DNA of 64,000 nt, from NCBI GenBank assembly GCA_030527825.1, contig JAUNAC010000002.1, positions 532,444 through 596,443 on the forward strand. Reading direction: 5' to 3'. This DNA comes from Lautropia sp. (lineage in GTDB: Bacteria; Pseudomonadota; Gammaproteobacteria; Burkholderiales; Burkholderiaceae_E). A model generated the notes under the pieces. The model was given only the letters and a program-made list of their open reading frames with translations. It made no database searches and was not told the origin of the DNA. Each line of letters starts with the position of its first letter. Position 1 is the first letter of the stretch. Positions 1-64,000 of the stretch are shown here, piece after piece. The translations under genes were made by a program, and so were the position numbers.

Positions 1-1
1 T

Positions 2-754
2 CAGGGGTATGCCCATGGCCATGGGGATCGCCGGCGTGGCGATGAGCATTCGGGCAGGCATGATCCGTCCCGTTTTGCCGCTGGTGCAGGCGAAAGCGCA
101 GCGCGGCGTTCGTTCCACCATCGTGACGGAGCTCGTCATACAGGCCGTGATGACTGGAGTCCACGTATTCGACGTGATGAAGAGCGCAGTTTCAGGCGCG
201 GTGGCGATGGATATGGCAGTGACAAGGGACGTCCCATGGGAGAGGGCACGCGACATGGCCACGAAGGCGCGCGTGCGCGCCCAACTCACCGGATGGATGA
301 GCGCCGCCCATTTGATCGCGAGCGAAAAGCGGATCGTGGCTTTGATGAGCGGAATCGCGGTCATGAGCGTGGCAGCAGGCGTGCTGTCGGTGTAGCGGGT
401 GACCGGGGGGAGCGGCGTGAGCGGGTTGCGGGCGACTGGAAACCGCGCCGTGATCGTTCCCAGGGCACCGATAGAAGTTCTGGCGATGCCCATTCCAGCC
501 CCAGGGCGCGCAAGCCATGGTCGGAAGGTGCTCGCCCAGGCAGCTCGGGGCGGGGCGGTCCGCGCTTTGGCCAGCGCCATGACGGAGCCCCCTGGCAGGG
601 ACGGGATGCCCGTCGTGGGACAGCACGCCCTGACAACAGGGATGGACGTTTGGGTGATCGGAATGGCCGTATGATGGGGGGCCGTCGGGGCGGCACACCA
701 CTGGACCCGGACCGTGCCTTTCGTTCGTCGCCGGATGAGGGGCGCGGAGAGTAA
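2..754 (+). CDS. Arg/Gly/Asp-rich C-terminal tail of a truncated protein
   Basis: The reading frame is open from the first bases of the window to a TAA at 752-754, so only the C-terminal 250 residues are present. They are extremely rich in Arg, Gly, Asp, His and Ser, with repeated RGD, RDG and GRG-like patches and no visible folded domain. In betaproteobacteria such tails are common on the 23S rRNA pseudouridine synthase RluB and on RhlE-type DEAD-box helicases, where they bind RNA. I cannot choose between these without the catalytic part. Other frames are also open here because of base composition, but this one has the coherent low-complexity character of an RNA-binding tail and ends just before a hairpin and a new promoter-like region. 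Coding status is moderately sure and the family is unresolved. Confidence 0.55.
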   Translation, partial: QGYAHGHGDRRRGDEHSGRHDPSRFAAGAGESAARRSFHHRDGARHTGRDDWSPRIRRDEERSFRRGGDGYGSDKGRPMGEGTRHGHEGARARPTHRMDERRPFDRERKADRGFDERNRGHERGSRRAVGVAGDRGERRERVAGDWKPRRDRSQGTDRSSGDAHSSPRARKPWSEGARPGSSGRGGPRFGQRHDGAPWQGRDARRGTARPDNRDGRLGDRNGRMMGGRRGGTPLDPDRAFRSSPDEGRGE

Positions 755-805
755 TACATAAGCTGTTGCTTTGTGCTGCCGGGTATTCATACACTGTCGG
801 CAGCA

Positions 806-839
806 TCTTCAGGCGTCGCTACCTGGCGATGCCTGAAGA
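806..839. terminator. Strong hairpin downstream of the RG-rich gene
   Basis: Arms at 806-819 and 826-839 (TCTTCAGGCGTCGC and GCGATGCCTGAAGA) pair over 14 bp, with a single G-U and a 6-nt loop. It lies 52 bp after the stop at 754 and 51 bp before the hydrolase start. There is no T-run on either side, so it is not a canonical intrinsic terminator. It may end the upstream transcript, protect a 3' end or act in the leader of the next gene. Confidence 0.4.
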
Positions 840-850
840 CGGACGATCGT

Positions 851-856
851 TATAAT
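851..856 (+). promoter_or_regulatory. Possible -10 box before the alpha/beta hydrolase
   Basis: A perfect TATAAT lies 34 bp upstream of the chosen ATG at 890, directly after the 806-839 hairpin. I see no good -35 hexamer at 16-18 bp spacing because that position falls inside the hairpin. It is therefore only a candidate sigma-70 promoter for the hydrolase and possibly for recCBD. Confidence 0.3.
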
Positions 857-889
857 TTCGCGCATGGATTCTGCCATGCGGGGCGTCCC

Positions 890-1621
890 ATGAGGGCATT
901 GGCTAAAGGCATATCGCAGACAGTGGGTGGGCTCCCCACTGTGCTTGTTCCTGGCCTGTTGTGCACACCACAACTTTATGCTGCACAGTTATCCCTATTT
1001 TGGGCGGCAGGGCCGGTATTTCTGGCTGATACCACAAGACATCGAACACTGGGCGATCTGGCGCGTAACTTGCTGCACCAGGCACCGCCTGAATTCCGGC
1101 TGGTTGGCTTCTCCATGGGAGGCTATATTGCGTTCGAGGTCCTGCGTCTGGCGCCGTCGCGTGTCAAGGAGCTCATTTTGATAGACACCTCGGCGCGCAG
1201 CGATACACAGCAGATACGTGAACGTCGTCAGCAGATGATTCATCTTGCGCAGAATGGCCGGTTTGGGCGGATTCCGCTGATGTTTTCCAGGCTGGTCGCG
1301 CCGGGTCGTTCCCATGACACCCAGCTGGCCTCGGTCGTGGAAGCCATGCGCATGAGCATAGGCGCCGAAGCATTTGTTCGTCAGCAGCAGGCCATGCTTA
1401 ACCGCCCGGACGCCCGGCCGGGTCTGCGCAATATTGCTTGCCGGACACTGATCATGGTTGGCGAAGAAGACAGGGTAACGCCAGTTTCTGCTGCACACGA
1501 GATGTACGGAGACATTTCCCAGGCAAGGCTGGTCACTATCCAGAATGCAGGTCACCTCGCCCCCATGGAACAGCCTGAAGCAGTCAACACCGCCCTGCAG
1601 CACTGGCTTATGGCAGGATAG
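890..1621 (+). CDS. Alpha/beta hydrolase
   Basis: A 243-residue cytoplasmic alpha/beta-hydrolase-fold protein. The nucleophile elbow GFSMGG places the catalytic Ser at residue 75. The acid is probably Asp194 in GEEDRVTP, and the base His222 in GHLAPMEQP, all in the usual order and spacing. The oxyanion region near residues 19-25 reads VPGLLCT. The frame is open upstream to 773, but the residues before 890 do not resemble the family and the TATAAT-like box falls between, so ATG 890 is preferred. Substrate cannot be deduced; the family includes esterases, lactonases and acyl hydrolases. The stop is 3 bp before recC, suggesting co-transcription. Confidence 0.8.
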   Translation: MRALAKGISQTVGGLPTVLVPGLLCTPQLYAAQLSLFWAAGPVFLADTTRHRTLGDLARNLLHQAPPEFRLVGFSMGGYIAFEVLRLAPSRVKELILIDTSARSDTQQIRERRQQMIHLAQNGRFGRIPLMFSRLVAPGRSHDTQLASVVEAMRMSIGAEAFVRQQQAMLNRPDARPGLRNIACRTLIMVGEEDRVTPVSAAHEMYGDISQARLVTIQNAGHLAPMEQPEAVNTALQHWLMAG

Positions 1622-1624
1622 TTC

Positions 1625-4600
1625 ATGAATCAACACGATATATCGCCTGGATTCATCATCATCCACGGCAACCATTCTGAAACGCTGCGTGATCTGCTTG
1701 GTGAATGGATGCGGGCTTATCCCCTGGCGCCATTGGAAAATGAAGTGATTCTGGTCCAAAGCAATGGTATTGCGCAGTGGCTGACGCTGTCGCTGGCATC
1801 GGATCCATCGGCTGGTGAGGGAGGCCAGGGTATCGCTGCCGCGCTGGATATGCAGTTGCCATCCCGTTTCATTTGGCAGGTCTATCGCCAGGTACTCGGG
1901 GAGGTACAGGTACCGTTGCGTTCCCCGTTTGGTAAAGACCTGTTGCTGTGGCGTTTGATGCGTTTGCTGCCAGACGTGATTGAACAACCTGTTTTCGCGC
2001 CACTGGCGCGTTTTTTGAAGGATGATCCGCTGCTCCGTCGCCGTCATCAGCTGGCTGAACGGGTGGCGGATCTGTACGATCAATATCAGGTGTATCGTGC
2101 CGACTGGCTGGAGGATTGGGCCAGTGGAAAGGATCAACTGCGCCTGCAACGGCAGGGAACGGTTTCCATGGCTACAGACCAGAGCTTCGAGAACGTTCGC
2201 TGGCAGCCGGTGTTGTGGCGTCTGTTGCTGGAAGATGCAGGAGAAGAGGGGTGGCGCAACCGTGCTCATATCCACGCACGTTTCATGGAAGCTTGCCGAG
2301 ATATGAATCGTCCCCGGCCTTCCAGTCTGGCCAGAAGGGTATTCGTCTTTGGTATATCTGCCATGCCTCGCCAGGCGCTGGACGTTCTGGCTGTTCTGGG
2401 GCGTTGGTCTCAAGTGCTGATATGCCTGCAGAATCCATGCCGGCATTATTGGGCTGACATCGTTCCTGAGCGTACCCTGCTGTCGGCGAGCAGTTTCCGC
2501 CACGCCCCCAAGGTTGTAGATGGCAAGGCCGTGCTGAAACGTTTGCCGGGTATCGACCATGGACATGCTCTACTGGCTGCCTGGGGGCGGCAAGGGCGTG
2601 ATCTCATCGCGATGCTGGCAGAGCATGATGATCTGGAACAGTCGGAAAGTCGTCTGGGTGACATCAGTCGCCGCGCGGATGTCTTTGTCGATTTGCCGGC
2701 AGACACCCTGTTGTCCCAGATCCAGCAGGATATTCTGGATCTGGATCCCTTGACGGCCACAAGACAACGATGGCCAGCGGTGGATGCCCAGCAGGACATA
2801 TCCATCCGTTTTCATGTCTGCCACAGTCCGCAGCGTGAGGTCGAAGTACTGCATGATCAGTTGTTGACGGCCTTTGCAGCAGACGCTTCTCTCCAGCCCG
2901 GAAACGTGCTGGTGATGGTGCCGGATATTCAGCGATTTGCACCACATATTGAAGCGGTATTTGGTCTTTATTCTGCGGATGACCCGCATTTCATCCCATT
3001 TTCCATTGCGGATCGCTCATCCCGCGCGCAAGAGCCGTTGTTGCGTGCGGTGGAATTTCTGCTGTCTTTGCCGATGGCAAGGATTACGGCCAGTGACGTG
3101 ATGGACTTGCTGGATGTTTCTGCCGTCCAGCGCCGATTCGATATCGACATCACCGAACTGCCCACGTTGAAGCAATGGATCGAACGCAGTGGTATTCGCT
3201 GGGGATTGAACAAAGGGCAGCGCGCCAGTTTGGGTCTGGGAGAGTCTGTTGATGCCAACACCTGGCATTTTGGCATGCAGCGGATGTTGCTCGGTTATGC
3301 CGTTGGCGGTGGCGGCAGCTGGGCAGGCATTGAGCCCCTGGATGATGTGAGTGGACTGGATGCGCCATTGGTCGGAAAAATGATGGCATTGATTGATGCC
3401 CTGACTCATGCCTGGACTGTTCTTTCCAGACAGGCGACCCCTGCCGAGTGGGTGGTCAGTCTGCGGGCCATGCTATCCAGTTTCATGTTGCCTGCCAATG
3501 ATCACGAGGCATGGCTATTGATGCAGCTGGAAGACGCACTTCATCAATGGCTGCAGGATTGTGAAGAAACCTGCATGCGGGCGCCCCTGCCGCTTTCGGT
3601 GGTCAGCGAGCACTGGTTGTCATCGCTGGATGATGACGGGCTGACGAAGCGTTTTTTCGCGGGTGCGGTCACCTTTGCGACACTGATGCCCATGCGTGCG
3701 ATTCCATTCCGTCATGTGTGTTTGCTGGGGATGAATGACAAGGAATTCCCGCGCGAGAAGTCGGCAGCCGACTTTGATCTGATGTCGGCCGACTATCGGC
3801 CGGGCGATCGCTCCCGGCGGGAGGATGATCATTATTTGTTTTTGGAGGCATTACTGTCGGCACGGGAGAGGCTGTACATCAGTTGGGAGGGACGCAGTGC
3901 ACTGGACAACGCCTATAAGCCACCCTCGGTGCTGGTTGCGCAGTTGCGCGATCATTTGCGCGCTGGCTGGCGACTTTCAGGTGCAGAACGGAGCGGACGG
4001 GATGCGTTGCTGGAGCGCTTGACCACCGTGCACCGACTGCAACCATTTTCACGGGCATATTATGAACAGCCGGCGGGGCAGCCAGATTTGCTGCTGCCGC
4101 CCGGTGACGGTTTGTTCAGTCATGTGCAGGCATGGCGTCGATCCTTGCAGGCGCTGGATTCGTCATGTGCAGAACCTGCCATGACTGAGCATAATGATCT
4201 GGCTGATATGCCAGCGAAAGGCATGACAGTGCAGTCGGAGGTCACTGCCAGCAACCTTTGCCTGTCGCCCATGCAGCCAGTATCGCTGCTTGATCTGGAT
4301 ACGCTTGGCAGTTTTATCGCCCATCCTGTGAGGAAATTTTTCCATTGCCAATTGAACATCAATCTTGGCACTGGAGACGAGGAGGCTGATGACAACGAGC
4401 CTTTTTCGGTTGGCGGTTTACAGAACTGGAAGATTCGCGACGAGCTCCTGGCATGCCAGAAACATGCGCTTCAGCAAGGCCGGTCTACAGGCGAGGCGCT
4501 GGAGGAAAGCCTGGCGGCTCTATTGCGTACAGGGTTGATGCCTGTCGGTGGGTTTGGTCAGTTGGCAGCCCAGAACCTGGGAGAGCCAGCGAGGAGCGTA

Positions 4601-5311
4601 TTTGACGCCTATGTCAGGGACCTGGAAAACGCTCCCAGTGCTTTGCCTGACCAGATCGTCAGTCTGGACGAGGTGGTATTTAAGGATCAGCCCCTGATCC
4701 TGTTGCCGGCGGTCACTGGGCGCATCGACCAGCTGCGCCGAACTGCCGAGGGAGGGCGTCGTCGGGTGCTGCTGACCGCGAGCAACTTGATCAATAGACG
4801 GCCAAATAATCAGGGTAAATATCATTATGGAAAACTCTTGCCGCATTGGGTCATTCATGTGGCTGCGCATTTGACAGGGGAGTCGTTGACAACGGTAGTG
4901 CACAGCTTCAATGGCGTGGTGACGATTTCTCCAATAGCCGATGACATGGCAGGCGATATATGGCGCAATCTGCTATTGGCCTGGTATGAGGGCATGAGAC
5001 GGCCTTTGCCCTTTGCGGTCCAGTCTGCCGCTGCATGGCATTTTGAACGAGCCCGGCTTGATGGGCAGGCAGAGGCCGATGCTTTTGCCCCGGCTGAATG
5101 GCACATCGTTGAATCAGGTGATACGCGTGGGGTCTATGAAGGCGACGGCTTTTGGGAAAAAGGGGAGCGGAGTGATGATCCGCATTTACAGCGCGCATTT
5201 GCCACCTTTCAGTCGCTGTGGTCAGAGGGGGAGTTCGATCTCTGGGTGAGCCGGCTGATGTCTCCCTTGATTCACCATGTAAAGCAGTCGAGTGCTGGCA
5301 GCGGTGAATGA
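1625..5311 (+). CDS. recC: RecBCD subunit RecC (exodeoxyribonuclease V gamma)
   Basis: RecC is the Chi-recognition subunit of the RecBCD helicase-nuclease that resects double-strand DNA ends for RecA loading. The 1228-residue product is slightly longer than the 1122-residue Escherichia coli protein. Its N-terminus (HGNHSETLRDLL, then VQSNGIAQWL) is the typical RecC start, corresponding to an inactivated SF1 helicase fold. A PMRAIPFRHVCLLGMND segment near residue 680 is characteristic. The C-terminal third corresponds to the nuclease-like domain that contacts RecB. The stop overlaps the recB start in an ATGA. The order recC-recB-recD lacks the ptrA insertion found in enterics. Confidence 0.95.
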   Translation: MNQHDISPGFIIIHGNHSETLRDLLGEWMRAYPLAPLENEVILVQSNGIAQWLTLSLASDPSAGEGGQGIAAALDMQLPSRFIWQVYRQVLGEVQVPLRSPFGKDLLLWRLMRLLPDVIEQPVFAPLARFLKDDPLLRRRHQLAERVADLYDQYQVYRADWLEDWASGKDQLRLQRQGTVSMATDQSFENVRWQPVLWRLLLEDAGEEGWRNRAHIHARFMEACRDMNRPRPSSLARRVFVFGISAMPRQALDVLAVLGRWSQVLICLQNPCRHYWADIVPERTLLSASSFRHAPKVVDGKAVLKRLPGIDHGHALLAAWGRQGRDLIAMLAEHDDLEQSESRLGDISRRADVFVDLPADTLLSQIQQDILDLDPLTATRQRWPAVDAQQDISIRFHVCHSPQREVEVLHDQLLTAFAADASLQPGNVLVMVPDIQRFAPHIEAVFGLYSADDPHFIPFSIADRSSRAQEPLLRAVEFLLSLPMARITASDVMDLLDVSAVQRRFDIDITELPTLKQWIERSGIRWGLNKGQRASLGLGESVDANTWHFGMQRMLLGYAVGGGGSWAGIEPLDDVSGLDAPLVGKMMALIDALTHAWTVLSRQATPAEWVVSLRAMLSSFMLPANDHEAWLLMQLEDALHQWLQDCEETCMRAPLPLSVVSEHWLSSLDDDGLTKRFFAGAVTFATLMPMRAIPFRHVCLLGMNDKEFPREKSAADFDLMSADYRPGDRSRREDDHYLFLEALLSARERLYISWEGRSALDNAYKPPSVLVAQLRDHLRAGWRLSGAERSGRDALLERLTTVHRLQPFSRAYYEQPAGQPDLLLPPGDGLFSHVQAWRRSLQALDSSCAEPAMTEHNDLADMPAKGMTVQSEVTASNLCLSPMQPVSLLDLDTLGSFIAHPVRKFFHCQLNINLGTGDEEADDNEPFSVGGLQNWKIRDELLACQKHALQQGRSTGEALEESLAALLRTGLMPVGGFGQLAAQNLGEPARSVFDAYVRDLENAPSALPDQIVSLDEVVFKDQPLILLPAVTGRIDQLRRTAEGGRRRVLLTASNLINRRPNNQGKYHYGKLLPHWVIHVAAHLTGESLTTVVHSFNGVVTISPIADDMAGDIWRNLLLAWYEGMRRPLPFAVQSAAAWHFERARLDGQAEADAFAPAEWHIVESGDTRGVYEGDGFWEKGERSDDPHLQRAFATFQSLWSEGEFDLWVSRLMSPLIHHVKQSSAGSGE

Positions 5312-8300
5312 CAGCAGGCAACTATAGGCGATGTAAAGGATCAGTGGGGGTCAAGTTGCGAATGGGTGATGGTGTCGATGTTTCCATGATTTCCCGGATG
5401 TCTGAACCGGAGGCGGTGGAGCCACTTTCTTTTCCACTTTGGGGAAGTCGTCTGATTGAGGCCAGTGCAGGCACCGGCAAAACCTATACGATTGCTGCCT
5501 TATATCTGCGTTTGGTACTGGGCCATCATACGGAACGCGGTCAGGGAGGGGATGCCGCCAGAGGTCCACTGGATCCGCCGGAAATCCTTGTGGTGACCTT
5601 TACCGAGGCTGCTACGCTGGAGTTACGCGATCGTATCCGGGAACGTCTGGCGGAGGCAGCGGATTTTTTTCGTTCAGGTGCACTCGAAAATCTGGGGCAT
5701 GCTGCCGATGACGCTTGCCACGCGACAGAGCCGGACAGGTATTTGGATGAGTTGCGCGCCAGTTATGCGCCCGAGAGCTGGCCGGATTGTGCGGTCCGTC
5801 TGCAATTGGCCGCTGAATGGATGGATGAGGCAGCGGTATCGACCATCCATGGCTGGTGCAGCAAAATGCTTCGTGAACATGCTTTTGACAGTGGTTCACT
5901 GTTCTCATTGAAAATGGTGGAGGATGATGAAGGGTTGCTGATTGAATCCATCCGGGATTATTGGCGAAGCCATGTCCAGCAGTTCAATCGGATGGAGGCA
6001 ATGCTGTTCAGTAGCTACTGGGGAAATTTTTCGAATGTTTGCGAAACATTGAAAAATGATCTGCAAAAGCTTGTGGCCGTTGACTTTCCAGAGCCCTGTT
6101 CACCGCACGATGCGATGCGATCTGCTCTGGACCGCCTGGCGCAGCAGAAAGCAAAATGGCAGGGAAACAGACTGGGTCAGCTCAGGCAGGTATTGCTCAC
6201 GGCCCGGGAAAAAAAGAGTGTAAATGGCAACAGATTGCGTCAAAAAACGCTGCTGGATAGATTTGATGAGCTGGAAAGGTGGGCAAAGGATGAGGATTCC
6301 TGCATTCCTATTGATAACAAAGGAACTGCATGGTCATTTGGGGATGGGAATAGCAGTCCATTCCGATGGATGCGCAATTGGTGTACACCAGAAGGGGCGC
6401 GCCGCAACTGGAAAACCTATCCGGAAGATGGCATTCGCTTATTTGAGGAAATGGACGAATTGCTGCAGGCATTTGAGTTTGTAAATGAACTGAAGTATCC
6501 CGTCATGCTGCATGCCGCCCATTGGGTCAGTAAATGGCATCGGCAGGAAAGGGAGCAGCGGGGAGAGCTCGGGTTTGATGATATGCTGGAAAAGCTTGAC
6601 AGTGCGCTGCAATCCCCGTCGGGAAATGTGCTTGCCGCACGTATCAGGCGACAGTTTCCGGTTGCGATGATAGACGAGTTTCAGGATACAGATCCGCTGC
6701 AATACAGAATATTCAACCGTATATACAATATTTCTGACAATGATCCTGATACTGCGTTGATCCTGATCGGCGATCCGAAGCAGGCAATTTATGCGTTTCG
6801 GAATGCCGATATTTATACTTATCTTCGCGCGCGGGAAGCGACTGCTGGCCGACATTATACGCTCAACAGAAACTTCCGCTCGTCGTCAGGAATGGTTGAG
6901 GCAGTTAACCGTCTGTTTGATCGCGCTGAAAAGCGCGCGCATGCACGTGGTGCATTCAGATTCCGGAAAGCAGCCCCCGACAGTGGATCGGCAGCCGCTT
7001 CCAATGTGTTGCCATTTTATCCCGTCATTGCCCAGGGCCGCGAAGACATATGGCAGGACCCGCGCCATCAATCCGGGCAGACACCTGCTCTGACGATCTG
7101 GCGACCTGCTCCGGATGATCCTGGCAATCTGGATAAAAGCAGCTACCAAAATCGCTTTGCCCGCGCAACTGCCTGTGAGATCGCTTTTCTTCTTGGCGCC
7201 GAGATAGAGGGGAGCATGGGGGCAGGTGGTGTGGCACGCATGGGTGATCGTGGTCTGCGGCCTGCAGATATCGCAGTGCTGGTCAACAATGGACCACAGG
7301 CTGCGCTGGTGCGACAGGCACTGTCCCGGCACGGCGTGGCAAGCATTTATCTGTCAGACCGGGCATCGGTATATGCCAGTCCAGTGGTAGCTGATGTGGA
7401 ACGATTTTTGAGGGCCTGTGCTGAACCCGCTCATGGTCCCACGCTTCGGGCAGCGTTGGGAAGTGATCTTGCCGGGCTATCAATGAATGACTTGAGCCGC
7501 CTTCAACACGATGAAGAGTTTTGGGAGGCTTGGCTGAGACGCTTTCAGAACTATCACCGAATCTGGCGCGGACAGGGTGTATTGCCTGCAATTCGTACGC
7601 TGCTTCAGGACTTTGGCATGACGGAGCGGCTGTTGAGAGAGGGCCGGGAGCGCGAGCTGACCGACTTGCTTCATGTGTCGGAGTTATTGCAGACCGCCTC
7701 AAAGGTTCTGGATGGTGAGCATGCGTTGATCCGTTTTTTAGTGGAGCAGCGTCATGATCCATCCGGTGGCTCGGATGAACGGCAACAGCGCCTGGAAAGT
7801 GATGAAGCACGGGTTCGGATCGTTACCGTTCACAAGTCAAAGGGCCTGGAATATCCGTTGGTATTCATTCCCTTTTTCTGCTCCGTCAAGACTGTCGATC
7901 CTGGATCTCTGCTGTTCTCATGGCACGATGAGGATGGAAACCTCCATCATACGTTGAATCGTGAATACAATCCGGGCGGATCTGACGAACAGAGTCCGGG
8001 ACGGGATGGTGAAGATTTCCAGAGCAAGGCTGATGAAGATCGACTGGCCGAGGATTTGCGGAAATTGTATGTTGCGCTGACCCGAGCGCGTTATGCAACA
8101 TGGGTCGGCATTGATACAGTGAACCAGTTTGAATCCAGCGCTGCCGCGTATTTATTGGGATATGACGCTTCACATTGCATGTTGGATGACGAGGAAAAGC
8201 CTTCAAAAAAAACAAAATCGGATTCGGCATCCAAAAAGCAGGAAAAGGATCGGAAAAAACAGCTGCAGCGCCAGGTACTGGATGATTGCCTCAAGCAGCT

Positions 8301-9549
8301 CATACTTGACGCACCTGCTGGGCAGATTGCGGTGACAGTGCCTCCCGAATGTGACGATCGTGGGGGCTGTCGTTCGAGGGCCACATGTTCCTCCCGGGGC
8401 GTTGTATGGAAAACACCGCCGGATCTGCCTGCCCGGCGCTGGCAAAAGTGGTGGATTGCCAGTTATTCGGCATTAGAAACAGCCTCCACCAATATCAGCT
8501 GGGCCAGTGGTCCCGTTATATCGCCGGCAGCTGCTGACGGAGATGCGATGGTGTCATCTGATCCCGTATGGTCAGCAGAGTCTGCGCGCGCAGATGACTG
8601 GCACGAATATATGCCTCTGGCCATTGCAGATGTCGATGATGCAGAGGATGATCCGGGCGGGTATACGCTGCCGGTGACTGCTGCTCCACAGCCTGATGGG
8701 CACAGTTTTCATGACTTTCCGCGTGGCCCACGTCCAGGAACTTTTTTGCATGGCATTTTGGAGTGGATAGGTGTACAGGGTTTTGCCACACTGGCACAGG
8801 CGCCCGAATTGTTGCGTGCGGAAATTGCACGGCGCCTGCTTCATCGCCCGGACTGGCGGGTCTGGCAGGGTGTGCTGAACAGTTCGTTGTCATATCTGCT
8901 CACAGTTCCGTTGCGGATCCGGGACGAGATAGATGACAGTTCATCTCCCGATCCGGTAGGGGGCAGGGGACGACGAAGTGCCGACATTGTGCTGTCCGAT
9001 CTTCAGCAGTATCAGACGGAAATGAGTTTCATGTTGTCTGTCGAGCAGTTGGACGTAAAGCTGCTTGATGTTTGGGTTCACAAAAACATATATCCGGGGA
9101 AGCCCAGGCCGATGCTGCTGGCTGATCAGCTGAATGGAATGCTAAAGGGGTTTATTGACCTTGTTTTTGAATGGGAGGGGTGTTACTACGTATTGGATTA
9201 CAAATCGAATTGGCTCGGAAGTAGCGTAGAGAGCTATTCTTATGAACGCATGCTGGATGCGGTTCTGGGACACCGCTACGATATTCAATACCTGTTCTAT
9301 CTGCTGGCCTTGCATCGCCTGCTCAGGTCGCGTATCCCTGACTATGATTATGATCGTCATGTGGGGGGGGCAGTTTATATTTTCCTCCGTGGCGTTGTGG
9401 CGGATAAATCAGGGGTTTTTTACGCACGACCGCCCAGGAAGGTGATTGAGGCGCTTGATGCCGCTTTTCAGGGTGATGTGTCAGTATTGATGACATCGGG
9501 TGTGTCCGCTGAGCAACGTCAGCACGATCTGTCTGGGAATGTGGAATGA
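5308..9549 (+). CDS. recB: RecBCD subunit RecB (exodeoxyribonuclease V beta)
   Basis: RecB is the 3'-to-5' SF1 helicase and only nuclease of RecBCD. Helicase motifs occur in order: Walker A EASAGTGKT at residues 51-59, the Walker B box MIDEFQDTDPLQ, GDPKQAIYAFR, and VHKSKGLEYPLVF. The C-terminal nuclease domain has GFIDLVFEW followed by YVLDYKSNWLG, matching the metal-binding Asp-Asp-Lys of E. coli RecB. At 1413 residues it is about 230 longer than E. coli RecB. Much of the excess lies in a charged Lys/Ser-rich linker near residues 955-990 and the segment after it. The ATG at 5308 overlaps the recC stop; an internal ATG at 5398 would remove 30 poorly conserved residues. Confidence 0.95.
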   Translation: MTAGNYRRCKGSVGVKLRMGDGVDVSMISRMSEPEAVEPLSFPLWGSRLIEASAGTGKTYTIAALYLRLVLGHHTERGQGGDAARGPLDPPEILVVTFTEAATLELRDRIRERLAEAADFFRSGALENLGHAADDACHATEPDRYLDELRASYAPESWPDCAVRLQLAAEWMDEAAVSTIHGWCSKMLREHAFDSGSLFSLKMVEDDEGLLIESIRDYWRSHVQQFNRMEAMLFSSYWGNFSNVCETLKNDLQKLVAVDFPEPCSPHDAMRSALDRLAQQKAKWQGNRLGQLRQVLLTAREKKSVNGNRLRQKTLLDRFDELERWAKDEDSCIPIDNKGTAWSFGDGNSSPFRWMRNWCTPEGARRNWKTYPEDGIRLFEEMDELLQAFEFVNELKYPVMLHAAHWVSKWHRQEREQRGELGFDDMLEKLDSALQSPSGNVLAARIRRQFPVAMIDEFQDTDPLQYRIFNRIYNISDNDPDTALILIGDPKQAIYAFRNADIYTYLRAREATAGRHYTLNRNFRSSSGMVEAVNRLFDRAEKRAHARGAFRFRKAAPDSGSAAASNVLPFYPVIAQGREDIWQDPRHQSGQTPALTIWRPAPDDPGNLDKSSYQNRFARATACEIAFLLGAEIEGSMGAGGVARMGDRGLRPADIAVLVNNGPQAALVRQALSRHGVASIYLSDRASVYASPVVADVERFLRACAEPAHGPTLRAALGSDLAGLSMNDLSRLQHDEEFWEAWLRRFQNYHRIWRGQGVLPAIRTLLQDFGMTERLLREGRERELTDLLHVSELLQTASKVLDGEHALIRFLVEQRHDPSGGSDERQQRLESDEARVRIVTVHKSKGLEYPLVFIPFFCSVKTVDPGSLLFSWHDEDGNLHHTLNREYNPGGSDEQSPGRDGEDFQSKADEDRLAEDLRKLYVALTRARYATWVGIDTVNQFESSAAAYLLGYDASHCMLDDEEKPSKKTKSDSASKKQEKDRKKQLQRQVLDDCLKQLILDAPAGQIAVTVPPECDDRGGCRSRATCSSRGVVWKTPPDLPARRWQKWWIASYSALETASTNISWASGPVISPAAADGDAMVSSDPVWSAESARADDWHEYMPLAIADVDDAEDDPGGYTLPVTAAPQPDGHSFHDFPRGPRPGTFLHGILEWIGVQGFATLAQAPELLRAEIARRLLHRPDWRVWQGVLNSSLSYLLTVPLRIRDEIDDSSSPDPVGGRGRRSADIVLSDLQQYQTEMSFMLSVEQLDVKLLDVWVHKNIYPGKPRPMLLADQLNGMLKGFIDLVFEWEGCYYVLDYKSNWLGSSVESYSYERMLDAVLGHRYDIQYLFYLLALHRLLRSRIPDYDYDRHVGGAVYIFLRGVVADKSGVFYARPPRKVIEALDAAFQGDVSVLMTSGVSAEQRQHDLSGNVE

Positions 9550-11936
9550 AACCGCCTGGCAGTGGGAGTCGGAAGCGTACTCATGGATCGAGCCGTCACT
9601 TGGCATCCGGCGAACAGCTGGATTTATTTGACGCTGCAGAGTCACTGCATAAACCGGATGGAGGCTCGTCTGAAACCGTGGTGAGGGAGGGGCATCGTGA
9701 CCTGGTGTCCGGGGCCGCCAGCCCTCTTTCCGAGCCGCAGTTTGAAATACTGCCCTGGGAAAATACGGAAGCCATTTTGTCATGGCTGGCAGTTTTGGTT
9801 GAACAGGGCTGGCTCAGAAGAATTGATCTGGAGTTTGCACGTTTTCTGGTTGCACAGATCCGCCCGTCAGAGAGCGGTCATCATCATGGCGTTCTGGCAG
9901 CCCGTGATGTGTCGGCAGCAGCACCCGGCTCATTGGGTCTAGTATTGCTGGGTGCGGCACTGTGCAGCTGGCAGCTGGGGCGAGGTCACGTCTGTCTTGA
10001 CATGGCATCTGTGGTTGCTACGCCCAGTCTGGCGTTGTCCTGGCCATCTGAGGTGTGCCACCCTTTGCGTGGCATGACCTTGCCGAAATGGATAGCCGCC
10101 GGCGCGGCTTGGCCCGTCCTGGTTGGCTGTGCGCAGGACACCGTGACTGTTGCAAATGATGGATCTGTCGTCACGCCCCTGGTTCAGGCGGGCTCAAGAC
10201 TATATATGCGGCGATATTGGGCCTACGAGCAACAGCTGCAGGCCGCTATTTTGGAGCGCCTTCATCCGGATGAGCGACTGGATGATGCGGAGGTGCAGCA
10301 TGTTATGGCTGCTGCACTGGATGCATTGTTCAGCCATGCCCAGGATCAGGAAGCGGCGCGTGGCGGCACGGTGGATTGGCAACAGATTGCCTGCGCTTTG
10401 GTGGCACGCCGTCGTTTTGGTCTGATCACGGGCGGCCCTGGTACGGGCAAGACGACGACGGTGGTGAAGCTTCTAGCGCTTTTGCAGGTTCTTTCTCATC
10501 AGCTGCAGGGGCGCTTTTTGCAGATTGGTTTGGCAGCCCCGACTGGTAAGGCCGCCGCCCGTCTTGGTAGTTCCATCAACGGTGCTATCAATCAGTTGCC
10601 ATTTTCTGCTTTGCCGCAAGGGGAGGCGCTTCGACTGGCCATTCCATCCACTGTCCAGACATTGCATCGTCTGCTAGGGGCCCGTCAGGGAGGCAGGCAT
10701 TTCCGGTATGGGCCACGGCTGACATTGCCACTGGATGTTCTGGTCATTGATGAAGCGTCCATGGTCGATCTGGAAATGATGGCCATGGTGGTCCAGGCAC
10801 TGTCCCATGAGACCCGTCTGATTTTGCTTGGTGACAAGGATCAGTTGGCCTCGGTTGAAGCAGGAGCAATTCTGGGCGAGTTGTGCCTGAGAGCGCAGGC
10901 AGGCCATTATTGGCCGGAGACTGCAAGCTGGATTGAGGGGGTCACAAAGCAGCGAATCGAGCCCGAATTGCTTGATGCGGAAGGCGGACGCCTGTTGGAT
11001 CAGGGTATCGCCATGCTACGTTACAGTTACCGCTTTGGCCAGGACAGTGGCATTGCGAAGCTGGCAGCCTATGTAAATCAGGGTGATGGTGCTTCGGTCA
11101 CGCAGTTATGGCAGCAGACGGCAGACGGGGCGAATGTGGATATCCATCGGGTCATCGCGTCAGATAGCCAACGCAGTGCACTGGAGCAGCTGGTGGTTGA
11201 TGGTTGGGGCGAGTCTGTCTTGAGCGGACGGGGGGCAGTGCATGATTCAATCGCAGCAGGGTTGCCGGCAAGGTGCAGCGCGCTGGGATATGCTCATTAT
11301 CTCTCGCTGATGCATAAAACAGATCCGGGTACGGATGCCACACCAGGTGATCTGGATGCATGGGCGGCACACGTGTTGGCAGCGCATAGCAGCTTTCAGT
11401 TATTGGCAGCATTGCGGCAGGGGTTCTGGGGGGTTGATCAACTGAACCGTCAAATTGCCCAGTGGTTGCAAAGGCGGGGACTGGTGAATGCCAGTGATGG
11501 CTGGTATGCAGGCCGCCCGGTGATGGTGACACGTAATGACTATGAGCTGGGGCTGATGAACGGGGACGTTGGCATGACTTTGCTGCTGCCAGGGGGGCGT
11601 TTAAAGGTTGCTTTTGCCGGAGAGTCGGGAGAGCGGGCAATTCGCTGGGTCTTGCCTAGCCGCCTGCAGGCAGTGGAAACAGTATTTGCCATGACGGTTC
11701 ACAAGGCACAGGGATCGGAGTTTGAACATGCGGCGCTGGTATTGCCGGCGGACAGTTCCCCGGTTCTGACCCGGGAGCTGATCTACACCGCTATCACCCG
11801 GGCCCGTCGCTTTTTTAGTTTATGTGGGCCTGCACAGGTGGACAGGCTGTTTGAGGAGAGTGTCCGGCGCAGGGTGCTACGGGCTAGTGGGCTGATGCAG
11901 GGCTGCTTGGCGGCTGAGCTAGAATCAGAACACTGA
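9546..11936 (+). CDS. recD: RecBCD subunit RecD (exodeoxyribonuclease V alpha)
   Basis: RecD is the 5'-to-3' SF1B helicase motor of RecBCD. The Walker A motif GGPGTGKTTT lies near residues 295-305. Then follow VIDEASMVDLEMM, GDKDQLASVEAGA and the C-terminal TVHKAQGSEFEHAALVLP and YTAITRARR. The protein is 796 residues against 608 in E. coli. Part of the difference is an N-terminal extension containing QLDLF at residues 24-28, a match to the beta-sliding-clamp-binding pentapeptide. ATG 9546 overlaps the recB stop in an ATGA, which supports translation of the extension. Last gene of the recCBD operon. Confidence 0.95.
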   Translation: MKPPGSGSRKRTHGSSRHLASGEQLDLFDAAESLHKPDGGSSETVVREGHRDLVSGAASPLSEPQFEILPWENTEAILSWLAVLVEQGWLRRIDLEFARFLVAQIRPSESGHHHGVLAARDVSAAAPGSLGLVLLGAALCSWQLGRGHVCLDMASVVATPSLALSWPSEVCHPLRGMTLPKWIAAGAAWPVLVGCAQDTVTVANDGSVVTPLVQAGSRLYMRRYWAYEQQLQAAILERLHPDERLDDAEVQHVMAAALDALFSHAQDQEAARGGTVDWQQIACALVARRRFGLITGGPGTGKTTTVVKLLALLQVLSHQLQGRFLQIGLAAPTGKAAARLGSSINGAINQLPFSALPQGEALRLAIPSTVQTLHRLLGARQGGRHFRYGPRLTLPLDVLVIDEASMVDLEMMAMVVQALSHETRLILLGDKDQLASVEAGAILGELCLRAQAGHYWPETASWIEGVTKQRIEPELLDAEGGRLLDQGIAMLRYSYRFGQDSGIAKLAAYVNQGDGASVTQLWQQTADGANVDIHRVIASDSQRSALEQLVVDGWGESVLSGRGAVHDSIAAGLPARCSALGYAHYLSLMHKTDPGTDATPGDLDAWAAHVLAAHSSFQLLAALRQGFWGVDQLNRQIAQWLQRRGLVNASDGWYAGRPVMVTRNDYELGLMNGDVGMTLLLPGGRLKVAFAGESGERAIRWVLPSRLQAVETVFAMTVHKAQGSEFEHAALVLPADSSPVLTRELIYTAITRARRFFSLCGPAQVDRLFEESVRRRVLRASGLMQGCLAAELESEH

Positions 11937-11973
11937 TTTATGACGTAGCTGGCTATTGATGAGGGGAACGTAG

Positions 11974-12315
11974 ATGTTGATATACGTTTGGGCGTTGCTA
12001 TGTGTAATGGGTATGGCTGCGGGACAGATTATTTTCAAACTTGCTGCTAATTCGCTGGCAAAGACAGGGTCCTTTTTTGTTCCTCAAACATTCACGCTGC
12101 TGCTTTCGGCGCTGGCACTTTACGGGCTGATCACAATTGCCTGGATATGGGTGCTTCAGCGAGCTGATCTCGGAAAAACCTATCCAATGATGGCACTGGC
12201 ATTTGTTTTGGTACCACTGGCCAGTCACTGGCTGTTTGGAGAACGCTTTACTCCACAGTATTTCATTGGAATTGCATTAATCATTGGTGGTATTGTGGTG
12301 GCTGTCCGATCCTGA
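11974..12315 (+). CDS. Small DMT/EamA-type four-helix membrane protein (ArnE-like)
   Basis: A 113-residue inner-membrane protein with four predicted hydrophobic helices (about residues 3-22, 37-58, 64-88 and 92-111). It has the look of the small multidrug resistance/EamA half-transporters, including ArnE-type lipid-linked sugar flippase subunits (GLITIAWIWVLQRADLGKTYPMMAL). A good ribosome-binding sequence (GAGGGGAACG) precedes the ATG. It is followed by a GT2 glycosyltransferase and a DUF2304 protein. That combination is seen in loci that make or move polyprenyl-linked sugars. Transport of a lipid-linked sugar is an inference from this context. Confidence 0.7.
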   Translation: MLIYVWALLCVMGMAAGQIIFKLAANSLAKTGSFFVPQTFTLLLSALALYGLITIAWIWVLQRADLGKTYPMMALAFVLVPLASHWLFGERFTPQYFIGIALIIGGIVVAVRS

Positions 12316-12395
12316 AGTCGTTTGATTCCTGTCGTGGTTTCGATCCATTGATCCGGATCATACATGTCCAGGCGGTTCGTTCTCGGGGAGCTCAG

Positions 12396-13127
12396 ATGGG
12401 AAGCGATGTGAAAGAAATACTGGAAACCGAGGTGCCGGCTGGCTGGAGTAAGGCACTGGCTGATTCATCATGGCTTGTGGTACCTCTTTTTAATGAAGCC
12501 AAGGTTATCCGTGCTGTCATGAAGGAGGCCAGGAAAACATTTCCTAATATCGTCTGTGTGGATGATGGAAGCACTGATCATTCGGCAAGGGAAGCGATTG
12601 CAGCCGGTGCGCATGTTGTGCAGCATCCCATCAACCTGGGGCAGGGGGCTGCGCTGCGGACCGGTCTGGATTATGCGCTGGCTCAATCTGGCTCAAAGTA
12701 TTTTGTGACATTTGACAGCGATGGTCAGCACAGGGTTGAGGATGCCCAGCGGATGATATGTCGTTTGGCCGAGGATCCGACCATTGACATTGTTATCGGA
12801 TCGCGCTTTCTTGATGCAAGAACCCGGGCTGGCTGGCTGAAGCGCCTGGTGCTCAGATGCGCGGTGGTATTCGAGCGGCTAAGAACCGGGATGATGCTGA
12901 CGGATGCGCATAATGGTTTGCGGGCATTGAATCGCAAGGCGGCCATTGCAATTGAAATCAATCAGAACCGGATGGCCCACGCTAGCGAGATTACATCGGA
13001 AATTTCCAGAAACAAACTTTCCTATGTCGAGGAGCCTGTATATATACTCTATACAGACTATTCGCGCTCCAAGGGGCAGTCAGTGTGGAATCTTGTGAAT
13101 ATTTTGAGCGATCTGGTATTTAAATGA
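12396..13127 (+). CDS. Family 2 glycosyltransferase (polyprenyl-phosphate sugar synthase type)
   Basis: A 243-residue GT-A fold glycosyltransferase. It shows VPLFNEA at residues 29-35, the nucleotide-binding CVDDGSTD at 54-61, an NLGQGAALRTGLDYA helix, and the metal-binding FDSDGQH at 106-112. This layout matches dolichyl/polyprenyl-phosphate mannose or glucose synthases without C-terminal membrane helices. The frame is open from 12348, but ATG 12396 has a strong GGGGAG site 5-6 nt upstream. It probably transfers a sugar from a nucleotide donor to undecaprenyl phosphate on the cytoplasmic face, working with its two membrane-protein neighbours. Donor and acceptor are not determined. Confidence 0.8.
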   Translation: MGSDVKEILETEVPAGWSKALADSSWLVVPLFNEAKVIRAVMKEARKTFPNIVCVDDGSTDHSAREAIAAGAHVVQHPINLGQGAALRTGLDYALAQSGSKYFVTFDSDGQHRVEDAQRMICRLAEDPTIDIVIGSRFLDARTRAGWLKRLVLRCAVVFERLRTGMMLTDAHNGLRALNRKAAIAIEINQNRMAHASEITSEISRNKLSYVEEPVYILYTDYSRSKGQSVWNLVNILSDLVFK

Positions 13128-13146
13128 ATTCGTTTCCATTTTCTGG

Positions 13147-13545
13147 ATGGACATACACGTGAATCCTGATCAGATTGGTATCAAGCTCGCCCTGATTTCC
13201 GTTTTCACGGGGCTGGCGCTATTCATCGTGATTCCCGGCCGGGGCCAGAGGGGTAAGGCCGTGCAGCGTCTCGCGTGGCTGACGGTCATTCTTCTGGCAG
13301 TTGTAGCAGTCGCCTTTCCGGATCTGACCACCTGGGTAGCCCACATGACCGGGGTGGGTCGGGGTACTGATCTTCTGTTTTATGGGCTGGTTGTAGTCTT
13401 CATTGGTTTTACATTGCTGGCGACCAAGCGACAGAGTGAAACGGATCGGGCCTTGACGAAATTGGCACGAAAAGTGGCTCTGCTGGAGGCAGATTTGCGG
13501 GAATTTGGTTCAATTGCCGCGTTGCAAGATGAGGATGAAAAGTAG
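13147..13545 (+). CDS. DUF2304-type membrane protein
   Basis: A 132-residue protein with three hydrophobic segments (about residues 11-31, 40-60 and 76-96) and a charged helical C-terminus (RALTKLARKVALLEADL) that could form a coiled coil. Size and layout match the DUF2304 family, which is nearly always encoded beside a GT2 enzyme and is thought to help anchor it or assist the lipid-linked sugar step. It starts 19 bp after the GT2 stop, so the three genes from 11974 form one unit. It is convergent with mnmD, whose stop is 5 bp away. Confidence 0.65.
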   Translation: MDIHVNPDQIGIKLALISVFTGLALFIVIPGRGQRGKAVQRLAWLTVILLAVVAVAFPDLTTWVAHMTGVGRGTDLLFYGLVVVFIGFTLLATKRQSETDRALTKLARKVALLEADLREFGSIAALQDEDEK

Positions 13546-13550
13546 GCCGA

Positions 13551-14309
13551 TCATTCCGGATGCATTTGTCCGGCCAGACACGCCCGTTTGGGCGGAAGGC
13601 CGGGGCGTTTGTGGATAATTGCGCCAACGTCGTGCAGGGCATTTCTGACCTGGCGCGCAACAGTCCAGGTGGCGAGTGTTGCTCCGGGTCGAAGGTGTCG
13701 GGCGACAGCCTGAAGAGTCTCGATCGACCACATGACCGGGTTGCAGCGCGGATCGAAGCCGTCCAGAAACAGACTGTCCGCCAGGATTGAGCCATGTCTT
13801 TCCGCCCAGGTCGTCAGGACATCTGGGGCGTTTCCCAGCAGGAGATGAAGTTCAACCCGTTCTCCAGGCCGGACACCTGAAAAGGTTGCCGGAATAGCTG
13901 CATCTGCCTGTGCCAGGATGCCAGGCCATTTCTGCGCCAGTTGATGTCCTAGTGGTTGCAGCAGGGGATCTTCTTCAGCGGCGCGCTTGATGTCGGCTGA
14001 GCAGACAGGATGGGCTTCGACGGAGAAGAATTTCAGGCAATGCGGGCCCTGCGGGTCTGCCTGCCAGGCCGCCCAGGTCGTCAGGAAGGACAGTCCCAGG
14101 CCGAAGCCGGTTTCCAGTATGGTCCAGCTTTTCTGGCCCTGCCAGGCTTGTGGCAGACCGCACCCACCCAGGAAGACATGTTCCGTTTGGGCCCGGGCAC
14201 CGCTGGTGGTGTGGTATCGGTCACCATAGCGCTGGCTGAAGGGTACGGTTTCGGTCTGCCAATCGACAGGCTCGGTCATGAGACCGGTCTGGGGCTGGTC
14301 TGCATCCAT
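13551..14309 (-). CDS. mnmD: Standalone tRNA 5-methylaminomethyl-2-thiouridine methyltransferase (MnmD)
   Basis: A 252-residue class I methyltransferase equivalent to the N-terminal domain of bifunctional E. coli MnmC. It methylates nm5s2U34 to mnm5s2U34 in tRNAs reading split-box purine-ending codons. The N-terminal segment VDWQTETVPFSQRYGDRYH, the SAM-binding ETGFGLGLSFL and the signature FLDGFDPRCNPVMW are all present. The protein ends where the oxidase domain would begin in MnmC. A separate MnmC-oxidase-like gene lies at 42330-43538, and 252 plus 402 residues is close to the full bifunctional enzyme. ATG 14309 lacks a clear ribosome site; ATG 14279 is an alternative. Confidence 0.85.
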   Translation of the reverse strand: MDADQPQTGLMTEPVDWQTETVPFSQRYGDRYHTTSGARAQTEHVFLGGCGLPQAWQGQKSWTILETGFGLGLSFLTTWAAWQADPQGPHCLKFFSVEAHPVCSADIKRAAEEDPLLQPLGHQLAQKWPGILAQADAAIPATFSGVRPGERVELHLLLGNAPDVLTTWAERHGSILADSLFLDGFDPRCNPVMWSIETLQAVARHLRPGATLATWTVARQVRNALHDVGAIIHKRPGLPPKRACLAGQMHPE

Positions 14310-14459
14310 GTTATGTATTTTATGAATTTTTGCGATTTGTCCGCCTGTTGCCGCTGTTCAGGGATGCGCAGTGGCAGGGATGGGAGGCTGGCCGGTAGAT
14401 GAGCAATGGCTGTGTTCCTGTTATATATATGATGGCCTGTTTTTGTCCTTGTTGCACCT

Positions 14460-15881
14460 ATGAATGAAATTTCTGGCCTGACGGCCTGTCCTATGTGCGA
14501 TACGCTGTACCTGCGTGCGCGATTGAAGCATGGTCAGCGAGCGCGTTGTCGGGTCTGTTCTGCCGAGCTGGACCGGCATTCCCGTCTCGACCGGCGGCAG
14601 TTAACTTCGCTGGTGTTGAGTTGTCTGCTGTTTTTCATCATCGCCAACGTTTTTCCTATTGTGGCGATTGAAATGCAGGGGGGCGTCTACCAGCTGACAT
14701 TATCCGGAACACTGCTTCATTTATTGAAGGAGGGGATGCTGCCTGTCGCGGTCATGGTGTTTTTACCGACACTGCTGCTGCCTGGTCTGTATCTTTCTCT
14801 GCTATTCGTACTGCTGGTCAGTGGACGCTCGGTGCTTTCATCAAGACGAGTGAACCGCTTGGTACGGTTCCTGCAGCAGATTTACCCATGGAGCATGGTC
14901 GAGGTGTTTCTGCTGGGCGTGCTGGTGGCCATTATCAAGCTTTCGAGTATCTCCAGCATTATTGTTGGTCCTGCGCTGTGGGCATGGATGGCAACCACCA
15001 TGACGTTGACGCTGGTGCTGACATTTGATCTGCGTCTGCTGGTGCAGTGGCCGACGACAGGGAGGCGTGCGGACGGATTGCGCAGTCTGGGGGCCCGATA
15101 CCACGCGAGCAGGCCGGCTGTGCCCAGGGAAGAGGAGGGACATCGGCAGGGACTGTCCAATGATGCTCACAGGTTGGTGACTGGGCAGGACGGACATTTG
15201 CTGACCACTGCAGGCTCAGTCGGGTTCTGTGCCCGTCGCCTGGGCGTCATCACCTGTCATCACTGTGATTCAACATGGGCTGAGGCCAGGGAAGGGGGGC
15301 GCTGTGGGCATTGTGGAGCGTCGTTGAGGCGGCGCAAGCCAGGCGGCCTGGGGGTGACCTGGGCGTTGCTGATTACCGCCATGATCCTTTATATACCGGC
15401 CAATTTGATGCCAGTCATGACAACGAGTACGCTGTTCGGCAGTTCGGATTCGACCATTTTGTCCGGCGTTGTGTATTTTTGGCAGGACGGTGAATGGGTG
15501 TTGGCAGCCGTGATCTTCATCGCCAGCTTTCTGATTCCGCTGTTCAAGCTCGGCGCGCTGGTGTTACTGACTGCCTTGACACAGGCACGCAGCCTGTGGC
15601 GTTTGCGCGAGCGTACGCATTTATACGACATTGTGGAATGGGTGGGACGCTGGTCCATGCTGGATGTGTTTGTTGTGGCAGTCACCAGCTCGCTGGTGCA
15701 GGTACCGGGTGTGGCTGTCATCAGGGCAGGCCCGGGAATTGCTGCCTTTGGTGCCGTCGTGGTTCTTACCATGCTGGCAACGATGAGTTTCGATCCCCGA
15801 CGTGCCTGGGATGCACGTTTCAGTACTGCCTATGAAAGCAGGCGGCGGGGCCAACATGGGCGCTGGACTCAGAACGCATGA
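14460..15881 (+). CDS. pqiA: Paraquat-inducible protein A (LetA/PqiA family)
   Basis: A 473-residue inner-membrane protein with two homologous halves, each starting with zinc-ribbon-like Cys pairs (CPMC and CRVC near residues 10-35; CHHC and CGHC in the second half) followed by about four membrane helices. This is the PqiA/LetA layout. It partners the MCE protein PqiB and lipoprotein PqiC in a trans-envelope lipid-transport system that protects membrane integrity. The linker between halves (residues about 205-260) is unusually long and polar. The stop overlaps the pqiB ATG in an ATGA. The 150-bp region to mnmD is the likely divergent promoter region. Confidence 0.88.
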   Translation: MNEISGLTACPMCDTLYLRARLKHGQRARCRVCSAELDRHSRLDRRQLTSLVLSCLLFFIIANVFPIVAIEMQGGVYQLTLSGTLLHLLKEGMLPVAVMVFLPTLLLPGLYLSLLFVLLVSGRSVLSSRRVNRLVRFLQQIYPWSMVEVFLLGVLVAIIKLSSISSIIVGPALWAWMATTMTLTLVLTFDLRLLVQWPTTGRRADGLRSLGARYHASRPAVPREEEGHRQGLSNDAHRLVTGQDGHLLTTAGSVGFCARRLGVITCHHCDSTWAEAREGGRCGHCGASLRRRKPGGLGVTWALLITAMILYIPANLMPVMTTSTLFGSSDSTILSGVVYFWQDGEWVLAAVIFIASFLIPLFKLGALVLLTALTQARSLWRLRERTHLYDIVEWVGRWSMLDVFVVAVTSSLVQVPGVAVIRAGPGIAAFGAVVVLTMLATMSFDPRRAWDARFSTAYESRRRGQHGRWTQNA

Positions 15882-17614
15882 ATACGGATGACAGGATGCT
15901 TGACGAAGGAGAGGTGGGACAGAGGCGCAACGGGGATGCGGCATCAGGGAGCAGGGCATCATCGGCTCATTTGCCTGATGCCATTGTGGAGGATCGACGC
16001 TACCGCTGGCTGCCATCCCTGATTTGGCTGTTGCCGCTGCTGGCGGCTTTGATTGGTGCGATTTTGACCTATCGCGAGCTGACCCGGCATGGGCCTGTCA
16101 TCATGGTCAGCTTCAAGACAGCCGAGGGCCTGGAGGCCGGCAAGACAAAGCTTCGTTACAAGGATGTGGAGATAGGTACGGTTAAGTCCATTCAGCTTGC
16201 TGAGGATCGTTCCCATGTCCAGGTGTCGATACAGCTGGGCAAGGAGTCTGCCGGCTTTCAGGCGAAGGACTCCCGATACTGGGTGGTACGCCCGAGGGCG
16301 GATGTTTCTGGTGTGTCGGGGCTGTCCACGTTGTTGTCCGGAGCCTATATCGGCGTCGATGCAGGCAAGTCTGAGGAAATCAGCAGCTATTTTGAAGGGC
16401 TGGAGACGCCGCCGCAGTTCAAATATGACGAGGCAGGCACGCAGTTTACGCTGCATGCCCGCGATATCGGATCGCTGGATATAGGGTCTCCGGTTCTTTA
16501 TAGAAGGGTGACGGTTGGCAGGGTCACGCGCTATGCGCTGGATGACGATGGCGAAGGGGTGACATTGGGTATCTTCATCAACAAGCCATATGACCGTTTT
16601 GTAGGCGTCAACACCCGTTTTTGGGAAGCCAGTGGTTTGGAGGCACAGTTCGATGCCAGTGGTGTCAAGCTCAATACTCAGTCCTTGATGACCGTGGTCC
16701 TGGGGGGGATTGCATTTGCGTCGCCAATTGAGGGAAAGGGGGAGCCCGCGAGCGCCGGAACGCCTTTTGTGCTGGCCGCGGATCAGGCCAGTGCACTTAA
16801 GCGGACCGATGGCCCGTCACAGATGATTGAATTGAATTTCGATCAGTCCCTGCGCGGACTCCAGGTCGGTGCGAGTGTTGATTTTCGTGGTGTCGAGCTG
16901 GGTCAGGTTCGAGCGATCGATGTGATGTTCGACCGCAGGACCGGTGAGCTGCATATGCCGGTTCTTATAGAGATTTTTCCGTATCGACTGCTTCATGAAG
17001 GCAGGCAGCCCGGCATGACAATGTCCGGGTCTTTGCAGGAACGCCAGCAGGCAGAAGAGCAGCGTAACGAATTGATCCGCTTGATGGTCGAGCGTGGGCT
17101 GCGGGCGCAGCTGCGCACGGGCAATCTGCTGTCTGGCCAGCTTTATGTGGCACTCGATTTCTTCCCGCAGGCCAAGCCGGCTCGATTGAAGCAACGTGGC
17201 AACATGTTGGAGTTGCCGACTGTTCCCAATTCGCTTGATGAGTTTCAGTCCCAGATTACGGATATTCTGAAACGGCTCAAAAAAGTTCCGTTTGAACAGA
17301 TCGGTCGGGAGTTGCGGCAGACCATCAGCGGGATGCGTCGTACGGTCAGTGGTCTGGAAAAGACGATTCAGGGGTTGAATCGTGATCTGGCTCCGCAATT
17401 GTTGCAAACAGTACAGAGTTTGAAGAAGACGCTCGATACGGCAGATCGGACGTTGTCGTCAGCAAACAGGACACTGGCCAGCGACTCTCCGGCACAGGAG
17501 GGCTTGCAGCAGACACTACGTTCGGTTTCCAAGGCAGCAGATTCTTTGAGGCGGCTGACTGATTATCTGGAGCGGCATCCGGAAAGTTTGATTCGTGGCA
17601 AGACTGGAAACTGA
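15878..17614 (+). CDS. pqiB: MCE-domain protein PqiB
   Basis: A 578-residue inner-membrane-anchored MCE protein. One N-terminal transmembrane helix (around residues 45-65) is followed by three MCE/MlaD domains. The first begins GPVIMVSFKTAEGLEAGKT and the second FTLHARDIGSLDIGSPVLYR. The third contains VGASVDFRGVELGQV. A long C-terminal helical region (about 460-575) would form the tube that spans the periplasm in PqiB. Translation is coupled to pqiA. With PqiA and PqiC it makes a lipid-trafficking bridge between inner and outer membranes. Confidence 0.92.
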   Translation: MNTDDRMLDEGEVGQRRNGDAASGSRASSAHLPDAIVEDRRYRWLPSLIWLLPLLAALIGAILTYRELTRHGPVIMVSFKTAEGLEAGKTKLRYKDVEIGTVKSIQLAEDRSHVQVSIQLGKESAGFQAKDSRYWVVRPRADVSGVSGLSTLLSGAYIGVDAGKSEEISSYFEGLETPPQFKYDEAGTQFTLHARDIGSLDIGSPVLYRRVTVGRVTRYALDDDGEGVTLGIFINKPYDRFVGVNTRFWEASGLEAQFDASGVKLNTQSLMTVVLGGIAFASPIEGKGEPASAGTPFVLAADQASALKRTDGPSQMIELNFDQSLRGLQVGASVDFRGVELGQVRAIDVMFDRRTGELHMPVLIEIFPYRLLHEGRQPGMTMSGSLQERQQAEEQRNELIRLMVERGLRAQLRTGNLLSGQLYVALDFFPQAKPARLKQRGNMLELPTVPNSLDEFQSQITDILKRLKKVPFEQIGRELRQTISGMRRTVSGLEKTIQGLNRDLAPQLLQTVQSLKKTLDTADRTLSSANRTLASDSPAQEGLQQTLRSVSKAADSLRRLTDYLERHPESLIRGKTGN

Positions 17615-17642
17615 TTTCTTTCTCAAGGAGCGCTTGGATACC

Positions 17643-18332
17643 ATGCGTACTGTCATCTTCCTGGCCCTTTCTGCACTGTGTCTGGCTGGATGTGCAACTT
17701 CGCCTCAAGTGCATTTTCATACGTTATCTGAAGCTGCTTCATCAGATGCAGTGACGCGCGTGCAGCCCGATCTGCAGTATCAGATCGCAGCAGTGAACGT
17801 GCCGGAACGACTTGACCGGGCCGATATGGTAGTCCAGGGAGGTAAGATTGGTGAGGCGGGCGTTTTGGTGGCTGAGCCCGAGACATCAGTGGTTTTGCTG
17901 GAGAATGAGCGCTGGGATGCGTCCTTTGCCGATGCGCTCCGGGATGCGCTGAGCACCAGACTGGCGCTGGCGGCTGCGGCAACCGTGACCGATATGCGGA
18001 AACAGCCACTATCGTTGCGATTGACGTTACAGATATATCGCTTCGATGCACACCGTGCCGGCTATGTGGATGTGCTGGCGGATTGGCGGTTGCGGCGATT
18101 GGATGACGAAAGCGGAGATGGAGAAAGATCTCGCATCTTTGGTGGGTGTAGAGCGGTACTGAATGGTCGCTATCAGGGGCGGGCAGATGTTCGGGCGGGT
18201 GATATCGATGCGTTGGTTGCGGGTATGCAACAGCAGGTGGCTCGGATGGCGGGCGATATCGTGGCCAGTACCCGGGCATGGCTGGGCAATACGGCACGGC
18301 GTGGATGCGTGTCGGGGGCGGATACATGGTGA
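17643..18332 (+). CDS. pqiC: PqiC-type outer-membrane lipoprotein
   Basis: A 229-residue DUF330/ABC-type transport auxiliary lipoprotein. The start at 17643 follows a CAAGGAG site and gives a lipoprotein signal peptide ending in LAGC near residue 17. The mature body (VNVPERLDRADMV, then ENERWDASFADALRDALSTRL) matches the PqiC/YmbA fold, with the typical phrase about a chosen orifice subunit that docks MCE rings at the outer membrane. The frame is open upstream to 17595 but that overlaps the pqiB end. The stop overlaps the next start (ATGGTGA), placing tadA in the same transcript. Confidence 0.85.
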   Translation: MRTVIFLALSALCLAGCATSPQVHFHTLSEAASSDAVTRVQPDLQYQIAAVNVPERLDRADMVVQGGKIGEAGVLVAEPETSVVLLENERWDASFADALRDALSTRLALAAAATVTDMRKQPLSLRLTLQIYRFDAHRAGYVDVLADWRLRRLDDESGDGERSRIFGGCRAVLNGRYQGRADVRAGDIDALVAGMQQQVARMAGDIVASTRAWLGNTARRGCVSGADTW

Positions 18333-18949
18333 GTGAGGAGGACGGTGCATTGCCTGTGAATCCTAGAGGTGCAGATATGCCCACCGGGCGGGAATCTGTT
18401 ACGCGCTTTGATGCACAGGATCACGCCATGATGCGGCGGGCCATTGATCAGGCACTGAATGCATCACTGCATGCTGAAGTGCCGGTCGGCGCTGTGTTGG
18501 TCAAGGATGGGTGTGTCATTGCGACCGGTTACAACCATCCGATCGGCAGTCATGATCCCACCGCTCACGCAGAGATCCGCGCCCTGCGGATGGCGGCAGA
18601 ACAGTTGTCCAATTACCGGATTGGGGCGGCAACGCTGTATGTGACCCTGGAGCCGTGCGCCATGTGCATGGGGGCAATACTCCATGCAAGACTGTCGCGG
18701 GTGGTGTTCGGCGCGCCGGATCCGAAGACCGGAGCCTGCGGCAGCGTGCTGGATTTGCCGGCACAACGCCTGCTCAATCACCAGACGCAGGTTCAGGGTG
18801 GCCTGCTGGCTGATGAGTGTGCCAGGCTATTGAAGGATTTTTTTGCAGAAAAACGAGCGCAGCGACGCCGGCTGCGTGCAGCCGAGGAGCCTGGTCATTT
18901 GTTGGGCGAGGGGGGCTTATGGTCTTCCTCTTCACATGCCTGGGAATGA
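18326..18949 (+). CDS. tadA: tRNA-specific adenosine deaminase TadA
   Basis: TadA converts A34 to inosine in tRNA-Arg(ACG) and is essential in most bacteria. The zinc-dependent deaminase motif is complete: HAEIRAL with the catalytic Glu, and PCAMCMGA with the two zinc Cys. The family phrases EVPVGAVLVKDG and GYNHPIGSHDPTAHAE precede and include it. The product from ATG 18326 is 207 residues, with about 35 extra N-terminal residues compared with E. coli TadA and a 30-residue tail after the helix ending RRRL. ATG 18377 or 18428 could be the true start; 18326 is favoured by its overlap with the pqiC stop. Confidence 0.92.
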   Translation: MVSEEDGALPVNPRGADMPTGRESVTRFDAQDHAMMRRAIDQALNASLHAEVPVGAVLVKDGCVIATGYNHPIGSHDPTAHAEIRALRMAAEQLSNYRIGAATLYVTLEPCAMCMGAILHARLSRVVFGAPDPKTGACGSVLDLPAQRLLNHQTQVQGGLLADECARLLKDFFAEKRAQRRRLRAAEEPGHLLGEGGLWSSSSHAWE

Positions 18950-19138
18950 CGGCAGCCAACATCCTTTTCCGGAAATACGGGCCCTTTTTCGCAATAAAGT
19001 GCAAAATAGCGGCGGACTGGCCACATAAGGCAGGGATTTAGCATTCCTGCATGTGGTTGTGCAGCTGAAAGCTGCTCGCGCATGGCCGTGTGGCATAGCC
19101 TGTGGCTGAAATCACTGGAGAATCAGGGGTATATACGT

Positions 19139-20391
19139 ATGGCGGGACAAGGGATTTGTGGGGTGTGGCGGCGGCTGAGTTTGGTGTCCCGCATTGCAAT
19201 CGGACTGGTGCTGGCCGTTTTAGTGGCATGGGTGACCCGACAGCTGGGGGATGATGGACATGCCGGGTGGGCTGGGAATGTCCATACAGTAGCCCAGATA
19301 TTTGGCGACCTTTTTGTCGGAGCATTGAAGGCGGTGGCACCTGTTCTGGTGTTTGTGCTAGTCATGGCTGCAATTTCACAGCATCGCCAGGGGACATCGA
19401 CCAACATGCGACCTGTTCTGGTGCTCTATCTGCTGGGACGTTCGCTGCTGCACTTGTGGCAGTGACGGCGAGTTTCCTGTTTCCCTCTACACTGACGCTG
19501 AGTGGCGTGGAAATCTCTCAAGAGGCAGCACCGGGCGGAATTGGTACCGTGTTGCGTGATCTGCTGATGAAGCTGGTGTCCAACCCTATCCAAGCACTGG
19601 CTAACGCCAACTACATTGGCATTCTGGCCTGGGCTCTGGTACTGGGGGCGTCATTCCGTCACGCAGGGGACAAGACGCGTGCTGTACTGGACGACACTGC
19701 AGAGGCCGTTTCCAAGGTCGTGCGATTTGTTATCGGATTTGCACCATTGGGTATTTTTGGTCTGCTGTTGGGAACTTTGCTCACTGATGACGGGTTTTCA
19801 CGGATCCTGCAGTATCTGCAGCTCCTGCTGGTACTGGTCGGCTCCATGCTGGTGGTGGCGTTGGTGATCAATCCTCTGATCGTATATACGCAGATCAGAC
19901 GTAATCCTTATCCGCTGGTATTGACCTGCCTTCTGGAGAGTGGCATTCCCGCATTTTTCACGCGGAGTTCGGCTGCCAATATTCCTGTGAACATGGCACT
20001 TGCCAAAAAATTGGGGCTACACGAGGATACTTACTCGATCTCGATTCCCCTGGGGGCGACCATCAATATGGCCGGAGCCGCGATCACCATAACGGTTTTG
20101 ACGCTTGCTGCAGTCAATACGCTAGGAATCCATGTGGATTTTCCCACTGCGTTGCTGCTGAGCGTAGTTGCGACCATTGGGGCATGTGGCGCCTCTGGGG
20201 TTGCGGGCGGCTCGTTGTTGCTCATTCCAATGGCCTGCAGCCTGTTTAGCATTGATAACGATATAGCGATGCAGGTGGCCGGAGTAGGCTTCATTATCAG
20301 CGTCATCCAGGATTCGGCCGAGACGGCATTAAATTCTTCGACGGATGTGCTGTTTACAGCTGCGGTTGATCAGTCGCAAAAAGCTGAGTGA
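19139..20391 (+). pseudogene. sstT: Serine/threonine:Na+ symporter SstT, interrupted by a frameshift
   Basis: Two overlapping frames together encode a full-length SstT (about 417 residues; E. coli 414), a dicarboxylate/amino-acid:cation symporter family carrier importing serine and threonine with sodium. The first part (19139 to about 19437) ends at VLYLLG, and the rest continues as [19 protein letters not shown] in the frame starting at 19438. One base is missing in the G-run at 19435-19437. Conserved segments ([48 protein letters not shown]-like [14 protein letters not shown]) are intact. A ribosome site AGGGG precedes ATG 19139. As read, the first frame stops at 19465, giving a truncated protein. 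A sequencing error is the main alternative. Confidence 0.85.
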
Positions 20392-20440
20392 AGGACCTCT
20401 GTCATGTCGTATCAAGGGGCCTTCTGTACTGAAGGTCGCA

Positions 20441-20466
20441 GCTGCCCCGCTATTTAGCAGGGCGGC
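20441..20466. terminator. Hairpin between convergent sstT and ppi
   Basis: GCTGCCCCGCT and AGCAGGGCGGC pair over 11 positions with one mismatch and a 4-nt ATTT loop. It sits 50 bp after the sstT stop and 67 bp beyond the ppi stop on the other strand. The T-run is weak on both sides. A shared terminator is plausible. Confidence 0.4.
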
Positions 20467-20532
20467 ATGCTCTTTGGCAGGCCGGAGATAGCAGTCAAGG
20501 CCATTTCCGGCACCATGGGCGCAAAGAGAAAG

Positions 20533-21387
20533 TTACTGGATCTTGGCGGCAGCACGCAGTTTTTCCTGCAGAGCTTGGACTTTCTGACGTTCCAGCTGCT
20601 GCTTCAGCTGCGGCTTGACCTGGTCGAGTGACGGCGGTTCGGCCGCCCGGACGTCGTCCAGTTTGATGATGTGATAGCCAAACTGAGTTTTGACCGGGAT
20701 GACGGTGTATTCGCCCTTCTTGAGGTGGGTCATGGCCTCGGAGAACTCCTTCACGAAGGTATCCGGTGTGTTCCAGCCCAGATCCCCTCCCTGGGCGCCT
20801 GATCCAGGATCTTTGGACAGTTTGGCCAGGGCTTCAAAGCCCTCACCTTTCTGCAGACGTTCGATGATCTGTTTGGCCTCGGCTTCACTTTCGACCAGGA
20901 TGTGGCGGGCCTTGTACTCCTGTGCGCCGCTTTGAGCCGAGTCCTTGACCAACTTGTCGTATTCGGCCTTGATATCGGCGTCGGTGATGGGGGATTTTTT
21001 GAGCTCGTTAGCAATCAGGGCACGGATCAGCACGTCCTGACGAATCTGCTCCAGTTGCTGTTTGACCTCTGGCGTTTTTTCCAGACCGCGCTTTCCTGCT
21101 TCCTGGACAAACAGCTCGCGGGTGATGAGCTCATCACGGATCATTTTGCGGGTTTCTGGCGTGTCGGGCCTGCCCTGCTGGGCCAGTACCTTGACAAATT
21201 CGTCTACCCGGGCGGAAGGAATGGCCTTGCCGTTAACGATGGCGGCATTTTGAGCCATAACTGGCGTCCCCAGCAGCAGACCTGCAGACAGCAGAGCCGT
21301 GGCACCAAGGGCACGTTTGGAAAGAAGTCCGGGGGAGAAGTGGGGCATATCGGTTCCAGAAAGAGTCGGGTTGAAAGAATGAAGCAT
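20533..21387 (-). CDS. Secreted parvulin-type peptidyl-prolyl isomerase
   Basis: A 284-residue periplasmic PpiC/SurA-like foldase. A signal peptide (hydrophobic core ALGATALLSAGLLLG, cleavage near PVMAQ) leads to an N-terminal chaperone-like helical domain (about residues 50-145). One rotamase domain follows, with KARHILVESEAEA, DPGSGAQGGDLGW and TQFGYHIIKLDDV. The ATG at 21387 has a GGAAGGA ribosome site 6 nt upstream; a start at 21348 also retains the signal peptide. It probably helps fold outer-membrane or periplasmic proteins. The order yciB-bolA-ppi on one strand is a recurring arrangement in Bordetella-like genomes as I remember them. Confidence 0.88.
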   Translation of the reverse strand: MLHSFNPTLSGTDMPHFSPGLLSKRALGATALLSAGLLLGTPVMAQNAAIVNGKAIPSARVDEFVKVLAQQGRPDTPETRKMIRDELITRELFVQEAGKRGLEKTPEVKQQLEQIRQDVLIRALIANELKKSPITDADIKAEYDKLVKDSAQSGAQEYKARHILVESEAEAKQIIERLQKGEGFEALAKLSKDPGSGAQGGDLGWNTPDTFVKEFSEAMTHLKKGEYTVIPVKTQFGYHIIKLDDVRAAEPPSLDQVKPQLKQQLERQKVQALQEKLRAAAKIQ

Positions 21388-21464
21388 GATCAGTCCTTCC
21401 CTAACGGGGGCAGGGCCGATACGTTGACATGTACTGGCTGTAAAGGCCAGCACATGCTTCCCGG

Positions 21465-21731
21465 TCAGGTGCTGGGCACCTCGGCTCGGATGCTGAGTGC
21501 ATGGATGCGCTGTGGCATCCAGTCGGCGACGGCATCATACACCAGGCGATGTCGTCGCAAGGTTGGCAGGCCCGCAAAGACCGGGGAGATGATTGTTACA
21601 GCGAAATGGCCCGCACCGCCGCTCGCCCCCGCATGGCCCATGTGATGATGACTGTCGTCCTGCACATTAATGTGCGCTCCAGGAAAATGTTGTTTCAGCC
21701 GTTGTAATAATGCTTCAGGAGTCGGTTTCAT
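21465..21731 (-). CDS. bolA: BolA family protein
   Basis: An 88-residue BolA-fold protein starting at ATG 21731 (MKPTPEALLQRL). The helix-turn-helix-like core contains DDSHHHMGHAG, with the His that ligates a [2Fe-2S] cluster in BolA-glutaredoxin complexes, then HFAVTIISPVFAGLPTLRRHRLVYDAV and the C-terminal IHALSIRA strand. BolA proteins act with monothiol glutaredoxins in iron-sulfur trafficking, and E. coli BolA also affects morphology. The start lies 17 nt inside the end of yciB, so the two are translationally coupled. The frame is open further upstream, but those residues are yciB in another frame. Confidence 0.88.
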   Translation of the reverse strand: MKPTPEALLQRLKQHFPGAHINVQDDSHHHMGHAGASGGAGHFAVTIISPVFAGLPTLRRHRLVYDAVADWMPQRIHALSIRAEVPST

Positions 21732-22269
21732 GGGATTGATCCTCCTGAATGTGGGGGCCGAGATAAAGGCCCTGGGCCAGAATGAACAATAGCAATGCAC
21801 CGCTGGTACCAAAAAGTTTGAAGTTGACCCAAGTGTCAGTGCTGGTGTGATAGGCCATCCACAGATTGACGCCACCCATCAGGCTGAAAAACAGACACCA
21901 TAGCCAGTCGAGACGCTGCCAGACCGGGTCAGGCAGGCGTATCTGTTTTCCCATGAACTGGCGCAAGGGGGCTTTGCCTAGCCAGGATGAAATGGCCAGG
22001 CCAGCGGCCATGCACCAGTAAAGGATGGTGGGTTTCCATTTGATAAAAGATTCATCGTGAAGCAGCAGCGTCATGCTGCCGAATATCACGATGATGGCCA
22101 GGCTGATCCATTGCATGGTATCCACACTGCGTCTGCGCCATAGCAGCCAGCCTATTTGCCCGATGCTGGTAATGATGGCGATGGTGGTGGCAGTGTAGAT
22201 GTTGGCCAGTTTGAAGGCAATGAAGAACAGGATGACCGGCAAGAGGTCGAACAACCACTTATTTTTCAT
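21715..22269 (-). CDS. yciB: Inner-membrane septation protein YciB
   Basis: A 184-residue polytopic inner-membrane protein of the YciB/intracellular septation protein A family. It begins MKNKWLFDLLPVILFFIAFK, the family signature, and has five or six hydrophobic helices. A conserved RQFMGKQIRLPDPVWQRL loop is followed by the final helices, and the tail is short and acidic. YciB contributes to cell-envelope maintenance and is linked to septation in several bacteria. The ATG at 22269 is chosen because the 34 residues upstream in the same frame are not conserved. Its promoter probably lies in the 183-bp AT-rich region shared with the divergent acyl-CoA dehydrogenase. Confidence 0.9.
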   Translation of the reverse strand: MKNKWLFDLLPVILFFIAFKLANIYTATTIAIITSIGQIGWLLWRRRSVDTMQWISLAIIVIFGSMTLLLHDESFIKWKPTILYWCMAAGLAISSWLGKAPLRQFMGKQIRLPDPVWQRLDWLWCLFFSLMGGVNLWMAYHTSTDTWVNFKLFGTSGALLLFILAQGLYLGPHIQEDQSHETDS

Positions 22270-22452
22270 AGATGGCAGGGGGTGCGTAGGAAAACAGATG
22301 ATAAAACGGCTGTTGTAGGTTGGTGTGCAGGACACGGATGTTTGTCGTTCGCCGCGGAAAACTGTAACCATAAAAGTTTAATTTATGCAATAAAGTAAAT
22401 TTTTATGTGTAAATGCAACGATTATTGTTTATTTGGGCAGTAGACTGGCCAC

Positions 22453-24366
22453 ATGAAAGAGACCATGCTTGCCAATCGGGAGATTGGTTTTTTACTGAAT
22501 GAATGGCTCGATATCCAGGCTTTATGCCGGCGGCCACGATTTGCGGCGCTCCGCCGGGAGAAGTTCGAGGCAGCGCTGGTGCGCGCTGCTCAATTGTCAA
22601 GAGATGTTCTTGCGCCGGCCAATCGGCAGCTGGATGAGCAGGAGTTGCAGCTACTCGGCGAGAAGGTATGGGCCCCCTCATTATTGGCAGAGGTGCTGAA
22701 GGCGGTGCAGAACTCTGCTTTGCTGAGCGTCGCCCATGATCGGGAATATGGAGGGATGCAGTTACCGATCCTGCTGGAAAAAGCAGTGACGGCCTGTTTG
22801 TTCGCAGGCAGTGCATCGGTTATGGCTTATCTGCATCCTATACAGGCTGCGAGTCGTTTGTTATTGCGTCATGCCAGCCGGGCATTCGCGGCATATTGGG
22901 TTCCTCTGTTGCTTGGTGGCAAGGCGACGTGCACATTCTGCACGTCCGAGCCACAGGCGGGATCTTCGTTGTCGGATATCCGGACGCGGGCCGTCCGACA
23001 GGAAAATGGCAGTTTTCGCCTTTATGGTAACAAGATGTGGGTTGTGGGTGGTGACCACGAGTTGGCGGACAACATTGTGCATCTGGTTCTGGCCAAAATT
23101 GAAAGTGAGCAGGGGAGCATAGAGCCTGGGGCAGAGTCGTTATCACTGTTTTTGGTACCCAAGTATCTGCCCGAGGGTTTCGCGGCGGGGATAGATGAAC
23201 TGTGGCCAATGGATGGCGCTCGGCCACCTGCGCAAGGCCAGGCTAGTGTGCTTTCTGCGGGGGGGAAAGATCCCGGGAATCACAATGATGTTGCTGCCGT
23301 AGGGATCTACCCGCAGATGGGGCAGCGTGGTGCAACCAGCTGTCTGATGAGTTTCGGGGAAGGTTACCATCTGCCAAGTGGTCAGGCAGGAGCTGTAGCC
23401 TGGCTGGTGGGTGATGAGAACGCTGGCATGGCTTTGATTAATGAGGCGGCACCCGACATCCAGATCAATATTGCGCTATCGGCCGCTGCATTGGGGTATG
23501 TGGGTTATGCGAATGCGCTGCTCTATGCGCGTGAGCGTCACCAAGGACGTTTTCCAGGAGTGAACAGTCATCTGGGTGGGCAGGTTCCCATCATCGAGCA
23601 TGCGGATATCCGTCGCATGCTACTGGTGCAGAAGAGTTTTGTGGAAGGTAGCCTGGCGCTTGGGTTGTGGTGTGCCCGATTGATGGATGAGGCCGAGACG
23701 GCTGAGACACCCATGGACCGTTTGCGCGCACGAGACTTGCTGTGTTTGCTGGCGCCTGTGGCCAAGAGCTGTTCGGCCCGAAATTGCCTGAGGGCCAATG
23801 CGTTGGCCATTCAGGTATTGGGGTGCTACGGCTATACCCGTGATTATTTGGTTGAACAGATTTATCGTGACAACCGGATTAATCCGATCTTGGAAGGGAC
23901 GAGCGGGATTCTGTCGCTGGAAATGATGCGTGACCGGCTCCTCACGGATGATTTCATGGGGTTTCAGCGTTTTGCCTATGAGGTAGAGCAGACACTGGGG
24001 CGGGCTGCTGCCCGTTGTGGGGATATTCGCCATATGGCGATTCAGCTGCAGAAATATGCCGAGCGTTTTGGCTGGCTGATCAATCGGTTGCGCCAGGAGC
24101 CGGACATTGGGTGCCGCTTGGCTAATGCCAGCATTTTCATGGAGGCATTTGGCTATTACGTCATTGCCTGGATATGGTTGGAACAGGTGCTGGTGGCGGA
24201 GGTAGCCAATCTGTCCGCCTATGGCTCGGAGCGCAGTTTCTATGCCGGGAAATGTCAGACAGCGCGTTTTTTCTATCAGCATGAACTACCTAAAATCGAT
24301 TCTCAGCTGACGTTGCTGGAGCAGATGGATATGTGCGCTATGGACATGCAACCGGCCTGGTTCTGA
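22453..24366 (+). CDS. Acyl-CoA dehydrogenase family flavoprotein
   Basis: A 637-residue FAD-dependent acyl-CoA dehydrogenase, in the size class of DmdC/AidB-like members rather than the classical 380-400-residue enzymes. The N-terminal helical domain is followed by the beta domain with CTSEPQAGSSLSDI and the FAD-contacting NKMWVVGGDHELADN. The C-terminal domain includes INPILEGTSGILSLEMM, where the Glu before GTSG is the probable catalytic base. A long C-terminal helical extension (about residues 500-637) resembles that of the large subfamily. It likely oxidises an acyl-CoA thioester and passes electrons to ETF. No beta-oxidation partner is adjacent, so the substrate is unknown. Confidence 0.85.
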   Translation: MKETMLANREIGFLLNEWLDIQALCRRPRFAALRREKFEAALVRAAQLSRDVLAPANRQLDEQELQLLGEKVWAPSLLAEVLKAVQNSALLSVAHDREYGGMQLPILLEKAVTACLFAGSASVMAYLHPIQAASRLLLRHASRAFAAYWVPLLLGGKATCTFCTSEPQAGSSLSDIRTRAVRQENGSFRLYGNKMWVVGGDHELADNIVHLVLAKIESEQGSIEPGAESLSLFLVPKYLPEGFAAGIDELWPMDGARPPAQGQASVLSAGGKDPGNHNDVAAVGIYPQMGQRGATSCLMSFGEGYHLPSGQAGAVAWLVGDENAGMALINEAAPDIQINIALSAAALGYVGYANALLYARERHQGRFPGVNSHLGGQVPIIEHADIRRMLLVQKSFVEGSLALGLWCARLMDEAETAETPMDRLRARDLLCLLAPVAKSCSARNCLRANALAIQVLGCYGYTRDYLVEQIYRDNRINPILEGTSGILSLEMMRDRLLTDDFMGFQRFAYEVEQTLGRAAARCGDIRHMAIQLQKYAERFGWLINRLRQEPDIGCRLANASIFMEAFGYYVIAWIWLEQVLVAEVANLSAYGSERSFYAGKCQTARFFYQHELPKIDSQLTLLEQMDMCAMDMQPAWF

Positions 24367-24441
24367 ACGGGGTGCAGAAGCCCAGCAAGGGGCGTCGGGC
24401 GTGCGCCCTGTTCACTACCATGTCTCTGTCATCTTGACAGA

Positions 24442-25767
24442 TCAGTTTTCAGGAATGTCGTAAGGGAGTCTTAGCAGGCCGATGGCGGCGTTGCCAATGC
24501 GCAGGCTGGTGGCAATCATGCCAGCAGAGCGTGGTTGGGCGCCGACGGAGTCGATTCGGGCTTCGAACAGCAGCAGAAAACGACGCCCAACCAATACAAT
24601 TGGCAGTTCTTCCTGCTCTGGATCCATCACGATGTCGTGCCCTGCCATGACCTCTTCGTCTGTATCCAGGGACAGGCTGGCAACGCTGATCACCTTGCCA
24701 ATGGGGCTTGCATCCCAGGCAAGGACATCGGTTCCAGGTGGGGGCAGGGGTCCACTGCACATGCCGGCAAACATGCGGCGCTTGACCTTGCCTCTATATT
24801 CACTGCGAGCTACGACCTCCTGACCGGGATAGCATCCTTTCTTGAAGCTGACGCCCCCGACCAGTTCCAGGTTGAGCATTTGGGGGATGAAGGTTTCAGC
24901 GGTCGCCGCATGGATCCAGGGAATACCACTAGAAACATCGAGTTGCAACCAGTCACTGGCAGACATTTTGAAGCGGATGCCTTGGGGCGAAGTCTGTCTG
25001 TCCATGTCTTGAGCCGCCTGGCCGCCGCCTGGGAGGACATTGGGATCTGGCGATGTTTCCGGGCCTGCCGGCGAGGAGGGGGACTGCGGTATATCGATAC
25101 TGGTTGCAGATTCGGCAGAGCTATTTTCAGAGGCTGCAATGGCCGATGGTGTTGTGGGGTTTGCCGGTGTGACGAGGCTGCTTAGCTGGGTAGCGGACAG
25201 AATCAGCATGCTACGGGCCAGTATGCGCTCGCTGCCGAGCAGACGTCTGACCGGAGTTGTAAGCATGTCGGCTGTAGTCTGTGTCAGTGCGACAGTCGGT
25301 AAGGCGGCGCTGATGACATCTCTTACGCCAGCTTCCTGCAGGGCCTGAGTGGCATGCCTAGCCGGGCCGATGTAGCCCAGTACATGATGATCATTGCTGA
25401 GGTCATGCACCTTGCACTTGGCGCGGAGAACATACATGGCCAGACGACGGGCCACAGTGGCTGCAACGTCCCGTGCACAGACTAGCCAGAAAGTGGGTGA
25501 GCTGTCGGTCTTCTGCTTATCCTCGGGTACTGGGTCATGACGGATAACCCAGAGGGTGGCTATCAGTCTGCCATTGGGCGTCAGATAGCCTGCCAGCCGG
25601 GCATGGCCGGGCATGAGGGTCAGGATATCGTTGCTGAGTTGGCCGTGTAGAAACGAAGGAGCATCGTTGCCCTGTACTCTGAGAACCCCCAGATGATTCA
25701 GAGGGGCGTAGGGCAGCGATGGTTGATGCTCGGTGGGGGGAACGGTAGAAGGCGCTGTGTCGTTCAT
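24442..25767 (-). CDS. ygfZ: Folate-binding Fe-S/tRNA-modification protein YgfZ
   Basis: A GcvT-like folate-binding protein that supports iron-sulfur enzymes such as MiaB. The diagnostic motif KGCYPGQEVVARSEYRGKVKRRM with its conserved Cys is present near residue 310. The N-terminal region has LRVQGNDAPSFLHGQLSND, also typical. At 441 residues it is about 115 longer than E. coli YgfZ. Much of the excess is a Ser/Pro/Ala-rich low-complexity stretch at about residues 200-258, just before the folate-fold C-terminal half. It is divergent from mltG with 131 bp between starts. Confidence 0.9.
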   Translation of the reverse strand: MNDTAPSTVPPTEHQPSLPYAPLNHLGVLRVQGNDAPSFLHGQLSNDILTLMPGHARLAGYLTPNGRLIATLWVIRHDPVPEDKQKTDSSPTFWLVCARDVAATVARRLAMYVLRAKCKVHDLSNDHHVLGYIGPARHATQALQEAGVRDVISAALPTVALTQTTADMLTTPVRRLLGSERILARSMLILSATQLSSLVTPANPTTPSAIAASENSSAESATSIDIPQSPSSPAGPETSPDPNVLPGGGQAAQDMDRQTSPQGIRFKMSASDWLQLDVSSGIPWIHAATAETFIPQMLNLELVGGVSFKKGCYPGQEVVARSEYRGKVKRRMFAGMCSGPLPPPGTDVLAWDASPIGKVISVASLSLDTDEEVMAGHDIVMDPEQEELPIVLVGRRFLLLFEARIDSVGAQPRSAGMIATSLRIGNAAIGLLRLPYDIPEN

Positions 25768-25898
25768 GGGAAGGACAGATTCGGGGCCGGCGGCAAGGAC
25801 GGATCACGACAGGGGAGAAAGCCAGCCGGTATTCTCTGTATATCATAGCGTGTACTGTTGCTTTCTCTGGCGCATAAAGTCGCTGGGTGACTCACATC

Positions 25899-27008
25899 AT
25901 GCGCATGTTTGGTCGAATTTTTCTCTTGGTCTTGCTGTTTTGTCTGGCAGCGGCTGGCTGGCAGTGGCACGCCTATTCCCACCAGCCACTGGTGGCATCA
26001 GGGCATGAGGTGGTTTTCGAGGTTCCGAAGGGACTGTCCGGAACGCGTCTGGCCGATGCATTGCAGCAGTCGGGGGTGCCGGTGTCTGGGTGGCAGATGG
26101 TGCTGGCGCTGCGCCTTCGGGGTGATGCGGCGCGGATCAAGGCCGGAAATTACCAGATTGCCGGACCGGTCACGTTGCAGCGTCTCCTGGATGAAATGGT
26201 GAGCGGGCAGCAGGAGAAAGGCAAGCTGCTTACCCTGCTGGAAGGCTGGAACATGCGTGATCTGCGGGCGGCGCTGAAGAAGGCTCCCGATCTGAAGGAT
26301 ACGTTGTCCGGCCTGTCGGACGAGGCATTGATGTCGCGTTTGCAGATGCCGGGGGTGAGCCCGGAGGGGCGCTTTGCGCCGGATACATATGCCTATCGGC
26401 CCGGGAGCGACGATATCAGTGTGCTGCGGCGGGCACTGGCCTTGCAGCAGCGCCGGCTGGAAGCGGCCTGGGCGGAGCGGGCCGGGGATTCGCCTCTCAG
26501 GACACCTGATGAGCTGTTGACATTGGCCTCCATCGTCGAGAAGGAAACGGGGCACGATCTGGACCGGGACATGGTGGCGTCAGTGTTCAGCAACCGGCTT
26601 CGCAAGGGCATGCCCCTGCAGAGTGATCCAACCACCATCTACGGGCTGGGGGAGCGTTTTGACGGCAATCTGCGCAAGCATGATCTGCGGGATCCCTCGC
26701 TGTATAACACCTATGTACGCAAAGGGCTTCCGCCTACGCCGATTTCGATGCCAGGCTTGCGGGCACTGCAGGCGAGTGCACGTCCGGCGCAGTCCGACAA
26801 TCTGTATTTTGTTGCCAGAGGTGACGGGCGTTCAGAGTTTTCGGCAGATCTGGCCAGCCATAACCGGGCTGTCAGCCGTTTTCAGCGCAGGGCCGTTGCC
26901 CGCTCGACACGCAAAGACAAAGGCGTAGCGGATGAGGCCAGTTCGTCAGGTTTATCCGAATGGCCGGCTGCTACTGGACAGGTGCATGATGACGGGAAGC
27001 GGCCATGA
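25899..27008 (+). CDS. mltG: Endolytic peptidoglycan transglycosylase MltG
   Basis: MltG cleaves nascent glycan strands in the inner membrane and sets their length. The N-terminal hydrophobic anchor (about residues 5-22) is followed by a LysM-like subdomain (FEVPKGLSGTRLADAL) and the YceG catalytic domain. The catalytic Glu lies in LASIVEKETG. Other family marks are FAPDTYAY, VFSNRLRKGMPLQSDPTTIYG and NTYVRKGLPPTPISMPG. ATG 25899 has a GGGTGA ribosome site 8 nt upstream; a GTG at 25887 overlaps that site. About 45 C-terminal residues beyond the family end are Arg/Ser rich. The stop overlaps tmk by 4 nt. Confidence 0.95.
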   Translation: MRMFGRIFLLVLLFCLAAAGWQWHAYSHQPLVASGHEVVFEVPKGLSGTRLADALQQSGVPVSGWQMVLALRLRGDAARIKAGNYQIAGPVTLQRLLDEMVSGQQEKGKLLTLLEGWNMRDLRAALKKAPDLKDTLSGLSDEALMSRLQMPGVSPEGRFAPDTYAYRPGSDDISVLRRALALQQRRLEAAWAERAGDSPLRTPDELLTLASIVEKETGHDLDRDMVASVFSNRLRKGMPLQSDPTTIYGLGERFDGNLRKHDLRDPSLYNTYVRKGLPPTPISMPGLRALQASARPAQSDNLYFVARGDGRSEFSADLASHNRAVSRFQRRAVARSTRKDKGVADEASSSGLSEWPAATGQVHDDGKRP

Positions 27009-27685
27009 GTGATGGAAAAGGCGCGAGACGGGGGGGGTTCATCAGTTTTGAGGGGATTGATGGTGCTGGCAAGAGTACGCATGTGGGAGCCTGTGTGGCC
27101 TGGTTACGCACACGGGGTGAGCAGGTCGTGCTGAGCAGGGAACCCGGCGGCAGTCCGTTGGCCGAAATGTTGCGCCAGTTGCTGCTGAAGGAGGAGATGC
27201 AGCCCCAAACCGAGACATTATTGGCATTTGCAGCGCGCAGCGATCATCTGCATCGTGTGATAAGGCCCGCTTTGCTGGCAGGCCAATGGGTGGTATGTGA
27301 CCGCTTTACGGATTCCACGTTTGCTTACCAGGGCGGTGGTTCGGGGGTTGATCCGACCTGGCTGGGGAAACTGGAAGCGGAGGTTCAGGCCGGTTTGAAT
27401 CCTGATAGAACCTATCTTTTTGATTTGCCAGTCGAAACAGCTGAAAGACGGCGTGCGGCGGTTCGGGTGGCAGATCGTTTCGAGGGTCGGGACGCAGACT
27501 ACTTTGACCGGGTTCGCCAGGCTTATCTGTCCAGGGTTGCGGCTGATCCGTCGCGTTTTCGGGTCCTGGATGCCACCGCATCACCGGAGCAGATTACCGA
27601 GTGGCTGATGCAGGATCTGGAGGAGTTTTACACTTCCCGGGAACAGGGGGGGGCGGCAGGTGCAGTACATGGGGTGCCCCGCTAG
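27005..27685 (+). CDS. tmk: Thymidylate kinase
   Basis: A 226-residue dTMP kinase that makes dTDP for DNA synthesis. The P-loop is FEGIDGAGKSTH near residues 17-28. SREPGGSPLAE follows as the DR(E)PGG-type motif. VCDRFTDSTFAYQGGG carries the conserved DRxxxS/T element, and RVADRFEGRDADYFDRV matches the lid region. ATG 27005 overlaps the mltG stop. The stop TAG at 27683-27685 shares its last base with the GTG start of holB. The mltG-tmk-holB order is widespread in proteobacteria. Confidence 0.95.
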   Translation: MSDGKGARRGGFISFEGIDGAGKSTHVGACVAWLRTRGEQVVLSREPGGSPLAEMLRQLLLKEEMQPQTETLLAFAARSDHLHRVIRPALLAGQWVVCDRFTDSTFAYQGGGSGVDPTWLGKLEAEVQAGLNPDRTYLFDLPVETAERRRAAVRVADRFEGRDADYFDRVRQAYLSRVAADPSRFRVLDATASPEQITEWLMQDLEEFYTSREQGGAAGAVHGVPR

Positions 27686-28752
27686 TGGCTGCAGAGACGC
27701 TCCTGCCACTTTTCGAAAGCCAGCGCACCCTGCTGCGTCAATTGTTGGGTGAAGGCAGACATCTGCATCATGCACTGCTGTTGTCCGGTTTGCCTGGCAT
27801 CGGCAAGGGGGCGTTTGCTCGGGCGCTTGCCCAGGGGCTGCTGTGTGAGCGCTTGTCGGTAATGCGTCCACCCCTGAATGCCTGCGGCCACTGTGCTGCC
27901 TGCAAATGGTTTGTTTCTGGGATTCATCCGGATTTCCGGCTGCTGGATTTGCCCATCAGCGAGTCGCGCACTGCACGTGTCAGGGATAGCAGTTTAGCCG
28001 CGGGTCGCGCCTGGGAAATTTCCATTGATCAGGTTCGAGAGCTCGAACCATTCATTACCACAACCAGTGCCCGTGGCCATGCCCGGGTGGTGCTGATTGA
28101 TCCGGCCCAGCTACTGTCGATGCCGGCAGCCAATGCCTTGTTGAAAATGCTTGAGGAACCGGGTGAGAACACCTGGTTTTTGCTGGTCACCCACATGCCG
28201 TCCGCGGTGCCGCCTACGGTGCGTTCCCGCTGCCGCTCAGTCACGATAGCGTCGCCATCCCTTGAAGAAGCACGGATCTGGCTACAACAGGAGACCCGGA
28301 CGGATGATGAGCAGGCACGGCAGCTCCTGGCCTGGTCGGGTATGGCGCCATTACATGCCCGTACACTCGCCGACCCAGCTCTCCTGACCGTCTATCGGGC
28401 CCTGCTTTCGTCGCTCTCAGCTTTGCCCGACACTGAACTCGATACGGTGGCGGATAAGGCGACATCAATGCCGGCTGCAATCTGGTATTACCTGCTATTA
28501 CGCTGGATCAGTGATCTGATGAGGGCTCATGCGGGCGCCGCGCCCCGTTTTTTTCCGGAGTCTGCGTCCCGGCTGGCCAGTCTCGCGCGGCGCTGTTCAA
28601 CGCATGGACTGGCCGAGGTATCGGCGGCGTTGCAGCGACAGGCCGGGCTAGTCAACCACCCGCTCAATCCGCGCCTGTTTATGGAATCAGCGCTGTCAAC
28701 TTACCTGACGGTATTCACCCATCATTCTTCATCATCATTACGCGCACATTAG
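27685..28752 (+). CDS. holB: DNA polymerase III delta prime subunit
   Basis: HolB is the delta prime subunit of the clamp-loader complex. The product from GTG 27685 is 355 residues and opens with AAETLLPLFESQRTLLRQLL. It has the degenerate nucleotide-binding loop GLPGIGKGAFARAL, a zinc module containing CGHCAAC, the SIDQVREL-type segment, and NALLKMLEEPGENTWFLLVTH. The sensor-1 region ends in PPTVRSRC. The frame is open upstream inside tmk, but homology begins right at the GTG that overlaps the tmk stop as TAGTG, implying translational coupling. Essential for chromosome replication. Confidence 0.93.
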   Translation: MAAETLLPLFESQRTLLRQLLGEGRHLHHALLLSGLPGIGKGAFARALAQGLLCERLSVMRPPLNACGHCAACKWFVSGIHPDFRLLDLPISESRTARVRDSSLAAGRAWEISIDQVRELEPFITTTSARGHARVVLIDPAQLLSMPAANALLKMLEEPGENTWFLLVTHMPSAVPPTVRSRCRSVTIASPSLEEARIWLQQETRTDDEQARQLLAWSGMAPLHARTLADPALLTVYRALLSSLSALPDTELDTVADKATSMPAAIWYYLLLRWISDLMRAHAGAAPRFFPESASRLASLARRCSTHGLAEVSAALQRQAGLVNHPLNPRLFMESALSTYLTVFTHHSSSSLRAH

Positions 28753-28754
28753 CG

Positions 28755-29144
28755 ATGAGCACATTGAACCAAGGCCAGGCAGGCGGCGCTGCCACCAGTA
28801 GACCAGCCACCCGGCCCGGCGTCATCCCCTTGTCGATCAAGGAAAAATCGGCCCTGCTGGCTGCCTATATGCCGTTTCTGGAAAATGGCGGCCTCTTCGT
28901 CCCGACGGACAAGAGCGCCCAGTTGGGGGATGAGCTCTATATCATCCTGACGTTGATGGATGACAATACCAAGACGGCCATTCCGGGCCGGGTAGCATGG
29001 GTGACTCCGGCTGGCGCCACGAATCGCCGCCAGGGAATCGGCATCCAGTTCAGCAAGACCGATGCCAGTGTTATTGCCCGGGAAAAGATCGAAACTTTGC
29101 TGGGGCCTGCACTAAAATCCCCTCCATCCTCCTATACGATCTAA
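28755..29144 (+). CDS. pilZ: PilZ-domain protein
   Basis: A 129-residue PilZ-family protein starting 3 bp after the holB stop. After an Ala/Thr-rich leader (about 25 residues) it shows the PilZ-fold strands ENGGLFVPTDKSAQLGDELYIILTL and PGRVAWVTPAG, ending in RRQGIGIQF. It resembles the type IV pilus PilZ proteins encoded next to holB and lacks the canonical RxxxR c-di-GMP motif ahead of the barrel. It therefore probably acts through protein contacts, such as with the PilB pathway, rather than by binding c-di-GMP. Confidence 0.88.
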   Translation: MSTLNQGQAGGAATSRPATRPGVIPLSIKEKSALLAAYMPFLENGGLFVPTDKSAQLGDELYIILTLMDDNTKTAIPGRVAWVTPAGATNRRQGIGIQFSKTDASVIAREKIETLLGPALKSPPSSYTI

Positions 29145-29153
29145 TCTGGCTGC

Positions 29154-30005
29154 ATGTTTGTCGATTCCCACTGTCATCTGGATTTTTCCGAACTCCATAC
29201 CCGATTACCGGATATTCTGGCCAACATGCAGGCCGCTGGCGTTGAACATGCACTCTGCATCTCGGTTACCTTGGAGACTTGGCCTCAGGTGATGGCGATT
29301 GTGCGGGAGCATCCTGGGTGTTTGTCTGCATCGGTGGGTGTACATCCAGATTACCTGGATGCCGCAGAGCCAACCGTCGCTCAGCTGGTGCAGGCGGCCA
29401 TGCAGCCCGAGGTTGTCGGGATCGGGGAGACCGGTCTGGATTACTACCGGATACCGGGCGAGGAGCTTGACTGGCAGCGGGAACGTTTTCGGGTGCACAT
29501 CCGTGCCGCTCGTCAGGTTGGCAAGCCGCTCATTATCCATACCCGTTCGGCAGCACAGGATACGCTGCGGGTGCTGCGGGAGGAAGGGGCAGAGAGCGTC
29601 GGTGGTGTCATGCACTGCTTTACTGAAGACTGGGAGATCGCCCGACAGGCATTGGATCTGGGTTTTTACATCTCTTTGTCGGGTATTGTCAGCTTTAAGA
29701 ATGCGGGAACCGTTCATGAAGTCGCTCGACGTGTGCCTGCGGATCGCCTGCTGATTGAGACAGATTCCCCATTTCTTGCGCCCGTTCCGTATCGGGGTAA
29801 ACCCAATGAGCCGGCTTGGGTCGTGCATGTGGCCGAAGCTGTTGCAAAATTAAGACAAATCTCCGTAGAGGCGGTAGGCCAGATGACAACAGAAAACTAC
29901 GATCGGCTGTTTGGTCGTGGCGGGTTTGCCGCCCGGCAGCTTCACCCGGCCGGATTGCAACATCAAGAATCGTTCCGCCGGCCCGAAGATGCCGCTCATA
30001 ACTGA
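29154..30005 (+). CDS. tatD: TatD-family metal-dependent hydrolase/DNase
   Basis: A 283-residue TIM-barrel metallohydrolase of the TatD/YcfH group. The N-terminal DSHCHLD gives the first metal His pair. SVGVHPDYL, GEIG-type GIGETGLDYYR (metal Glu), IIHTRSA, GGVMHCFTEDWE and LLIETDSPFLAP follow in order. The last 30 residues after DRLFGRGGF exceed the usual length. Family members act as 3' exonucleases or AP-endonuclease-like enzymes in DNA repair. It starts 9 bp after pilZ and is the last gene of the mltG-tmk-holB-pilZ-tatD run. Confidence 0.9.
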   Translation: MFVDSHCHLDFSELHTRLPDILANMQAAGVEHALCISVTLETWPQVMAIVREHPGCLSASVGVHPDYLDAAEPTVAQLVQAAMQPEVVGIGETGLDYYRIPGEELDWQRERFRVHIRAARQVGKPLIIHTRSAAQDTLRVLREEGAESVGGVMHCFTEDWEIARQALDLGFYISLSGIVSFKNAGTVHEVARRVPADRLLIETDSPFLAPVPYRGKPNEPAWVVHVAEAVAKLRQISVEAVGQMTTENYDRLFGRGGFAARQLHPAGLQHQESFRRPEDAAHN

Positions 30006-30072
30006 TTTGACGTAGTCTGACTGCCATCCGAAGATACTTTCAGGCACGTATTGAGACTCCGGCCACTGCGAC

Positions 30073-31800
30073 ATGAACAGCGCCTATTCACAGCCTTCCC
30101 GTTCTATTTCCTTAACCGACGACGGTCATGCGGAGGACAGCAGACCGGCCAGGCCGCAGCGTGGCAGTGCTGCTGAAGCAACCGGCAATATCGGTACCCG
30201 TCCACTGCTGGCTATCGCGGTTGCTTCAGTATTGACAGCCTGCGGTACACCCTCGACCTCCGGGCCCAGTGCTGACTACAGTAGCAATTCTTCGCTGGCC
30301 GCTGGTGGCAGCGTCAATAGTCCCGCCGCCGAACGGGTTGTAGACGGTGTGGTTGAGCTTGCGCTGACAGATGCACTGCTGCCGGACTTTGATGCTGCAC
30401 GTGCCCGGGCGCGGCGTCTGGGCACGGTACATGATGGCCAGGATCTCTATCTGTATCTGCGCTCGACACGTCCATTGGGTGAAATTGCCCATCCAGTAGA
30501 TCCGAACGGCAAGAATTCCTTTTCGGGATACCCGCATCTATTTGTCCAGATTGGGGACAATCAGAGCCTCAGGATCATCAATACCTGCTATGTGACGCTG
30601 ACGCCAGCGGAGGCCAAGGCCACCCAGCTGATTGTGCCTCTGGCGCCGTTGACCAATCGGGTGGGGGATCTTCCTACGGACTGCTGGCTGGAAACCGTGA
30701 CGCATGCTGACTCGGTTCGACAAACCATGGAAGTGCGGTTGGCAGGATTCCCTGGAAAGTTCGAGAGCTGGTTACCGGTACCTGATCTGTTAGGTGTGGT
30801 GGAGGTTGATACCGATCTTTCCAAAGGTAGCGGTGCTTGGGCACGCATGTTGCGCGCGAAGCCAGGCCGGTCGCCCGATATCCCCGCCGCTGGAATTTCC
30901 CGCGACGGGAGTAGGCATGCCGGGCAGGGATCTTCACAGACCCTGATCGAGACGTCCTCCGGCAGGAACATGGCTGCGGAGCGGGCAGGGCAACCAGATG
31001 AGCAGCAGCAAAAATTTACAGCTTCGCCCGCCGGAGCGTCGCAGGTGGCGAATGATGTCAAGACCTTGACGACCCGGGATCAGCGCCGGGCTGATCAGAG
31101 GGAGACCATAGATGCACCGGCCGCTGCGACGATTGTGAGCGCCACGCCGTCGATAGGGACAGGGCGGCCGTCGCAGGCACCTACCCCTGACATCAACCCC
31201 AGCCAACAGATTTTCCGGAATGAGATTGTGCCCATCAATCGGCATGATCCTGACGCAGTCGTGCCGGCTGATAACCAGCAATCATCCGGAGGGGCTGCTG
31301 TGTCCGGGCAGCGCGCCGCTGTTGATGCGGTTTCCCATAACTCTGCAAGTAAGTTGGCCCCAACAGGGGCACAGACATCTGCCAGAGCGCCATCCCAGGT
31401 TTCTGGCGTGGCTGGGTACAAGGCCACGCCCGCGTTAGTTGCTGCGTTGCCGGCCGGCGCACATCTCATGGCCGTGACCCCGCTGAGGCCCGCACCACGG
31501 CAGGCTGTGGGCACCCAGAAAATGGCACAGCAGTTGCAGAGTCTGAGCAGTACGTTGTTGGGCCGGGAGCCGAGTGAAACCTATTTCATTGATCGTCGCT
31601 GGCATACGCAGCGTGAACGGGGCACGACGCGAGTCAGATCCATTCAAACCATTCGGGCGCTGGCCATTTTCCGTGGCGAGGAATGCAGCTGGCAGTCCCT
31701 GCTGGTGACCCGGCGGCCTGGTTCGGCCACGTTGACTGAAGTGGCCGCAGATGGGGATGAAGTCCGGATTGCCTGCCCCGAGCTGAAATCGGCCCCTTGA
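30073..31800 (+). CDS. Unrecognised lipoprotein-like protein with long Ser/Ala/Pro-rich centre
   Basis: A 575-residue protein I do not recognise. A hydrophobic stretch ending VLTAC near residue 57 looks like a lipobox, so a secreted lipoprotein is likely, although the signal follows an unusually long 45-residue polar leader. A GTG or ATG nearer the hydrophobic segment could be the true start. A folded region of about residues 90-260 contains aromatic beta-strand-like segments (YLYLRSTRPLGEI; PHLFVQIGDNQSLRIINTCYV). Residues about 270-470 are low-complexity linker rich in Ala, Ser, Thr and Gln. A C-terminal segment (ETYFIDRRWHTQRERG, then EECSWQSLLVTRR) looks folded again. It lies between tatD and an MFS gene without overlap. 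Confidence 0.7.
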   Translation: MNSAYSQPSRSISLTDDGHAEDSRPARPQRGSAAEATGNIGTRPLLAIAVASVLTACGTPSTSGPSADYSSNSSLAAGGSVNSPAAERVVDGVVELALTDALLPDFDAARARARRLGTVHDGQDLYLYLRSTRPLGEIAHPVDPNGKNSFSGYPHLFVQIGDNQSLRIINTCYVTLTPAEAKATQLIVPLAPLTNRVGDLPTDCWLETVTHADSVRQTMEVRLAGFPGKFESWLPVPDLLGVVEVDTDLSKGSGAWARMLRAKPGRSPDIPAAGISRDGSRHAGQGSSQTLIETSSGRNMAAERAGQPDEQQQKFTASPAGASQVANDVKTLTTRDQRRADQRETIDAPAAATIVSATPSIGTGRPSQAPTPDINPSQQIFRNEIVPINRHDPDAVVPADNQQSSGGAAVSGQRAAVDAVSHNSASKLAPTGAQTSARAPSQVSGVAGYKATPALVAALPAGAHLMAVTPLRPAPRQAVGTQKMAQQLQSLSSTLLGREPSETYFIDRRWHTQRERGTTRVRSIQTIRALAIFRGEECSWQSLLVTRRPGSATLTEVAADGDEVRIACPELKSAP

Positions 31801-31831
31801 AGACTGGCGGTGTGTCGATGACTGTCAACGG

Positions 31832-33469
31832 ATGGTGAACACGCCGTCACCCAAGTCTGCCGATTCGGCTGCTGACCGGCAGCCCGTTGCATCGCCGCGT
31901 TCGCCGCTTGCCATTCCCAACTATCGTCTGCTCTATCTTGGAGCGGTCAGCACGTCCATGGCCTATACCATGCAGTCGGCCATGGCGGGCTGGCTGATGA
32001 CGCATCTGAGCGCTTCATCGCTGTTGCTGGGGCTGGTACAGGCTTCCAGCACCTTGCCGTTTTTGCTGTTCGGCCTGATCTCGGGATCAATATCGGATCT
32101 ATTGAGCAGGCGGCATATTCTGGTGATGACCCATCTGGTGATGGGCATGGCCACTGCCGCCGTTGCGGTGATGAGCTGGTCGGGCTGGCTGGCTCCCTGG
32201 TCGCTGGTGCTTTGCACGATGTTGTGTGGCCTGGGTTACACCTTTTATCAACCTGCCCAGCAGGCATCAATCAATGGCCTGATTCCGAGAGTGCTTCTGC
32301 CCAAGGCGATTGCGCTGGGCTCGATCGCGTTCAACGCCGCCCGTTCGGTTGGCCCCGCCCTGGCCGGCCTGATCAGCGCAGCATTGGGGGAGGGGCCGGC
32401 GGTACTGGTATCTGCGCTGTTTTTCGTGCCGATGCTGCCTTCGGCCTGGCGGGCACTTCGTTCACAACCGGAGGAACGGCCGGGCCGGGATGAACCCCTG
32501 CGTGCGGCGTTAATGAGTGGATTGAGTTATTCATGTCATGCCCGGGTAGCGCGGGCCGCCCTGATCATGAACTTCTGTTTTTGCTTCTGTGCGGCGGCTC
32601 TCTGGGCGATGTTCCCTCTGGTGGCACAACAGCGCCTCGGTCTGGCGGCGGGTGGATATGGCTTTCTATACAGCACTTTTGGCCTGGGGGCAGTGGTCTC
32701 GGCCCTCGGCCTGCCGCATCTGTTGAGTCAGGGCCAGGACACAGGCTGTGTTGTGCGTCTGGCATCGGGTCTGTGGTGCCTTGCGGTGGTGATCCTTGGG
32801 TTGGCCAGATGGATCCCGATGGCCGTGCTGGGTACTTTTATGGGAGGCATGGCCTGGGTGGGTGTATTGGCCAGTCTGTCGACGGTTGCCCAGAGCATTG
32901 CTCCTGACTGGGTACGGGCACGGGCGGTGGCCAACAATCAGATTCCGGTGCAGGCCGGGCTGGCACTGGGTAGTCTCTTCTGGGGGGCGGTGGTCAGCCG
33001 TCTCGGGTTGCAGTCTGCATTGATTCTCTCCGGCAGCCTGCTGGCGGTCGCAGCCGTGGCCAGTCTCCGCCTGTCTATCCGTCTGGGTCACGCAACAGAT
33101 GTGACACCAGACCCGAGTCCCGGGGACATGTTTGCAGGGCAGGGCATTTGTCATGATGCGCAAAAACCGTCCACCGGGTTGGCGTTCCGGTTTTGTTACT
33201 GCCCAATGCCTGATCGGCTGCGCGATTTCATGCCGGCCATGGATGCATTGCGCGAAAGTCGCCGGCGCAATGGCGCGGTGCGCTGGCGGCTCCAGCCGGA
33301 TCCGGAAAAAGAGGGCGTCTGGCAGGAAACATTCGAATTGCCGTCGCTGGTGCACTGGCAGCGTTTCATCGCCCGCATGATGCAGGCTGACCGGATCGTC
33401 TGGGAGCGCGTTCGTTCTTTACAGGTGCCTGATTGTCAGGCTGGAGGAGCCGGCGCACGTGGCGGATGA
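31832..33469 (+). CDS. MFS exporter (MFS_3/EntS-like)
   Basis: A 545-residue major facilitator superfamily protein with 11-12 hydrophobic helices over residues about 28-425. The loop SGSISDLLSRRHILVM after the second helix is the MFS motif A region. Its helix pattern and the C-terminal cytoplasmic domain (about 430-535, including ETFELPSLVHWQRFIARMM) match the MFS_3 group, which includes EntS-type siderophore exporters. Substrate is unknown. A Fur-family regulator lies directly downstream, making metal or siderophore export a reasonable but unproven idea. No clear ribosome site precedes ATG 31832. Confidence 0.8.
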   Translation: MVNTPSPKSADSAADRQPVASPRSPLAIPNYRLLYLGAVSTSMAYTMQSAMAGWLMTHLSASSLLLGLVQASSTLPFLLFGLISGSISDLLSRRHILVMTHLVMGMATAAVAVMSWSGWLAPWSLVLCTMLCGLGYTFYQPAQQASINGLIPRVLLPKAIALGSIAFNAARSVGPALAGLISAALGEGPAVLVSALFFVPMLPSAWRALRSQPEERPGRDEPLRAALMSGLSYSCHARVARAALIMNFCFCFCAAALWAMFPLVAQQRLGLAAGGYGFLYSTFGLGAVVSALGLPHLLSQGQDTGCVVRLASGLWCLAVVILGLARWIPMAVLGTFMGGMAWVGVLASLSTVAQSIAPDWVRARAVANNQIPVQAGLALGSLFWGAVVSRLGLQSALILSGSLLAVAAVASLRLSIRLGHATDVTPDPSPGDMFAGQGICHDAQKPSTGLAFRFCYCPMPDRLRDFMPAMDALRESRRRNGAVRWRLQPDPEKEGVWQETFELPSLVHWQRFIARMMQADRIVWERVRSLQVPDCQAGGAGARGG

Positions 33470-33558
33470 CGTGTCTGGAGCGCAGGGGGCTATGCAGACT
33501 CGATATACTAGGGGGAAGGATAACCACTGAGCCATTCAGGGATGAAGAATCTGTCCTT

Positions 33559-33975
33559 ATGAAAAGACAGACCCGACAACGTACAGAAATTCTGCGGGTG
33601 ATTGCCGACGCCAGGCGACCACTCAGTCCCATGGAAATTCTTGAGGCAGGGCGCCGGACCATCTCTACGCTCAGCCTGGCCACTGTGTATCGTAGCCTAC
33701 GGGATCTGCAACGTGACGGCATGATTCATGCCGTGGCACTTCCAGGTGAAAACTGCCGATATGAAACACGCCATGCACATGCCCATCACCATCATCATTT
33801 CCAGTGTGATCGCTGTCAACGGGTATTCGACATTCAGGGCTGTCCGGCCGGGTTGGTTGGGATGCAGATTCCAGTCGGTTTCCAGGTAAAGCGTCATGAG
33901 GTGACGCTCTATGGTATCTGTGCGGAATGTGGCCTGATGATGACCGAAGGCGAAACGGAGTTGCCCCCGCAGTGA
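33559..33975 (+). CDS. Fur-family metal-dependent repressor (Zur-like)
   Basis: A 138-residue Fur-family regulator. The winged-helix DNA-binding domain (MKRQTRQRTEILRVI to ATVYRSLRDLQRDGMIH) is followed by the metal-sensing dimerisation domain with a His-rich HAHAHHHHHFQC motif. Two CxxC pairs (CDRC and CAEC) form the structural zinc site. The segment FDIQGCPAGL is typical of Zur-like members I remember from Burkholderiales, so zinc is the most likely metal, but Fur or PerR-like function is not excluded. ATG 33559 is chosen over the upstream-open frame from 33433 because homology starts here. Confidence 0.8.
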   Translation: MKRQTRQRTEILRVIADARRPLSPMEILEAGRRTISTLSLATVYRSLRDLQRDGMIHAVALPGENCRYETRHAHAHHHHHFQCDRCQRVFDIQGCPAGLVGMQIPVGFQVKRHEVTLYGICAECGLMMTEGETELPPQ

Positions 33976-34058
33976 TGACCGTGCCGTCCCGCCCTGACCT
34001 GTATATATACCCAGCCCGGTGGCGGATCCGGTACGGTTTGGACTGGCGGGCAGGGGAC

Positions 34059-34898
34059 TTAAAGAACGTGCTCCAGAAATGCCCTGGCCCGTTCATGTAC
34101 GGGGTTTTCAAAGAATGCCTGGGCAGGGCCTTCCTCGACGATCTGGCCCTGATTCATAAAACAGACGCGATGCGCAACCTCCCGAGCAAAGGCCATTTCA
34201 TGGGTGACGACCAGCATGGTCATGTGTTCCTGGGCGAGTTGGCGCATGGTGCGCAGTACTTCTCCAGTCAACTCTGGATCCAGCGCAGAAGTTGGCTCAT
34301 CAAAGAGCATGATGTCGGGCTCCATGGCCAGCGCGCGCGCGATGGCAACGCGCTGTTTCTGGCCACCAGATAATCGATTGGGATAGGCGTCACGTTTTTC
34401 AAACAACCCGACCTTGCGCAATAGTGACTCGGCCCGTGGAACGATCTGCTCTTTGGGCATACGTTTGACGGTCATCGGTGCCTCAATCAGATTTTCCAGA
34501 ACAGTCAGGTGAGGAAACAGGTTGAAATGCTGGAACACCATGCCCATGCGCCGACAGATACGGCGTATTTCCGGGTCGCTGACATAACGCGCACGTCCGT
34601 GCGTATCATTACGGACCAGGATTTCACCCGCGATCTGGATTTCTCCACAATCGATGAGCTCAAGGTGATTGAGACAGCGTAGCAGGGTACTTTTCCCTGA
34701 TCCGGACGGGCCAATGAGGGCGACGACTTCACCTCGGTCGATACGCAGTGAGACACCGCCCAGGACAGGCAGCTGACCGAAACGTTTTTGGAGATCGTGT
34801 GCGATGATCATCGCCTGAGGTTTCGGGGCATGGGAAGCTTCAGCTGGCTGTTCGCCAGAAGACGGGAAGGCGTGGGTGTCAGGCATCGTGGCTGGCAT
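34059..34898 (-). CDS. Polar amino-acid ABC transporter ATP-binding protein
   Basis: A 279-residue ATPase of the GlnQ/HisP/ArtP group. Walker A is [12 protein letters not shown], the Q-loop [13 protein letters not shown], the signature [15 protein letters not shown] and Walker [15 protein letters not shown]. The phrase [19 protein letters not shown] is diagnostic for polar amino-acid importers. A 29-residue leader precedes the conserved [12 protein letters not shown]. The start at 34898 overlaps the end of the permease gene by 20 nt. It energises uptake with the permease and binding protein encoded upstream on the same strand. Confidence 0.92.
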
Positions 34899-35547
34899 AG
34901 TGTTTTTCTAGGAACCGGAACATCCAGGTCAGCAAGAGCGTCATCAACAGATAAAACACTGCTGCGACGATGAAGGGCGTGATGGTGAAATCGCGTTGAA
35001 CAATGCCACGGGCAGCACGCAGCAGATCGTTGAGGGCCAGAACATAGATAAGAGACGTGTCCTTGACGAGGGTGATGAATTCGTTGGACAACGGTGGGAG
35101 GATGGTTCGGATGACCTGCGGCAGAACAATGCGGCGCATGGTCTGTGGGTAGGTCATGCCCAGTACCTTTGCGCCCTCATACTGCCCGGGGTCAATGGCC
35201 TGGATGCCTGAGCGGAATATTTCAGCAAAGTAGGCCGCATAGTTCAGGACAAATGCGACAACAGCGGCCGGAAAGTCGGGCAGCTGGATGCCTCCGCCTG
35301 GTAGCAGTGGCAGAGCATAGTAGATGAACAGCAGCTGCAGCATCAGCGGCGTACCCCGGATCAACCAAAGATAGGCGCTGACCAGCATCCCCAGCCAGCG
35401 CAGACGCGACAGTCGCATGAGTGCAAGTGCCATGCCCAGCGGAATGGACAGCAGCAGGGTGATGCCGAAGAGTTCCAGGGAAACCAGCGAGCCGTCGAAC
35501 AACGGCCCAAGGATGCTCAGAATATAGTCCAAGGCCGCGAGTCTCAT
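34879..35547 (-). CDS. Polar amino-acid ABC transporter permease
   Basis: A 222-residue HisM/GlnP-type permease with five membrane helices. The family marks [22 protein letters not shown] and [27 protein letters not shown] (the EAA cytoplasmic loop that contacts the ATPase) are clear, followed by [25 protein letters not shown]. One permease gene is present, so the channel is probably a homodimer. Co-transcribed with the ATP-binding gene; the binding-protein stop lies 112 bp upstream. Confidence 0.93.
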
Positions 35548-35659
35548 GAATGGAAGCGGGGCGCCGTACGTAGACAGAGGATTTGGGGGAGCAGCTCAGG
35601 TCACGGCAGTATCAGGCATGTATGGGGTGCGCTGATCCGACGTGGGGGCGCAGATCAAG

Positions 35660-36460
35660 TCAGTGGATGATGTCCTGACCGAACCATTTCAGCGCGATTT
35701 CCCCGGCCTTGCCATCTTTTTTCATGCTCTCAATGGCCTGTTCCAGATGTTTCTGAAGAGTGGTGTCTTCCTTGCGGAGGCCAACGCCGTAATCTTCGCT
35801 GCCGAAATTCTCCTTCAGTACCGTATAGGCGCCTGGTTTCTTGGCAATGTAGTAGCGTCCGACCACTTCGTCCAGCACGGCGGCATCCAGGCGGCCGGCA
35901 TCCAGATCCAGAAGCACGGTCACGTTGTCGCCGTATTTTTTGATCTGCTTGATGGATTTAGAGGTTTCTTCATCCTTTTCGATGGCGTCCACCGCACTGC
36001 TGCCATCTTGGGCACCTACAACCTTGCCGCTCAGGCCCTGCTTGTTGCTGATGGGAGAATCCTTCCTGACGATGATGATCTGGTGATTCTGCATGTAGGG
36101 GGCCGTGAAACTGATATTTTGTTTACGCCGCTCAGTGATGGTCAGACCATTCCAGAGGGCATCCACCCGATGACCGATCAGCTCGGCCTCCTTGGCATTC
36201 CAGTCAATCGGCTTGAAATCAACCGCGATACCCATACGTCGGGCAGCTTCCCGAGCCAGGTCAATATCGAAGCCGACCAGTTCGTTTTTGTCATCGCGAA
36301 AGCCCATTGGTGGAAAATTGTCATCCAGACCAATGGTGATTTTTGCTGCTGAATTCTTGGCGTTGCTGGCTGGCTGGTCTGTCGGATGTTGATCGCAGCC
36401 TGCGAGGACGATGGTTGCGGACAGTGCCAGCAAGAATTGACGACGCATTGAAGTGTTCAT
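35660..36460 (-). CDS. Polar amino-acid ABC transporter substrate-binding lipoprotein
   Basis: A 266-residue SBP family 3 protein. The signal peptide ends in VLAGC near residue 21 and would give a lipoprotein. The ligand-binding body shows TIGLDDNFPPMGFRDDKNELVGFDIDLAREAARRMG, then the hinge region and IIVRKDSP, VGAQDGSSAVDAI and the C-terminal YGVGLRKEDT. This fold binds polar or basic amino acids or cystine; the ligand cannot be read off. Met residues at 36460 and 36448 are both plausible starts. First gene of the transporter operon, divergent from sodC. Confidence 0.9.
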   Translation of the reverse strand: MNTSMRRQFLLALSATIVLAGCDQHPTDQPASNAKNSAAKITIGLDDNFPPMGFRDDKNELVGFDIDLAREAARRMGIAVDFKPIDWNAKEAELIGHRVDALWNGLTITERRKQNISFTAPYMQNHQIIIVRKDSPISNKQGLSGKVVGAQDGSSAVDAIEKDEETSKSIKQIKKYGDNVTVLLDLDAGRLDAAVLDEVVGRYYIAKKPGAYTVLKENFGSEDYGVGLRKEDTTLQKHLEQAIESMKKDGKAGEIALKWFGQDIIH

Positions 36461-36651
36461 GGCAGGAAACCTGATCGGACAGATGAAAAAGGCAGGGCAA
36501 TACCGTGAAGCAGAAGGCGGCGAGCAACCAGTGCGGTTGTCGATATGGGCTCATATGGAGGATATTAAACGATCAATTACGAATCTGTAGCGTGTGCAAG
36601 CTACGGATTTGCCCGGATGGTTTGCCGGAGCAGCGTGCGACAATAGATTCG

Positions 36652-36667
36652 CATAATGTATATTATG
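36652..36667. promoter_or_regulatory. AT-rich palindrome in the transporter/sodC intergenic region
   Basis: CATAAT-GTAT-ATTATG forms perfect 6-bp arms around a 4-bp spacer, within an AT-rich patch of the 390-bp region between the divergent binding-protein gene and sodC. It looks like a repressor operator or promoter element. It does not match a classical 19-bp Fur box. The rest of the region (36461-36850) shows no gene. Confidence 0.3.
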
Positions 36668-36850
36668 TCAAATTATAGAAATAACGACCGACCCTGATGT
36701 CTGGTGAACTGGTCTGTGATGTTCACGGGTATCACTATCCGAGATGATCCATATAGGAATTTGACGTTTGTTGTGATGACCGTATCATCGGCTCCCCGGA
36801 TTGTTCATGGATATGCAATCCGGGGAAACCAGAGGAAACTACTGAACATC

Positions 36851-37492
36851 ATGAAAAAGACATCCTTCTCGACAACTCGACTGACTATCGCCCTGACTGC
36901 AGCCTTTCTGTCTCTGCCTGCGCTGGCGCATGAAGGACATGCGCACCAAGTAGAAAAGCATGCTGCCCATCATGTGAATCATCATCATGCTCACGCCAAG
37001 AGCAAGGCTCACCAAGCCATGGCCCCCCGGCATGCGGTGGCAAACATGAAACCGACGGCTGGTTCGACGACTGAAGGTCATATCCAATTTGATCTGCTCA
37101 AAAAGGAACGGATCCATATCCATGGTCTGATTACGGGGCTGGCACCGAATTCATTGCACGGTTTTCATGTTCATGAAAAAGGTGATTGCAGTGCACCCGA
37201 TGCAAGCAGCGCCGGCGGGCATTTCCATTTGCCGGGTCAGCAGCATGGTGACCCGAGCAACCCGCACGATCACCATCATGCTGGCGATATGGGAAATGTC
37301 AAGGCTGACGCCCATGGTGTTGCCAAGGTGGACCTGATGTTGTCTCAGCATCAGATGACGCTGGGCCATGCGCCACAGAACATCGTTGGGCGCGCTGTGG
37401 TCGTACACAAGGGCGCGGATGACCTGCACTCCCAGCCTGCCGGCGATTCCGGCGGCCGGGCTGCCTGCGGTGTTATTGAACTGACCCGCTGA
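36851..37492 (+). CDS. sodC: Periplasmic Cu/Zn superoxide dismutase
   Basis: A 213-residue SodC that dismutates superoxide in the periplasm. A signal peptide ends near LPALA. The catalytic core has LHGFHVHEKGDCS (copper His pair and disulfide Cys), AGGHFHLPGQQHGDP (bridging His and zinc His), HHAGDMGN (zinc His and Asp), and IVGRAVVVHKGADD with the fourth copper His. GGRAACGVI carries the active-site Arg and second disulfide Cys. Residues about 27-60 form a His-rich extension that may capture copper or zinc, as in Haemophilus-like enzymes. Start at 36851 gives the signal peptide; upstream residues in frame are not credible. Confidence 0.93.
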   Translation: MKKTSFSTTRLTIALTAAFLSLPALAHEGHAHQVEKHAAHHVNHHHAHAKSKAHQAMAPRHAVANMKPTAGSTTEGHIQFDLLKKERIHIHGLITGLAPNSLHGFHVHEKGDCSAPDASSAGGHFHLPGQQHGDPSNPHDHHHAGDMGNVKADAHGVAKVDLMLSQHQMTLGHAPQNIVGRAVVVHKGADDLHSQPAGDSGGRAACGVIELTR

Positions 37493-37504
37493 GTCGTACG
37501 GGTA

Positions 37505-39817
37505 TCAGCCAGCCTGCAGTGCGTTGATCGCGGCACCGATGTGGGCTGGCCTGCGCAGTACCCGAACTTGCCGATCGCGGATCAGCTCGTGCAGCTGGCG
37601 CCGGTTGACGGTCCAGTGTTCGCGCGGATAGCGCGAAAAAATGTAAACCGTTGCCGAAGGGCTGATCCATCCTAGTTTATAGCGGCGGACTTCGCCTTCC
37701 AGGTGGCGCTCGATCTCATCGCCGTTGGAGAGTCCGCTGCGGGTTACTTCATCCCAGGCGGGGTCATCTTCCGGATGATTGACCGCTATTGCATCATCAG
37801 ATGTCAGACCCAGGGGCTGCTTGACTGCTGTGGTGACGGGTATGGCGGCTACATCTGCGGATGGGGATGCTGGCGCTGGCGCCGTGGTCTGGGCAGCAGG
37901 GCCTGTTGCGGAGGGCAGTAGCTCTGGCGATGGGGGCGGTGTGATATCGATAGCGTGTTTACGCTGTTTGCTCTGTTCAATCACTTCGCTGTGGCACTGC
38001 ATCAGGGCCTTCAGAAAGCTTTCGCGCTCACCGGAGGACAGCGCAATGAATGCCATGCCGCGCGACAGATCGGCAATCAGCTGTGGCAAAGAGCGCGCCA
38101 GCTCACCGATTTCCGAGGCTTTTTTGGGTTGTACACTCCACAGCAGGGTTTCCAGAACGCGTTGGGCCCGTGCCTCGTCAAACGGTAGATCCTCACTGCC
38201 ATCGCGCAGGCGCACAATGACCTCAATCCAGGAATGTTCGACAAAGTGCTGGACAGGCTCTGGGATATTGCCGCTTCGCAGGCGTTGCTGCATGCTTTCC
38301 CGGATCTCCTGGCGCATCAGGTCGATCCGCTCTGCCCGGCTGGCTGCCTCTGCGATTTTTTCCAGTCTGCTGTCGCGGCGGGCCGTTTCATCGGCAATGA
38401 TCCGTTCTGCCCGATCAAGTGCCTCACCGATGATGACCAGTTCGCGTTCGAAATTGTTCAATACCCAGGTAACGAGTTCTTCGACATCGTTGACCAGTGG
38501 TGAGCCTGGCTCGGTTTCGAAGTCCGGGTCGGAGCCCATGATGGCCAGGCGATCCACGAAGCGTCGCATCGGATGATCTGGCCGGGCAAAGAAGCTGGCA
38601 TCCAGCAAGGCGGCTTTAAAGGCAGGCACCTGCAAGCGCAGCAGTTGCTGCTTGATGGCGTTAGCGATGGCATCATCTTCGTAGACAAGCTGGAATACTT
38701 GGGCAACCGTTTCGATAATCAGCCGGTCCAGCGGTGAGCCGTGTGTCTGCGCCGCAACAGAAGACTGCTGGCGCATTTCCTGCATCAGTACGCTGGCGTC
38801 CTCGGGGCTGTTCGCTTCTTCGGTACGGGCCTGCAGCTCACTCAGTACCGCCATTAACTGATTGGAGGTTGCCTCCTTGTGAGCGGCTGTCTGCGCATCG
38901 TTGCCAAACCGCTGGGGGTCGGCCAGGTAGCGGGTGGCCTGTGCCAGCATGGCAGCTCGCTCAGGCGCATGGGTGTCAATCTGTTGCGCCCAGCGGTTCA
39001 GTTCGTCTTCCGATACGTCGGCGGATTCGCCTGATGTACGCCCCCCCCTGCCCTGTCCGCGTTCGCCACTGTGTTCTGTCTGCTGTTCCCCTTCTGCTGC
39101 GCCCGAGTAGGATTGGGATACTTTGGATTTCGCAATGCTGTAGCGCAGCTCCGGCAAAATGCCATAGGCAATCAGTCGCCGATTGATTTCCTGATAGAGT
39201 TCGATGAGCTCGACGGTCAGCTTCGGCTCGAACAGATCCAGCAGGAAGGATGCGGTATCTCCTCCCTGTATTCCCTGATGCTGGCTCAGAATGCTTCGAA
39301 GAATGTCAAAAATGATGTCAGGTGCAATGGGGTATTCATTTTCGGCAAACCAGTCTTGTCCAAGCAATGCCCCGAAGCGGGCCCGTAGTCCGTCAGCCAG
39401 CTCTTCGTCCATGCGTCGACGAGCCCGGGCAGAGATCCGGGCTACCAGTAACTGATCGCGAACGGTGTCATCATCGACCAGGCGCAGTGTGGGTGGTTCG
39501 TCATCCGGTGTCTGCTGTGTGGGTGTACGGTAGGTTCCGTCGGCAGCTACGCCCGTGCGGGAGGTCCAGTTTTGGAGGCAGGCTGCTTCGAATTGCTGCT
39601 CGATAGTCGCCTTGCCATTGCGCAACAGATCCAGGGCGGTGTTGAGTTGATCTTGTCGCTCCCAGGAGGTCTCTTGCACGATCTGTTCGATCAACATGTC
39701 GACCACGTCCACATATGCTTTACGGAAGCACCGGTTCAACGCAAACAGGATCGGTTGACGGATCTCGTGCAGGATTTCCAGATGGCTGGTATCAGTGGCG
39801 GTACCGGTAATTTGCAC
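37505..39817 (-). CDS. DUF1631 family protein
   Basis: A 770-residue cytoplasmic protein of the DUF1631 family, found mainly in beta- and gammaproteobacteria with no settled function. The body is almost entirely helical and charged, with family segments such as QPILFALNRCFRKAYVDVVDMLIEQ at the start and LIIETVAQVFQLVYED in the middle. A linker rich in Ala, Pro and Thr near residues 640-690 precedes a small C-terminal domain (GWISPSATVYIFSRYPREHWTVN) that looks like a PilZ-type or SH3-like barrel. It is convergent with sodC, 12 bp between stops. Confidence 0.82.
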   Translation of the reverse strand: MQITGTATDTSHLEILHEIRQPILFALNRCFRKAYVDVVDMLIEQIVQETSWERQDQLNTALDLLRNGKATIEQQFEAACLQNWTSRTGVAADGTYRTPTQQTPDDEPPTLRLVDDDTVRDQLLVARISARARRRMDEELADGLRARFGALLGQDWFAENEYPIAPDIIFDILRSILSQHQGIQGGDTASFLLDLFEPKLTVELIELYQEINRRLIAYGILPELRYSIAKSKVSQSYSGAAEGEQQTEHSGERGQGRGGRTSGESADVSEDELNRWAQQIDTHAPERAAMLAQATRYLADPQRFGNDAQTAAHKEATSNQLMAVLSELQARTEEANSPEDASVLMQEMRQQSSVAAQTHGSPLDRLIIETVAQVFQLVYEDDAIANAIKQQLLRLQVPAFKAALLDASFFARPDHPMRRFVDRLAIMGSDPDFETEPGSPLVNDVEELVTWVLNNFERELVIIGEALDRAERIIADETARRDSRLEKIAEAASRAERIDLMRQEIRESMQQRLRSGNIPEPVQHFVEHSWIEVIVRLRDGSEDLPFDEARAQRVLETLLWSVQPKKASEIGELARSLPQLIADLSRGMAFIALSSGERESFLKALMQCHSEVIEQSKQRKHAIDITPPPSPELLPSATGPAAQTTAPAPASPSADVAAIPVTTAVKQPLGLTSDDAIAVNHPEDDPAWDEVTRSGLSNGDEIERHLEGEVRRYKLGWISPSATVYIFSRYPREHWTVNRRQLHELIRDRQVRVLRRPAHIGAAINALQAG

Positions 39818-39982
39818 AGGGGGCTCCGGGCATGCAGTCGCGGTCTATGTGGCCGAGAGAATGCCAGTATGTGCGCAAAAATCCTTTATTCACCGTCCAG
39901 TCGACCGACAGTGGCCGACTGCCGGTCGGTGCAGCGTGTACGCGCGGGAATGAGGCTTTCCCGGAATGGCCCCCTCCTTGCC

Positions 39983-41386
39983 TTAGAGGTGGACAGGTGC
40001 CTGGATATGGCGCGTGGCAGGTGTGCGCATGGTGACCAGTTCTTCGGCGCTGCTGGGATGCAGGGGCATGGTCTGGTCAAGATCGCGTTTGGTGACACCC
40101 ATGCGTAACAGTGTAGCCATAACCTGAATGGTTTCAGCAGCATCGGGTCCGAGGATCTGTACGCCGAGCACCTTGTCGCTGCTGGCATCGACCAGAATTT
40201 TCTGATGAACCCTTTCAGGGCTGCCGGATAGCGTGGCCTTGAGCGTGCGGAAGCTGCTCCGGTAGACATCTACCAGCGGGTATTGTTCGCACGCCTGCTC
40301 TTCGCTCAGGCCGACCGTGCCGAGTTCAGGCGTCGAGAAAATCGCCGTCGGGATGAAATCAAGATCGGCGACCCAGGGCCGCTGGCCGAACCGGCTGTCG
40401 GCAAAGGCATGTCCTTGCCGGATGGCGACGGGGGTAAGACTGGCCTGCCCGGTTACGTCACCCACCGCGTAGATATGGTCGATGGCAGTGCGCGAAAGGG
40501 CATCGACAGGAATTTCACCGGATTTCCCGGTGGCCAGGCCAATGGCGTCCAGGCCCAGCTGACGGGTTGCCGGCCGTCGACCGGTGGCGATCAGTACCTG
40601 ATCCACGTCCAGGTGCTCACCATCGCTCAGCGTGATGCGGATGCTGCCGTCATCCAGGCGGGTCAGCGCCTGGGGGGTGGTGTTCATCCGCATGTCGATG
40701 CCGCGTTCCCGGTAACTCTGGACGATCAGATCGGCCATTTGCACGTCAAAACCTCGCAGGACGCGGGGACCCCGGTGAATCTGGGTGACGTTGGCTCCCA
40801 GGCCATGGAATATGCCGGCAAACTCAACGCCGATGTACCCTCCGCCGACGATGGCGATCCGCCTGGGAAAAATCGGCAGGTCGAAGACTTCATTGGAGCT
40901 GATCGCCAGCTCCACACCGGGCAGGTCGGAGGGCATGGTCGGTTCGCCGCCCGTGGCGATCAGGATCTCCCGGGCAGTGACGGTCTGGGGGCCTGTGGGC
41001 GAGTCGATCCGAAGCTGGTGAGGCCCAAGAAATTGGGCATGTCCGGTCAATCGGCTGACACCAGCTTTGTCCAGATTGGCGGCGTAAATGCCTTCCAGAC
41101 GGCTTACTTCAGCATTCTTTGCAGCGACGAGCCGGCCCCAGTCAAAGGAGGTCGTGGAAATCTGCCAGCCGAATCCCTGACTATCGTGGAATTCTTGTGG
41201 AAAGCGGGATGCGTATACCAGCAACTTTTTGGGGACACAGCCTCGAATGACGCATGTGCCCCCATAGCGGAACCCTTCTGCTATGGCGACCCGTGCGCCG
41301 TACTGGGAAGCAATGCGGGCGGCCCGGACGCCGCCGGAGCCGCCGCCAATGACAAAAAGATCAAAATCGAAGGAGGATTGGGACAT
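39983..41386 (-). CDS. gor: Glutathione-disulfide reductase
   Basis: A 467-residue FAD-dependent pyridine nucleotide-disulfide oxidoreductase that regenerates GSH with NADPH. FAD motif VIGGGSGGVRAARIA is followed by the redox-active GTCVIRGCVPKK. The NAD(P)-binding motif is IVGGGYIGVEFAGIFHGLG, with the following RxR-type Arg residues absent or displaced relative to E. coli. The C-terminal active-site HPSSAEELVTM is intact. The C-x4-C spacing and HPSSAEE separate it from lipoamide dehydrogenase. The gene follows upp on the same strand with a 69-bp gap. Confidence 0.9.
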   Translation of the reverse strand: MSQSSFDFDLFVIGGGSGGVRAARIASQYGARVAIAEGFRYGGTCVIRGCVPKKLLVYASRFPQEFHDSQGFGWQISTTSFDWGRLVAAKNAEVSRLEGIYAANLDKAGVSRLTGHAQFLGPHQLRIDSPTGPQTVTAREILIATGGEPTMPSDLPGVELAISSNEVFDLPIFPRRIAIVGGGYIGVEFAGIFHGLGANVTQIHRGPRVLRGFDVQMADLIVQSYRERGIDMRMNTTPQALTRLDDGSIRITLSDGEHLDVDQVLIATGRRPATRQLGLDAIGLATGKSGEIPVDALSRTAIDHIYAVGDVTGQASLTPVAIRQGHAFADSRFGQRPWVADLDFIPTAIFSTPELGTVGLSEEQACEQYPLVDVYRSSFRTLKATLSGSPERVHQKILVDASSDKVLGVQILGPDAAETIQVMATLLRMGVTKRDLDQTMPLHPSSAEELVTMRTPATRHIQAPVHL

Positions 41387-41455
41387 GGATTGCAGGAGGA
41401 TTGGTCGTGGAAACAGTATAAATACGCCTGAACATAGGCGGGTTCATGATCGGGC

Positions 41456-42091
41456 TCATTGGGTGCCGAAAATACGGTCACCAGCATCACCCAGGCCAGG
41501 AAGGATATAACCGTGATCGTTCAGGCAGCGATCAATGGCAGCAGTGTAAATGGGAATGTCCGGATGAGCGTTTCTCATTGTGTCGACACCTTCGGGGGCC
41601 GCCAGCAGGCAGACGAATTTGATGGAACGCGGCCGAGTGTTTTTGATCCGGTCGAGTGCGGCAACAGCTGAATGTCCGGTCGCCAGCATGGGATCCATGA
41701 CAATCACGTCACGCTGTTCCATCTCGGGGGGCATTTTGAAGAAGTATTCGACGGCCTGTAGCGTGACAGGGTCACGGTACAGGCCGATATGACCGACCCT
41801 TGCCCCGGGAACAACGTTCAGGAAACCATCCAGAAAACCGTTTCCTGCCCTGAGAATGGGCACGAGGCACAGTTTTTTTCCATCGATCAGTCTAGACTTC
41901 ATGCTTTCAAGCGGGGTCTGGATAGTGATCTCGTGCATTGGCATATCGCGCAGCACCTCATAGGCTAGCAACGAGCTTAATTCGGTCAGCAGATGCCGGA
42001 AGTTGTTGGTGCTGGTTTCCGCCCTGCGCATCAAGGTCAGCTTATGCTGAACCAGGGGGTGTTCGACAACGGTTGTATGGGCACGATCCAT
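41456..42091 (-). CDS. upp: Uracil phosphoribosyltransferase
   Basis: A 211-residue UPRTase converting uracil and PRPP to UMP in pyrimidine salvage. Family landmarks are [15 protein letters not shown] near the start, [32 protein letters not shown], the PRPP-binding [19 protein letters not shown], and the uracil-binding C-terminus [33 protein letters not shown] 42091 is used because the only upstream option in frame is a TTG at 42115. Confidence 0.95.
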
Positions 42092-42329
42092 GGTGAGAGA
42101 AGTGTCTGAAACCAAAGGGGAGAGATCCCGGTCCTGTCATGATCAGATGACTGGATGCCGGCATGAGCCGAGGTGGCGATGCATCCATGCCAGACGCTTA
42201 GGCTATCTGAATAAACTTTGTCAGACTAGCACGGATTATGCTGGTATGTAGGCTGTCAGGTCGGTTTTTGATGTATGGCCTGGCAGGGGATGCTAGGCCC
42301 AGGTGAATCGGGGGTATGTGAAATCGCAT

Positions 42330-43538
42330 ATGGAGCGCAGAGTAATCATTATTGGAGGGGGAGTGGCAGGCTGCGCCAGTGCGGAGGCGTTTTCGCGTCG
42401 AGGCTGGCAGGTATTGGTACTTGAGGCGGAAAACCGTCTGGGCGGTGCGGTGGCCTGCATTCCACTCATTGCCCAGCACCCTGCCCTGACGCCGGACTTT
42501 GATCTCCGCAGCCGTCTTCTGGTTCAGGCACTGCAGATGCATCACCGGTTGCGTGCGGGGCCGGCAGCGGACATTGCCGGGGCATTTGAAGTTTGTGGGC
42601 GGTTGCAGCCAATGGATGCAGCCCGGGCAGCGCGCTGTGCAGCGTTTGTCTCACCTGCTCTGGCCAGGGTGGCCAGTGGGCGGGATGGTCCGGGTATCTG
42701 GTTCGCCGACTGCGCAGCCCTGTCGCCAGCGCGCTGGTGGCAGGCGCTGCAGAAGCGGGCGGGGATTTCTATCCGGCGGGCAGTGACGGTGGATCGGCTG
42801 GTGCGCCTGCCGTCAGCCTCTCGTGAAAGCTCAGTACCCTCTTGGCATGTGTACGATCAGAGGGGAGCGTGTCTGGCAGCGGCTGAAGTGGTTGTGCTGG
42901 CCTGCCGCGAAGACAGCTTTCGGCTGGCTGGCATGCAGGCAGATGACCATGGCCGTTTGCGGCTGAGCGCATCGCGGGTATGGACAGCACGGGCAGATGG
43001 TGGCAGGCCGGATGAAGATCCAGGGGCCCCGGCGTTGTTGCCTGTCACTGGAAATCAGGGACTGGCCTTGACCCGTCCGGGCAGGTTCTGGCTGCGTGCA
43101 GAACAGGCATATCAATATGGCCGGCTGAACCCGGCATCGGGCCCGGAGGATCAGCCTATGCGCGAGTTTCTGGCACGCCCGTCCTCCTGGCACCCTGGCC
43201 CGCGCGGGGTACGTCTCCAATTGCGTGACAATCTGCCCATGATGGGGGCTGCTCCGGATCTTGAGCGCATTGCCGAGCATGCCGATGAGTTGGCACGCAA
43301 TGATCGTTTGCCGCTCCCCCGTCGTGCAGGACTGTACCTGCTCACCGGTCTGGCGGGGCGGGGAGCACTCTATTCCGTGATGGGTGCCGAAATGATCGCC
43401 GCCCAGGCGAACGGGGAGCCGGATTTTCTCCCGCCATCATTAACCCGTGCGGTAGATCCGGCCCGTTTCATCAAACGCCGTCTGCAACGTGCCTGGAGCA
43501 ATGGCTGGAAAGGGGAATGCGAAAAACGCCACAATTAA
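42330..43538 (+). CDS. FAD oxidoreductase resembling the MnmC oxidase domain
   Basis: A 402-residue DAO-type FAD enzyme. The dinucleotide motif IIIGGGVAGCASAEAFSRRGW with the following acidic Glu matches the start of the MnmC C-terminal domain. The substrate-domain phrase GAFEVCGRLQPM and ALSPARWWQAL parallel MnmC. DNLPMMGAAPD and the C-terminal LYLLTGLAGRGALYSVMGAEMIAA, then DPARFIKRRLQRAW, align with the MnmC end as I recall it. That oxidase removes the carboxymethyl group from cmnm5s2U34 to give nm5s2U, the substrate of MnmD at 13551-14309. A GTG at 42303 is an alternative start. A generic glycine/D-amino-acid oxidase remains possible. Confidence 0.65.
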   Translation: MERRVIIIGGGVAGCASAEAFSRRGWQVLVLEAENRLGGAVACIPLIAQHPALTPDFDLRSRLLVQALQMHHRLRAGPAADIAGAFEVCGRLQPMDAARAARCAAFVSPALARVASGRDGPGIWFADCAALSPARWWQALQKRAGISIRRAVTVDRLVRLPSASRESSVPSWHVYDQRGACLAAAEVVVLACREDSFRLAGMQADDHGRLRLSASRVWTARADGGRPDEDPGAPALLPVTGNQGLALTRPGRFWLRAEQAYQYGRLNPASGPEDQPMREFLARPSSWHPGPRGVRLQLRDNLPMMGAAPDLERIAEHADELARNDRLPLPRRAGLYLLTGLAGRGALYSVMGAEMIAAQANGEPDFLPPSLTRAVDPARFIKRRLQRAWSNGWKGECEKRHN

Positions 43539-43627
43539 CCAGGACAGACGGGTGTCGACCTCAGGAAAGGCTGCCGCCGGCGCAACTGGTGCGGCAGATG
43601 TTTCACCCGCCGCGAAGCTGGCGCTGC

Positions 43628-46600
43628 TCACTGGAACTGCTGCCGGGCATTGTGCCAGAGGCGCATCCAGGGAGAATGGTCGATGTTGGCCTCCAGCAAT
43701 GTCCGGGGCTTCCATGACCATTGGGCCAGACGGAATACCCGCTCGGGATGCGGCATCATGATAGTGGCACGGCCGTCTGCACTGGCAAATCCGGTGACGC
43801 CCTGGGGCGAGCCATTGGGATTGAGCGGGTACTGTTCGGTCGCTTCCCCCCTGCCGTTGATGTAGCGCATGACCGGGTGGGCGGCAGCCAGATGCTTGGC
43901 CAACATGGCCGGGTTGCCGGCGATTGCGCTCCCGTCCGGGCCTCTGTTGCTGAAGTCGGCCCTGCCTTCACCATGGGAGACCACGATGGGCATCCGGTCA
44001 CCGGCCATGCCTTCCAGCCAGCGGGAGGGGGATGGCAGAATTTCGACGCAGGAGAGGCGTCCTTCGTACTGTTCGGAGCGGTTGCGCACAAAACGCGGCC
44101 AGTGCTCGGCACCGGGGATCAGCGTTTTCAGATGCGACAGCATCTGACATCCGTTGCAGATACCCAGCGTCAGGGTGTCGGGGCGACTGAAGAAGTTTGC
44201 GAAGGCTTCCGATAGCCCGGCATTGAACAGAATGCTTCGGGCCCAGCCTGCACCGGCTCCCAGGACATCACCATAGGAGAAGCCACCGCAGGCCACCAGG
44301 GCCTGAAAGTCTGTCAGGGCATGGCGGCCATTCATCAGATCACTCATATGGACGTCCACGGCCTCAAAGCCAGCCATATCAAAGGCGGCCGCCATTTCCC
44401 GCTGACTGTTGACCCCCTGTTCCCGTAGGATGGCAACCCTGGGGCGTTGTGTCAGGATGGCTGGCGCGGTGGGTGAGGCGTGGCATGGCATGTTGCGCCA
44501 GCTCTCAATGGAGCGGGCCGACAGGAGGATGGACAATGGCGGTGGCTCATCCTGTCCTGTGCCTTCCAGCGCAAATGCCTGTGCTGTGCATTCAGGGTTG
44601 TCGCGCAGGCTGGCGATGCGGTGGCTGGTTTCTGCCCAGGTCTGCTGCAATACCGTTCTTGGCAGGCTGAAGAGGCATTTGCTGTCGTTGAAGATTTCGA
44701 TGGCATCCTTGTCGTTCGGAGTGCCGATGACATGGGAGTTGACCGACAGTCCATGTGTCCGCAGCAACCCAAGCAGTCGATCCCGGTTGGCACGGCTTGT
44801 CTGCAGCACAACGCCGGGCTCTTCATTGAAAAGCGCTCGCAGCACGCGCTCCTGACGCAGTTCGCTGACCTGTTCCGGGCGGATCTTGAAGTCCCCGGCA
44901 TCGGCTGTGAACGGATCAATGGTCAGCATGTCCAGTTGCAGGGTCACGCCGCAGTGGCCAGCGAAAGCCATCTCACAGGCGGTGGCGTAGAGCCCCCCAT
45001 CGGAACGGTCGTGATAGGCCAGCAGCAAACCTTCTGCCCGCGCTTTGCGGACTGCTTCCCAGAATCTGACCAACAGGGCGGGATCATCCAGATCGGGAAC
45101 AGGATCGCCCTGTCTTCCGGTGATTTGCGCCAGTGCTGAACCGCCCAGCCGTTGTCGGCCGGCGGCCAGATCGACCAGGATCAGACAGGTCTGCATGTCA
45201 GGGCTGATTTCCGGTGTCAAGGCCCGCCGGACGTCGCTGACCGGTGCATGTGCTGTCACGATCAGGGAGACGGGAGAGCCGACTTCAATGGTTTTTCCTG
45301 CAGGGTCCTGCCAGCGGGCGCGCATCGAGAGGGAGTCTTTGCCGACCGGGATGCTGATACCCAGACTGATGCAGAGCTGGCTGGCCGCTTCAACGGCAGC
45401 GTAAAGTGCCGCATCCTGCCCAGCCCGGCCGGCATTGGCCATCCAGTTGGCAGACAGCTTGGTCTGTGACAGGTCGTCAGGGATGGCCGAGAGCAGGTTG
45501 GTCAATGATTCGGCAATGGCCAGGCGCGAGGCGGCAGCGGCATCCTGCACAGCGACCGGTGAGCGCTCGCCCATGGCGAGCGCATCACCATGATGATGGC
45601 GGTAGTCCAACAGGCCGACAGCGCAGTCGGCCACCGGTATCTGCCAGGGGCCGACCATGGGATCGCGTGCTGACAGACCGCCGACGGTACGGTCGGCAAT
45701 GGTGATCAGGAAGCTCTTGCTGGCAACAGCGGGCAGCTGCAGGATCTGTTTGGCCAGACTGTCCAGATTGAGATCGCTCAGATCCATGCCTGGCGTGTCA
45801 GCGATGTCGGGATGATGATCCTGCCGCAGCAGTCTGGGGGATTTTCCAAACAATACGCTCATAGGAAGATCGACGGCGGGCACTGCATCGGTGTCAGCCA
45901 GGCGCAGGTGTTCCTCATCGGTGATGGTGCCAATGATGGCAATGGGGCAGCGCTCCCTGGTGCACAACGTTTGAATGTCGGACAGACGCTCCGGAGCGAT
46001 ACCCAGGACATAACGCTCCTGGGACTCATTGCACCAGGTTTCGGCAGGCGACATGCCGCTTTCTGCAACCGGGATGCTAGCCAGATCGAAGACTGCGCCT
46101 TTGCCGGCATCGTGTGCCAGTTCGGGGAATGCATTGGAAAGTCCCCCTGCCCCGACATCATGGATGGACAGGATCGGATTATCGTCGCCCATGGCCCGAC
46201 AGGCATTGATAACCTCCTGTACACGGCGCTCCATTTCGGGATTGGCGCGCTGTACCGAGGCGAAATCCAGATCAGCGCTATTACTGCCGACCCCCATGCT
46301 GGAGGCGGCGCCACCGCCCAGACCAATGCGCATGCCAGGGCCGCCAAGCTGCAGCAGCAGGGTGCCGGCTGGCAGCGGGCGCTTGTGCTGGTGACGGGCA
46401 TCGACCGAACCTACGCCACCGGCAATCATGATCGGCTTGTGATAACCCCAGCCGCTCAGGGTGGCGGCGTCTTGCGTGGTTTGCAGCGGTGTTTCGAATG
46501 TCCGGAAGTACCCCAGCAGGCTGGGACGGCCAAATTCATTGTTGAAGGCAGCGCCGCCCAATGGACCTTCGATCATGATGGCCAGGGGGGTCGCCAGGTT

Positions 46601-47737
46601 GGGAGGGCGATCATTGTCCGCCTCCCACGGGTGCTGCCAGCCGGGCAGATGCAGGTTTCCGACCGTGAAACCGGTCAGGCCGTAACGGGGACTGCCGCCC
46701 CGGCCGGTGGCTCCCTCGTCACGGATTTCACCACCACTGCCGGTTGCAGCTCCGGGATGGGGGGCGATGGCCGTGGGATGATTGTGCGTCTCCACTTTCA
46801 GAAGCCGGTGCACAGGCTGTTCGGACCAGCGGTACTGGCCTGTCGCCGGGTCGGCATTCCAGGCCAGCAGCGTGGTGCCTTCCAGGATGGCGGCATTGTC
46901 GGAGTAGGCCACCACGGTTCCCTGTGGATGAGCCGTGTGGGTTTCGCGGATCAGATCGAACAGGGAAGCACTGCGGGGTTGCCCGTCAATGACGAAACGT
47001 GCGTTGAAGATTTTGTGGCGGCAGTGTTCCGAGTTGGCCTGGGCGAACATCATCAGTTCGACATCGGTGGGGTCGCGCTGCAGGTCGCGATAGACCTTCG
47101 CCAGATAGTCGATTTCATCGTCCGACAGCGCCAGGCCAAGCTGGCTGTTTGCACTGCGCAAGGCAGCCGCCGCATCATGACCGAGAGGGACGCTGGCCAG
47201 TGCAACCGGAGCATGCGGACGGAAGAGCTCGTCAGGCCTGGGGGGGGCGGCGAACCAGCTTTCCGTCATGGGATCGTGCAGACAGGCAGCCAATGCCGCC
47301 AGCTGGCTGTCCGAGCACTCCTTCGCCTTGCTGCCACCCAGCAGACCGTGGCGAAAGCCCAGCCGCCAGCGGATGCCCCGTTCGATGCGGGTGACGTTGG
47401 CAAAGCCGGCATGCTGGAGAATCTCCGTGGCTTTGGACGACCAGGCCGAGAGAGTGCCCTGTCGGGCTGTGACCCAGATGGAGCGCTGATGGCGGTCATC
47501 GGCGGAATCCGGCAGCGGATGCTCGTCTACCAGAAGCTGCAGGCGGGCGAGTCGATCGCCGGCAAGGGGCGCACTGCCGTGTTCATCGGGAGGGAAACAT
47601 TCCAGCAGGTAGAACCACTGGGCGTCGAGGGTCCCGACGGACGCGTCAATGGCCTGCAGCTTCTGCAGTAGTGCCTGTGCCCGGAAAGGGCTGAGGGCCT
47701 GCCCGCCTGGCAGGGTCTGATAGGTTGTCGAACTCAT
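43628..47737 (-). CDS. purL: Phosphoribosylformylglycinamidine synthase
   Basis: A 1369-residue large-type PurL (FGAM synthase) catalysing the fourth step of purine synthesis, with fused domains. The N-terminal PurS-like domain (FYLLECFPPD) is followed by two FGAM synthetase halves (ANSEHCRHKIFNARF; VETHNHPTAIAPHPGAATGSGGEIRDEGATGRG; YHDRSDGGL). The C-terminal class I glutaminase has CGGFSYGDVLGAGAGWA and the nucleophile GICNGCQML. The start at 47737 gives MSSTTYQTLPGG. It is divergent from gdhA, with 241 bp between starts. Single-protein large PurL is typical of proteobacteria. Confidence 0.97.
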   Translation of the reverse strand: MSSTTYQTLPGGQALSPFRAQALLQKLQAIDASVGTLDAQWFYLLECFPPDEHGSAPLAGDRLARLQLLVDEHPLPDSADDRHQRSIWVTARQGTLSAWSSKATEILQHAGFANVTRIERGIRWRLGFRHGLLGGSKAKECSDSQLAALAACLHDPMTESWFAAPPRPDELFRPHAPVALASVPLGHDAAAALRSANSQLGLALSDDEIDYLAKVYRDLQRDPTDVELMMFAQANSEHCRHKIFNARFVIDGQPRSASLFDLIRETHTAHPQGTVVAYSDNAAILEGTTLLAWNADPATGQYRWSEQPVHRLLKVETHNHPTAIAPHPGAATGSGGEIRDEGATGRGGSPRYGLTGFTVGNLHLPGWQHPWEADNDRPPNLATPLAIMIEGPLGGAAFNNEFGRPSLLGYFRTFETPLQTTQDAATLSGWGYHKPIMIAGGVGSVDARHQHKRPLPAGTLLLQLGGPGMRIGLGGGAASSMGVGSNSADLDFASVQRANPEMERRVQEVINACRAMGDDNPILSIHDVGAGGLSNAFPELAHDAGKGAVFDLASIPVAESGMSPAETWCNESQERYVLGIAPERLSDIQTLCTRERCPIAIIGTITDEEHLRLADTDAVPAVDLPMSVLFGKSPRLLRQDHHPDIADTPGMDLSDLNLDSLAKQILQLPAVASKSFLITIADRTVGGLSARDPMVGPWQIPVADCAVGLLDYRHHHGDALAMGERSPVAVQDAAAASRLAIAESLTNLLSAIPDDLSQTKLSANWMANAGRAGQDAALYAAVEAASQLCISLGISIPVGKDSLSMRARWQDPAGKTIEVGSPVSLIVTAHAPVSDVRRALTPEISPDMQTCLILVDLAAGRQRLGGSALAQITGRQGDPVPDLDDPALLVRFWEAVRKARAEGLLLAYHDRSDGGLYATACEMAFAGHCGVTLQLDMLTIDPFTADAGDFKIRPEQVSELRQERVLRALFNEEPGVVLQTSRANRDRLLGLLRTHGLSVNSHVIGTPNDKDAIEIFNDSKCLFSLPRTVLQQTWAETSHRIASLRDNPECTAQAFALEGTGQDEPPPLSILLSARSIESWRNMPCHASPTAPAILTQRPRVAILREQGVNSQREMAAAFDMAGFEAVDVHMSDLMNGRHALTDFQALVACGGFSYGDVLGAGAGWARSILFNAGLSEAFANFFSRPDTLTLGICNGCQMLSHLKTLIPGAEHWPRFVRNRSEQYEGRLSCVEILPSPSRWLEGMAGDRMPIVVSHGEGRADFSNRGPDGSAIAGNPAMLAKHLAAAHPVMRYINGRGEATEQYPLNPNGSPQGVTGFASADGRATIMMPHPERVFRLAQWSWKPRTLLEANIDHSPWMRLWHNARQQFQ

Positions 47738-47978
47738 GGGGGCTAGGGCAAAGGGGCGTGTTGGACAGGGTCGTCAGGGCGTTGTCTCGGTCTGCGCATC
47801 CGTGACACAGGCTGCTGGCAGGTGATAGGGGTAATTATAGGGAAGCTGTGCCGACGATATGGCATCGCCCGAATAACCGATAACTGTCGTTCCATGGCGC
47901 TGTCAGACCTGTGGCAGGTGCTTCCCAGGCGAGACAGCGGTAGTATCAATACTCTGCAACTTCAAGGAGACATTATTC

Positions 47979-49250
47979 ATGTCCAACCTGTCGTATCTCA
48001 AGCCGCAGCCCGGCAGTCCCTGGGATACCTACCTGGCGCAGGTGGATCAGGTCACCCCTCATCTTGGCCCGCTAGCCAAATGGGTGGAGACATTGAAAAC
48101 GCCCAAGCGTGCCCTGATCGTCGATATTCCTATTGAGCTGGATAACGGTACTATCGCCCACTTCGAGGGCTACCGTGTGCAGCACAATCTGTCGCGTGGG
48201 CCCGGCAAGGGCGGCGTCCGCTATCACCCGGATGTGACCCTGGAAGAAGTGATGGCACTGGCTGCATGGATGACCATCAAAAATGCAGCCGTTAATATCC
48301 CTTACGGTGGTGCGAAGGGGGGGGTTCGCGTTGATCCCAAAAAACTCTCGATCAACGAGCTTGAAAAGCTGACCCGTCGCTATACCAGCGAAATCGGGCT
48401 GATTATCGGGCCGACCAAAGACATTCCCGCACCTGACGTCAATACTAATGGCCAGATCATGGCCTGGATGATGGACACTTATTCAGCCAACCAGGGGGCA
48501 ACCATCACGGGGGTTGTGACGGGCAAGCCGGTTGAGCTGGGGGGCTCTCTGGGACGTGTAAAGGCTACTGGCCGTGGCGTTTTTCTGACGGCACGAGAAG
48601 CTGCCCGCTCCCTTGGGCTGGCCCTGGATGGCGCTCGGATTGCTGTGCAGGGTTTTGGCAACGTGGGGGGGATTGCCGCCGAGCTGCTGGCCCAGGCAGG
48701 CGCCCGCGTGGTGGCGGTTCAGGACCACACCGGAGCCATATTCAGTGGCGACGGGCTGAATATTCCCGCCTTGCTGGAGCACGCCCGGGCAACGGGTGGC
48801 GTGCGCGGCTTCGCGCAGGGTGAGTCACTGGGGGTCGAGGATTTCTGGGGCATGGACTGCGATATCCTCATCCCGGCGGCGCTGGAAGGTCAGATTGATG
48901 ATCGGCGGGCCAAGCAGGTCAAAGCACGTCTGGTGGTGGAAGGCGCCAATGGCCCCGTGACCCGTTCAGGCGATCAGGTCTTTGCCGAGCGCGGCATCAC
49001 GGTTGTGCCGGACGTCATTGCCAACTCAGGCGGTGTAATTGTCTCTTACTTCGAATGGGTGCAGGACTTCTCCAGTTTCTTCTGGGGTGAAGAAGAAATC
49101 AACCTGCGACTTGAAGCCATTCAGCTGAGTGCATTCCGCGACATTCAGAAACTGGCCGGGGAAAAGAATGTCTCGCTGCGTACGGCGGCATACATTATTT
49201 CCTGCCAGCGGGTGCTGCAGGCACGGGCCGAGCGCGGTCTGTATCCATGA
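47979..49250 (+). CDS. gdhA: Glutamate dehydrogenase
   Basis: A 423-residue hexameric Glu/Leu/Phe/Val dehydrogenase that interconverts glutamate and 2-oxoglutarate plus ammonia. The catalytic-lysine segment [16 protein letters not shown] and the substrate region [14 protein letters not shown] are clear. The Rossmann motif is [33 protein letters not shown] lies near the C-terminus. A strong AAGGAG site 9 nt upstream fixes ATG 47979. The acidic residue position after the Rossmann glycines is not enough to assign NAD or NADP preference. The 241-bp upstream region is the divergent promoter region with purL; I see no riboswitch in it. Confidence 0.95.
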
Positions 49251-49406
49251 GTCCTGCAGGCGCAAGCCAAGCGGCTGGCCGGTATTCACGAATCCGACCA
49301 GTCATTGACCGGTGACATGCAGCACCCGGTGCAGCGGTTGCAGCTCCCCGGGGCGACGCGGTTTGGTTGCCATGGTGCAGCCAGCCGGAAGGCGTGGCTG
49401 GCAACG

Positions 49407-49434
49407 GCCTGGCTCTGACGGTTGCAGGCCAGGC
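49407..49434. terminator. Hairpin between convergent gdhA and yceH
   Basis: GCCTGGC and GCCAGGC form a perfect 7-bp GC-rich stem with a 14-nt loop, 157 bp after the gdhA stop and 3 bp beyond the yceH stop. No clean T-run follows on either strand. A weak or factor-assisted terminator for either gene is plausible. Confidence 0.3.
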
Positions 49435-49436
49435 TC

Positions 49437-50177
49437 TCAGGCGGCAGAGGGATGCTCAGGGTGTGTGGCGGCGAGCTGCTTCTCCAGAAGGTCTTTCAGC
49501 CTGTCGATCTCCTGTTCCAGTCCCTCGACCCGCAGCTGCAGCGCGTCCAGTTTCCTGGCAATTTCCAGGGATTGCGCCGGGCCAGCGGCTTCGGCCGGGA
49601 TGCCGTCAGTCCCGGTTTCGGCTGGCGATGCCGTGCTGGTTGAGGACATCGCCGACATGCGGATGGGGGCAGTGTCCGACAGGCAGTGGCACCAGCGGGC
49701 CTCGCGTTCGCCTGGCTGGCGTGGCATGAGCTGCACAAGCGCACCTGCCGGGCGTTCGGCCATCTGCTGAAGGTAGCCTTCAACCGATGAAGTATCAGCA
49801 AAGCGCACCTGTCGTTCCACATGAGCCCGCAGTCCGGCGGCTGTCTGCGGGCCACGCAGCATCAGGATGGACAGCAATGCCGCAGCTTCGCCAGAAATGT
49901 CCAGCACCCGCGGTAAGTTCTGTTCGTAACGGGTTACCCGACCACCGCTGCTTTCGATGATCAGGGACTGGCTGCGCAGTGCTTCCAGTGCCTGCAGCAG
50001 TTCGGACTCGTCCAGGTTCATGACCGGGTCACGGTTGCTGCGCTGGTTGCAGCCAGCCAGCAGGCCGTTGAGCGACATCGGATAGCTGTCCGGTACGGTT
50101 CTTTCTTTCTCCAGCAGGACCGCCAGGGCGCGGACTGCATGTTCATCCAGCTGTGGCAATGCATGGGCATCCGTCAT
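49437..50177 (-). CDS. yceH: YceH-like DUF480 winged-helix protein
   Basis: A 246-residue member of the DUF480/YceH family. Two winged-helix domains are visible: ALAVLLEKERTVPDSYPMSLNGLLAGCNQRSNRDPVM in the first, and LSILMLRGPQTAAGLRAH in the second. Both are characteristic. Function is unsettled; the fold suggests nucleic-acid or protein binding. The C-terminus after an Ala/Thr-rich linker is a predicted coiled coil (LDALQLRVEGLEQEIDRLKDL), which would favour dimerisation. ATG 50177 follows an upstream GAGTCCTC-like region with a CAAGGAG site on the minus strand. Confidence 0.88.
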   Translation of the reverse strand: MTDAHALPQLDEHAVRALAVLLEKERTVPDSYPMSLNGLLAGCNQRSNRDPVMNLDESELLQALEALRSQSLIIESSGGRVTRYEQNLPRVLDISGEAAALLSILMLRGPQTAAGLRAHVERQVRFADTSSVEGYLQQMAERPAGALVQLMPRQPGEREARWCHCLSDTAPIRMSAMSSTSTASPAETGTDGIPAEAAGPAQSLEIARKLDALQLRVEGLEQEIDRLKDLLEKQLAATHPEHPSAA

Positions 50178-50318
50178 GAGGACTCCTTGTCTCGTGCAGC
50201 GGGGCTGGCTTTTCTTGAGCCAGAGCGGTGCCATGATAACCGGGCAAGGCTCCTATACCGGCTGCCGTGCCGCGGGCTGGCCGATGGCCACTTCGCCGGG
50301 ATGGCATACTGACGTGAT

Positions 50319-52190
50319 ATGGCAATGATTGGTCCCTTGATGATGATGACCCGCTCGATCACCGCAACGACATACCCTGCTCTTTCACACGTTCCAGCAT
50401 GCCTGCTTGATTTGGCAAGTATCCGGCGGCTGGAGACGGCCTGGCTTGAGGAGACCGTGCCTGGTGAGCTGATGGCGGCAGCGGGCGCAGCTGTTGCCCG
50501 GGTGGCATTGTCGATGTGGCGGGATCTGCCGGCCCAGGCCCCCGTTATCCTGCTGGTCGGGCCAGGTAACAACGGTGGTGACGCCCTGGTGGCGGGGCGT
50601 ATCCTGCGTGCTGCCGGTCTGAAGGTTCTTGCTGCCGGCATGCCGGCTCTGCTCATGCACCCCCCGATTGCCGAGGATGCCCGTGCCGCCTGGGAAGCAT
50701 GGCATGCCGATGGACAGATCATTCATGATATTGACAGCGTAGCCCAGTGGCTCTGGCCCCAGGGTGCGCCTCGTCCTGAAGATGAACCCCTGCCACTTGC
50801 GGAACACCTGCCGCCGGCTGCGGCGGAGCCGTCGCCTTGGGGGGCCAGGGCGGTTGAGCTGGCTGATCCGGCCGCTGTCCGCCCTGCCCTGATCGTTGAT
50901 GGCCTGTTTGGTATCGGTCTGAAAGGGCCGCTCTCGGGAGAGGTGGAACGGCTGGCCGGTCTGGTCAATCGTGCCGGGTTGCCGGTGCTGGCCATTGACG
51001 TGCCGAGTGGCCTGGATGCCGACCGCGGCTCACCGATCGGCGCCCAGGATGCTGCCGTCATCACTGCCCGGCAGACGGTGACCATGATCGCCGACAAGCC
51101 CGGGCTGCATACCGGTGCGGGGCTGCGGCACGCCGGACGTGTCTGGGTAGCTCCCCTGTCGAGCCTGCCGCTCGAAGATGAATGGGATCGACTCGTCGAT
51201 GAATCAACCGACAGCGCACCTGGGGTACTGCTCACCGCACCTTTGGTTGCCGTTCTGCTGCCTCGCCGCGAGCATGATGCCCACAAGGGTCAGGGAGGCG
51301 ACGTTCTCGTCATCGGTGGCCGCCTGGGTATGGCTGGCGCGGCGCGGTTGGCTGCTCAAGGGGCCGCTGGTGCAGGCGCGGGCCGGGTCTGGCTTGTGGT
51401 GCAGGCTGATGATCCCCTGATTCAGGAAACCGGTACTTCACCTGTCTCCGGTTTGGCTGCTGATGGCAGTGGGCAGGCACCGGTTGATCCCCGTCATCCA
51501 GAGATCATGCGCCATTCCTGGCCAGCCATGTCTGATGGTCATGGTGCTTCGGGAGAAACTGGTGAAGACTGCTCCACCCTGCCCGGTGTTCAGCCCGTAC
51601 TGGTGATTGGCTGCGGCCTGGGGCGGGATGGGACAGCGCAGCAGTGGCTGGCACGAGCGCTGAACAGCCAAGCCCCTCTGGTTATTGACGCGGATGCCCT
51701 GGGGTTGCTTGATGAAGTCCCGGAAGCATCCCAGGCGCCTTGTTGTGTCCTGACGCCTCACCCGCTCGAAGCAGCCCGTCTCCTGGATCTGCCGGTCAAC
51801 GAGGTGCTGGCCGACCGGATCGGCTGCGCCCGCAGGCTGGCAACGCAGCATGAGGCGGTCGTGGTTCTCAAAGGTGCCGGTACCGTGGTGGCAGCACCGG
51901 ATGGACGCTATGCCATCAACACCAGTGGTCACCCGGTGCTGGCCACGGCAGGAACGGGGGATGTGCTGGCCGGAACCATCGCCGCCCTGCTGGCTGGGCT
52001 GCTGCGTCTCGGTTGCCCTCCGGATGAGGCGGCCTGGCAGGCGGCATGCGCAGGCACCTGGTTGCATGGACGGGCTGGCGAATGCCTGGCTGAGCACTGG
52101 GGGCCTCGCGGTGTGCCGGCCAGCGCCCTGGTGGCGCAATATCCAGCCATCATCCGGATGCTGCTGCGCTGTGCTCGTGCAACATGTTGA
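50319..52190 (+). CDS. nnr: Bifunctional NAD(P)H-hydrate repair enzyme
   Basis: A 623-residue fusion repairing hydrated NAD(P)H. The N-terminal epimerase (YjeF_N) has LETAWLEETVPGELMAAAGAAVA and GPGNNGGDALVAGRIL. It also shows DGLFGIGLKGPLSG and VPSGLDADRG. The C-terminal ADP/ATP-dependent dehydratase has HKGQGGDVLVIGGRLGMAGAARLAA, then LTPHPLEAARLL and TAGTGDVLAGTIAALLA. Both halves look catalytic. Two linker regions (about 120-150 and 350-420) are longer than in E. coli (515 residues). ATG 50319 or the ATGs at 50340-50347 are equally plausible starts. Confidence 0.92.
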   Translation: MAMIGPLMMMTRSITATTYPALSHVPACLLDLASIRRLETAWLEETVPGELMAAAGAAVARVALSMWRDLPAQAPVILLVGPGNNGGDALVAGRILRAAGLKVLAAGMPALLMHPPIAEDARAAWEAWHADGQIIHDIDSVAQWLWPQGAPRPEDEPLPLAEHLPPAAAEPSPWGARAVELADPAAVRPALIVDGLFGIGLKGPLSGEVERLAGLVNRAGLPVLAIDVPSGLDADRGSPIGAQDAAVITARQTVTMIADKPGLHTGAGLRHAGRVWVAPLSSLPLEDEWDRLVDESTDSAPGVLLTAPLVAVLLPRREHDAHKGQGGDVLVIGGRLGMAGAARLAAQGAAGAGAGRVWLVVQADDPLIQETGTSPVSGLAADGSGQAPVDPRHPEIMRHSWPAMSDGHGASGETGEDCSTLPGVQPVLVIGCGLGRDGTAQQWLARALNSQAPLVIDADALGLLDEVPEASQAPCCVLTPHPLEAARLLDLPVNEVLADRIGCARRLATQHEAVVVLKGAGTVVAAPDGRYAINTSGHPVLATAGTGDVLAGTIAALLAGLLRLGCPPDEAAWQAACAGTWLHGRAGECLAEHWGPRGVPASALVAQYPAIIRMLLRCARATC

Positions 52191-52236
52191 AGAGGTAGCA
52201 TTAAGGAAATCTGGAACTTGGCAGGGACGGACAACC

Positions 52237-52668
52237 ATGGACGACTTTCAGCGCATCTACCACCAGTGGCATGAATATGCCAGGGATCGTGACACGGAAA
52301 GGCTGATTGCACTCTATGCAGAGGATGCCGTGTTCGAAAGCCCCCTGGTACCCGTGCTGATGGGCACGGCCAATGGTGTTCTGCGTGGCAGGCGACAGAT
52401 CCTTGCCTTTCTGGAAGAAGGGACGCGGCGACGACCGAATGAACTGGTTCGCTGGTATCGAAGCGGCCAGTATCTTGTGTCCGGAGATACCCTGGTCTGG
52501 GAATATCCGCGACAGACACCCGATAGGGATCAGGTGGACATCCTGGAGCTGATGCAGGTGAGCGACGGTCAGATCCGCTGCCACCGGATCTACTGGGGCT
52601 GGTTCGGTACCCAGATGCTCCTGGAGAATGCCAGACGCCAGGAACGTGACCGATCTGGCCGGCCCTGA
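52237..52668 (+). CDS. NTF2-like/SnoaL-fold protein
   Basis: A 143-residue protein with the NTF2-like pattern: a first helix with HQWHEYARDRDTERLIALYAEDAVFESPL, a beta-hairpin region GVLRGRRQILAFLEEGTRRRP, and strands DILELMQVSDGQIRCHRIYWGWFG. Such proteins range from ketosteroid-isomerase-like enzymes to structural subunits. No catalytic pair can be named here. It starts 46 bp after nnr and ends 19 bp before the convergent ABC gene. Confidence 0.75.
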   Translation: MDDFQRIYHQWHEYARDRDTERLIALYAEDAVFESPLVPVLMGTANGVLRGRRQILAFLEEGTRRRPNELVRWYRSGQYLVSGDTLVWEYPRQTPDRDQVDILELMQVSDGQIRCHRIYWGWFGTQMLLENARRQERDRSGRP

Positions 52669-52687
52669 TCCAGAAACGCTTTGATTT

Positions 52688-53365
52688 TCAGCCCCCGGTC
52701 TTGAGTCGCCCGCGTTCGATGTCCAGCTGGCGGCTGCAGCGGGCAGCCAGGCTTGCATCGTGGGTGACCAGCAGCAGCGTGGCATTTGCGTCGCGGTTCA
52801 TTTCGAACAGGAGTTCGGTGATCCGCTCGCCCGTGGCGTGGTCCAGGCTGCCGGTGGGTTCGTCGGCGAACAGCAGGCGCGGTGAGGCAGCAAAGGCACG
52901 GGCGAGCGCTACACGCTGCTGTTCCCCGCCCGACAGGGTGCGTGGATAGTGTCTGGCCCGCTCGGCCAGCCCCACACGGGCCAGCAGGTTCGTTGCGATA
53001 GAGCGGGCATCCGGATGGGCTGCCAGATCCAGTGGCAGCATGACGTTCTCCAGGGCTGTCATGGCGGGTAAAAGCTGGAAGGACTGAAAGACGAAGCCAA
53101 CCTGTTCGGCACGCCAGCGGGCTCGCTGTTCCTCGTTCCATGCAAGGAGTGACTGCCCGTCCACGAGCACGTCGCCGCTGCTGGGCAGATCCAGGCCAGC
53201 CAGCAGCCCCAGCAGTGTCGACTTGCCCGAGCCGGATGCGCCGGTGATTGCCACGGTTTCGCCAGCATGTACATCGAAGCTTACGTTATCCAGGATCGTC
53301 AGCAGGCGTCCGCTATCTGGTACGCTCTTGCTCAGTTGTCGCACTTGGATCAGGGGAATGGGCAT
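52688..53365 (-). CDS. YbbA/LolD-like ABC transporter ATP-binding protein
   Basis: A 225-residue ATPase starting at ATG 53365 (MPIPLIQVRQLSKSV). Walker [19 protein letters not shown]-loop VFQSFQLLPAMTALENVMLPL, signature LSGGEQQRVALARAF, and Walker B LLFADEPTGSLDHATGE are typical of the MacB/LolD/YbbA type. Divergence from a TesA-like esterase, as in the E. coli ybbA-tesA pair, points to YbbA. No YbbP-like permease gene is next to it in this window, which is unusual for that pairing. The upstream-open frame to 53524 is not conserved. Confidence 0.88.
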   Translation of the reverse strand: MPIPLIQVRQLSKSVPDSGRLLTILDNVSFDVHAGETVAITGASGSGKSTLLGLLAGLDLPSSGDVLVDGQSLLAWNEEQRARWRAEQVGFVFQSFQLLPAMTALENVMLPLDLAAHPDARSIATNLLARVGLAERARHYPRTLSGGEQQRVALARAFAASPRLLFADEPTGSLDHATGERITELLFEMNRDANATLLLVTHDASLAARCSRQLDIERGRLKTGG

Positions 53366-53420
53366 ATCAGTGTTTCGGCCTGCTGGCCGGGTGAAAGGAA
53401 GCGTGGCAGCGCCGCAGTGC

Positions 53421-54137
53421 ATGGGATGGCGTGCAGCAATGGTAACGGCTAATCTGCGGCGGCGACTGCTGCTGTCCCGCGGGGCTGGCCTGCTGGCCGG
53501 GGTTGCCGCGTTCTCGTGGCGCATTGCTGGCGCCTCCGATCAACAGGGGACGGACACAAGCCCTGATGCCGTGCCTGGCAGCCCGGTTCTGCTGGTTCTG
53601 GGTGACAGTCTGTCGGCCGAATATGGCCTGGCCCGGGGTCAGGGCTGGGTGGCGCTCTTGCAGCAGCGACTGGCTGGGGATGCCTCGCTGCGGCGCTGGC
53701 ACGTTGTCAATGCAAGCATCAGCGGCGAAACCTCGGCGGGCGGCCTGGCCCGGCTGCCGCAGTTGCTGCAGCAGTACCGGCCGGACGTGGTGCTCATCGA
53801 GTTGGGAGGCAATGATGCCTTGCAGGGGTTATCGCTGAAAGCGCTTGCCACCAACCTGCAGGAGATGGCGGACAAGGCGAAGGCAGCCGGCAGCCGGGTC
53901 ATTCTGGTGGGCATGCAGGTACCGCCCAACTACGGACCGGCCTACGCACAGAAGTTCGAGCGCCTTTTTGCCAAGGTGGCTGGCCAGGCCGATGCCCCCC
54001 TGGTGCCCTTCCTGATGGACGGATTCGGCGATGATCCCACCTGGTTTCAGGCAGATGGCATCCATCCGCTGGCACGCGCCCATCCCCGCATGCTTGACAA
54101 TGTCTGGCCCGTGCTCCGGAAGATGCTGCGGCCATAG
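53421..54137 (+). CDS. Secreted SGNH esterase/arylesterase (TesA-like)
   Basis: A 238-residue SGNH hydrolase homologous to TesA (thioesterase I/lysophospholipase L1). Block I LVLGDSLSAEYGL carries the nucleophilic Ser, block II has the Gly in ISGETSAGG, block III GGNDALQG the Asn, and block V DGIHPLARAHP the Asp and His. The N-terminus (LRRRLLLSRGAGLLAGVAAF) is an export signal with a twin-Arg-like start. ATG 53421 or 53439 both keep it. It is divergent from the YbbA-like ATPase and convergent with the tRNA-Leu gene. Confidence 0.88.
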   Translation: MGWRAAMVTANLRRRLLLSRGAGLLAGVAAFSWRIAGASDQQGTDTSPDAVPGSPVLLVLGDSLSAEYGLARGQGWVALLQQRLAGDASLRRWHVVNASISGETSAGGLARLPQLLQQYRPDVVLIELGGNDALQGLSLKALATNLQEMADKAKAAGSRVILVGMQVPPNYGPAYAQKFERLFAKVAGQADAPLVPFLMDGFGDDPTWFQADGIHPLARAHPRMLDNVWPVLRKMLRP

Positions 54138-54162
54138 CGCTGCCATGACTGGCAGGTCGGTG

Positions 54163-54468
54163 TGGTGCCCGAGGCCGGAATCGAACCGGCACGACCGAAG
54201 TCGAGGGATTTTCCTGCCACTATGGCTTTCGCCACCTGTCCGATGGACAGTTTGGGGTCTGGAGCACGCCTTCACCATACCCCGCAGGGGCGCAGGTGCC
54301 CGCCGTCTGCTCTCTACACCTTCCCGGAAAGTCTCCGGGCTTGGCTCGGCGTTGGCTCGGAGATCATCCAGGGCTTTCGCCGAATTTGACGGGTTCCATT
54401 CCGCAGGTTTCCCCACGGACGCTCAAAATTTTCAAGTCCCTTGTGTCTACCAGTTTCACCACTCGGGC
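54163..54468 (-). tRNA. tRNA-Leu(UAA) gene interrupted by a group I intron
   Basis: Exon 1 (54434-54468) gives the acceptor 5' strand GCCCGAG, a D arm and the anticodon stem AGGGA followed by CUU. Exon 2 (54163-54212) starts AAAA, then TCCCT, an extra arm CGAC-TTCG-GTCG, the T arm GCCGG-TTCGATT-CCGGC, CTCGGGC and encoded ACCA. Joined they make an 85-nt class II tRNA with every stem paired. The seven-base loop CUUAAAA has anticodon UAA, read as leucine. Without splicing the anticodon loop is broken, so maturation requires removal of 221 nt. The gene is convergent with the TesA-like gene and divergent from pabB. Confidence 0.93.
54213..54433 (-). ncRNA. Group I (IC3-like) self-splicing intron in tRNA-Leu
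   Basis: The 221-nt insert begins GAAAAUUUUGAG after a U and ends in G, the group I boundary rule. The internal guide GAG (54422-54424) can pair with exon CUU (54434-54436), giving the U-G at the splice site. Core motifs follow in order: GTCAAATTCGGCGAAAGCCC (P4-P5 area), GCCGAGCCAAGCC (P6 area), GGTGTAGAGAG, and a P7 pairing of GAGCA (54308-54312) with TGCTC (54262-54266). A P8-like CACC/GGTG pairing and a GTGGC-GAAA-GCCAT hairpin (54222-54235) complete it. No homing-endonuclease frame is present. Boundaries could shift by one base. Confidence 0.88.
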
Positions 54469-54583
54469 GACACATCCCGCATTACACCACACTATGGGCA
54501 GGTCAGCGAAATGTTTGTTTCTACAATCACCCTTCCCCTGTCGCACTGCCCTCCCCTGGCGACAGTCTCCGGCAACAAATACG

Positions 54584-56401
54584 ATGGCCGCACTGGCCGA
54601 CGATTGGCTCCGCACCCCCACTTGTTTTGAATACTCGTTGTCTGTGACGTACTCCGCATACATTGATTTTGCCGACCCGGATGGTGTGGCTCCCCGTTTG
54701 CGTCATGCCTTTGGCGCAGCACGTTCACACCTGATTGCCTGGCGTCATCAGGATGTTCGGGCAATACTGGACACTGTTCAGGAGCAGGCTGAGTCCGGGC
54801 GCTGGTGCCTGGGCTATGTTCGCTATGAAGCGGCGCCGGCGTTTGACCCGGCATTTCTCACACAGGATGCCGACGGGCCACTCGTCTGGTTTGCTGTCTA
54901 TGATGAGGCGCATCCGTGGCCGGCGGCCGTGGCGGAGGCTCCCTCATCGTCACCCTGGCAGATGATCTGGGATGAAGGACTGTCCCGCGCGGGCTTTGAC
55001 CGGGCCTGTGAGCGGGTATCGCGGGCTATTGCTGCGGGAGATCTGTATCAGATCAATTTCACGGCCCCACTCAGGGGGCGCTGGCGAGGTCTGGCAGCAC
55101 CTGAGGCACTCTTTGCTGCGCTGCAGCGTGCCCAGCCAGGGGGTTATACGCTCTATCTCGATACCGGGCCGGAGAAAATCCTCTCGGTATCACCAGAACT
55201 CTTTTTTGACTGGCATGCTCCCAGGCTTCTCACTCGTCCCATGAAGGGAACAGCCGCCCGGGGTGCTACGCTGGCTGAGGATGAAGCCCACCGAGTCGCG
55301 CTGGCGTCGTCCCCCAAGGAACGGGCGGAAAATCTCATGATCGTGGATCTGCTGCGCAACGATTTATCGCGTCTTGCCGAACCATTTTCGGTGCAGGTGC
55401 CGCATTTGTTCCAGACGCAGCGGCTGGCTACGGTCTGGCAGATGACGTCCGACATCCAGGCACGTACGCGTCAAGGATGTACGCTATACGATGTTTTTTC
55501 CGCGCTCTTCCCTTGCGGATCGGTCACAGGCGCGCCAAAGGTCAGTGCCATGCGCATGATCCGTGCACTGGAAGCTCATCCCAGAGGCATTTATTGTGGG
55601 GCATTGGGTGTGGTGCAGCCCGGTGGGCGGGCTACCTTCAACGTACCAATACGGACAGTGGTCCTGGGGGATCGACAGGCATGTTGCGGCATCGGCAGTG
55701 GCTTGGTGGCGGATTCCGTCCCTGATGCCGAATGGAATGAATGGCGCAACAAGCGGACATTTCTGGAACGCGCCTGTCAGCCCTTCGATCTGTTGGAAAC
55801 ATTTGGGCTGTATGATGGGCAGTCCCCTTTGCTGCCGAATCATCTGCGCAGATTGGGTGCCGCCGCCGAGCATTTCGCCTATCCTTTTGATCTCCCAAAA
55901 ATCAGGTCATGTCTTGCCCGGCTGTTTGAGCAGCATCCCTGGGGTCAATGGCGGATACGTCTGAGTCTGAACGCGTACGGTCAGCCTCATGCCAGTGCCC
56001 TGCCCCTGCAGACCGAACAATCCGTCGGCCCTGTAGCGCTGAAGCTGGCTGATGAGGCTTTTGCCGCGGCTGCCAGTGAGTTTGTTCGTTTCAAAACCAC
56101 CCGGCGTGAACATTACGCTTCCTTTGCTCCGGCTGCAGGCGTGTTTGACACACTGCTTTGGAATGCTGCTGGCGAAGTGACGGAGGGGACCCGGTGCAAT
56201 GTAGCCTTCAGGCGCCACGGTCAGTGGTGGACGCCACCGTTGCGATGCGGCCTGCTGCCAGGCATCGGGCGTGAGCACTGGCTGCAAAATGGCCGCATCA
56301 GGGAGGCTGTTCTACACGTCAAGGATCTTTCGGATGTTGAAGATTTTGCCGTGTTCAACAGCCTGCGGGGTTGGCTGCCAGCAAGGCTGTTGAGCCACTG
56401 A
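54584..56401 (+). CDS. pabB: Aminodeoxychorismate synthase I fused to an ADC-lyase-like domain
   Basis: A 605-residue fusion. Residues about 20-370 are the chorismate-utilising PabB domain: GDLYQINFTAPL, SVSPELFFDW, RPMKGTAARG, DLLRNDLSRL, PCGSVTGAPK and GIYCGALGVV. The C-terminal 230 residues resemble PabC/branched-chain-aminotransferase class IV (LETFGLYDG, then GVFDTLLWNAAGEVTEGTRCNVAF). It would make p-aminobenzoate precursor from chorismate with a PabA glutaminase encoded elsewhere. Start 54584 is the first ATG past the tRNA; start codons nearer the conserved VTYSAYIDF are possible. Family phrases MKGT and the lyase tail are clear. Confidence 0.9.
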   Translation: MAALADDWLRTPTCFEYSLSVTYSAYIDFADPDGVAPRLRHAFGAARSHLIAWRHQDVRAILDTVQEQAESGRWCLGYVRYEAAPAFDPAFLTQDADGPLVWFAVYDEAHPWPAAVAEAPSSSPWQMIWDEGLSRAGFDRACERVSRAIAAGDLYQINFTAPLRGRWRGLAAPEALFAALQRAQPGGYTLYLDTGPEKILSVSPELFFDWHAPRLLTRPMKGTAARGATLAEDEAHRVALASSPKERAENLMIVDLLRNDLSRLAEPFSVQVPHLFQTQRLATVWQMTSDIQARTRQGCTLYDVFSALFPCGSVTGAPKVSAMRMIRALEAHPRGIYCGALGVVQPGGRATFNVPIRTVVLGDRQACCGIGSGLVADSVPDAEWNEWRNKRTFLERACQPFDLLETFGLYDGQSPLLPNHLRRLGAAAEHFAYPFDLPKIRSCLARLFEQHPWGQWRIRLSLNAYGQPHASALPLQTEQSVGPVALKLADEAFAAAASEFVRFKTTRREHYASFAPAAGVFDTLLWNAAGEVTEGTRCNVAFRRHGQWWTPPLRCGLLPGIGREHWLQNGRIREAVLHVKDLSDVEDFAVFNSLRGWLPARLLSH

Positions 56402-56423
56402 TGTGGCCGTCTTGATTCCCCTG

Positions 56424-58536
56424 TCAGTACAGGTAAGTTGCCGTCAATCCAATTGTTCTGCCCGTTGCCACTTGAGCCAGATTACCGGTTGTTCCATAAG
56501 AGAAAGCATAAGTACGGTAATCCTTGTCAGTCAGGTTCTGGGCGTAGAGCATCAATTCCAGGTTGGTGGTCGGACTCCAGGACAGTCCCGCATCTACCAC
56601 CGTATAGGCATTCTGGCGCAGGGTGTTGGCACTGTCGAAGTAATGTGCTCCGGTACGACGCACTGAGAGTTGTGGTCGCATGACCGTATTCGCCACGCGC
56701 AGATTCCCTTTGGCAGCCAGGGTCAGGCCATGGCGAGGCGCCATGGGCACATCATTGTTCGTACATCCGGTGCAGGCGCGGGAATTCTCGAAGCGGCGGA
56801 ATGTCGCTTCATTTACGAAGCCGCCGGCACTGAGCGTCCACTGCCGGCTGACATCCCACTCGGTATTGAACTCCATGCCTATGGAACGGCTGTTCCCTAT
56901 GTTTCTCAGCGTCTGGTTGCCCACATCTCCGTCGCCATAGAGCTGTACATCCTTGTTGTCCACCCGGTAGAGGGCAACGCTGGCATGCAAATCACGGCCT
57001 GAGTAGCGCACACCTGTCTCGTAGCTGATTGATCGTTCGCGGCCATAGCCCTTGCTCTCGTCCACACTGCTAGGTGCCAGGTTGTAGCCCAAAGGCTTGT
57101 ATCCCTGCGCCACGTTGATATAGCCACGCCATTGTTGCGTGAACTGATACCCTGCGGCACCGTGCCCCAGCCAGGTGTTTTGGCGCAATGCCGCCTGACC
57201 CTGGAAGCCATTGCCCAGCTGTTCACCATTGAATCGGGTTCTGGCGTCGTCCCTGGTGAAGCGCAGTCCGGTGGTGATATCCGCCCTGGCGCTCAGATGC
57301 CAGGTTACATCCCCATAAGCCGCCAGGGACTCGATACGGTTGGTCGATGTGGAGTCAATGACACGATAAAGACTGGGTACCACCATGTCGAATTGATAGC
57401 CCCGTGACATATCCACGGCCTGGCGGTACAGGCCGAACACGGCATCCCAGCTTTGTGAGGCGGCACCACCAGCCTGCCCGGGCCGGGTTGACAGACGCAC
57501 TTCCTGGGTATTTTGCTTCCAGTGCTCGGAGAACTGAGGGAAATAAACGTCGATCGGCCAGCGGCGCGCGGTATGGGCGTGCTGGCTGCCGGCAATCACA
57601 TTCAGGCGCCATGGGCCGAAGTCGTATTGTCCATTGGCAGCGAAATTGTTGGCACAGCGCTTCTGATAGTAATTCCGGTAGCTCGCTGGCAGGTTGGGTG
57701 ACACATAAGCCCTGTGGGACTTATAGTCATCAAACAGCGTATAGACTTCCTGATCGCCCGTTGCGCAATCACGCCCTCCACTCAGTCCCACTTCCCACGG
57801 GCTACCGTCCGGTGCCAGACGCACCTTCATGTTGCCAGCCCTGGAACGCACGCCACCCAGCGTGTCACTGCCGATGACATCGCTACGGATATCGCCATTG
57901 ACATCATTGCCTGATAACGAAACCGAGCCATACAGCAGATCCTTGATCAGTGGGCCGGAACCCTCGGCCTGCACTTGATAGCCCTTGCGGCTTGATATGC
58001 CGGCACGGGTCTCGAACTGCGCTATGTTGTTTGGCTTGCGGAAAACGATGTTGAGTACACCACCCTGGGCGCTCTTGCCATACAGTGTACCCTGCGGACC
58101 TTTGAGGAGTTCCACTTGTTCCAACCCCGAGCAGGGACTGAGCTGCAAAGGTCGATAGTTGCGGTACACCGTCTACATAGACTGTCAATGCGGGGTTGTA
58201 GAAGTCCTGAGCAGATGTCACGCCGCGCAGTGTGATGATGGGAAACAGAAATGTCGCGCTATGAGACATGTAAAGATCTGGAAAGACCCGATCCAGATCC
58301 AGGCTTGAATTGACCTGCGCATCATCCAGGGTCAATCGGTGGGCCACATTGGCTGCGCCATTGATCTGTTCCAGGGTTTCATCACGTTTGCTGGCGGAGA
58401 CCACCACCGGGGCAAGTGACTAAATATTCAGTCTCGTATCTGGTGCAACATCTTGTGTGCGTGCAGTTGCCACGCCGGACAGAGAATGGAGGGAAATCAG
58501 CGTCAGGCTGAGCAGACGCAGTTTGGAAGGCGGCAT
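56424..58536 (-). pseudogene. fyuA: FyuA-like yersiniabactin TonB-dependent receptor, disrupted
   Basis: The coding sequence starts at ATG 58536 after a CAGGAG site and encodes a signal peptide. It meets an in-frame TAG at 58420-58422 just before VVVSASKRDE. It continues in frame to about 58128 (TLRGVTSAQDFYNPALTVYVDGVPQL), where one extra base around 58121-58129 shifts it into VELLKGPQGTLYGKSAQGG and the rest of a 22-strand barrel ending TATYLY. The protein reads very like FyuA of Yersinia, the ferric-yersiniabactin/pesticin receptor. As sequenced it cannot give a full-length protein. The start lies 3 bp after ybtQ on the same strand. Confidence 0.88.
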
Positions 58537-58539
58537 GCT

Positions 58540-60363
58540 TCAATCTCCTGATGAACCCATATCGGGTTGTGTGTTGCGGTTGATATGCCAACGCTTGACA
58601 CGTTGTTGGGCTTTCCACATGCTGGCATAGCGTCCCAGCTTGCTCAGCAGATCGTCATGCCGACCGGATTCGGCAACCTGTCCATCCCCGATCACCAGAA
58701 TTTGATCGGCACCGGCAATGCTGGACAGGCGGTGGGCAATCACAATCACCGTACGCTCATGTACCAGCGCATCAATGGCGAGCTGAACCGCTACTTCGCT
58801 CTCGGTATCCAGCGCAGCGGTTGGTTCGTCGAGGATGATGATGGGCGAATTTTTGAGTATGGCGCGCGCGATGCTGATGCGCTGACGCTCACCGCCCGAG
58901 AGCCGCCCGCCAATGTCGCCCACGCGCGTGGCGTAGCCCTCGGGCAGGCGCGTGACGAAGTCATGACAATGGGCTGCACGTGCAGCGGCTTCGACCTCTG
59001 CATCGCTGGCATCGGGCCGGGCCATGCGGATGTTGGCCAGTATGGTGTCGTCGAACAGGTATACGTCCTGGAACACCACGGAAATCAGTGCATTGAGCTT
59101 TTCCGGTGCGATCGCGCGAATATCGACGCCACCGATGGTAATGCTCCCGGACTGCGGATCGGCATGGCGCATCAGCAGACGCGTCACCGTGGTTTTGCCA
59201 CTTCCCGAAGGGCCCACCAGGGCCGTCAGGCTGCGGGCTGGCAGATATGCATCCAGATTGCGCAAGGTAGGTTCCTTCGCACTCGCATAACGAAAACACA
59301 CCCCATGGAAGGCGACGTCAAAGGCGTCTGGCATGCGTTCCGGCGACAGTTGCGGCAAGGGGCTGATCGACAGCAAGGCATTGATCTTGCCCAGTGCGGC
59401 CTCGATCATGTCGATCATCTTGGTGTACAGCACAAAGTTCGCCAGCTGCTCGGCAAAACGGACCACGATCACCATCAAGGCGGTCAGAATGGCAATGTCC
59501 AGGGAGCCGTGTACCACCAGAAAGGTGCCGGCGAACACCACCAGCAGGATCCCCACCTCCATGACAGTGGCCAGGATCAGGTTGGGCTTGGCCCCTTTTT
59601 TCTGGCCGATGGTCTGGATCATTTCCAGGTGCTTGAAACTGGCCTGCAAGGCCGCAGCGTGTTCACCCACACAACATGCCGAGCGAAGTACCGGCAGTCC
59701 CTGGGTGTATTCCAGAATATCGCTGCTGGTGCGTTCATTGGCATCGGCCAGCATGCGCATGCCACGACCAAAGGCGGGGCGCCGCCAGCGGTATAGCGGA
59801 ATCAGCAGCGGAAACACCAGCAGCAGAATCAGCCCCATGCGCCAGTCGAACCACAGGGCCGCCATCGCCACCACCACCGGCGTAATCAAGGCGTTTGCCA
59901 TCATATTGGCAATGGTCAGGACATAGCTCAGGGTTTCGTCCACATTGCCCAGCAACGTGGCATTTACCGCGCCAGTGCGCTTGTCCTGCAAGATTTCCAG
60001 CGGGATCCGTCGTAATTGCTCGCCCAGTTCGGTGCGCAGGTCATGGGTGTTATGTACCATGTCGCCCCGGTAGTCGAATCCCTGCGCCCACCATCTGACC
60101 GCTGTGCTCGCCAGCATCAGCGCCGTCATCGCCAGCAGCCATGGCCAGGCAGCAGCCCAGTTCGCGAGCGGAATCAGCACCTGGAACACAGGCATCAGGC
60201 ATGCCAATGCCAATCCCTGCAGAACAGCCGCCAGGCCCAGCCCGAGCAGGCTGGCGCGCAATTGGGGCGCGCGGCTGCGGGCACTGCTCATCAATTGTTT
60301 CCAGGTCTCGCGCAGCGGCGTGACCTGAGGTGCGGATTTCGATTCAGTCTGGTGGAGACTCAT
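58540..60363 (-). CDS. ybtQ: YbtQ-like ABC exporter-fold siderophore importer subunit
   Basis: A 607-residue protein with an N-terminal six-helix membrane domain and a C-terminal ATPase. Walker A GPSGSGKTTVTRLL, signature LSGGERQRISIARAI, and Walker B IIILDEPTAALDTE are intact. It has the fused membrane-ATPase layout of YbtP/YbtQ, which use an exporter fold to import iron-yersiniabactin across the inner membrane. It overlaps the end of ybtP by 4 nt and is followed at once by the FyuA-like receptor. General multidrug ABC exporters share the layout; the neighbours point to YbtQ. Confidence 0.82.
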   Translation of the reverse strand: MSLHQTESKSAPQVTPLRETWKQLMSSARSRAPQLRASLLGLGLAAVLQGLALACLMPVFQVLIPLANWAAAWPWLLAMTALMLASTAVRWWAQGFDYRGDMVHNTHDLRTELGEQLRRIPLEILQDKRTGAVNATLLGNVDETLSYVLTIANMMANALITPVVVAMAALWFDWRMGLILLLVFPLLIPLYRWRRPAFGRGMRMLADANERTSSDILEYTQGLPVLRSACCVGEHAAALQASFKHLEMIQTIGQKKGAKPNLILATVMEVGILLVVFAGTFLVVHGSLDIAILTALMVIVVRFAEQLANFVLYTKMIDMIEAALGKINALLSISPLPQLSPERMPDAFDVAFHGVCFRYASAKEPTLRNLDAYLPARSLTALVGPSGSGKTTVTRLLMRHADPQSGSITIGGVDIRAIAPEKLNALISVVFQDVYLFDDTILANIRMARPDASDAEVEAAARAAHCHDFVTRLPEGYATRVGDIGGRLSGGERQRISIARAILKNSPIIILDEPTAALDTESEVAVQLAIDALVHERTVIVIAHRLSSIAGADQILVIGDGQVAESGRHDDLLSKLGRYASMWKAQQRVKRWHINRNTQPDMGSSGD

Positions 60364-62116
60364 GCCTGCGCTCCTGTCAGCGACCAGTGCTGCGCCGTTT
60401 CATAGCTGTGCCATAGCCGTGCGTATACCCCGTTTTGTGCGACCAGTGCATCGTGCTGGCCTTTCTCGGTCAGGCGCCCCTGGTCAAACACCAGAATCTG
60501 ATCGGCATCACGGATCGTCGACAGGCGGTGCGCCACCATCAGCACCGTCTTTCCGCGTATCAGATTCGACAGTGCAGCCACCAGTGCAGCTTCGTTTTCC
60601 GGATCGGCAAAGGCAGTCGCTTCGTCCAGCACCAGAATGGGCCGATTCTGCAAAATGGCCCGGGCAATGCTGATGCGTTGGCGTTGTCCGCCGGAGAGGA
60701 ATACGCCCCGCTCGCCCGCTGGCGTGTCATAGCCTTGTGGCAATGCCATGATGAATTCATGGGCCTGGGCGGCCTTGGCGGCGGCGATCACCTCATCCAT
60801 GGTGGCTTCGCCCAGTCCCAGACGGATATTGTTGGCGATCGTGTCGGCAAACAGAAAGGTATCCTGGAACACGAAAGCCACCTGCTGCATCAGAACCTCA
60901 GGCAGCATTTCGCGTACATCCACGCCACCTATCCGGACACAGCCACCACTCACATCCCAGAAGCGTGGAATCAACCGCGCCACGGTCGTCTTGCCTGCAC
61001 CCGAAGGGCCGACCAGCGCAGTGACACTGCCTTGCGCCACTTCAAAGCTCACGTCCTGCAACACCCGCTCACCATCGGCTGTGTAGCGAAAGTCCACATG
61101 CTCAAAGCGCACGTTGGCATCCTGCGGCGTCTTGGCTTGTGCGATATCCACTACCGGAAGTTCTGGTTCGGCCATCACTTCATGGATGCGGTGGATGCTC
61201 ATCTGCGTTTTGGAAATCAGGTGCTTGAGTGACACCAGTGGCAGCAGCGATTCGGCCATGCCCGTACCCACCAGCAGCACTGCCAACCAGGTCGAAGCCG
61301 CCAACACGTCACGGCTGATCAGCCAGCCGCCCAGCCAGACCAGCACCGCCAGCGTGGGCAGCGGATTGAGGATGGCCATCGACAGGCGCGATGACACACC
61401 GGCCATCCGGTACCACTGCAACACCACCTCGACGAAGGCATTGAGTGCCTGCTGGTAACGCTGGAATGTGGTTGTGCCGGTGTCGAAGGTACGCACCACC
61501 GGCATGGCCTGCACATACTCCACCACAGCCTTGCTGACGTTCTCGCCGGCGGCGTTGTAACGTTGCATCATCTCGCCGCTGCCGCGCATGGCCAGTGACA
61601 CCGTCACCGTGCCGACAGCCAGTACCGCCGTAGCCGCCAGTCCAGCCACCACAGCAGCGCGAAGGTCAACACCGGGGATACATAGGCCCGTGCATACAAA
61701 GGCGTGCTGTCGGCCACGAATACATGCAGCGCCTTGACGTCATCCATCATCACCTTGGTCAAGGCACCGGCGCCGGTCTGCTGCACATAGCCTAATGGCG
61801 CCCGTGCCAGGTGTTTGGAAAGATCGGTGCGCAAACGGGTTTCCAGCTGGAACGCGGCGAGATGAGAACAGTTGAATGCGCTCAGGCGCAGCACGTAAGC
61901 CAGTACCGTCAGCAGGATGGCCAGCAACAGGATTGTCCACGGCCACTGGTCGGGCACGGTCAGCAAGGCATGCACCTCCCGCGCCAGGGCGCACAGGCTT
62001 CCCATGGAACAGGCAGCGGCCAGAGCCGCCAGCGCCATGGCCAGGCGAATCCGGCCCTGTACGGGCCGCATGATGGACCAGACACCTGGAACTGTCTGCG
62101 ATTTGTCATCGTGCAT
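60360..62116 (-). pseudogene. ybtP: YbtP-like ABC importer subunit with frameshift
   Basis: Two frames together give about 585 residues. The first (62116 to about 61632) covers the membrane start and reads through LTFALLWWLDWRL. The second (from 61631) continues TAVLAVGTVTVSLAMRGSGEMM with the rest of the membrane domain and the ATPase (GPSGAGKTTVARLI, LSGGQRQRISIARAI, ILVLDEATAFADPE). One base appears missing between 61632 and 61631; as read, the first frame ends at 61604. The product pairs with YbtQ as the other half of the heterodimer. The stop overlaps the ybtQ ATG as ATGA. Frameshift or sequencing error. Confidence 0.83.
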
Positions 62117-62146
62117 GCCATAGTCCCCTTCACCATATTGTTCTAG

Positions 62147-62175
62147 CTAGTCATAACTAGGAGTATTCTTACTCC
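62147..62175. promoter_or_regulatory. Tandem inverted repeats in the ybtP/ybtA-like divergent region
   Basis: Two adjacent inverted repeats lie between the divergent genes: CTAGT-CATA-ACTAG (62147-62160) and GGAGTA-TTCT-TACTCC (62160-62175), both with 4-bp spacers and sharing one base. They are candidate operator sites for the AraC-type regulator or an iron regulator. The remainder of 62117-62248 is AT-rich and shows no gene. Confidence 0.4.
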
Positions 62176-62248
62176 AAGAGAAAACCATGCTTGCGGTTTA
62201 CGGAAAAAAACTTGATGTTTTCAGAAAATTTTTGCGGTGGGAAATGCA

Positions 62249-63217
62249 ATGACAGCACCCGATCAACCAGTCCTTAATCCAGGCAAACTGTCTGTAGACG
62301 GGTTAGGTTGCATACACGCCGATTGGCGACATGCGGTGCACGTATATCAGCCCTGTGAAGGGCTGTGCGTCAATTGCATCAGTGGTCGCCCAGGCAGCAA
62401 ATGGGCATTTCAGGCAGAAGGGCCAGCGGCCTTCAGCGTGAACATTTTGCTAGAAGGACGCATGCAGACCGCTTTTGACGATGGAGCCGTGTTCGATGTC
62501 AAAGCAGGATCAACCATCATGATGATGAGCGGCTCGCACGCCAGGGGCTGGAATGTGTTCGATGGGCAGACTGAAGAGGCATTTCGCATGGTCAGCGTTT
62601 ATATGCCTCAAACTGCTATCGCTGGTTTGACCGGATTGCACATGGATGATGTGCGTACATACGTTTGTACCGAGACCGGCGATCAATCACACACTGATGC
62701 CTTCCTGGGTGTCGTACCAGTTTCCAGCGGACTGCGGCGCATTGCGTGTGATTTGCTGGGTGCCGAGAGCATTTACCCTGAGCCCGATATCTCCTGCGAC
62801 CTGTATCTGCGTGCCAAGGCGTTTGAGGCCATCGCCTGCTTCTTGCGAGACAGTTTTTCTGCTCCGCAGCCTGTATTGCCGGTGCCAGCCGACAGACCGC
62901 GCTTGATTGATGCCCGTGCACTCCTGGCGGAAAGCTACGATCAGGACTGGACGGTGCCAACGCTGGCCCGCGCTGTTGGACTCAACGAAAAGCGTTTGCA
63001 ATCGGGATTTCGTGCATTGTACGGCTGCTCGGTTCATGTCTTCCTGACTCGCATCCGGCTCGACGCCGCCATCACGTTGCTGCAACGCGGCACCAGCGTC
63101 ACCGAAACTGCCATCAGCTGCGGTTTTGCCAGCCTCAGCCACTTCAGCCGGATGTTTCGCCGCTATAGCGGCGTGTCTCCCCGGAAGTATGCGATGGGCA
63201 CTGTCGACAGAAAATAA
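62249..63217 (+). CDS. ybtA: YbtA-like AraC-family regulator
   Basis: A 322-residue AraC/XylS-type regulator. The C-terminal double helix-turn-helix is clear: VPTLARAVGLNEKRLQSGFRALYG and TSVTETAISCGFASLSHFSRMFRRYSGVSPRKY. The N-terminal effector region includes SVNILLEGRMQTAFDDGA. ATG 62249 follows a GGTGGGA site with 6-nt spacing; a GTG at 62237 is upstream in frame. YbtA in Yersinia activates the ybtPQ and fyuA operons when iron-yersiniabactin is present and is encoded divergently from ybtP, exactly the arrangement here. The general AraC family is sure; the YbtA assignment rests on neighbours and layout. Confidence 0.82.
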   Translation: MTAPDQPVLNPGKLSVDGLGCIHADWRHAVHVYQPCEGLCVNCISGRPGSKWAFQAEGPAAFSVNILLEGRMQTAFDDGAVFDVKAGSTIMMMSGSHARGWNVFDGQTEEAFRMVSVYMPQTAIAGLTGLHMDDVRTYVCTETGDQSHTDAFLGVVPVSSGLRRIACDLLGAESIYPEPDISCDLYLRAKAFEAIACFLRDSFSAPQPVLPVPADRPRLIDARALLAESYDQDWTVPTLARAVGLNEKRLQSGFRALYGCSVHVFLTRIRLDAAITLLQRGTSVTETAISCGFASLSHFSRMFRRYSGVSPRKYAMGTVDRK

Positions 63218-63549
63218 TGAACATCGACAGGCAGATTTTGGGCGATTTTATTGGCTATAGAATTAAACGTTCAGATAGGACATAAAGAACTGTATTACAA
63301 ACAGAGTTTCTATAACCTGTTAATTAAGGTCTATACGGTTCTCTGCGCGCTTCTGTCAAGTAGCGCGTTCACTGATCATGAGCAGTTTCTGCATCCGATG
63401 TGATACTTCGGTCATGCCGCTGTGTGGCCGCAGACGGAGGAACTCCTGGTGCCAACTGAGTCGTGTTCCGGATAGTACTGGCCGGCAATGACAGCAAGCT
63501 GCCTGTTGGCAGCGCTGGATGCCGCTGAATGTGGCGAACACAATGCATG
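63218..63549. other. Non-coding interval after ybtA
   Basis: No supported gene in these 332 bp. The first 130 bases are AT-rich and the rest GC-richer. Short open frames here have no family resemblance. Confidence 0.6.
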
Positions 63550-63575
63550 AAAACAGGGACGATTGGCCCTGTTTT
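63550..63575 (-). terminator. Intrinsic terminator of tRNA-Gly
   Basis: AAAACAGGG and CCCTGTTTT pair perfectly over 9 bp with an 8-nt loop. The T-rich arm follows the stem on either strand, so it can end transcripts in both directions. It lies 44 bp beyond the 3' end of the minus-strand tRNA-Gly. Confidence 0.75.
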
Positions 63576-63619
63576 CAATGGCCCCCAGACTGAGGTGATG
63601 GTCTGCGGAGCGGATGATC

Positions 63620-63695
63620 TGGAGCGGGAAACGAGTCTCGAACTCGCGACCTCAACCTTGGCAAGGTTGCGCTCTACCAACTGAGCTATTCCCGC
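63620..63695 (-). tRNA. tRNA-Gly(GCC)
   Basis: A 76-nt tRNA with encoded CCA. Acceptor GCGGGAA pairs with TTCCCGC, the D arm is GCTCAGTTGGTAGAGC, the anticodon stem-loop AACCTTGCCAAGGTT has anticodon GCC, and the T arm is GCGAG-TTCGAGA-CTCGT. All stems are intact. It lies 402 bp beyond the YbtA-like gene and is read on the opposite strand. Confidence 0.95.
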
Positions 63696-64000
63696 ATTGG
63701 TAAGGAGAGGATTATAAGAATATTTGGAGCTGCTGCAAATATCAAATGTTAATCAATGTGTCTTCAAGGTTGCTGCTGCGCTCTTGGGTCCCCTGCCCTG
63801 CTGCGTTGAGAATGGATTCCGCTCAACGGGCAGCAGCGCAGTCGCCTGCTCGTCGGCCGTGGTATCGGTTGGCGAGCCACCCCTGGACGGCATGGAAGGC
63901 GTATGGGCAATTGGAGTCAAGGTCGGTTATGTTTGTGATGTGTGTTTCCTATATTATGGATCTCGAACTCGCTGCGGAGGCAAGGGACGCTGGGCCTTTA
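63696..64000. other. Unassigned right-end interval
   Basis: No confident gene. The first 60 bp are AT-rich and should hold the tRNA-Gly promoter. A 46-codon minus-strand frame (63753-63893) and an ATG at 63956 opening rightward off the window edge both exist but lack ribosome sites and recognisable sequence. Confidence 0.5.

Follow-up and report, generated by a model that had tools for sequence, protein, structure and literature searches.

The interrupted tRNA-Leu(UAA) gene

The window, the whole 64,000-nucleotide stretch of Lautropia sp. DNA that was analysed, carries on its minus strand a tRNA-Leu(UAA) gene interrupted in the anticodon loop (Table 1). An earlier note, made from the letters of the DNA, had described exons of 35 and 50 nt separated by a 221-nt insert, and this layout proved exact to the base. 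When run with its intron search, ARAGORN reports tRNA-Leu(taa) with an intron of 221 nt at position 36. The joined exons are identical to an uninterrupted 85-nt tRNA-Leu(UAA) gene in the congener G020 (locus L042); the ARAGORN call and this empty site bear out an insertion between U34 and A35. The interrupted gene was missed by a default ARAGORN run over the window. The stretch 54000-54700 yielded neither a sigma-70-type promoter nor a terminator.

Two further observations concern other genes of the window. Genes resembling recC, recB and recD lie in a row on the plus strand at 1625-11936 (Pfam), the recB-like gene being identified from its UvrD-type domains and the gene order. A TonB-dependent receptor frame (56424-58169, minus) overlaps an upstream frame (57904-58407, minus) that has no Pfam match and is seemingly its front part, so that a frame change or a sequencing error may have split the receptor gene.

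Table 1. Features of the interrupted tRNA genes in the window genome (G000). Positions are those of the window unless a contig is given; pairing refers to 50 tRNA-Leu(UAA) intron relatives.
Feature	Position	Strand	Details	Support
tRNA-Leu(UAA), whole gene	54468-54163	minus	306 nt; interrupted in anticodon loop	
5' exon	54434..54468	minus	35 nt; bases 1-35, ends in U34 (...GACUU)	identical to bases 1-35 of L042 uninterrupted gene
Group I intron	54213..54433	minus	221 nt; last base G (G54213)	RF00028, model R2, ARAGORN intron call
3' exon	54163..54212	minus	50 nt; starts at A35, includes CCA	identical to bases 36-85 of L042 uninterrupted gene
P1	54422..54436	minus	exon CUU (54436-54434) with guide GAG (54424-54422); U-G at splice site	paired in 50/50
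P10 (candidate)	54428-54425	minus	UUUU able to pair with exon-2 AAAA	
P3	54299..54393	minus	CCCGUC (54393-54388) with GGCGGG (54304-54299)	99.7% of cells paired
P7	54262..54312	minus	GAGCA (54312-54308) with UGCUC (54266-54262)	100% of cells paired
P9b hairpin	54223..54234	minus	UGGC-GAAA-GCCA, GNRA loop	100% of cells paired
Second interrupted tRNA, anticodon CAU	G000:C2:1151299-1151660 (L097:397-758)		285 nt between U33 and C34	

Identification as a group I intron

The earlier note had taken the insert for a group I intron, an identity that is supported by the Rfam model RF00028, by a second model (R2) and by P7, which is paired in all 50 relatives. The Rfam covariance search that the note had proposed as a check did give a match, with 32.6 bits and E 4.3e-6 in a 1.7-kb stretch and E 1.7e-6 genome-wide, but the score lies under the gathering score of 50, which is a curator's threshold and no defining trait of group I introns. 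Across six loci, RF00028 scores 32.6 bits for the window, 36.8 for a plasmid copy (L003) and 20.4 for a second intron of the window genome (L097), and lists no match in L098, L041 or L196. As none of the six reaches 50 bits, RF00028 appears insensitive to this intron lineage.

Model R2 was built from ten introns in tRNA-Leu(UAA) genes of a different class, presumably Alphaproteobacteria, with the window left out; its structure comes from RNAalifold and covers the group I core only in part. The ten introns had themselves been found by model R1, which was built from tRNA-Leu(UAA) introns including that of the window. Over the 64-kb window R2 gives a single match, at 54440-54207, with 164.2 bits and E 5e-51 (E-values from R1 and R2 are rough). 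Chance resemblance to a group I intron is ruled out by this match. A homing endonuclease gene, as in mobile group I introns, is rejected by intron size and open frames, the longest stop-free stretch within the 221 nt spanning 73 codons.

Core structure and covariation

The core from P1 to P9 was drawn by hand, with P7 as a pseudoknot, and pairs were counted on 50 tRNA-Leu(UAA) introns of 204-258 nt. These represent 50 of the 52 distinct tRNA-Leu(UAA) places then classified; the expanded introns of L041 and L169 were omitted, as were duplicate copies from a single place and loci added afterwards. Overall, 94.2% of helix cells are paired, against 77.8% when shuffled and at most 43.9% when slid, and double changes occur in 41 of 62 pairs, no measure being equalled in any of 500 shuffles; these counts lean towards the drawn structure because the alignment was fitted to R1, which contains the window intron.

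In this R1-fitted alignment, the pseudoknotted P3-P7 core with P4, P6 and P8 that characterizes group I introns is present. P3 encloses P4, P5, P6 and the 5' strand of P7, with which it forms the pseudoknot, and P4 (99.0% of cells), P6 (100%, two pairs) and the base of P8 (100%) are paired almost throughout. The P7 helix claimed earlier, the guanosine-site helix, is borne out in every relative; three of its five pairs show double changes, with C-G/G-C and C-G/U-A exchanges in 24 of the 50. Double changes also affect four of six pairs in P3 and all four in P9b. The proposed pairing of a GAG guide with exon CUU likewise holds, P1 being formed in all 50 relatives, each of which has U-G at the 5' splice site. 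The same relatives all have U at position -1 and G as the final intron base, confirming that the insert follows U and ends in G. By a simple pattern count, P10 could form at least two contiguous A-U pairs in 41 of 50.

Small tRNA introns of subgroup IC3 have a core without P5abc and a GNRA-looped P9 hairpin, and the window intron shows both a short P5 lacking P5abc and a GNRA loop on its P9 hairpin. The absence of P5(a-d) from IC3 introns is stated in a published account (PMC11835236).

Outer helices are weaker, with 63.0-79.5% of cells paired in P2, 85.3% in the P8 tip and 69.0% in the P9a tip. The minimum-energy fold of the single intron sequence is 1.9 s.d. better than shuffles and lacks the full group I core, so single-sequence folding was dropped in favour of the comparative counts. 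In the P9 of the window intron there is a C-U mismatch at a pair that is A-U in 41 of 50 relatives. This mismatch would fit an intron that splices in the cell only with help from a host protein, such as a chaperone or a synthetase-type cofactor, but P3, P4, P7 and the base of P8 are nearly fully paired among relatives. The small intron type of Azoarcus pre-tRNA-Ile is self-splicing, which also counts against a need for help. Crystal structures exist, moreover, for small Azoarcus pre-tRNA-Ile group I intron-exon complexes (PMC3984707). We regard obligatory protein help as improbable.

Probable dependence of the tRNA on splicing

The note's suggestion that this is the only copy of the tRNA stands. 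In the window genome (2.80 Mb, six contigs, 99.39% complete), neither blastn nor ARAGORN found a second UAA leucine tRNA. The whole gene matches only itself and, in part, tRNA-Leu(CAA) by blastn. All 40 uninterrupted tRNA genes found in the genome were identified by ARAGORN, and they include one leucine tRNA each for CAA, UAG, CAG and GAG. UUA codons are rare yet used, at 64 of 18,879 codons in 40 long uncurated open reading frames.

These data bear on whether the gene is dead, its intron decayed and unable to splice and its UUA codons read in some other way. The RF00028 score under the Rfam cut-off and the P9 mismatch could be taken as signs of decay. However, the exons are intact and identical to the uninterrupted gene of a congener, the core matches a model of distant relatives, UUA codons are present and no other UAA leucine tRNA was found to read them. 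A dead gene is thus very unlikely.

Overall, we put at about 94% the probability that the window holds an ORF-less, small tRNA-type (IC3-like) group I intron that interrupts the sole tRNA-Leu(UAA) gene found, with U34 and A35 on either side, and that this intron is spliced out. In the precursor tRNA, exon CUU would pair with intron GAG to form P1, the cut falling at its U-G pair. A guanosine docked in P7 would attack after U34, the freed exon would attack after the final G of the intron, and the exons would be joined into the 85-nt tRNA. We infer both these steps and that little or no protein help is needed. A tRNA for which no back-up copy was found would then hang on a putative ribozyme.

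Introns within Lautropia

The locus can be followed through the genus. A GDSL-lipase gene adjoining tRNA-Leu(UAA) is kept at the same locus in G014, G015 and G018-G021; G016 has no match to the tRNA gene, and in G017 the locus is cut at a contig end. In G015, G018, G019 and G021, as in G020, tRNA-Leu(UAA) is uninterrupted. In G014 (Lautropia dentalis) the same position of tRNA-Leu(UAA) carries an intron of 455 nt (L041:1059-1599), which owes its greater length to insertions where P5, P6a and P8 end. Among 74 genomes of the family, the whole gene finds matches in four, namely the window genome and G063, G064 and G073 of another genus (79-81%), and G014 is matched in pieces. A tree of nine GDSL-lipase proteins (two further loci gave no match) has a support of 0.49 where one gain of the Leu intron would be told from several losses. 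Congeners that have or lack an intron at this locus offer a natural comparison through which its cost, gain and loss could be tested.

The same comparison addresses the possibility that the interrupted gene is foreign to this genome, brought in by a chimeric assembly or bin. Six of the nine records that have a common 28-base core are metagenome bins, which leaves room for such an error. Against it, the gene sits on a contig of 898,704 bases, the adjoining gene is conserved in congeners, and a related intron occupies the same place in L. dentalis KCOM 2505, a strain assembly. The chance of a chimera is negligible.

R1 finds introns in four of nine genomes of the genus: in tRNA-Leu(UAA) in G000 and G014 and in tRNA-Ile(CAU) in G000, G015 and G020. 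The window genome thus has a second group I intron (G000:C2:1151403-1151623, 116.1 bits with R1), which the earlier note had not picked up and the genome-wide Rfam search did not list. Its host, which has a CAU anticodon and is printed as Met by ARAGORN, is tRNA-Ile(CAU) as read from the tRNA body; two uninterrupted Met(cat) genes occur elsewhere in the genome. A third, partial R1 match (G000:C6:98617-98672, E 0.007) has no tRNA around it and is attributed to chance.

Survey of Burkholderiales and Pseudomonadota

With stricter filters, under which weak matches are lost, R1 matched 63 of 399 Burkholderiales genomes and 43 of 398 Pseudomonadota genomes. The Burkholderiales introns occupy eight or more anticodon-loop sites. 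The 74 match rows reduce to 71 places, as two rows are one intron (G014) and the weak matches in G135 and G008 were not fetched. These places comprise Leu(UAA) (25), Ile(CAU) at 33/34 (18) and at 36/37 (10), Arg(CCU) (6), Leu(CAA) (3), Ser(UGA) (3), Thr(UGU) (2) and Asn(GUU) (2); of the remaining two, one is cut at a contig end and one is a relic without a tRNA. The latter is a strong match (L105, G248:C30:55403-55630) that is seemingly truncated, its 3' half running into other sequence. In the Pseudomonadota survey, where the weak G705, G753 and G812 were not fetched, 37 new loci fall in Leu(UAA) (18), Arg(CCU) (12), Ile(CAU) at 33/34 (3), Leu(CAA) (2) and Arg(UCU) (2).

Assignment to tRNAs followed the best ARAGORN joins. 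Ties and artefact joins were settled by the exon pattern (for example in L001, L074, L075, L089, L090, L149, L152-L154, L159-L162, L168, L169 and L182), as were the tRNA-Leu(CAA) loci and many tRNA-Arg(CCU) loci. ARAGORN prints CAU tRNAs as Met, and their identity as tRNA-Ile(CAU) was read from the tRNA bodies.

The earlier note placed the proteobacterial examples known to it mainly in tRNA-Ile or tRNA-Arg, but tRNA-Leu(UAA) is not an uncommon site there: it accounts for 25 of 71 Burkholderiales places and tRNA-Ile(CAU) for 28, counts that favour tRNA-Leu(UAA) because R1 was built from introns of that tRNA. To judge by this survey, introns of this type would seem common in Burkholderiales (about one genome in six) and easy to overlook, as none of the six loci searched with RF00028 reached its cut-off and a default tRNA finder passed over the window gene.

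Kinship and a putative splice-site shift

A midpoint-rooted tree of the introns was built from 100 of 117 loci and 194 columns; support is weak at many of its deeper nodes, and metagenome bins are among its members. For the most part, introns from the same tRNA and site cluster together whatever their genome, and the two introns of the window genome lie far apart. Leu(UAA) and Arg(CCU) introns are each split over more than one clade, and the place of the window intron inside its clade is unsure (support 0.51). Two introns of Luteimonas, a gammaproteobacterial genus, are nested within the Burkholderiales Leu(UAA) group (0.85 at the enclosing node, lower support within); this nesting suggests that introns have been transferred from one group to another.

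The five Leu(CAA) introns are united in one clade (0.87), itself inside the Leu(UAA) group (0.80). At each of their loci (L079, L083, L099, L148, L170), exon 2 starts with AAAAUC and has no C before it, so that only a cut after C34 would give a proper Leu(CAA) anticodon. At these loci C34 would face the G of GAG, and the 5' splice site would have a C-G pair in place of U-G; the GAG of L083 was located by eye, P1 being misplaced there by the model. A U at -1 is the usual requirement at group I intron boundaries. One report describes fifteen tmRNA introns in which the base at -1 is a C that pairs with A (PMC11915505).

A wider view can be offered tentatively, and we would not bet on it at even odds: in proteobacterial anticodon loops, families of ORF-less, site-bound introns may come and go within a genus, cross orders or classes and sometimes jump between tRNAs, the window's clade having moved from Leu(UAA) to Leu(CAA), where it would cut after a G-paired C34. 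If this is true, jumps made with no endonuclease would implicate reverse splicing or recombination over short tracts.

Plasmid copies

In the plasmid pCTX-M3 there is a complete tRNA-Leu(UAA) gene split by an intron related to that of the window (L003:4995-5293). Close to the split gene, in the three plasmid regions viewed, are an AAA-family ATPase gene and one of the aac(3)-II type. Matches covering at least 80% of the window gene occur in 1254 of 72,556 plasmid records. The plasmid copy itself matches 635 of 5426 complete E. coli genomes, in 624 of them over 80% of its length. No annotated feature lies under the 32 matches listed in the plasmid and E. coli searches; among 40 matches listed in another search, one is under an annotated hypothetical protein.

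In the intron tree the plasmid copy clusters with introns from a different class, presumably Alphaproteobacteria (0.94 with L150). Full-length copies with 86-87% identity to it are found in 6 of 76 genomes of one such order (L201-L206), and any match at E 1e-20 in 11 of the 76, hinting that this presumed alphaproteobacterial order may be its source. The flanks of L150 and of the plasmid copy have nothing in common beyond the tRNA gene.

Comparison with known systems

Literature that mentions Lautropia together with introns includes, by title and start of abstract, none about such an intron. A gammaproteobacterial tRNA-Leu(UAA) intron was reportedly described in 2002. Putative group I introns in tRNA-Leu(UAA), the same tRNA as in the window, and in tRNA-Arg(UCU) are in print for the gammaproteobacteria Beggiatoa and Thiomargarita, another bacterial group, their type and structure being given as not determined (PMC4853749). 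The window intron is consequently a new case of a known kind of intron, not a new kind.

Cyanobacterial and plastid tRNA-Leu(UAA) introns sit at the 34/35 site. That cyanobacteria and plastids have introns in the same tRNA as the window is in print (PMC4033280). Introns of tRNA-Ile2 are reported in Acidovorax and Burkholderia (PMC8450103). The tRNA-Ile(CAU) intron of Azoarcus and its relatives are, like the window's, small tRNA group I introns, but that type interrupts another tRNA, and those found here in tRNA-Ile fall in clades separate from that of the window intron. The tRNA-Arg(CCU) intron of Agrobacterium is likewise a small tRNA intron, whereas the tRNA-Arg introns found here lie outside the window's clade.
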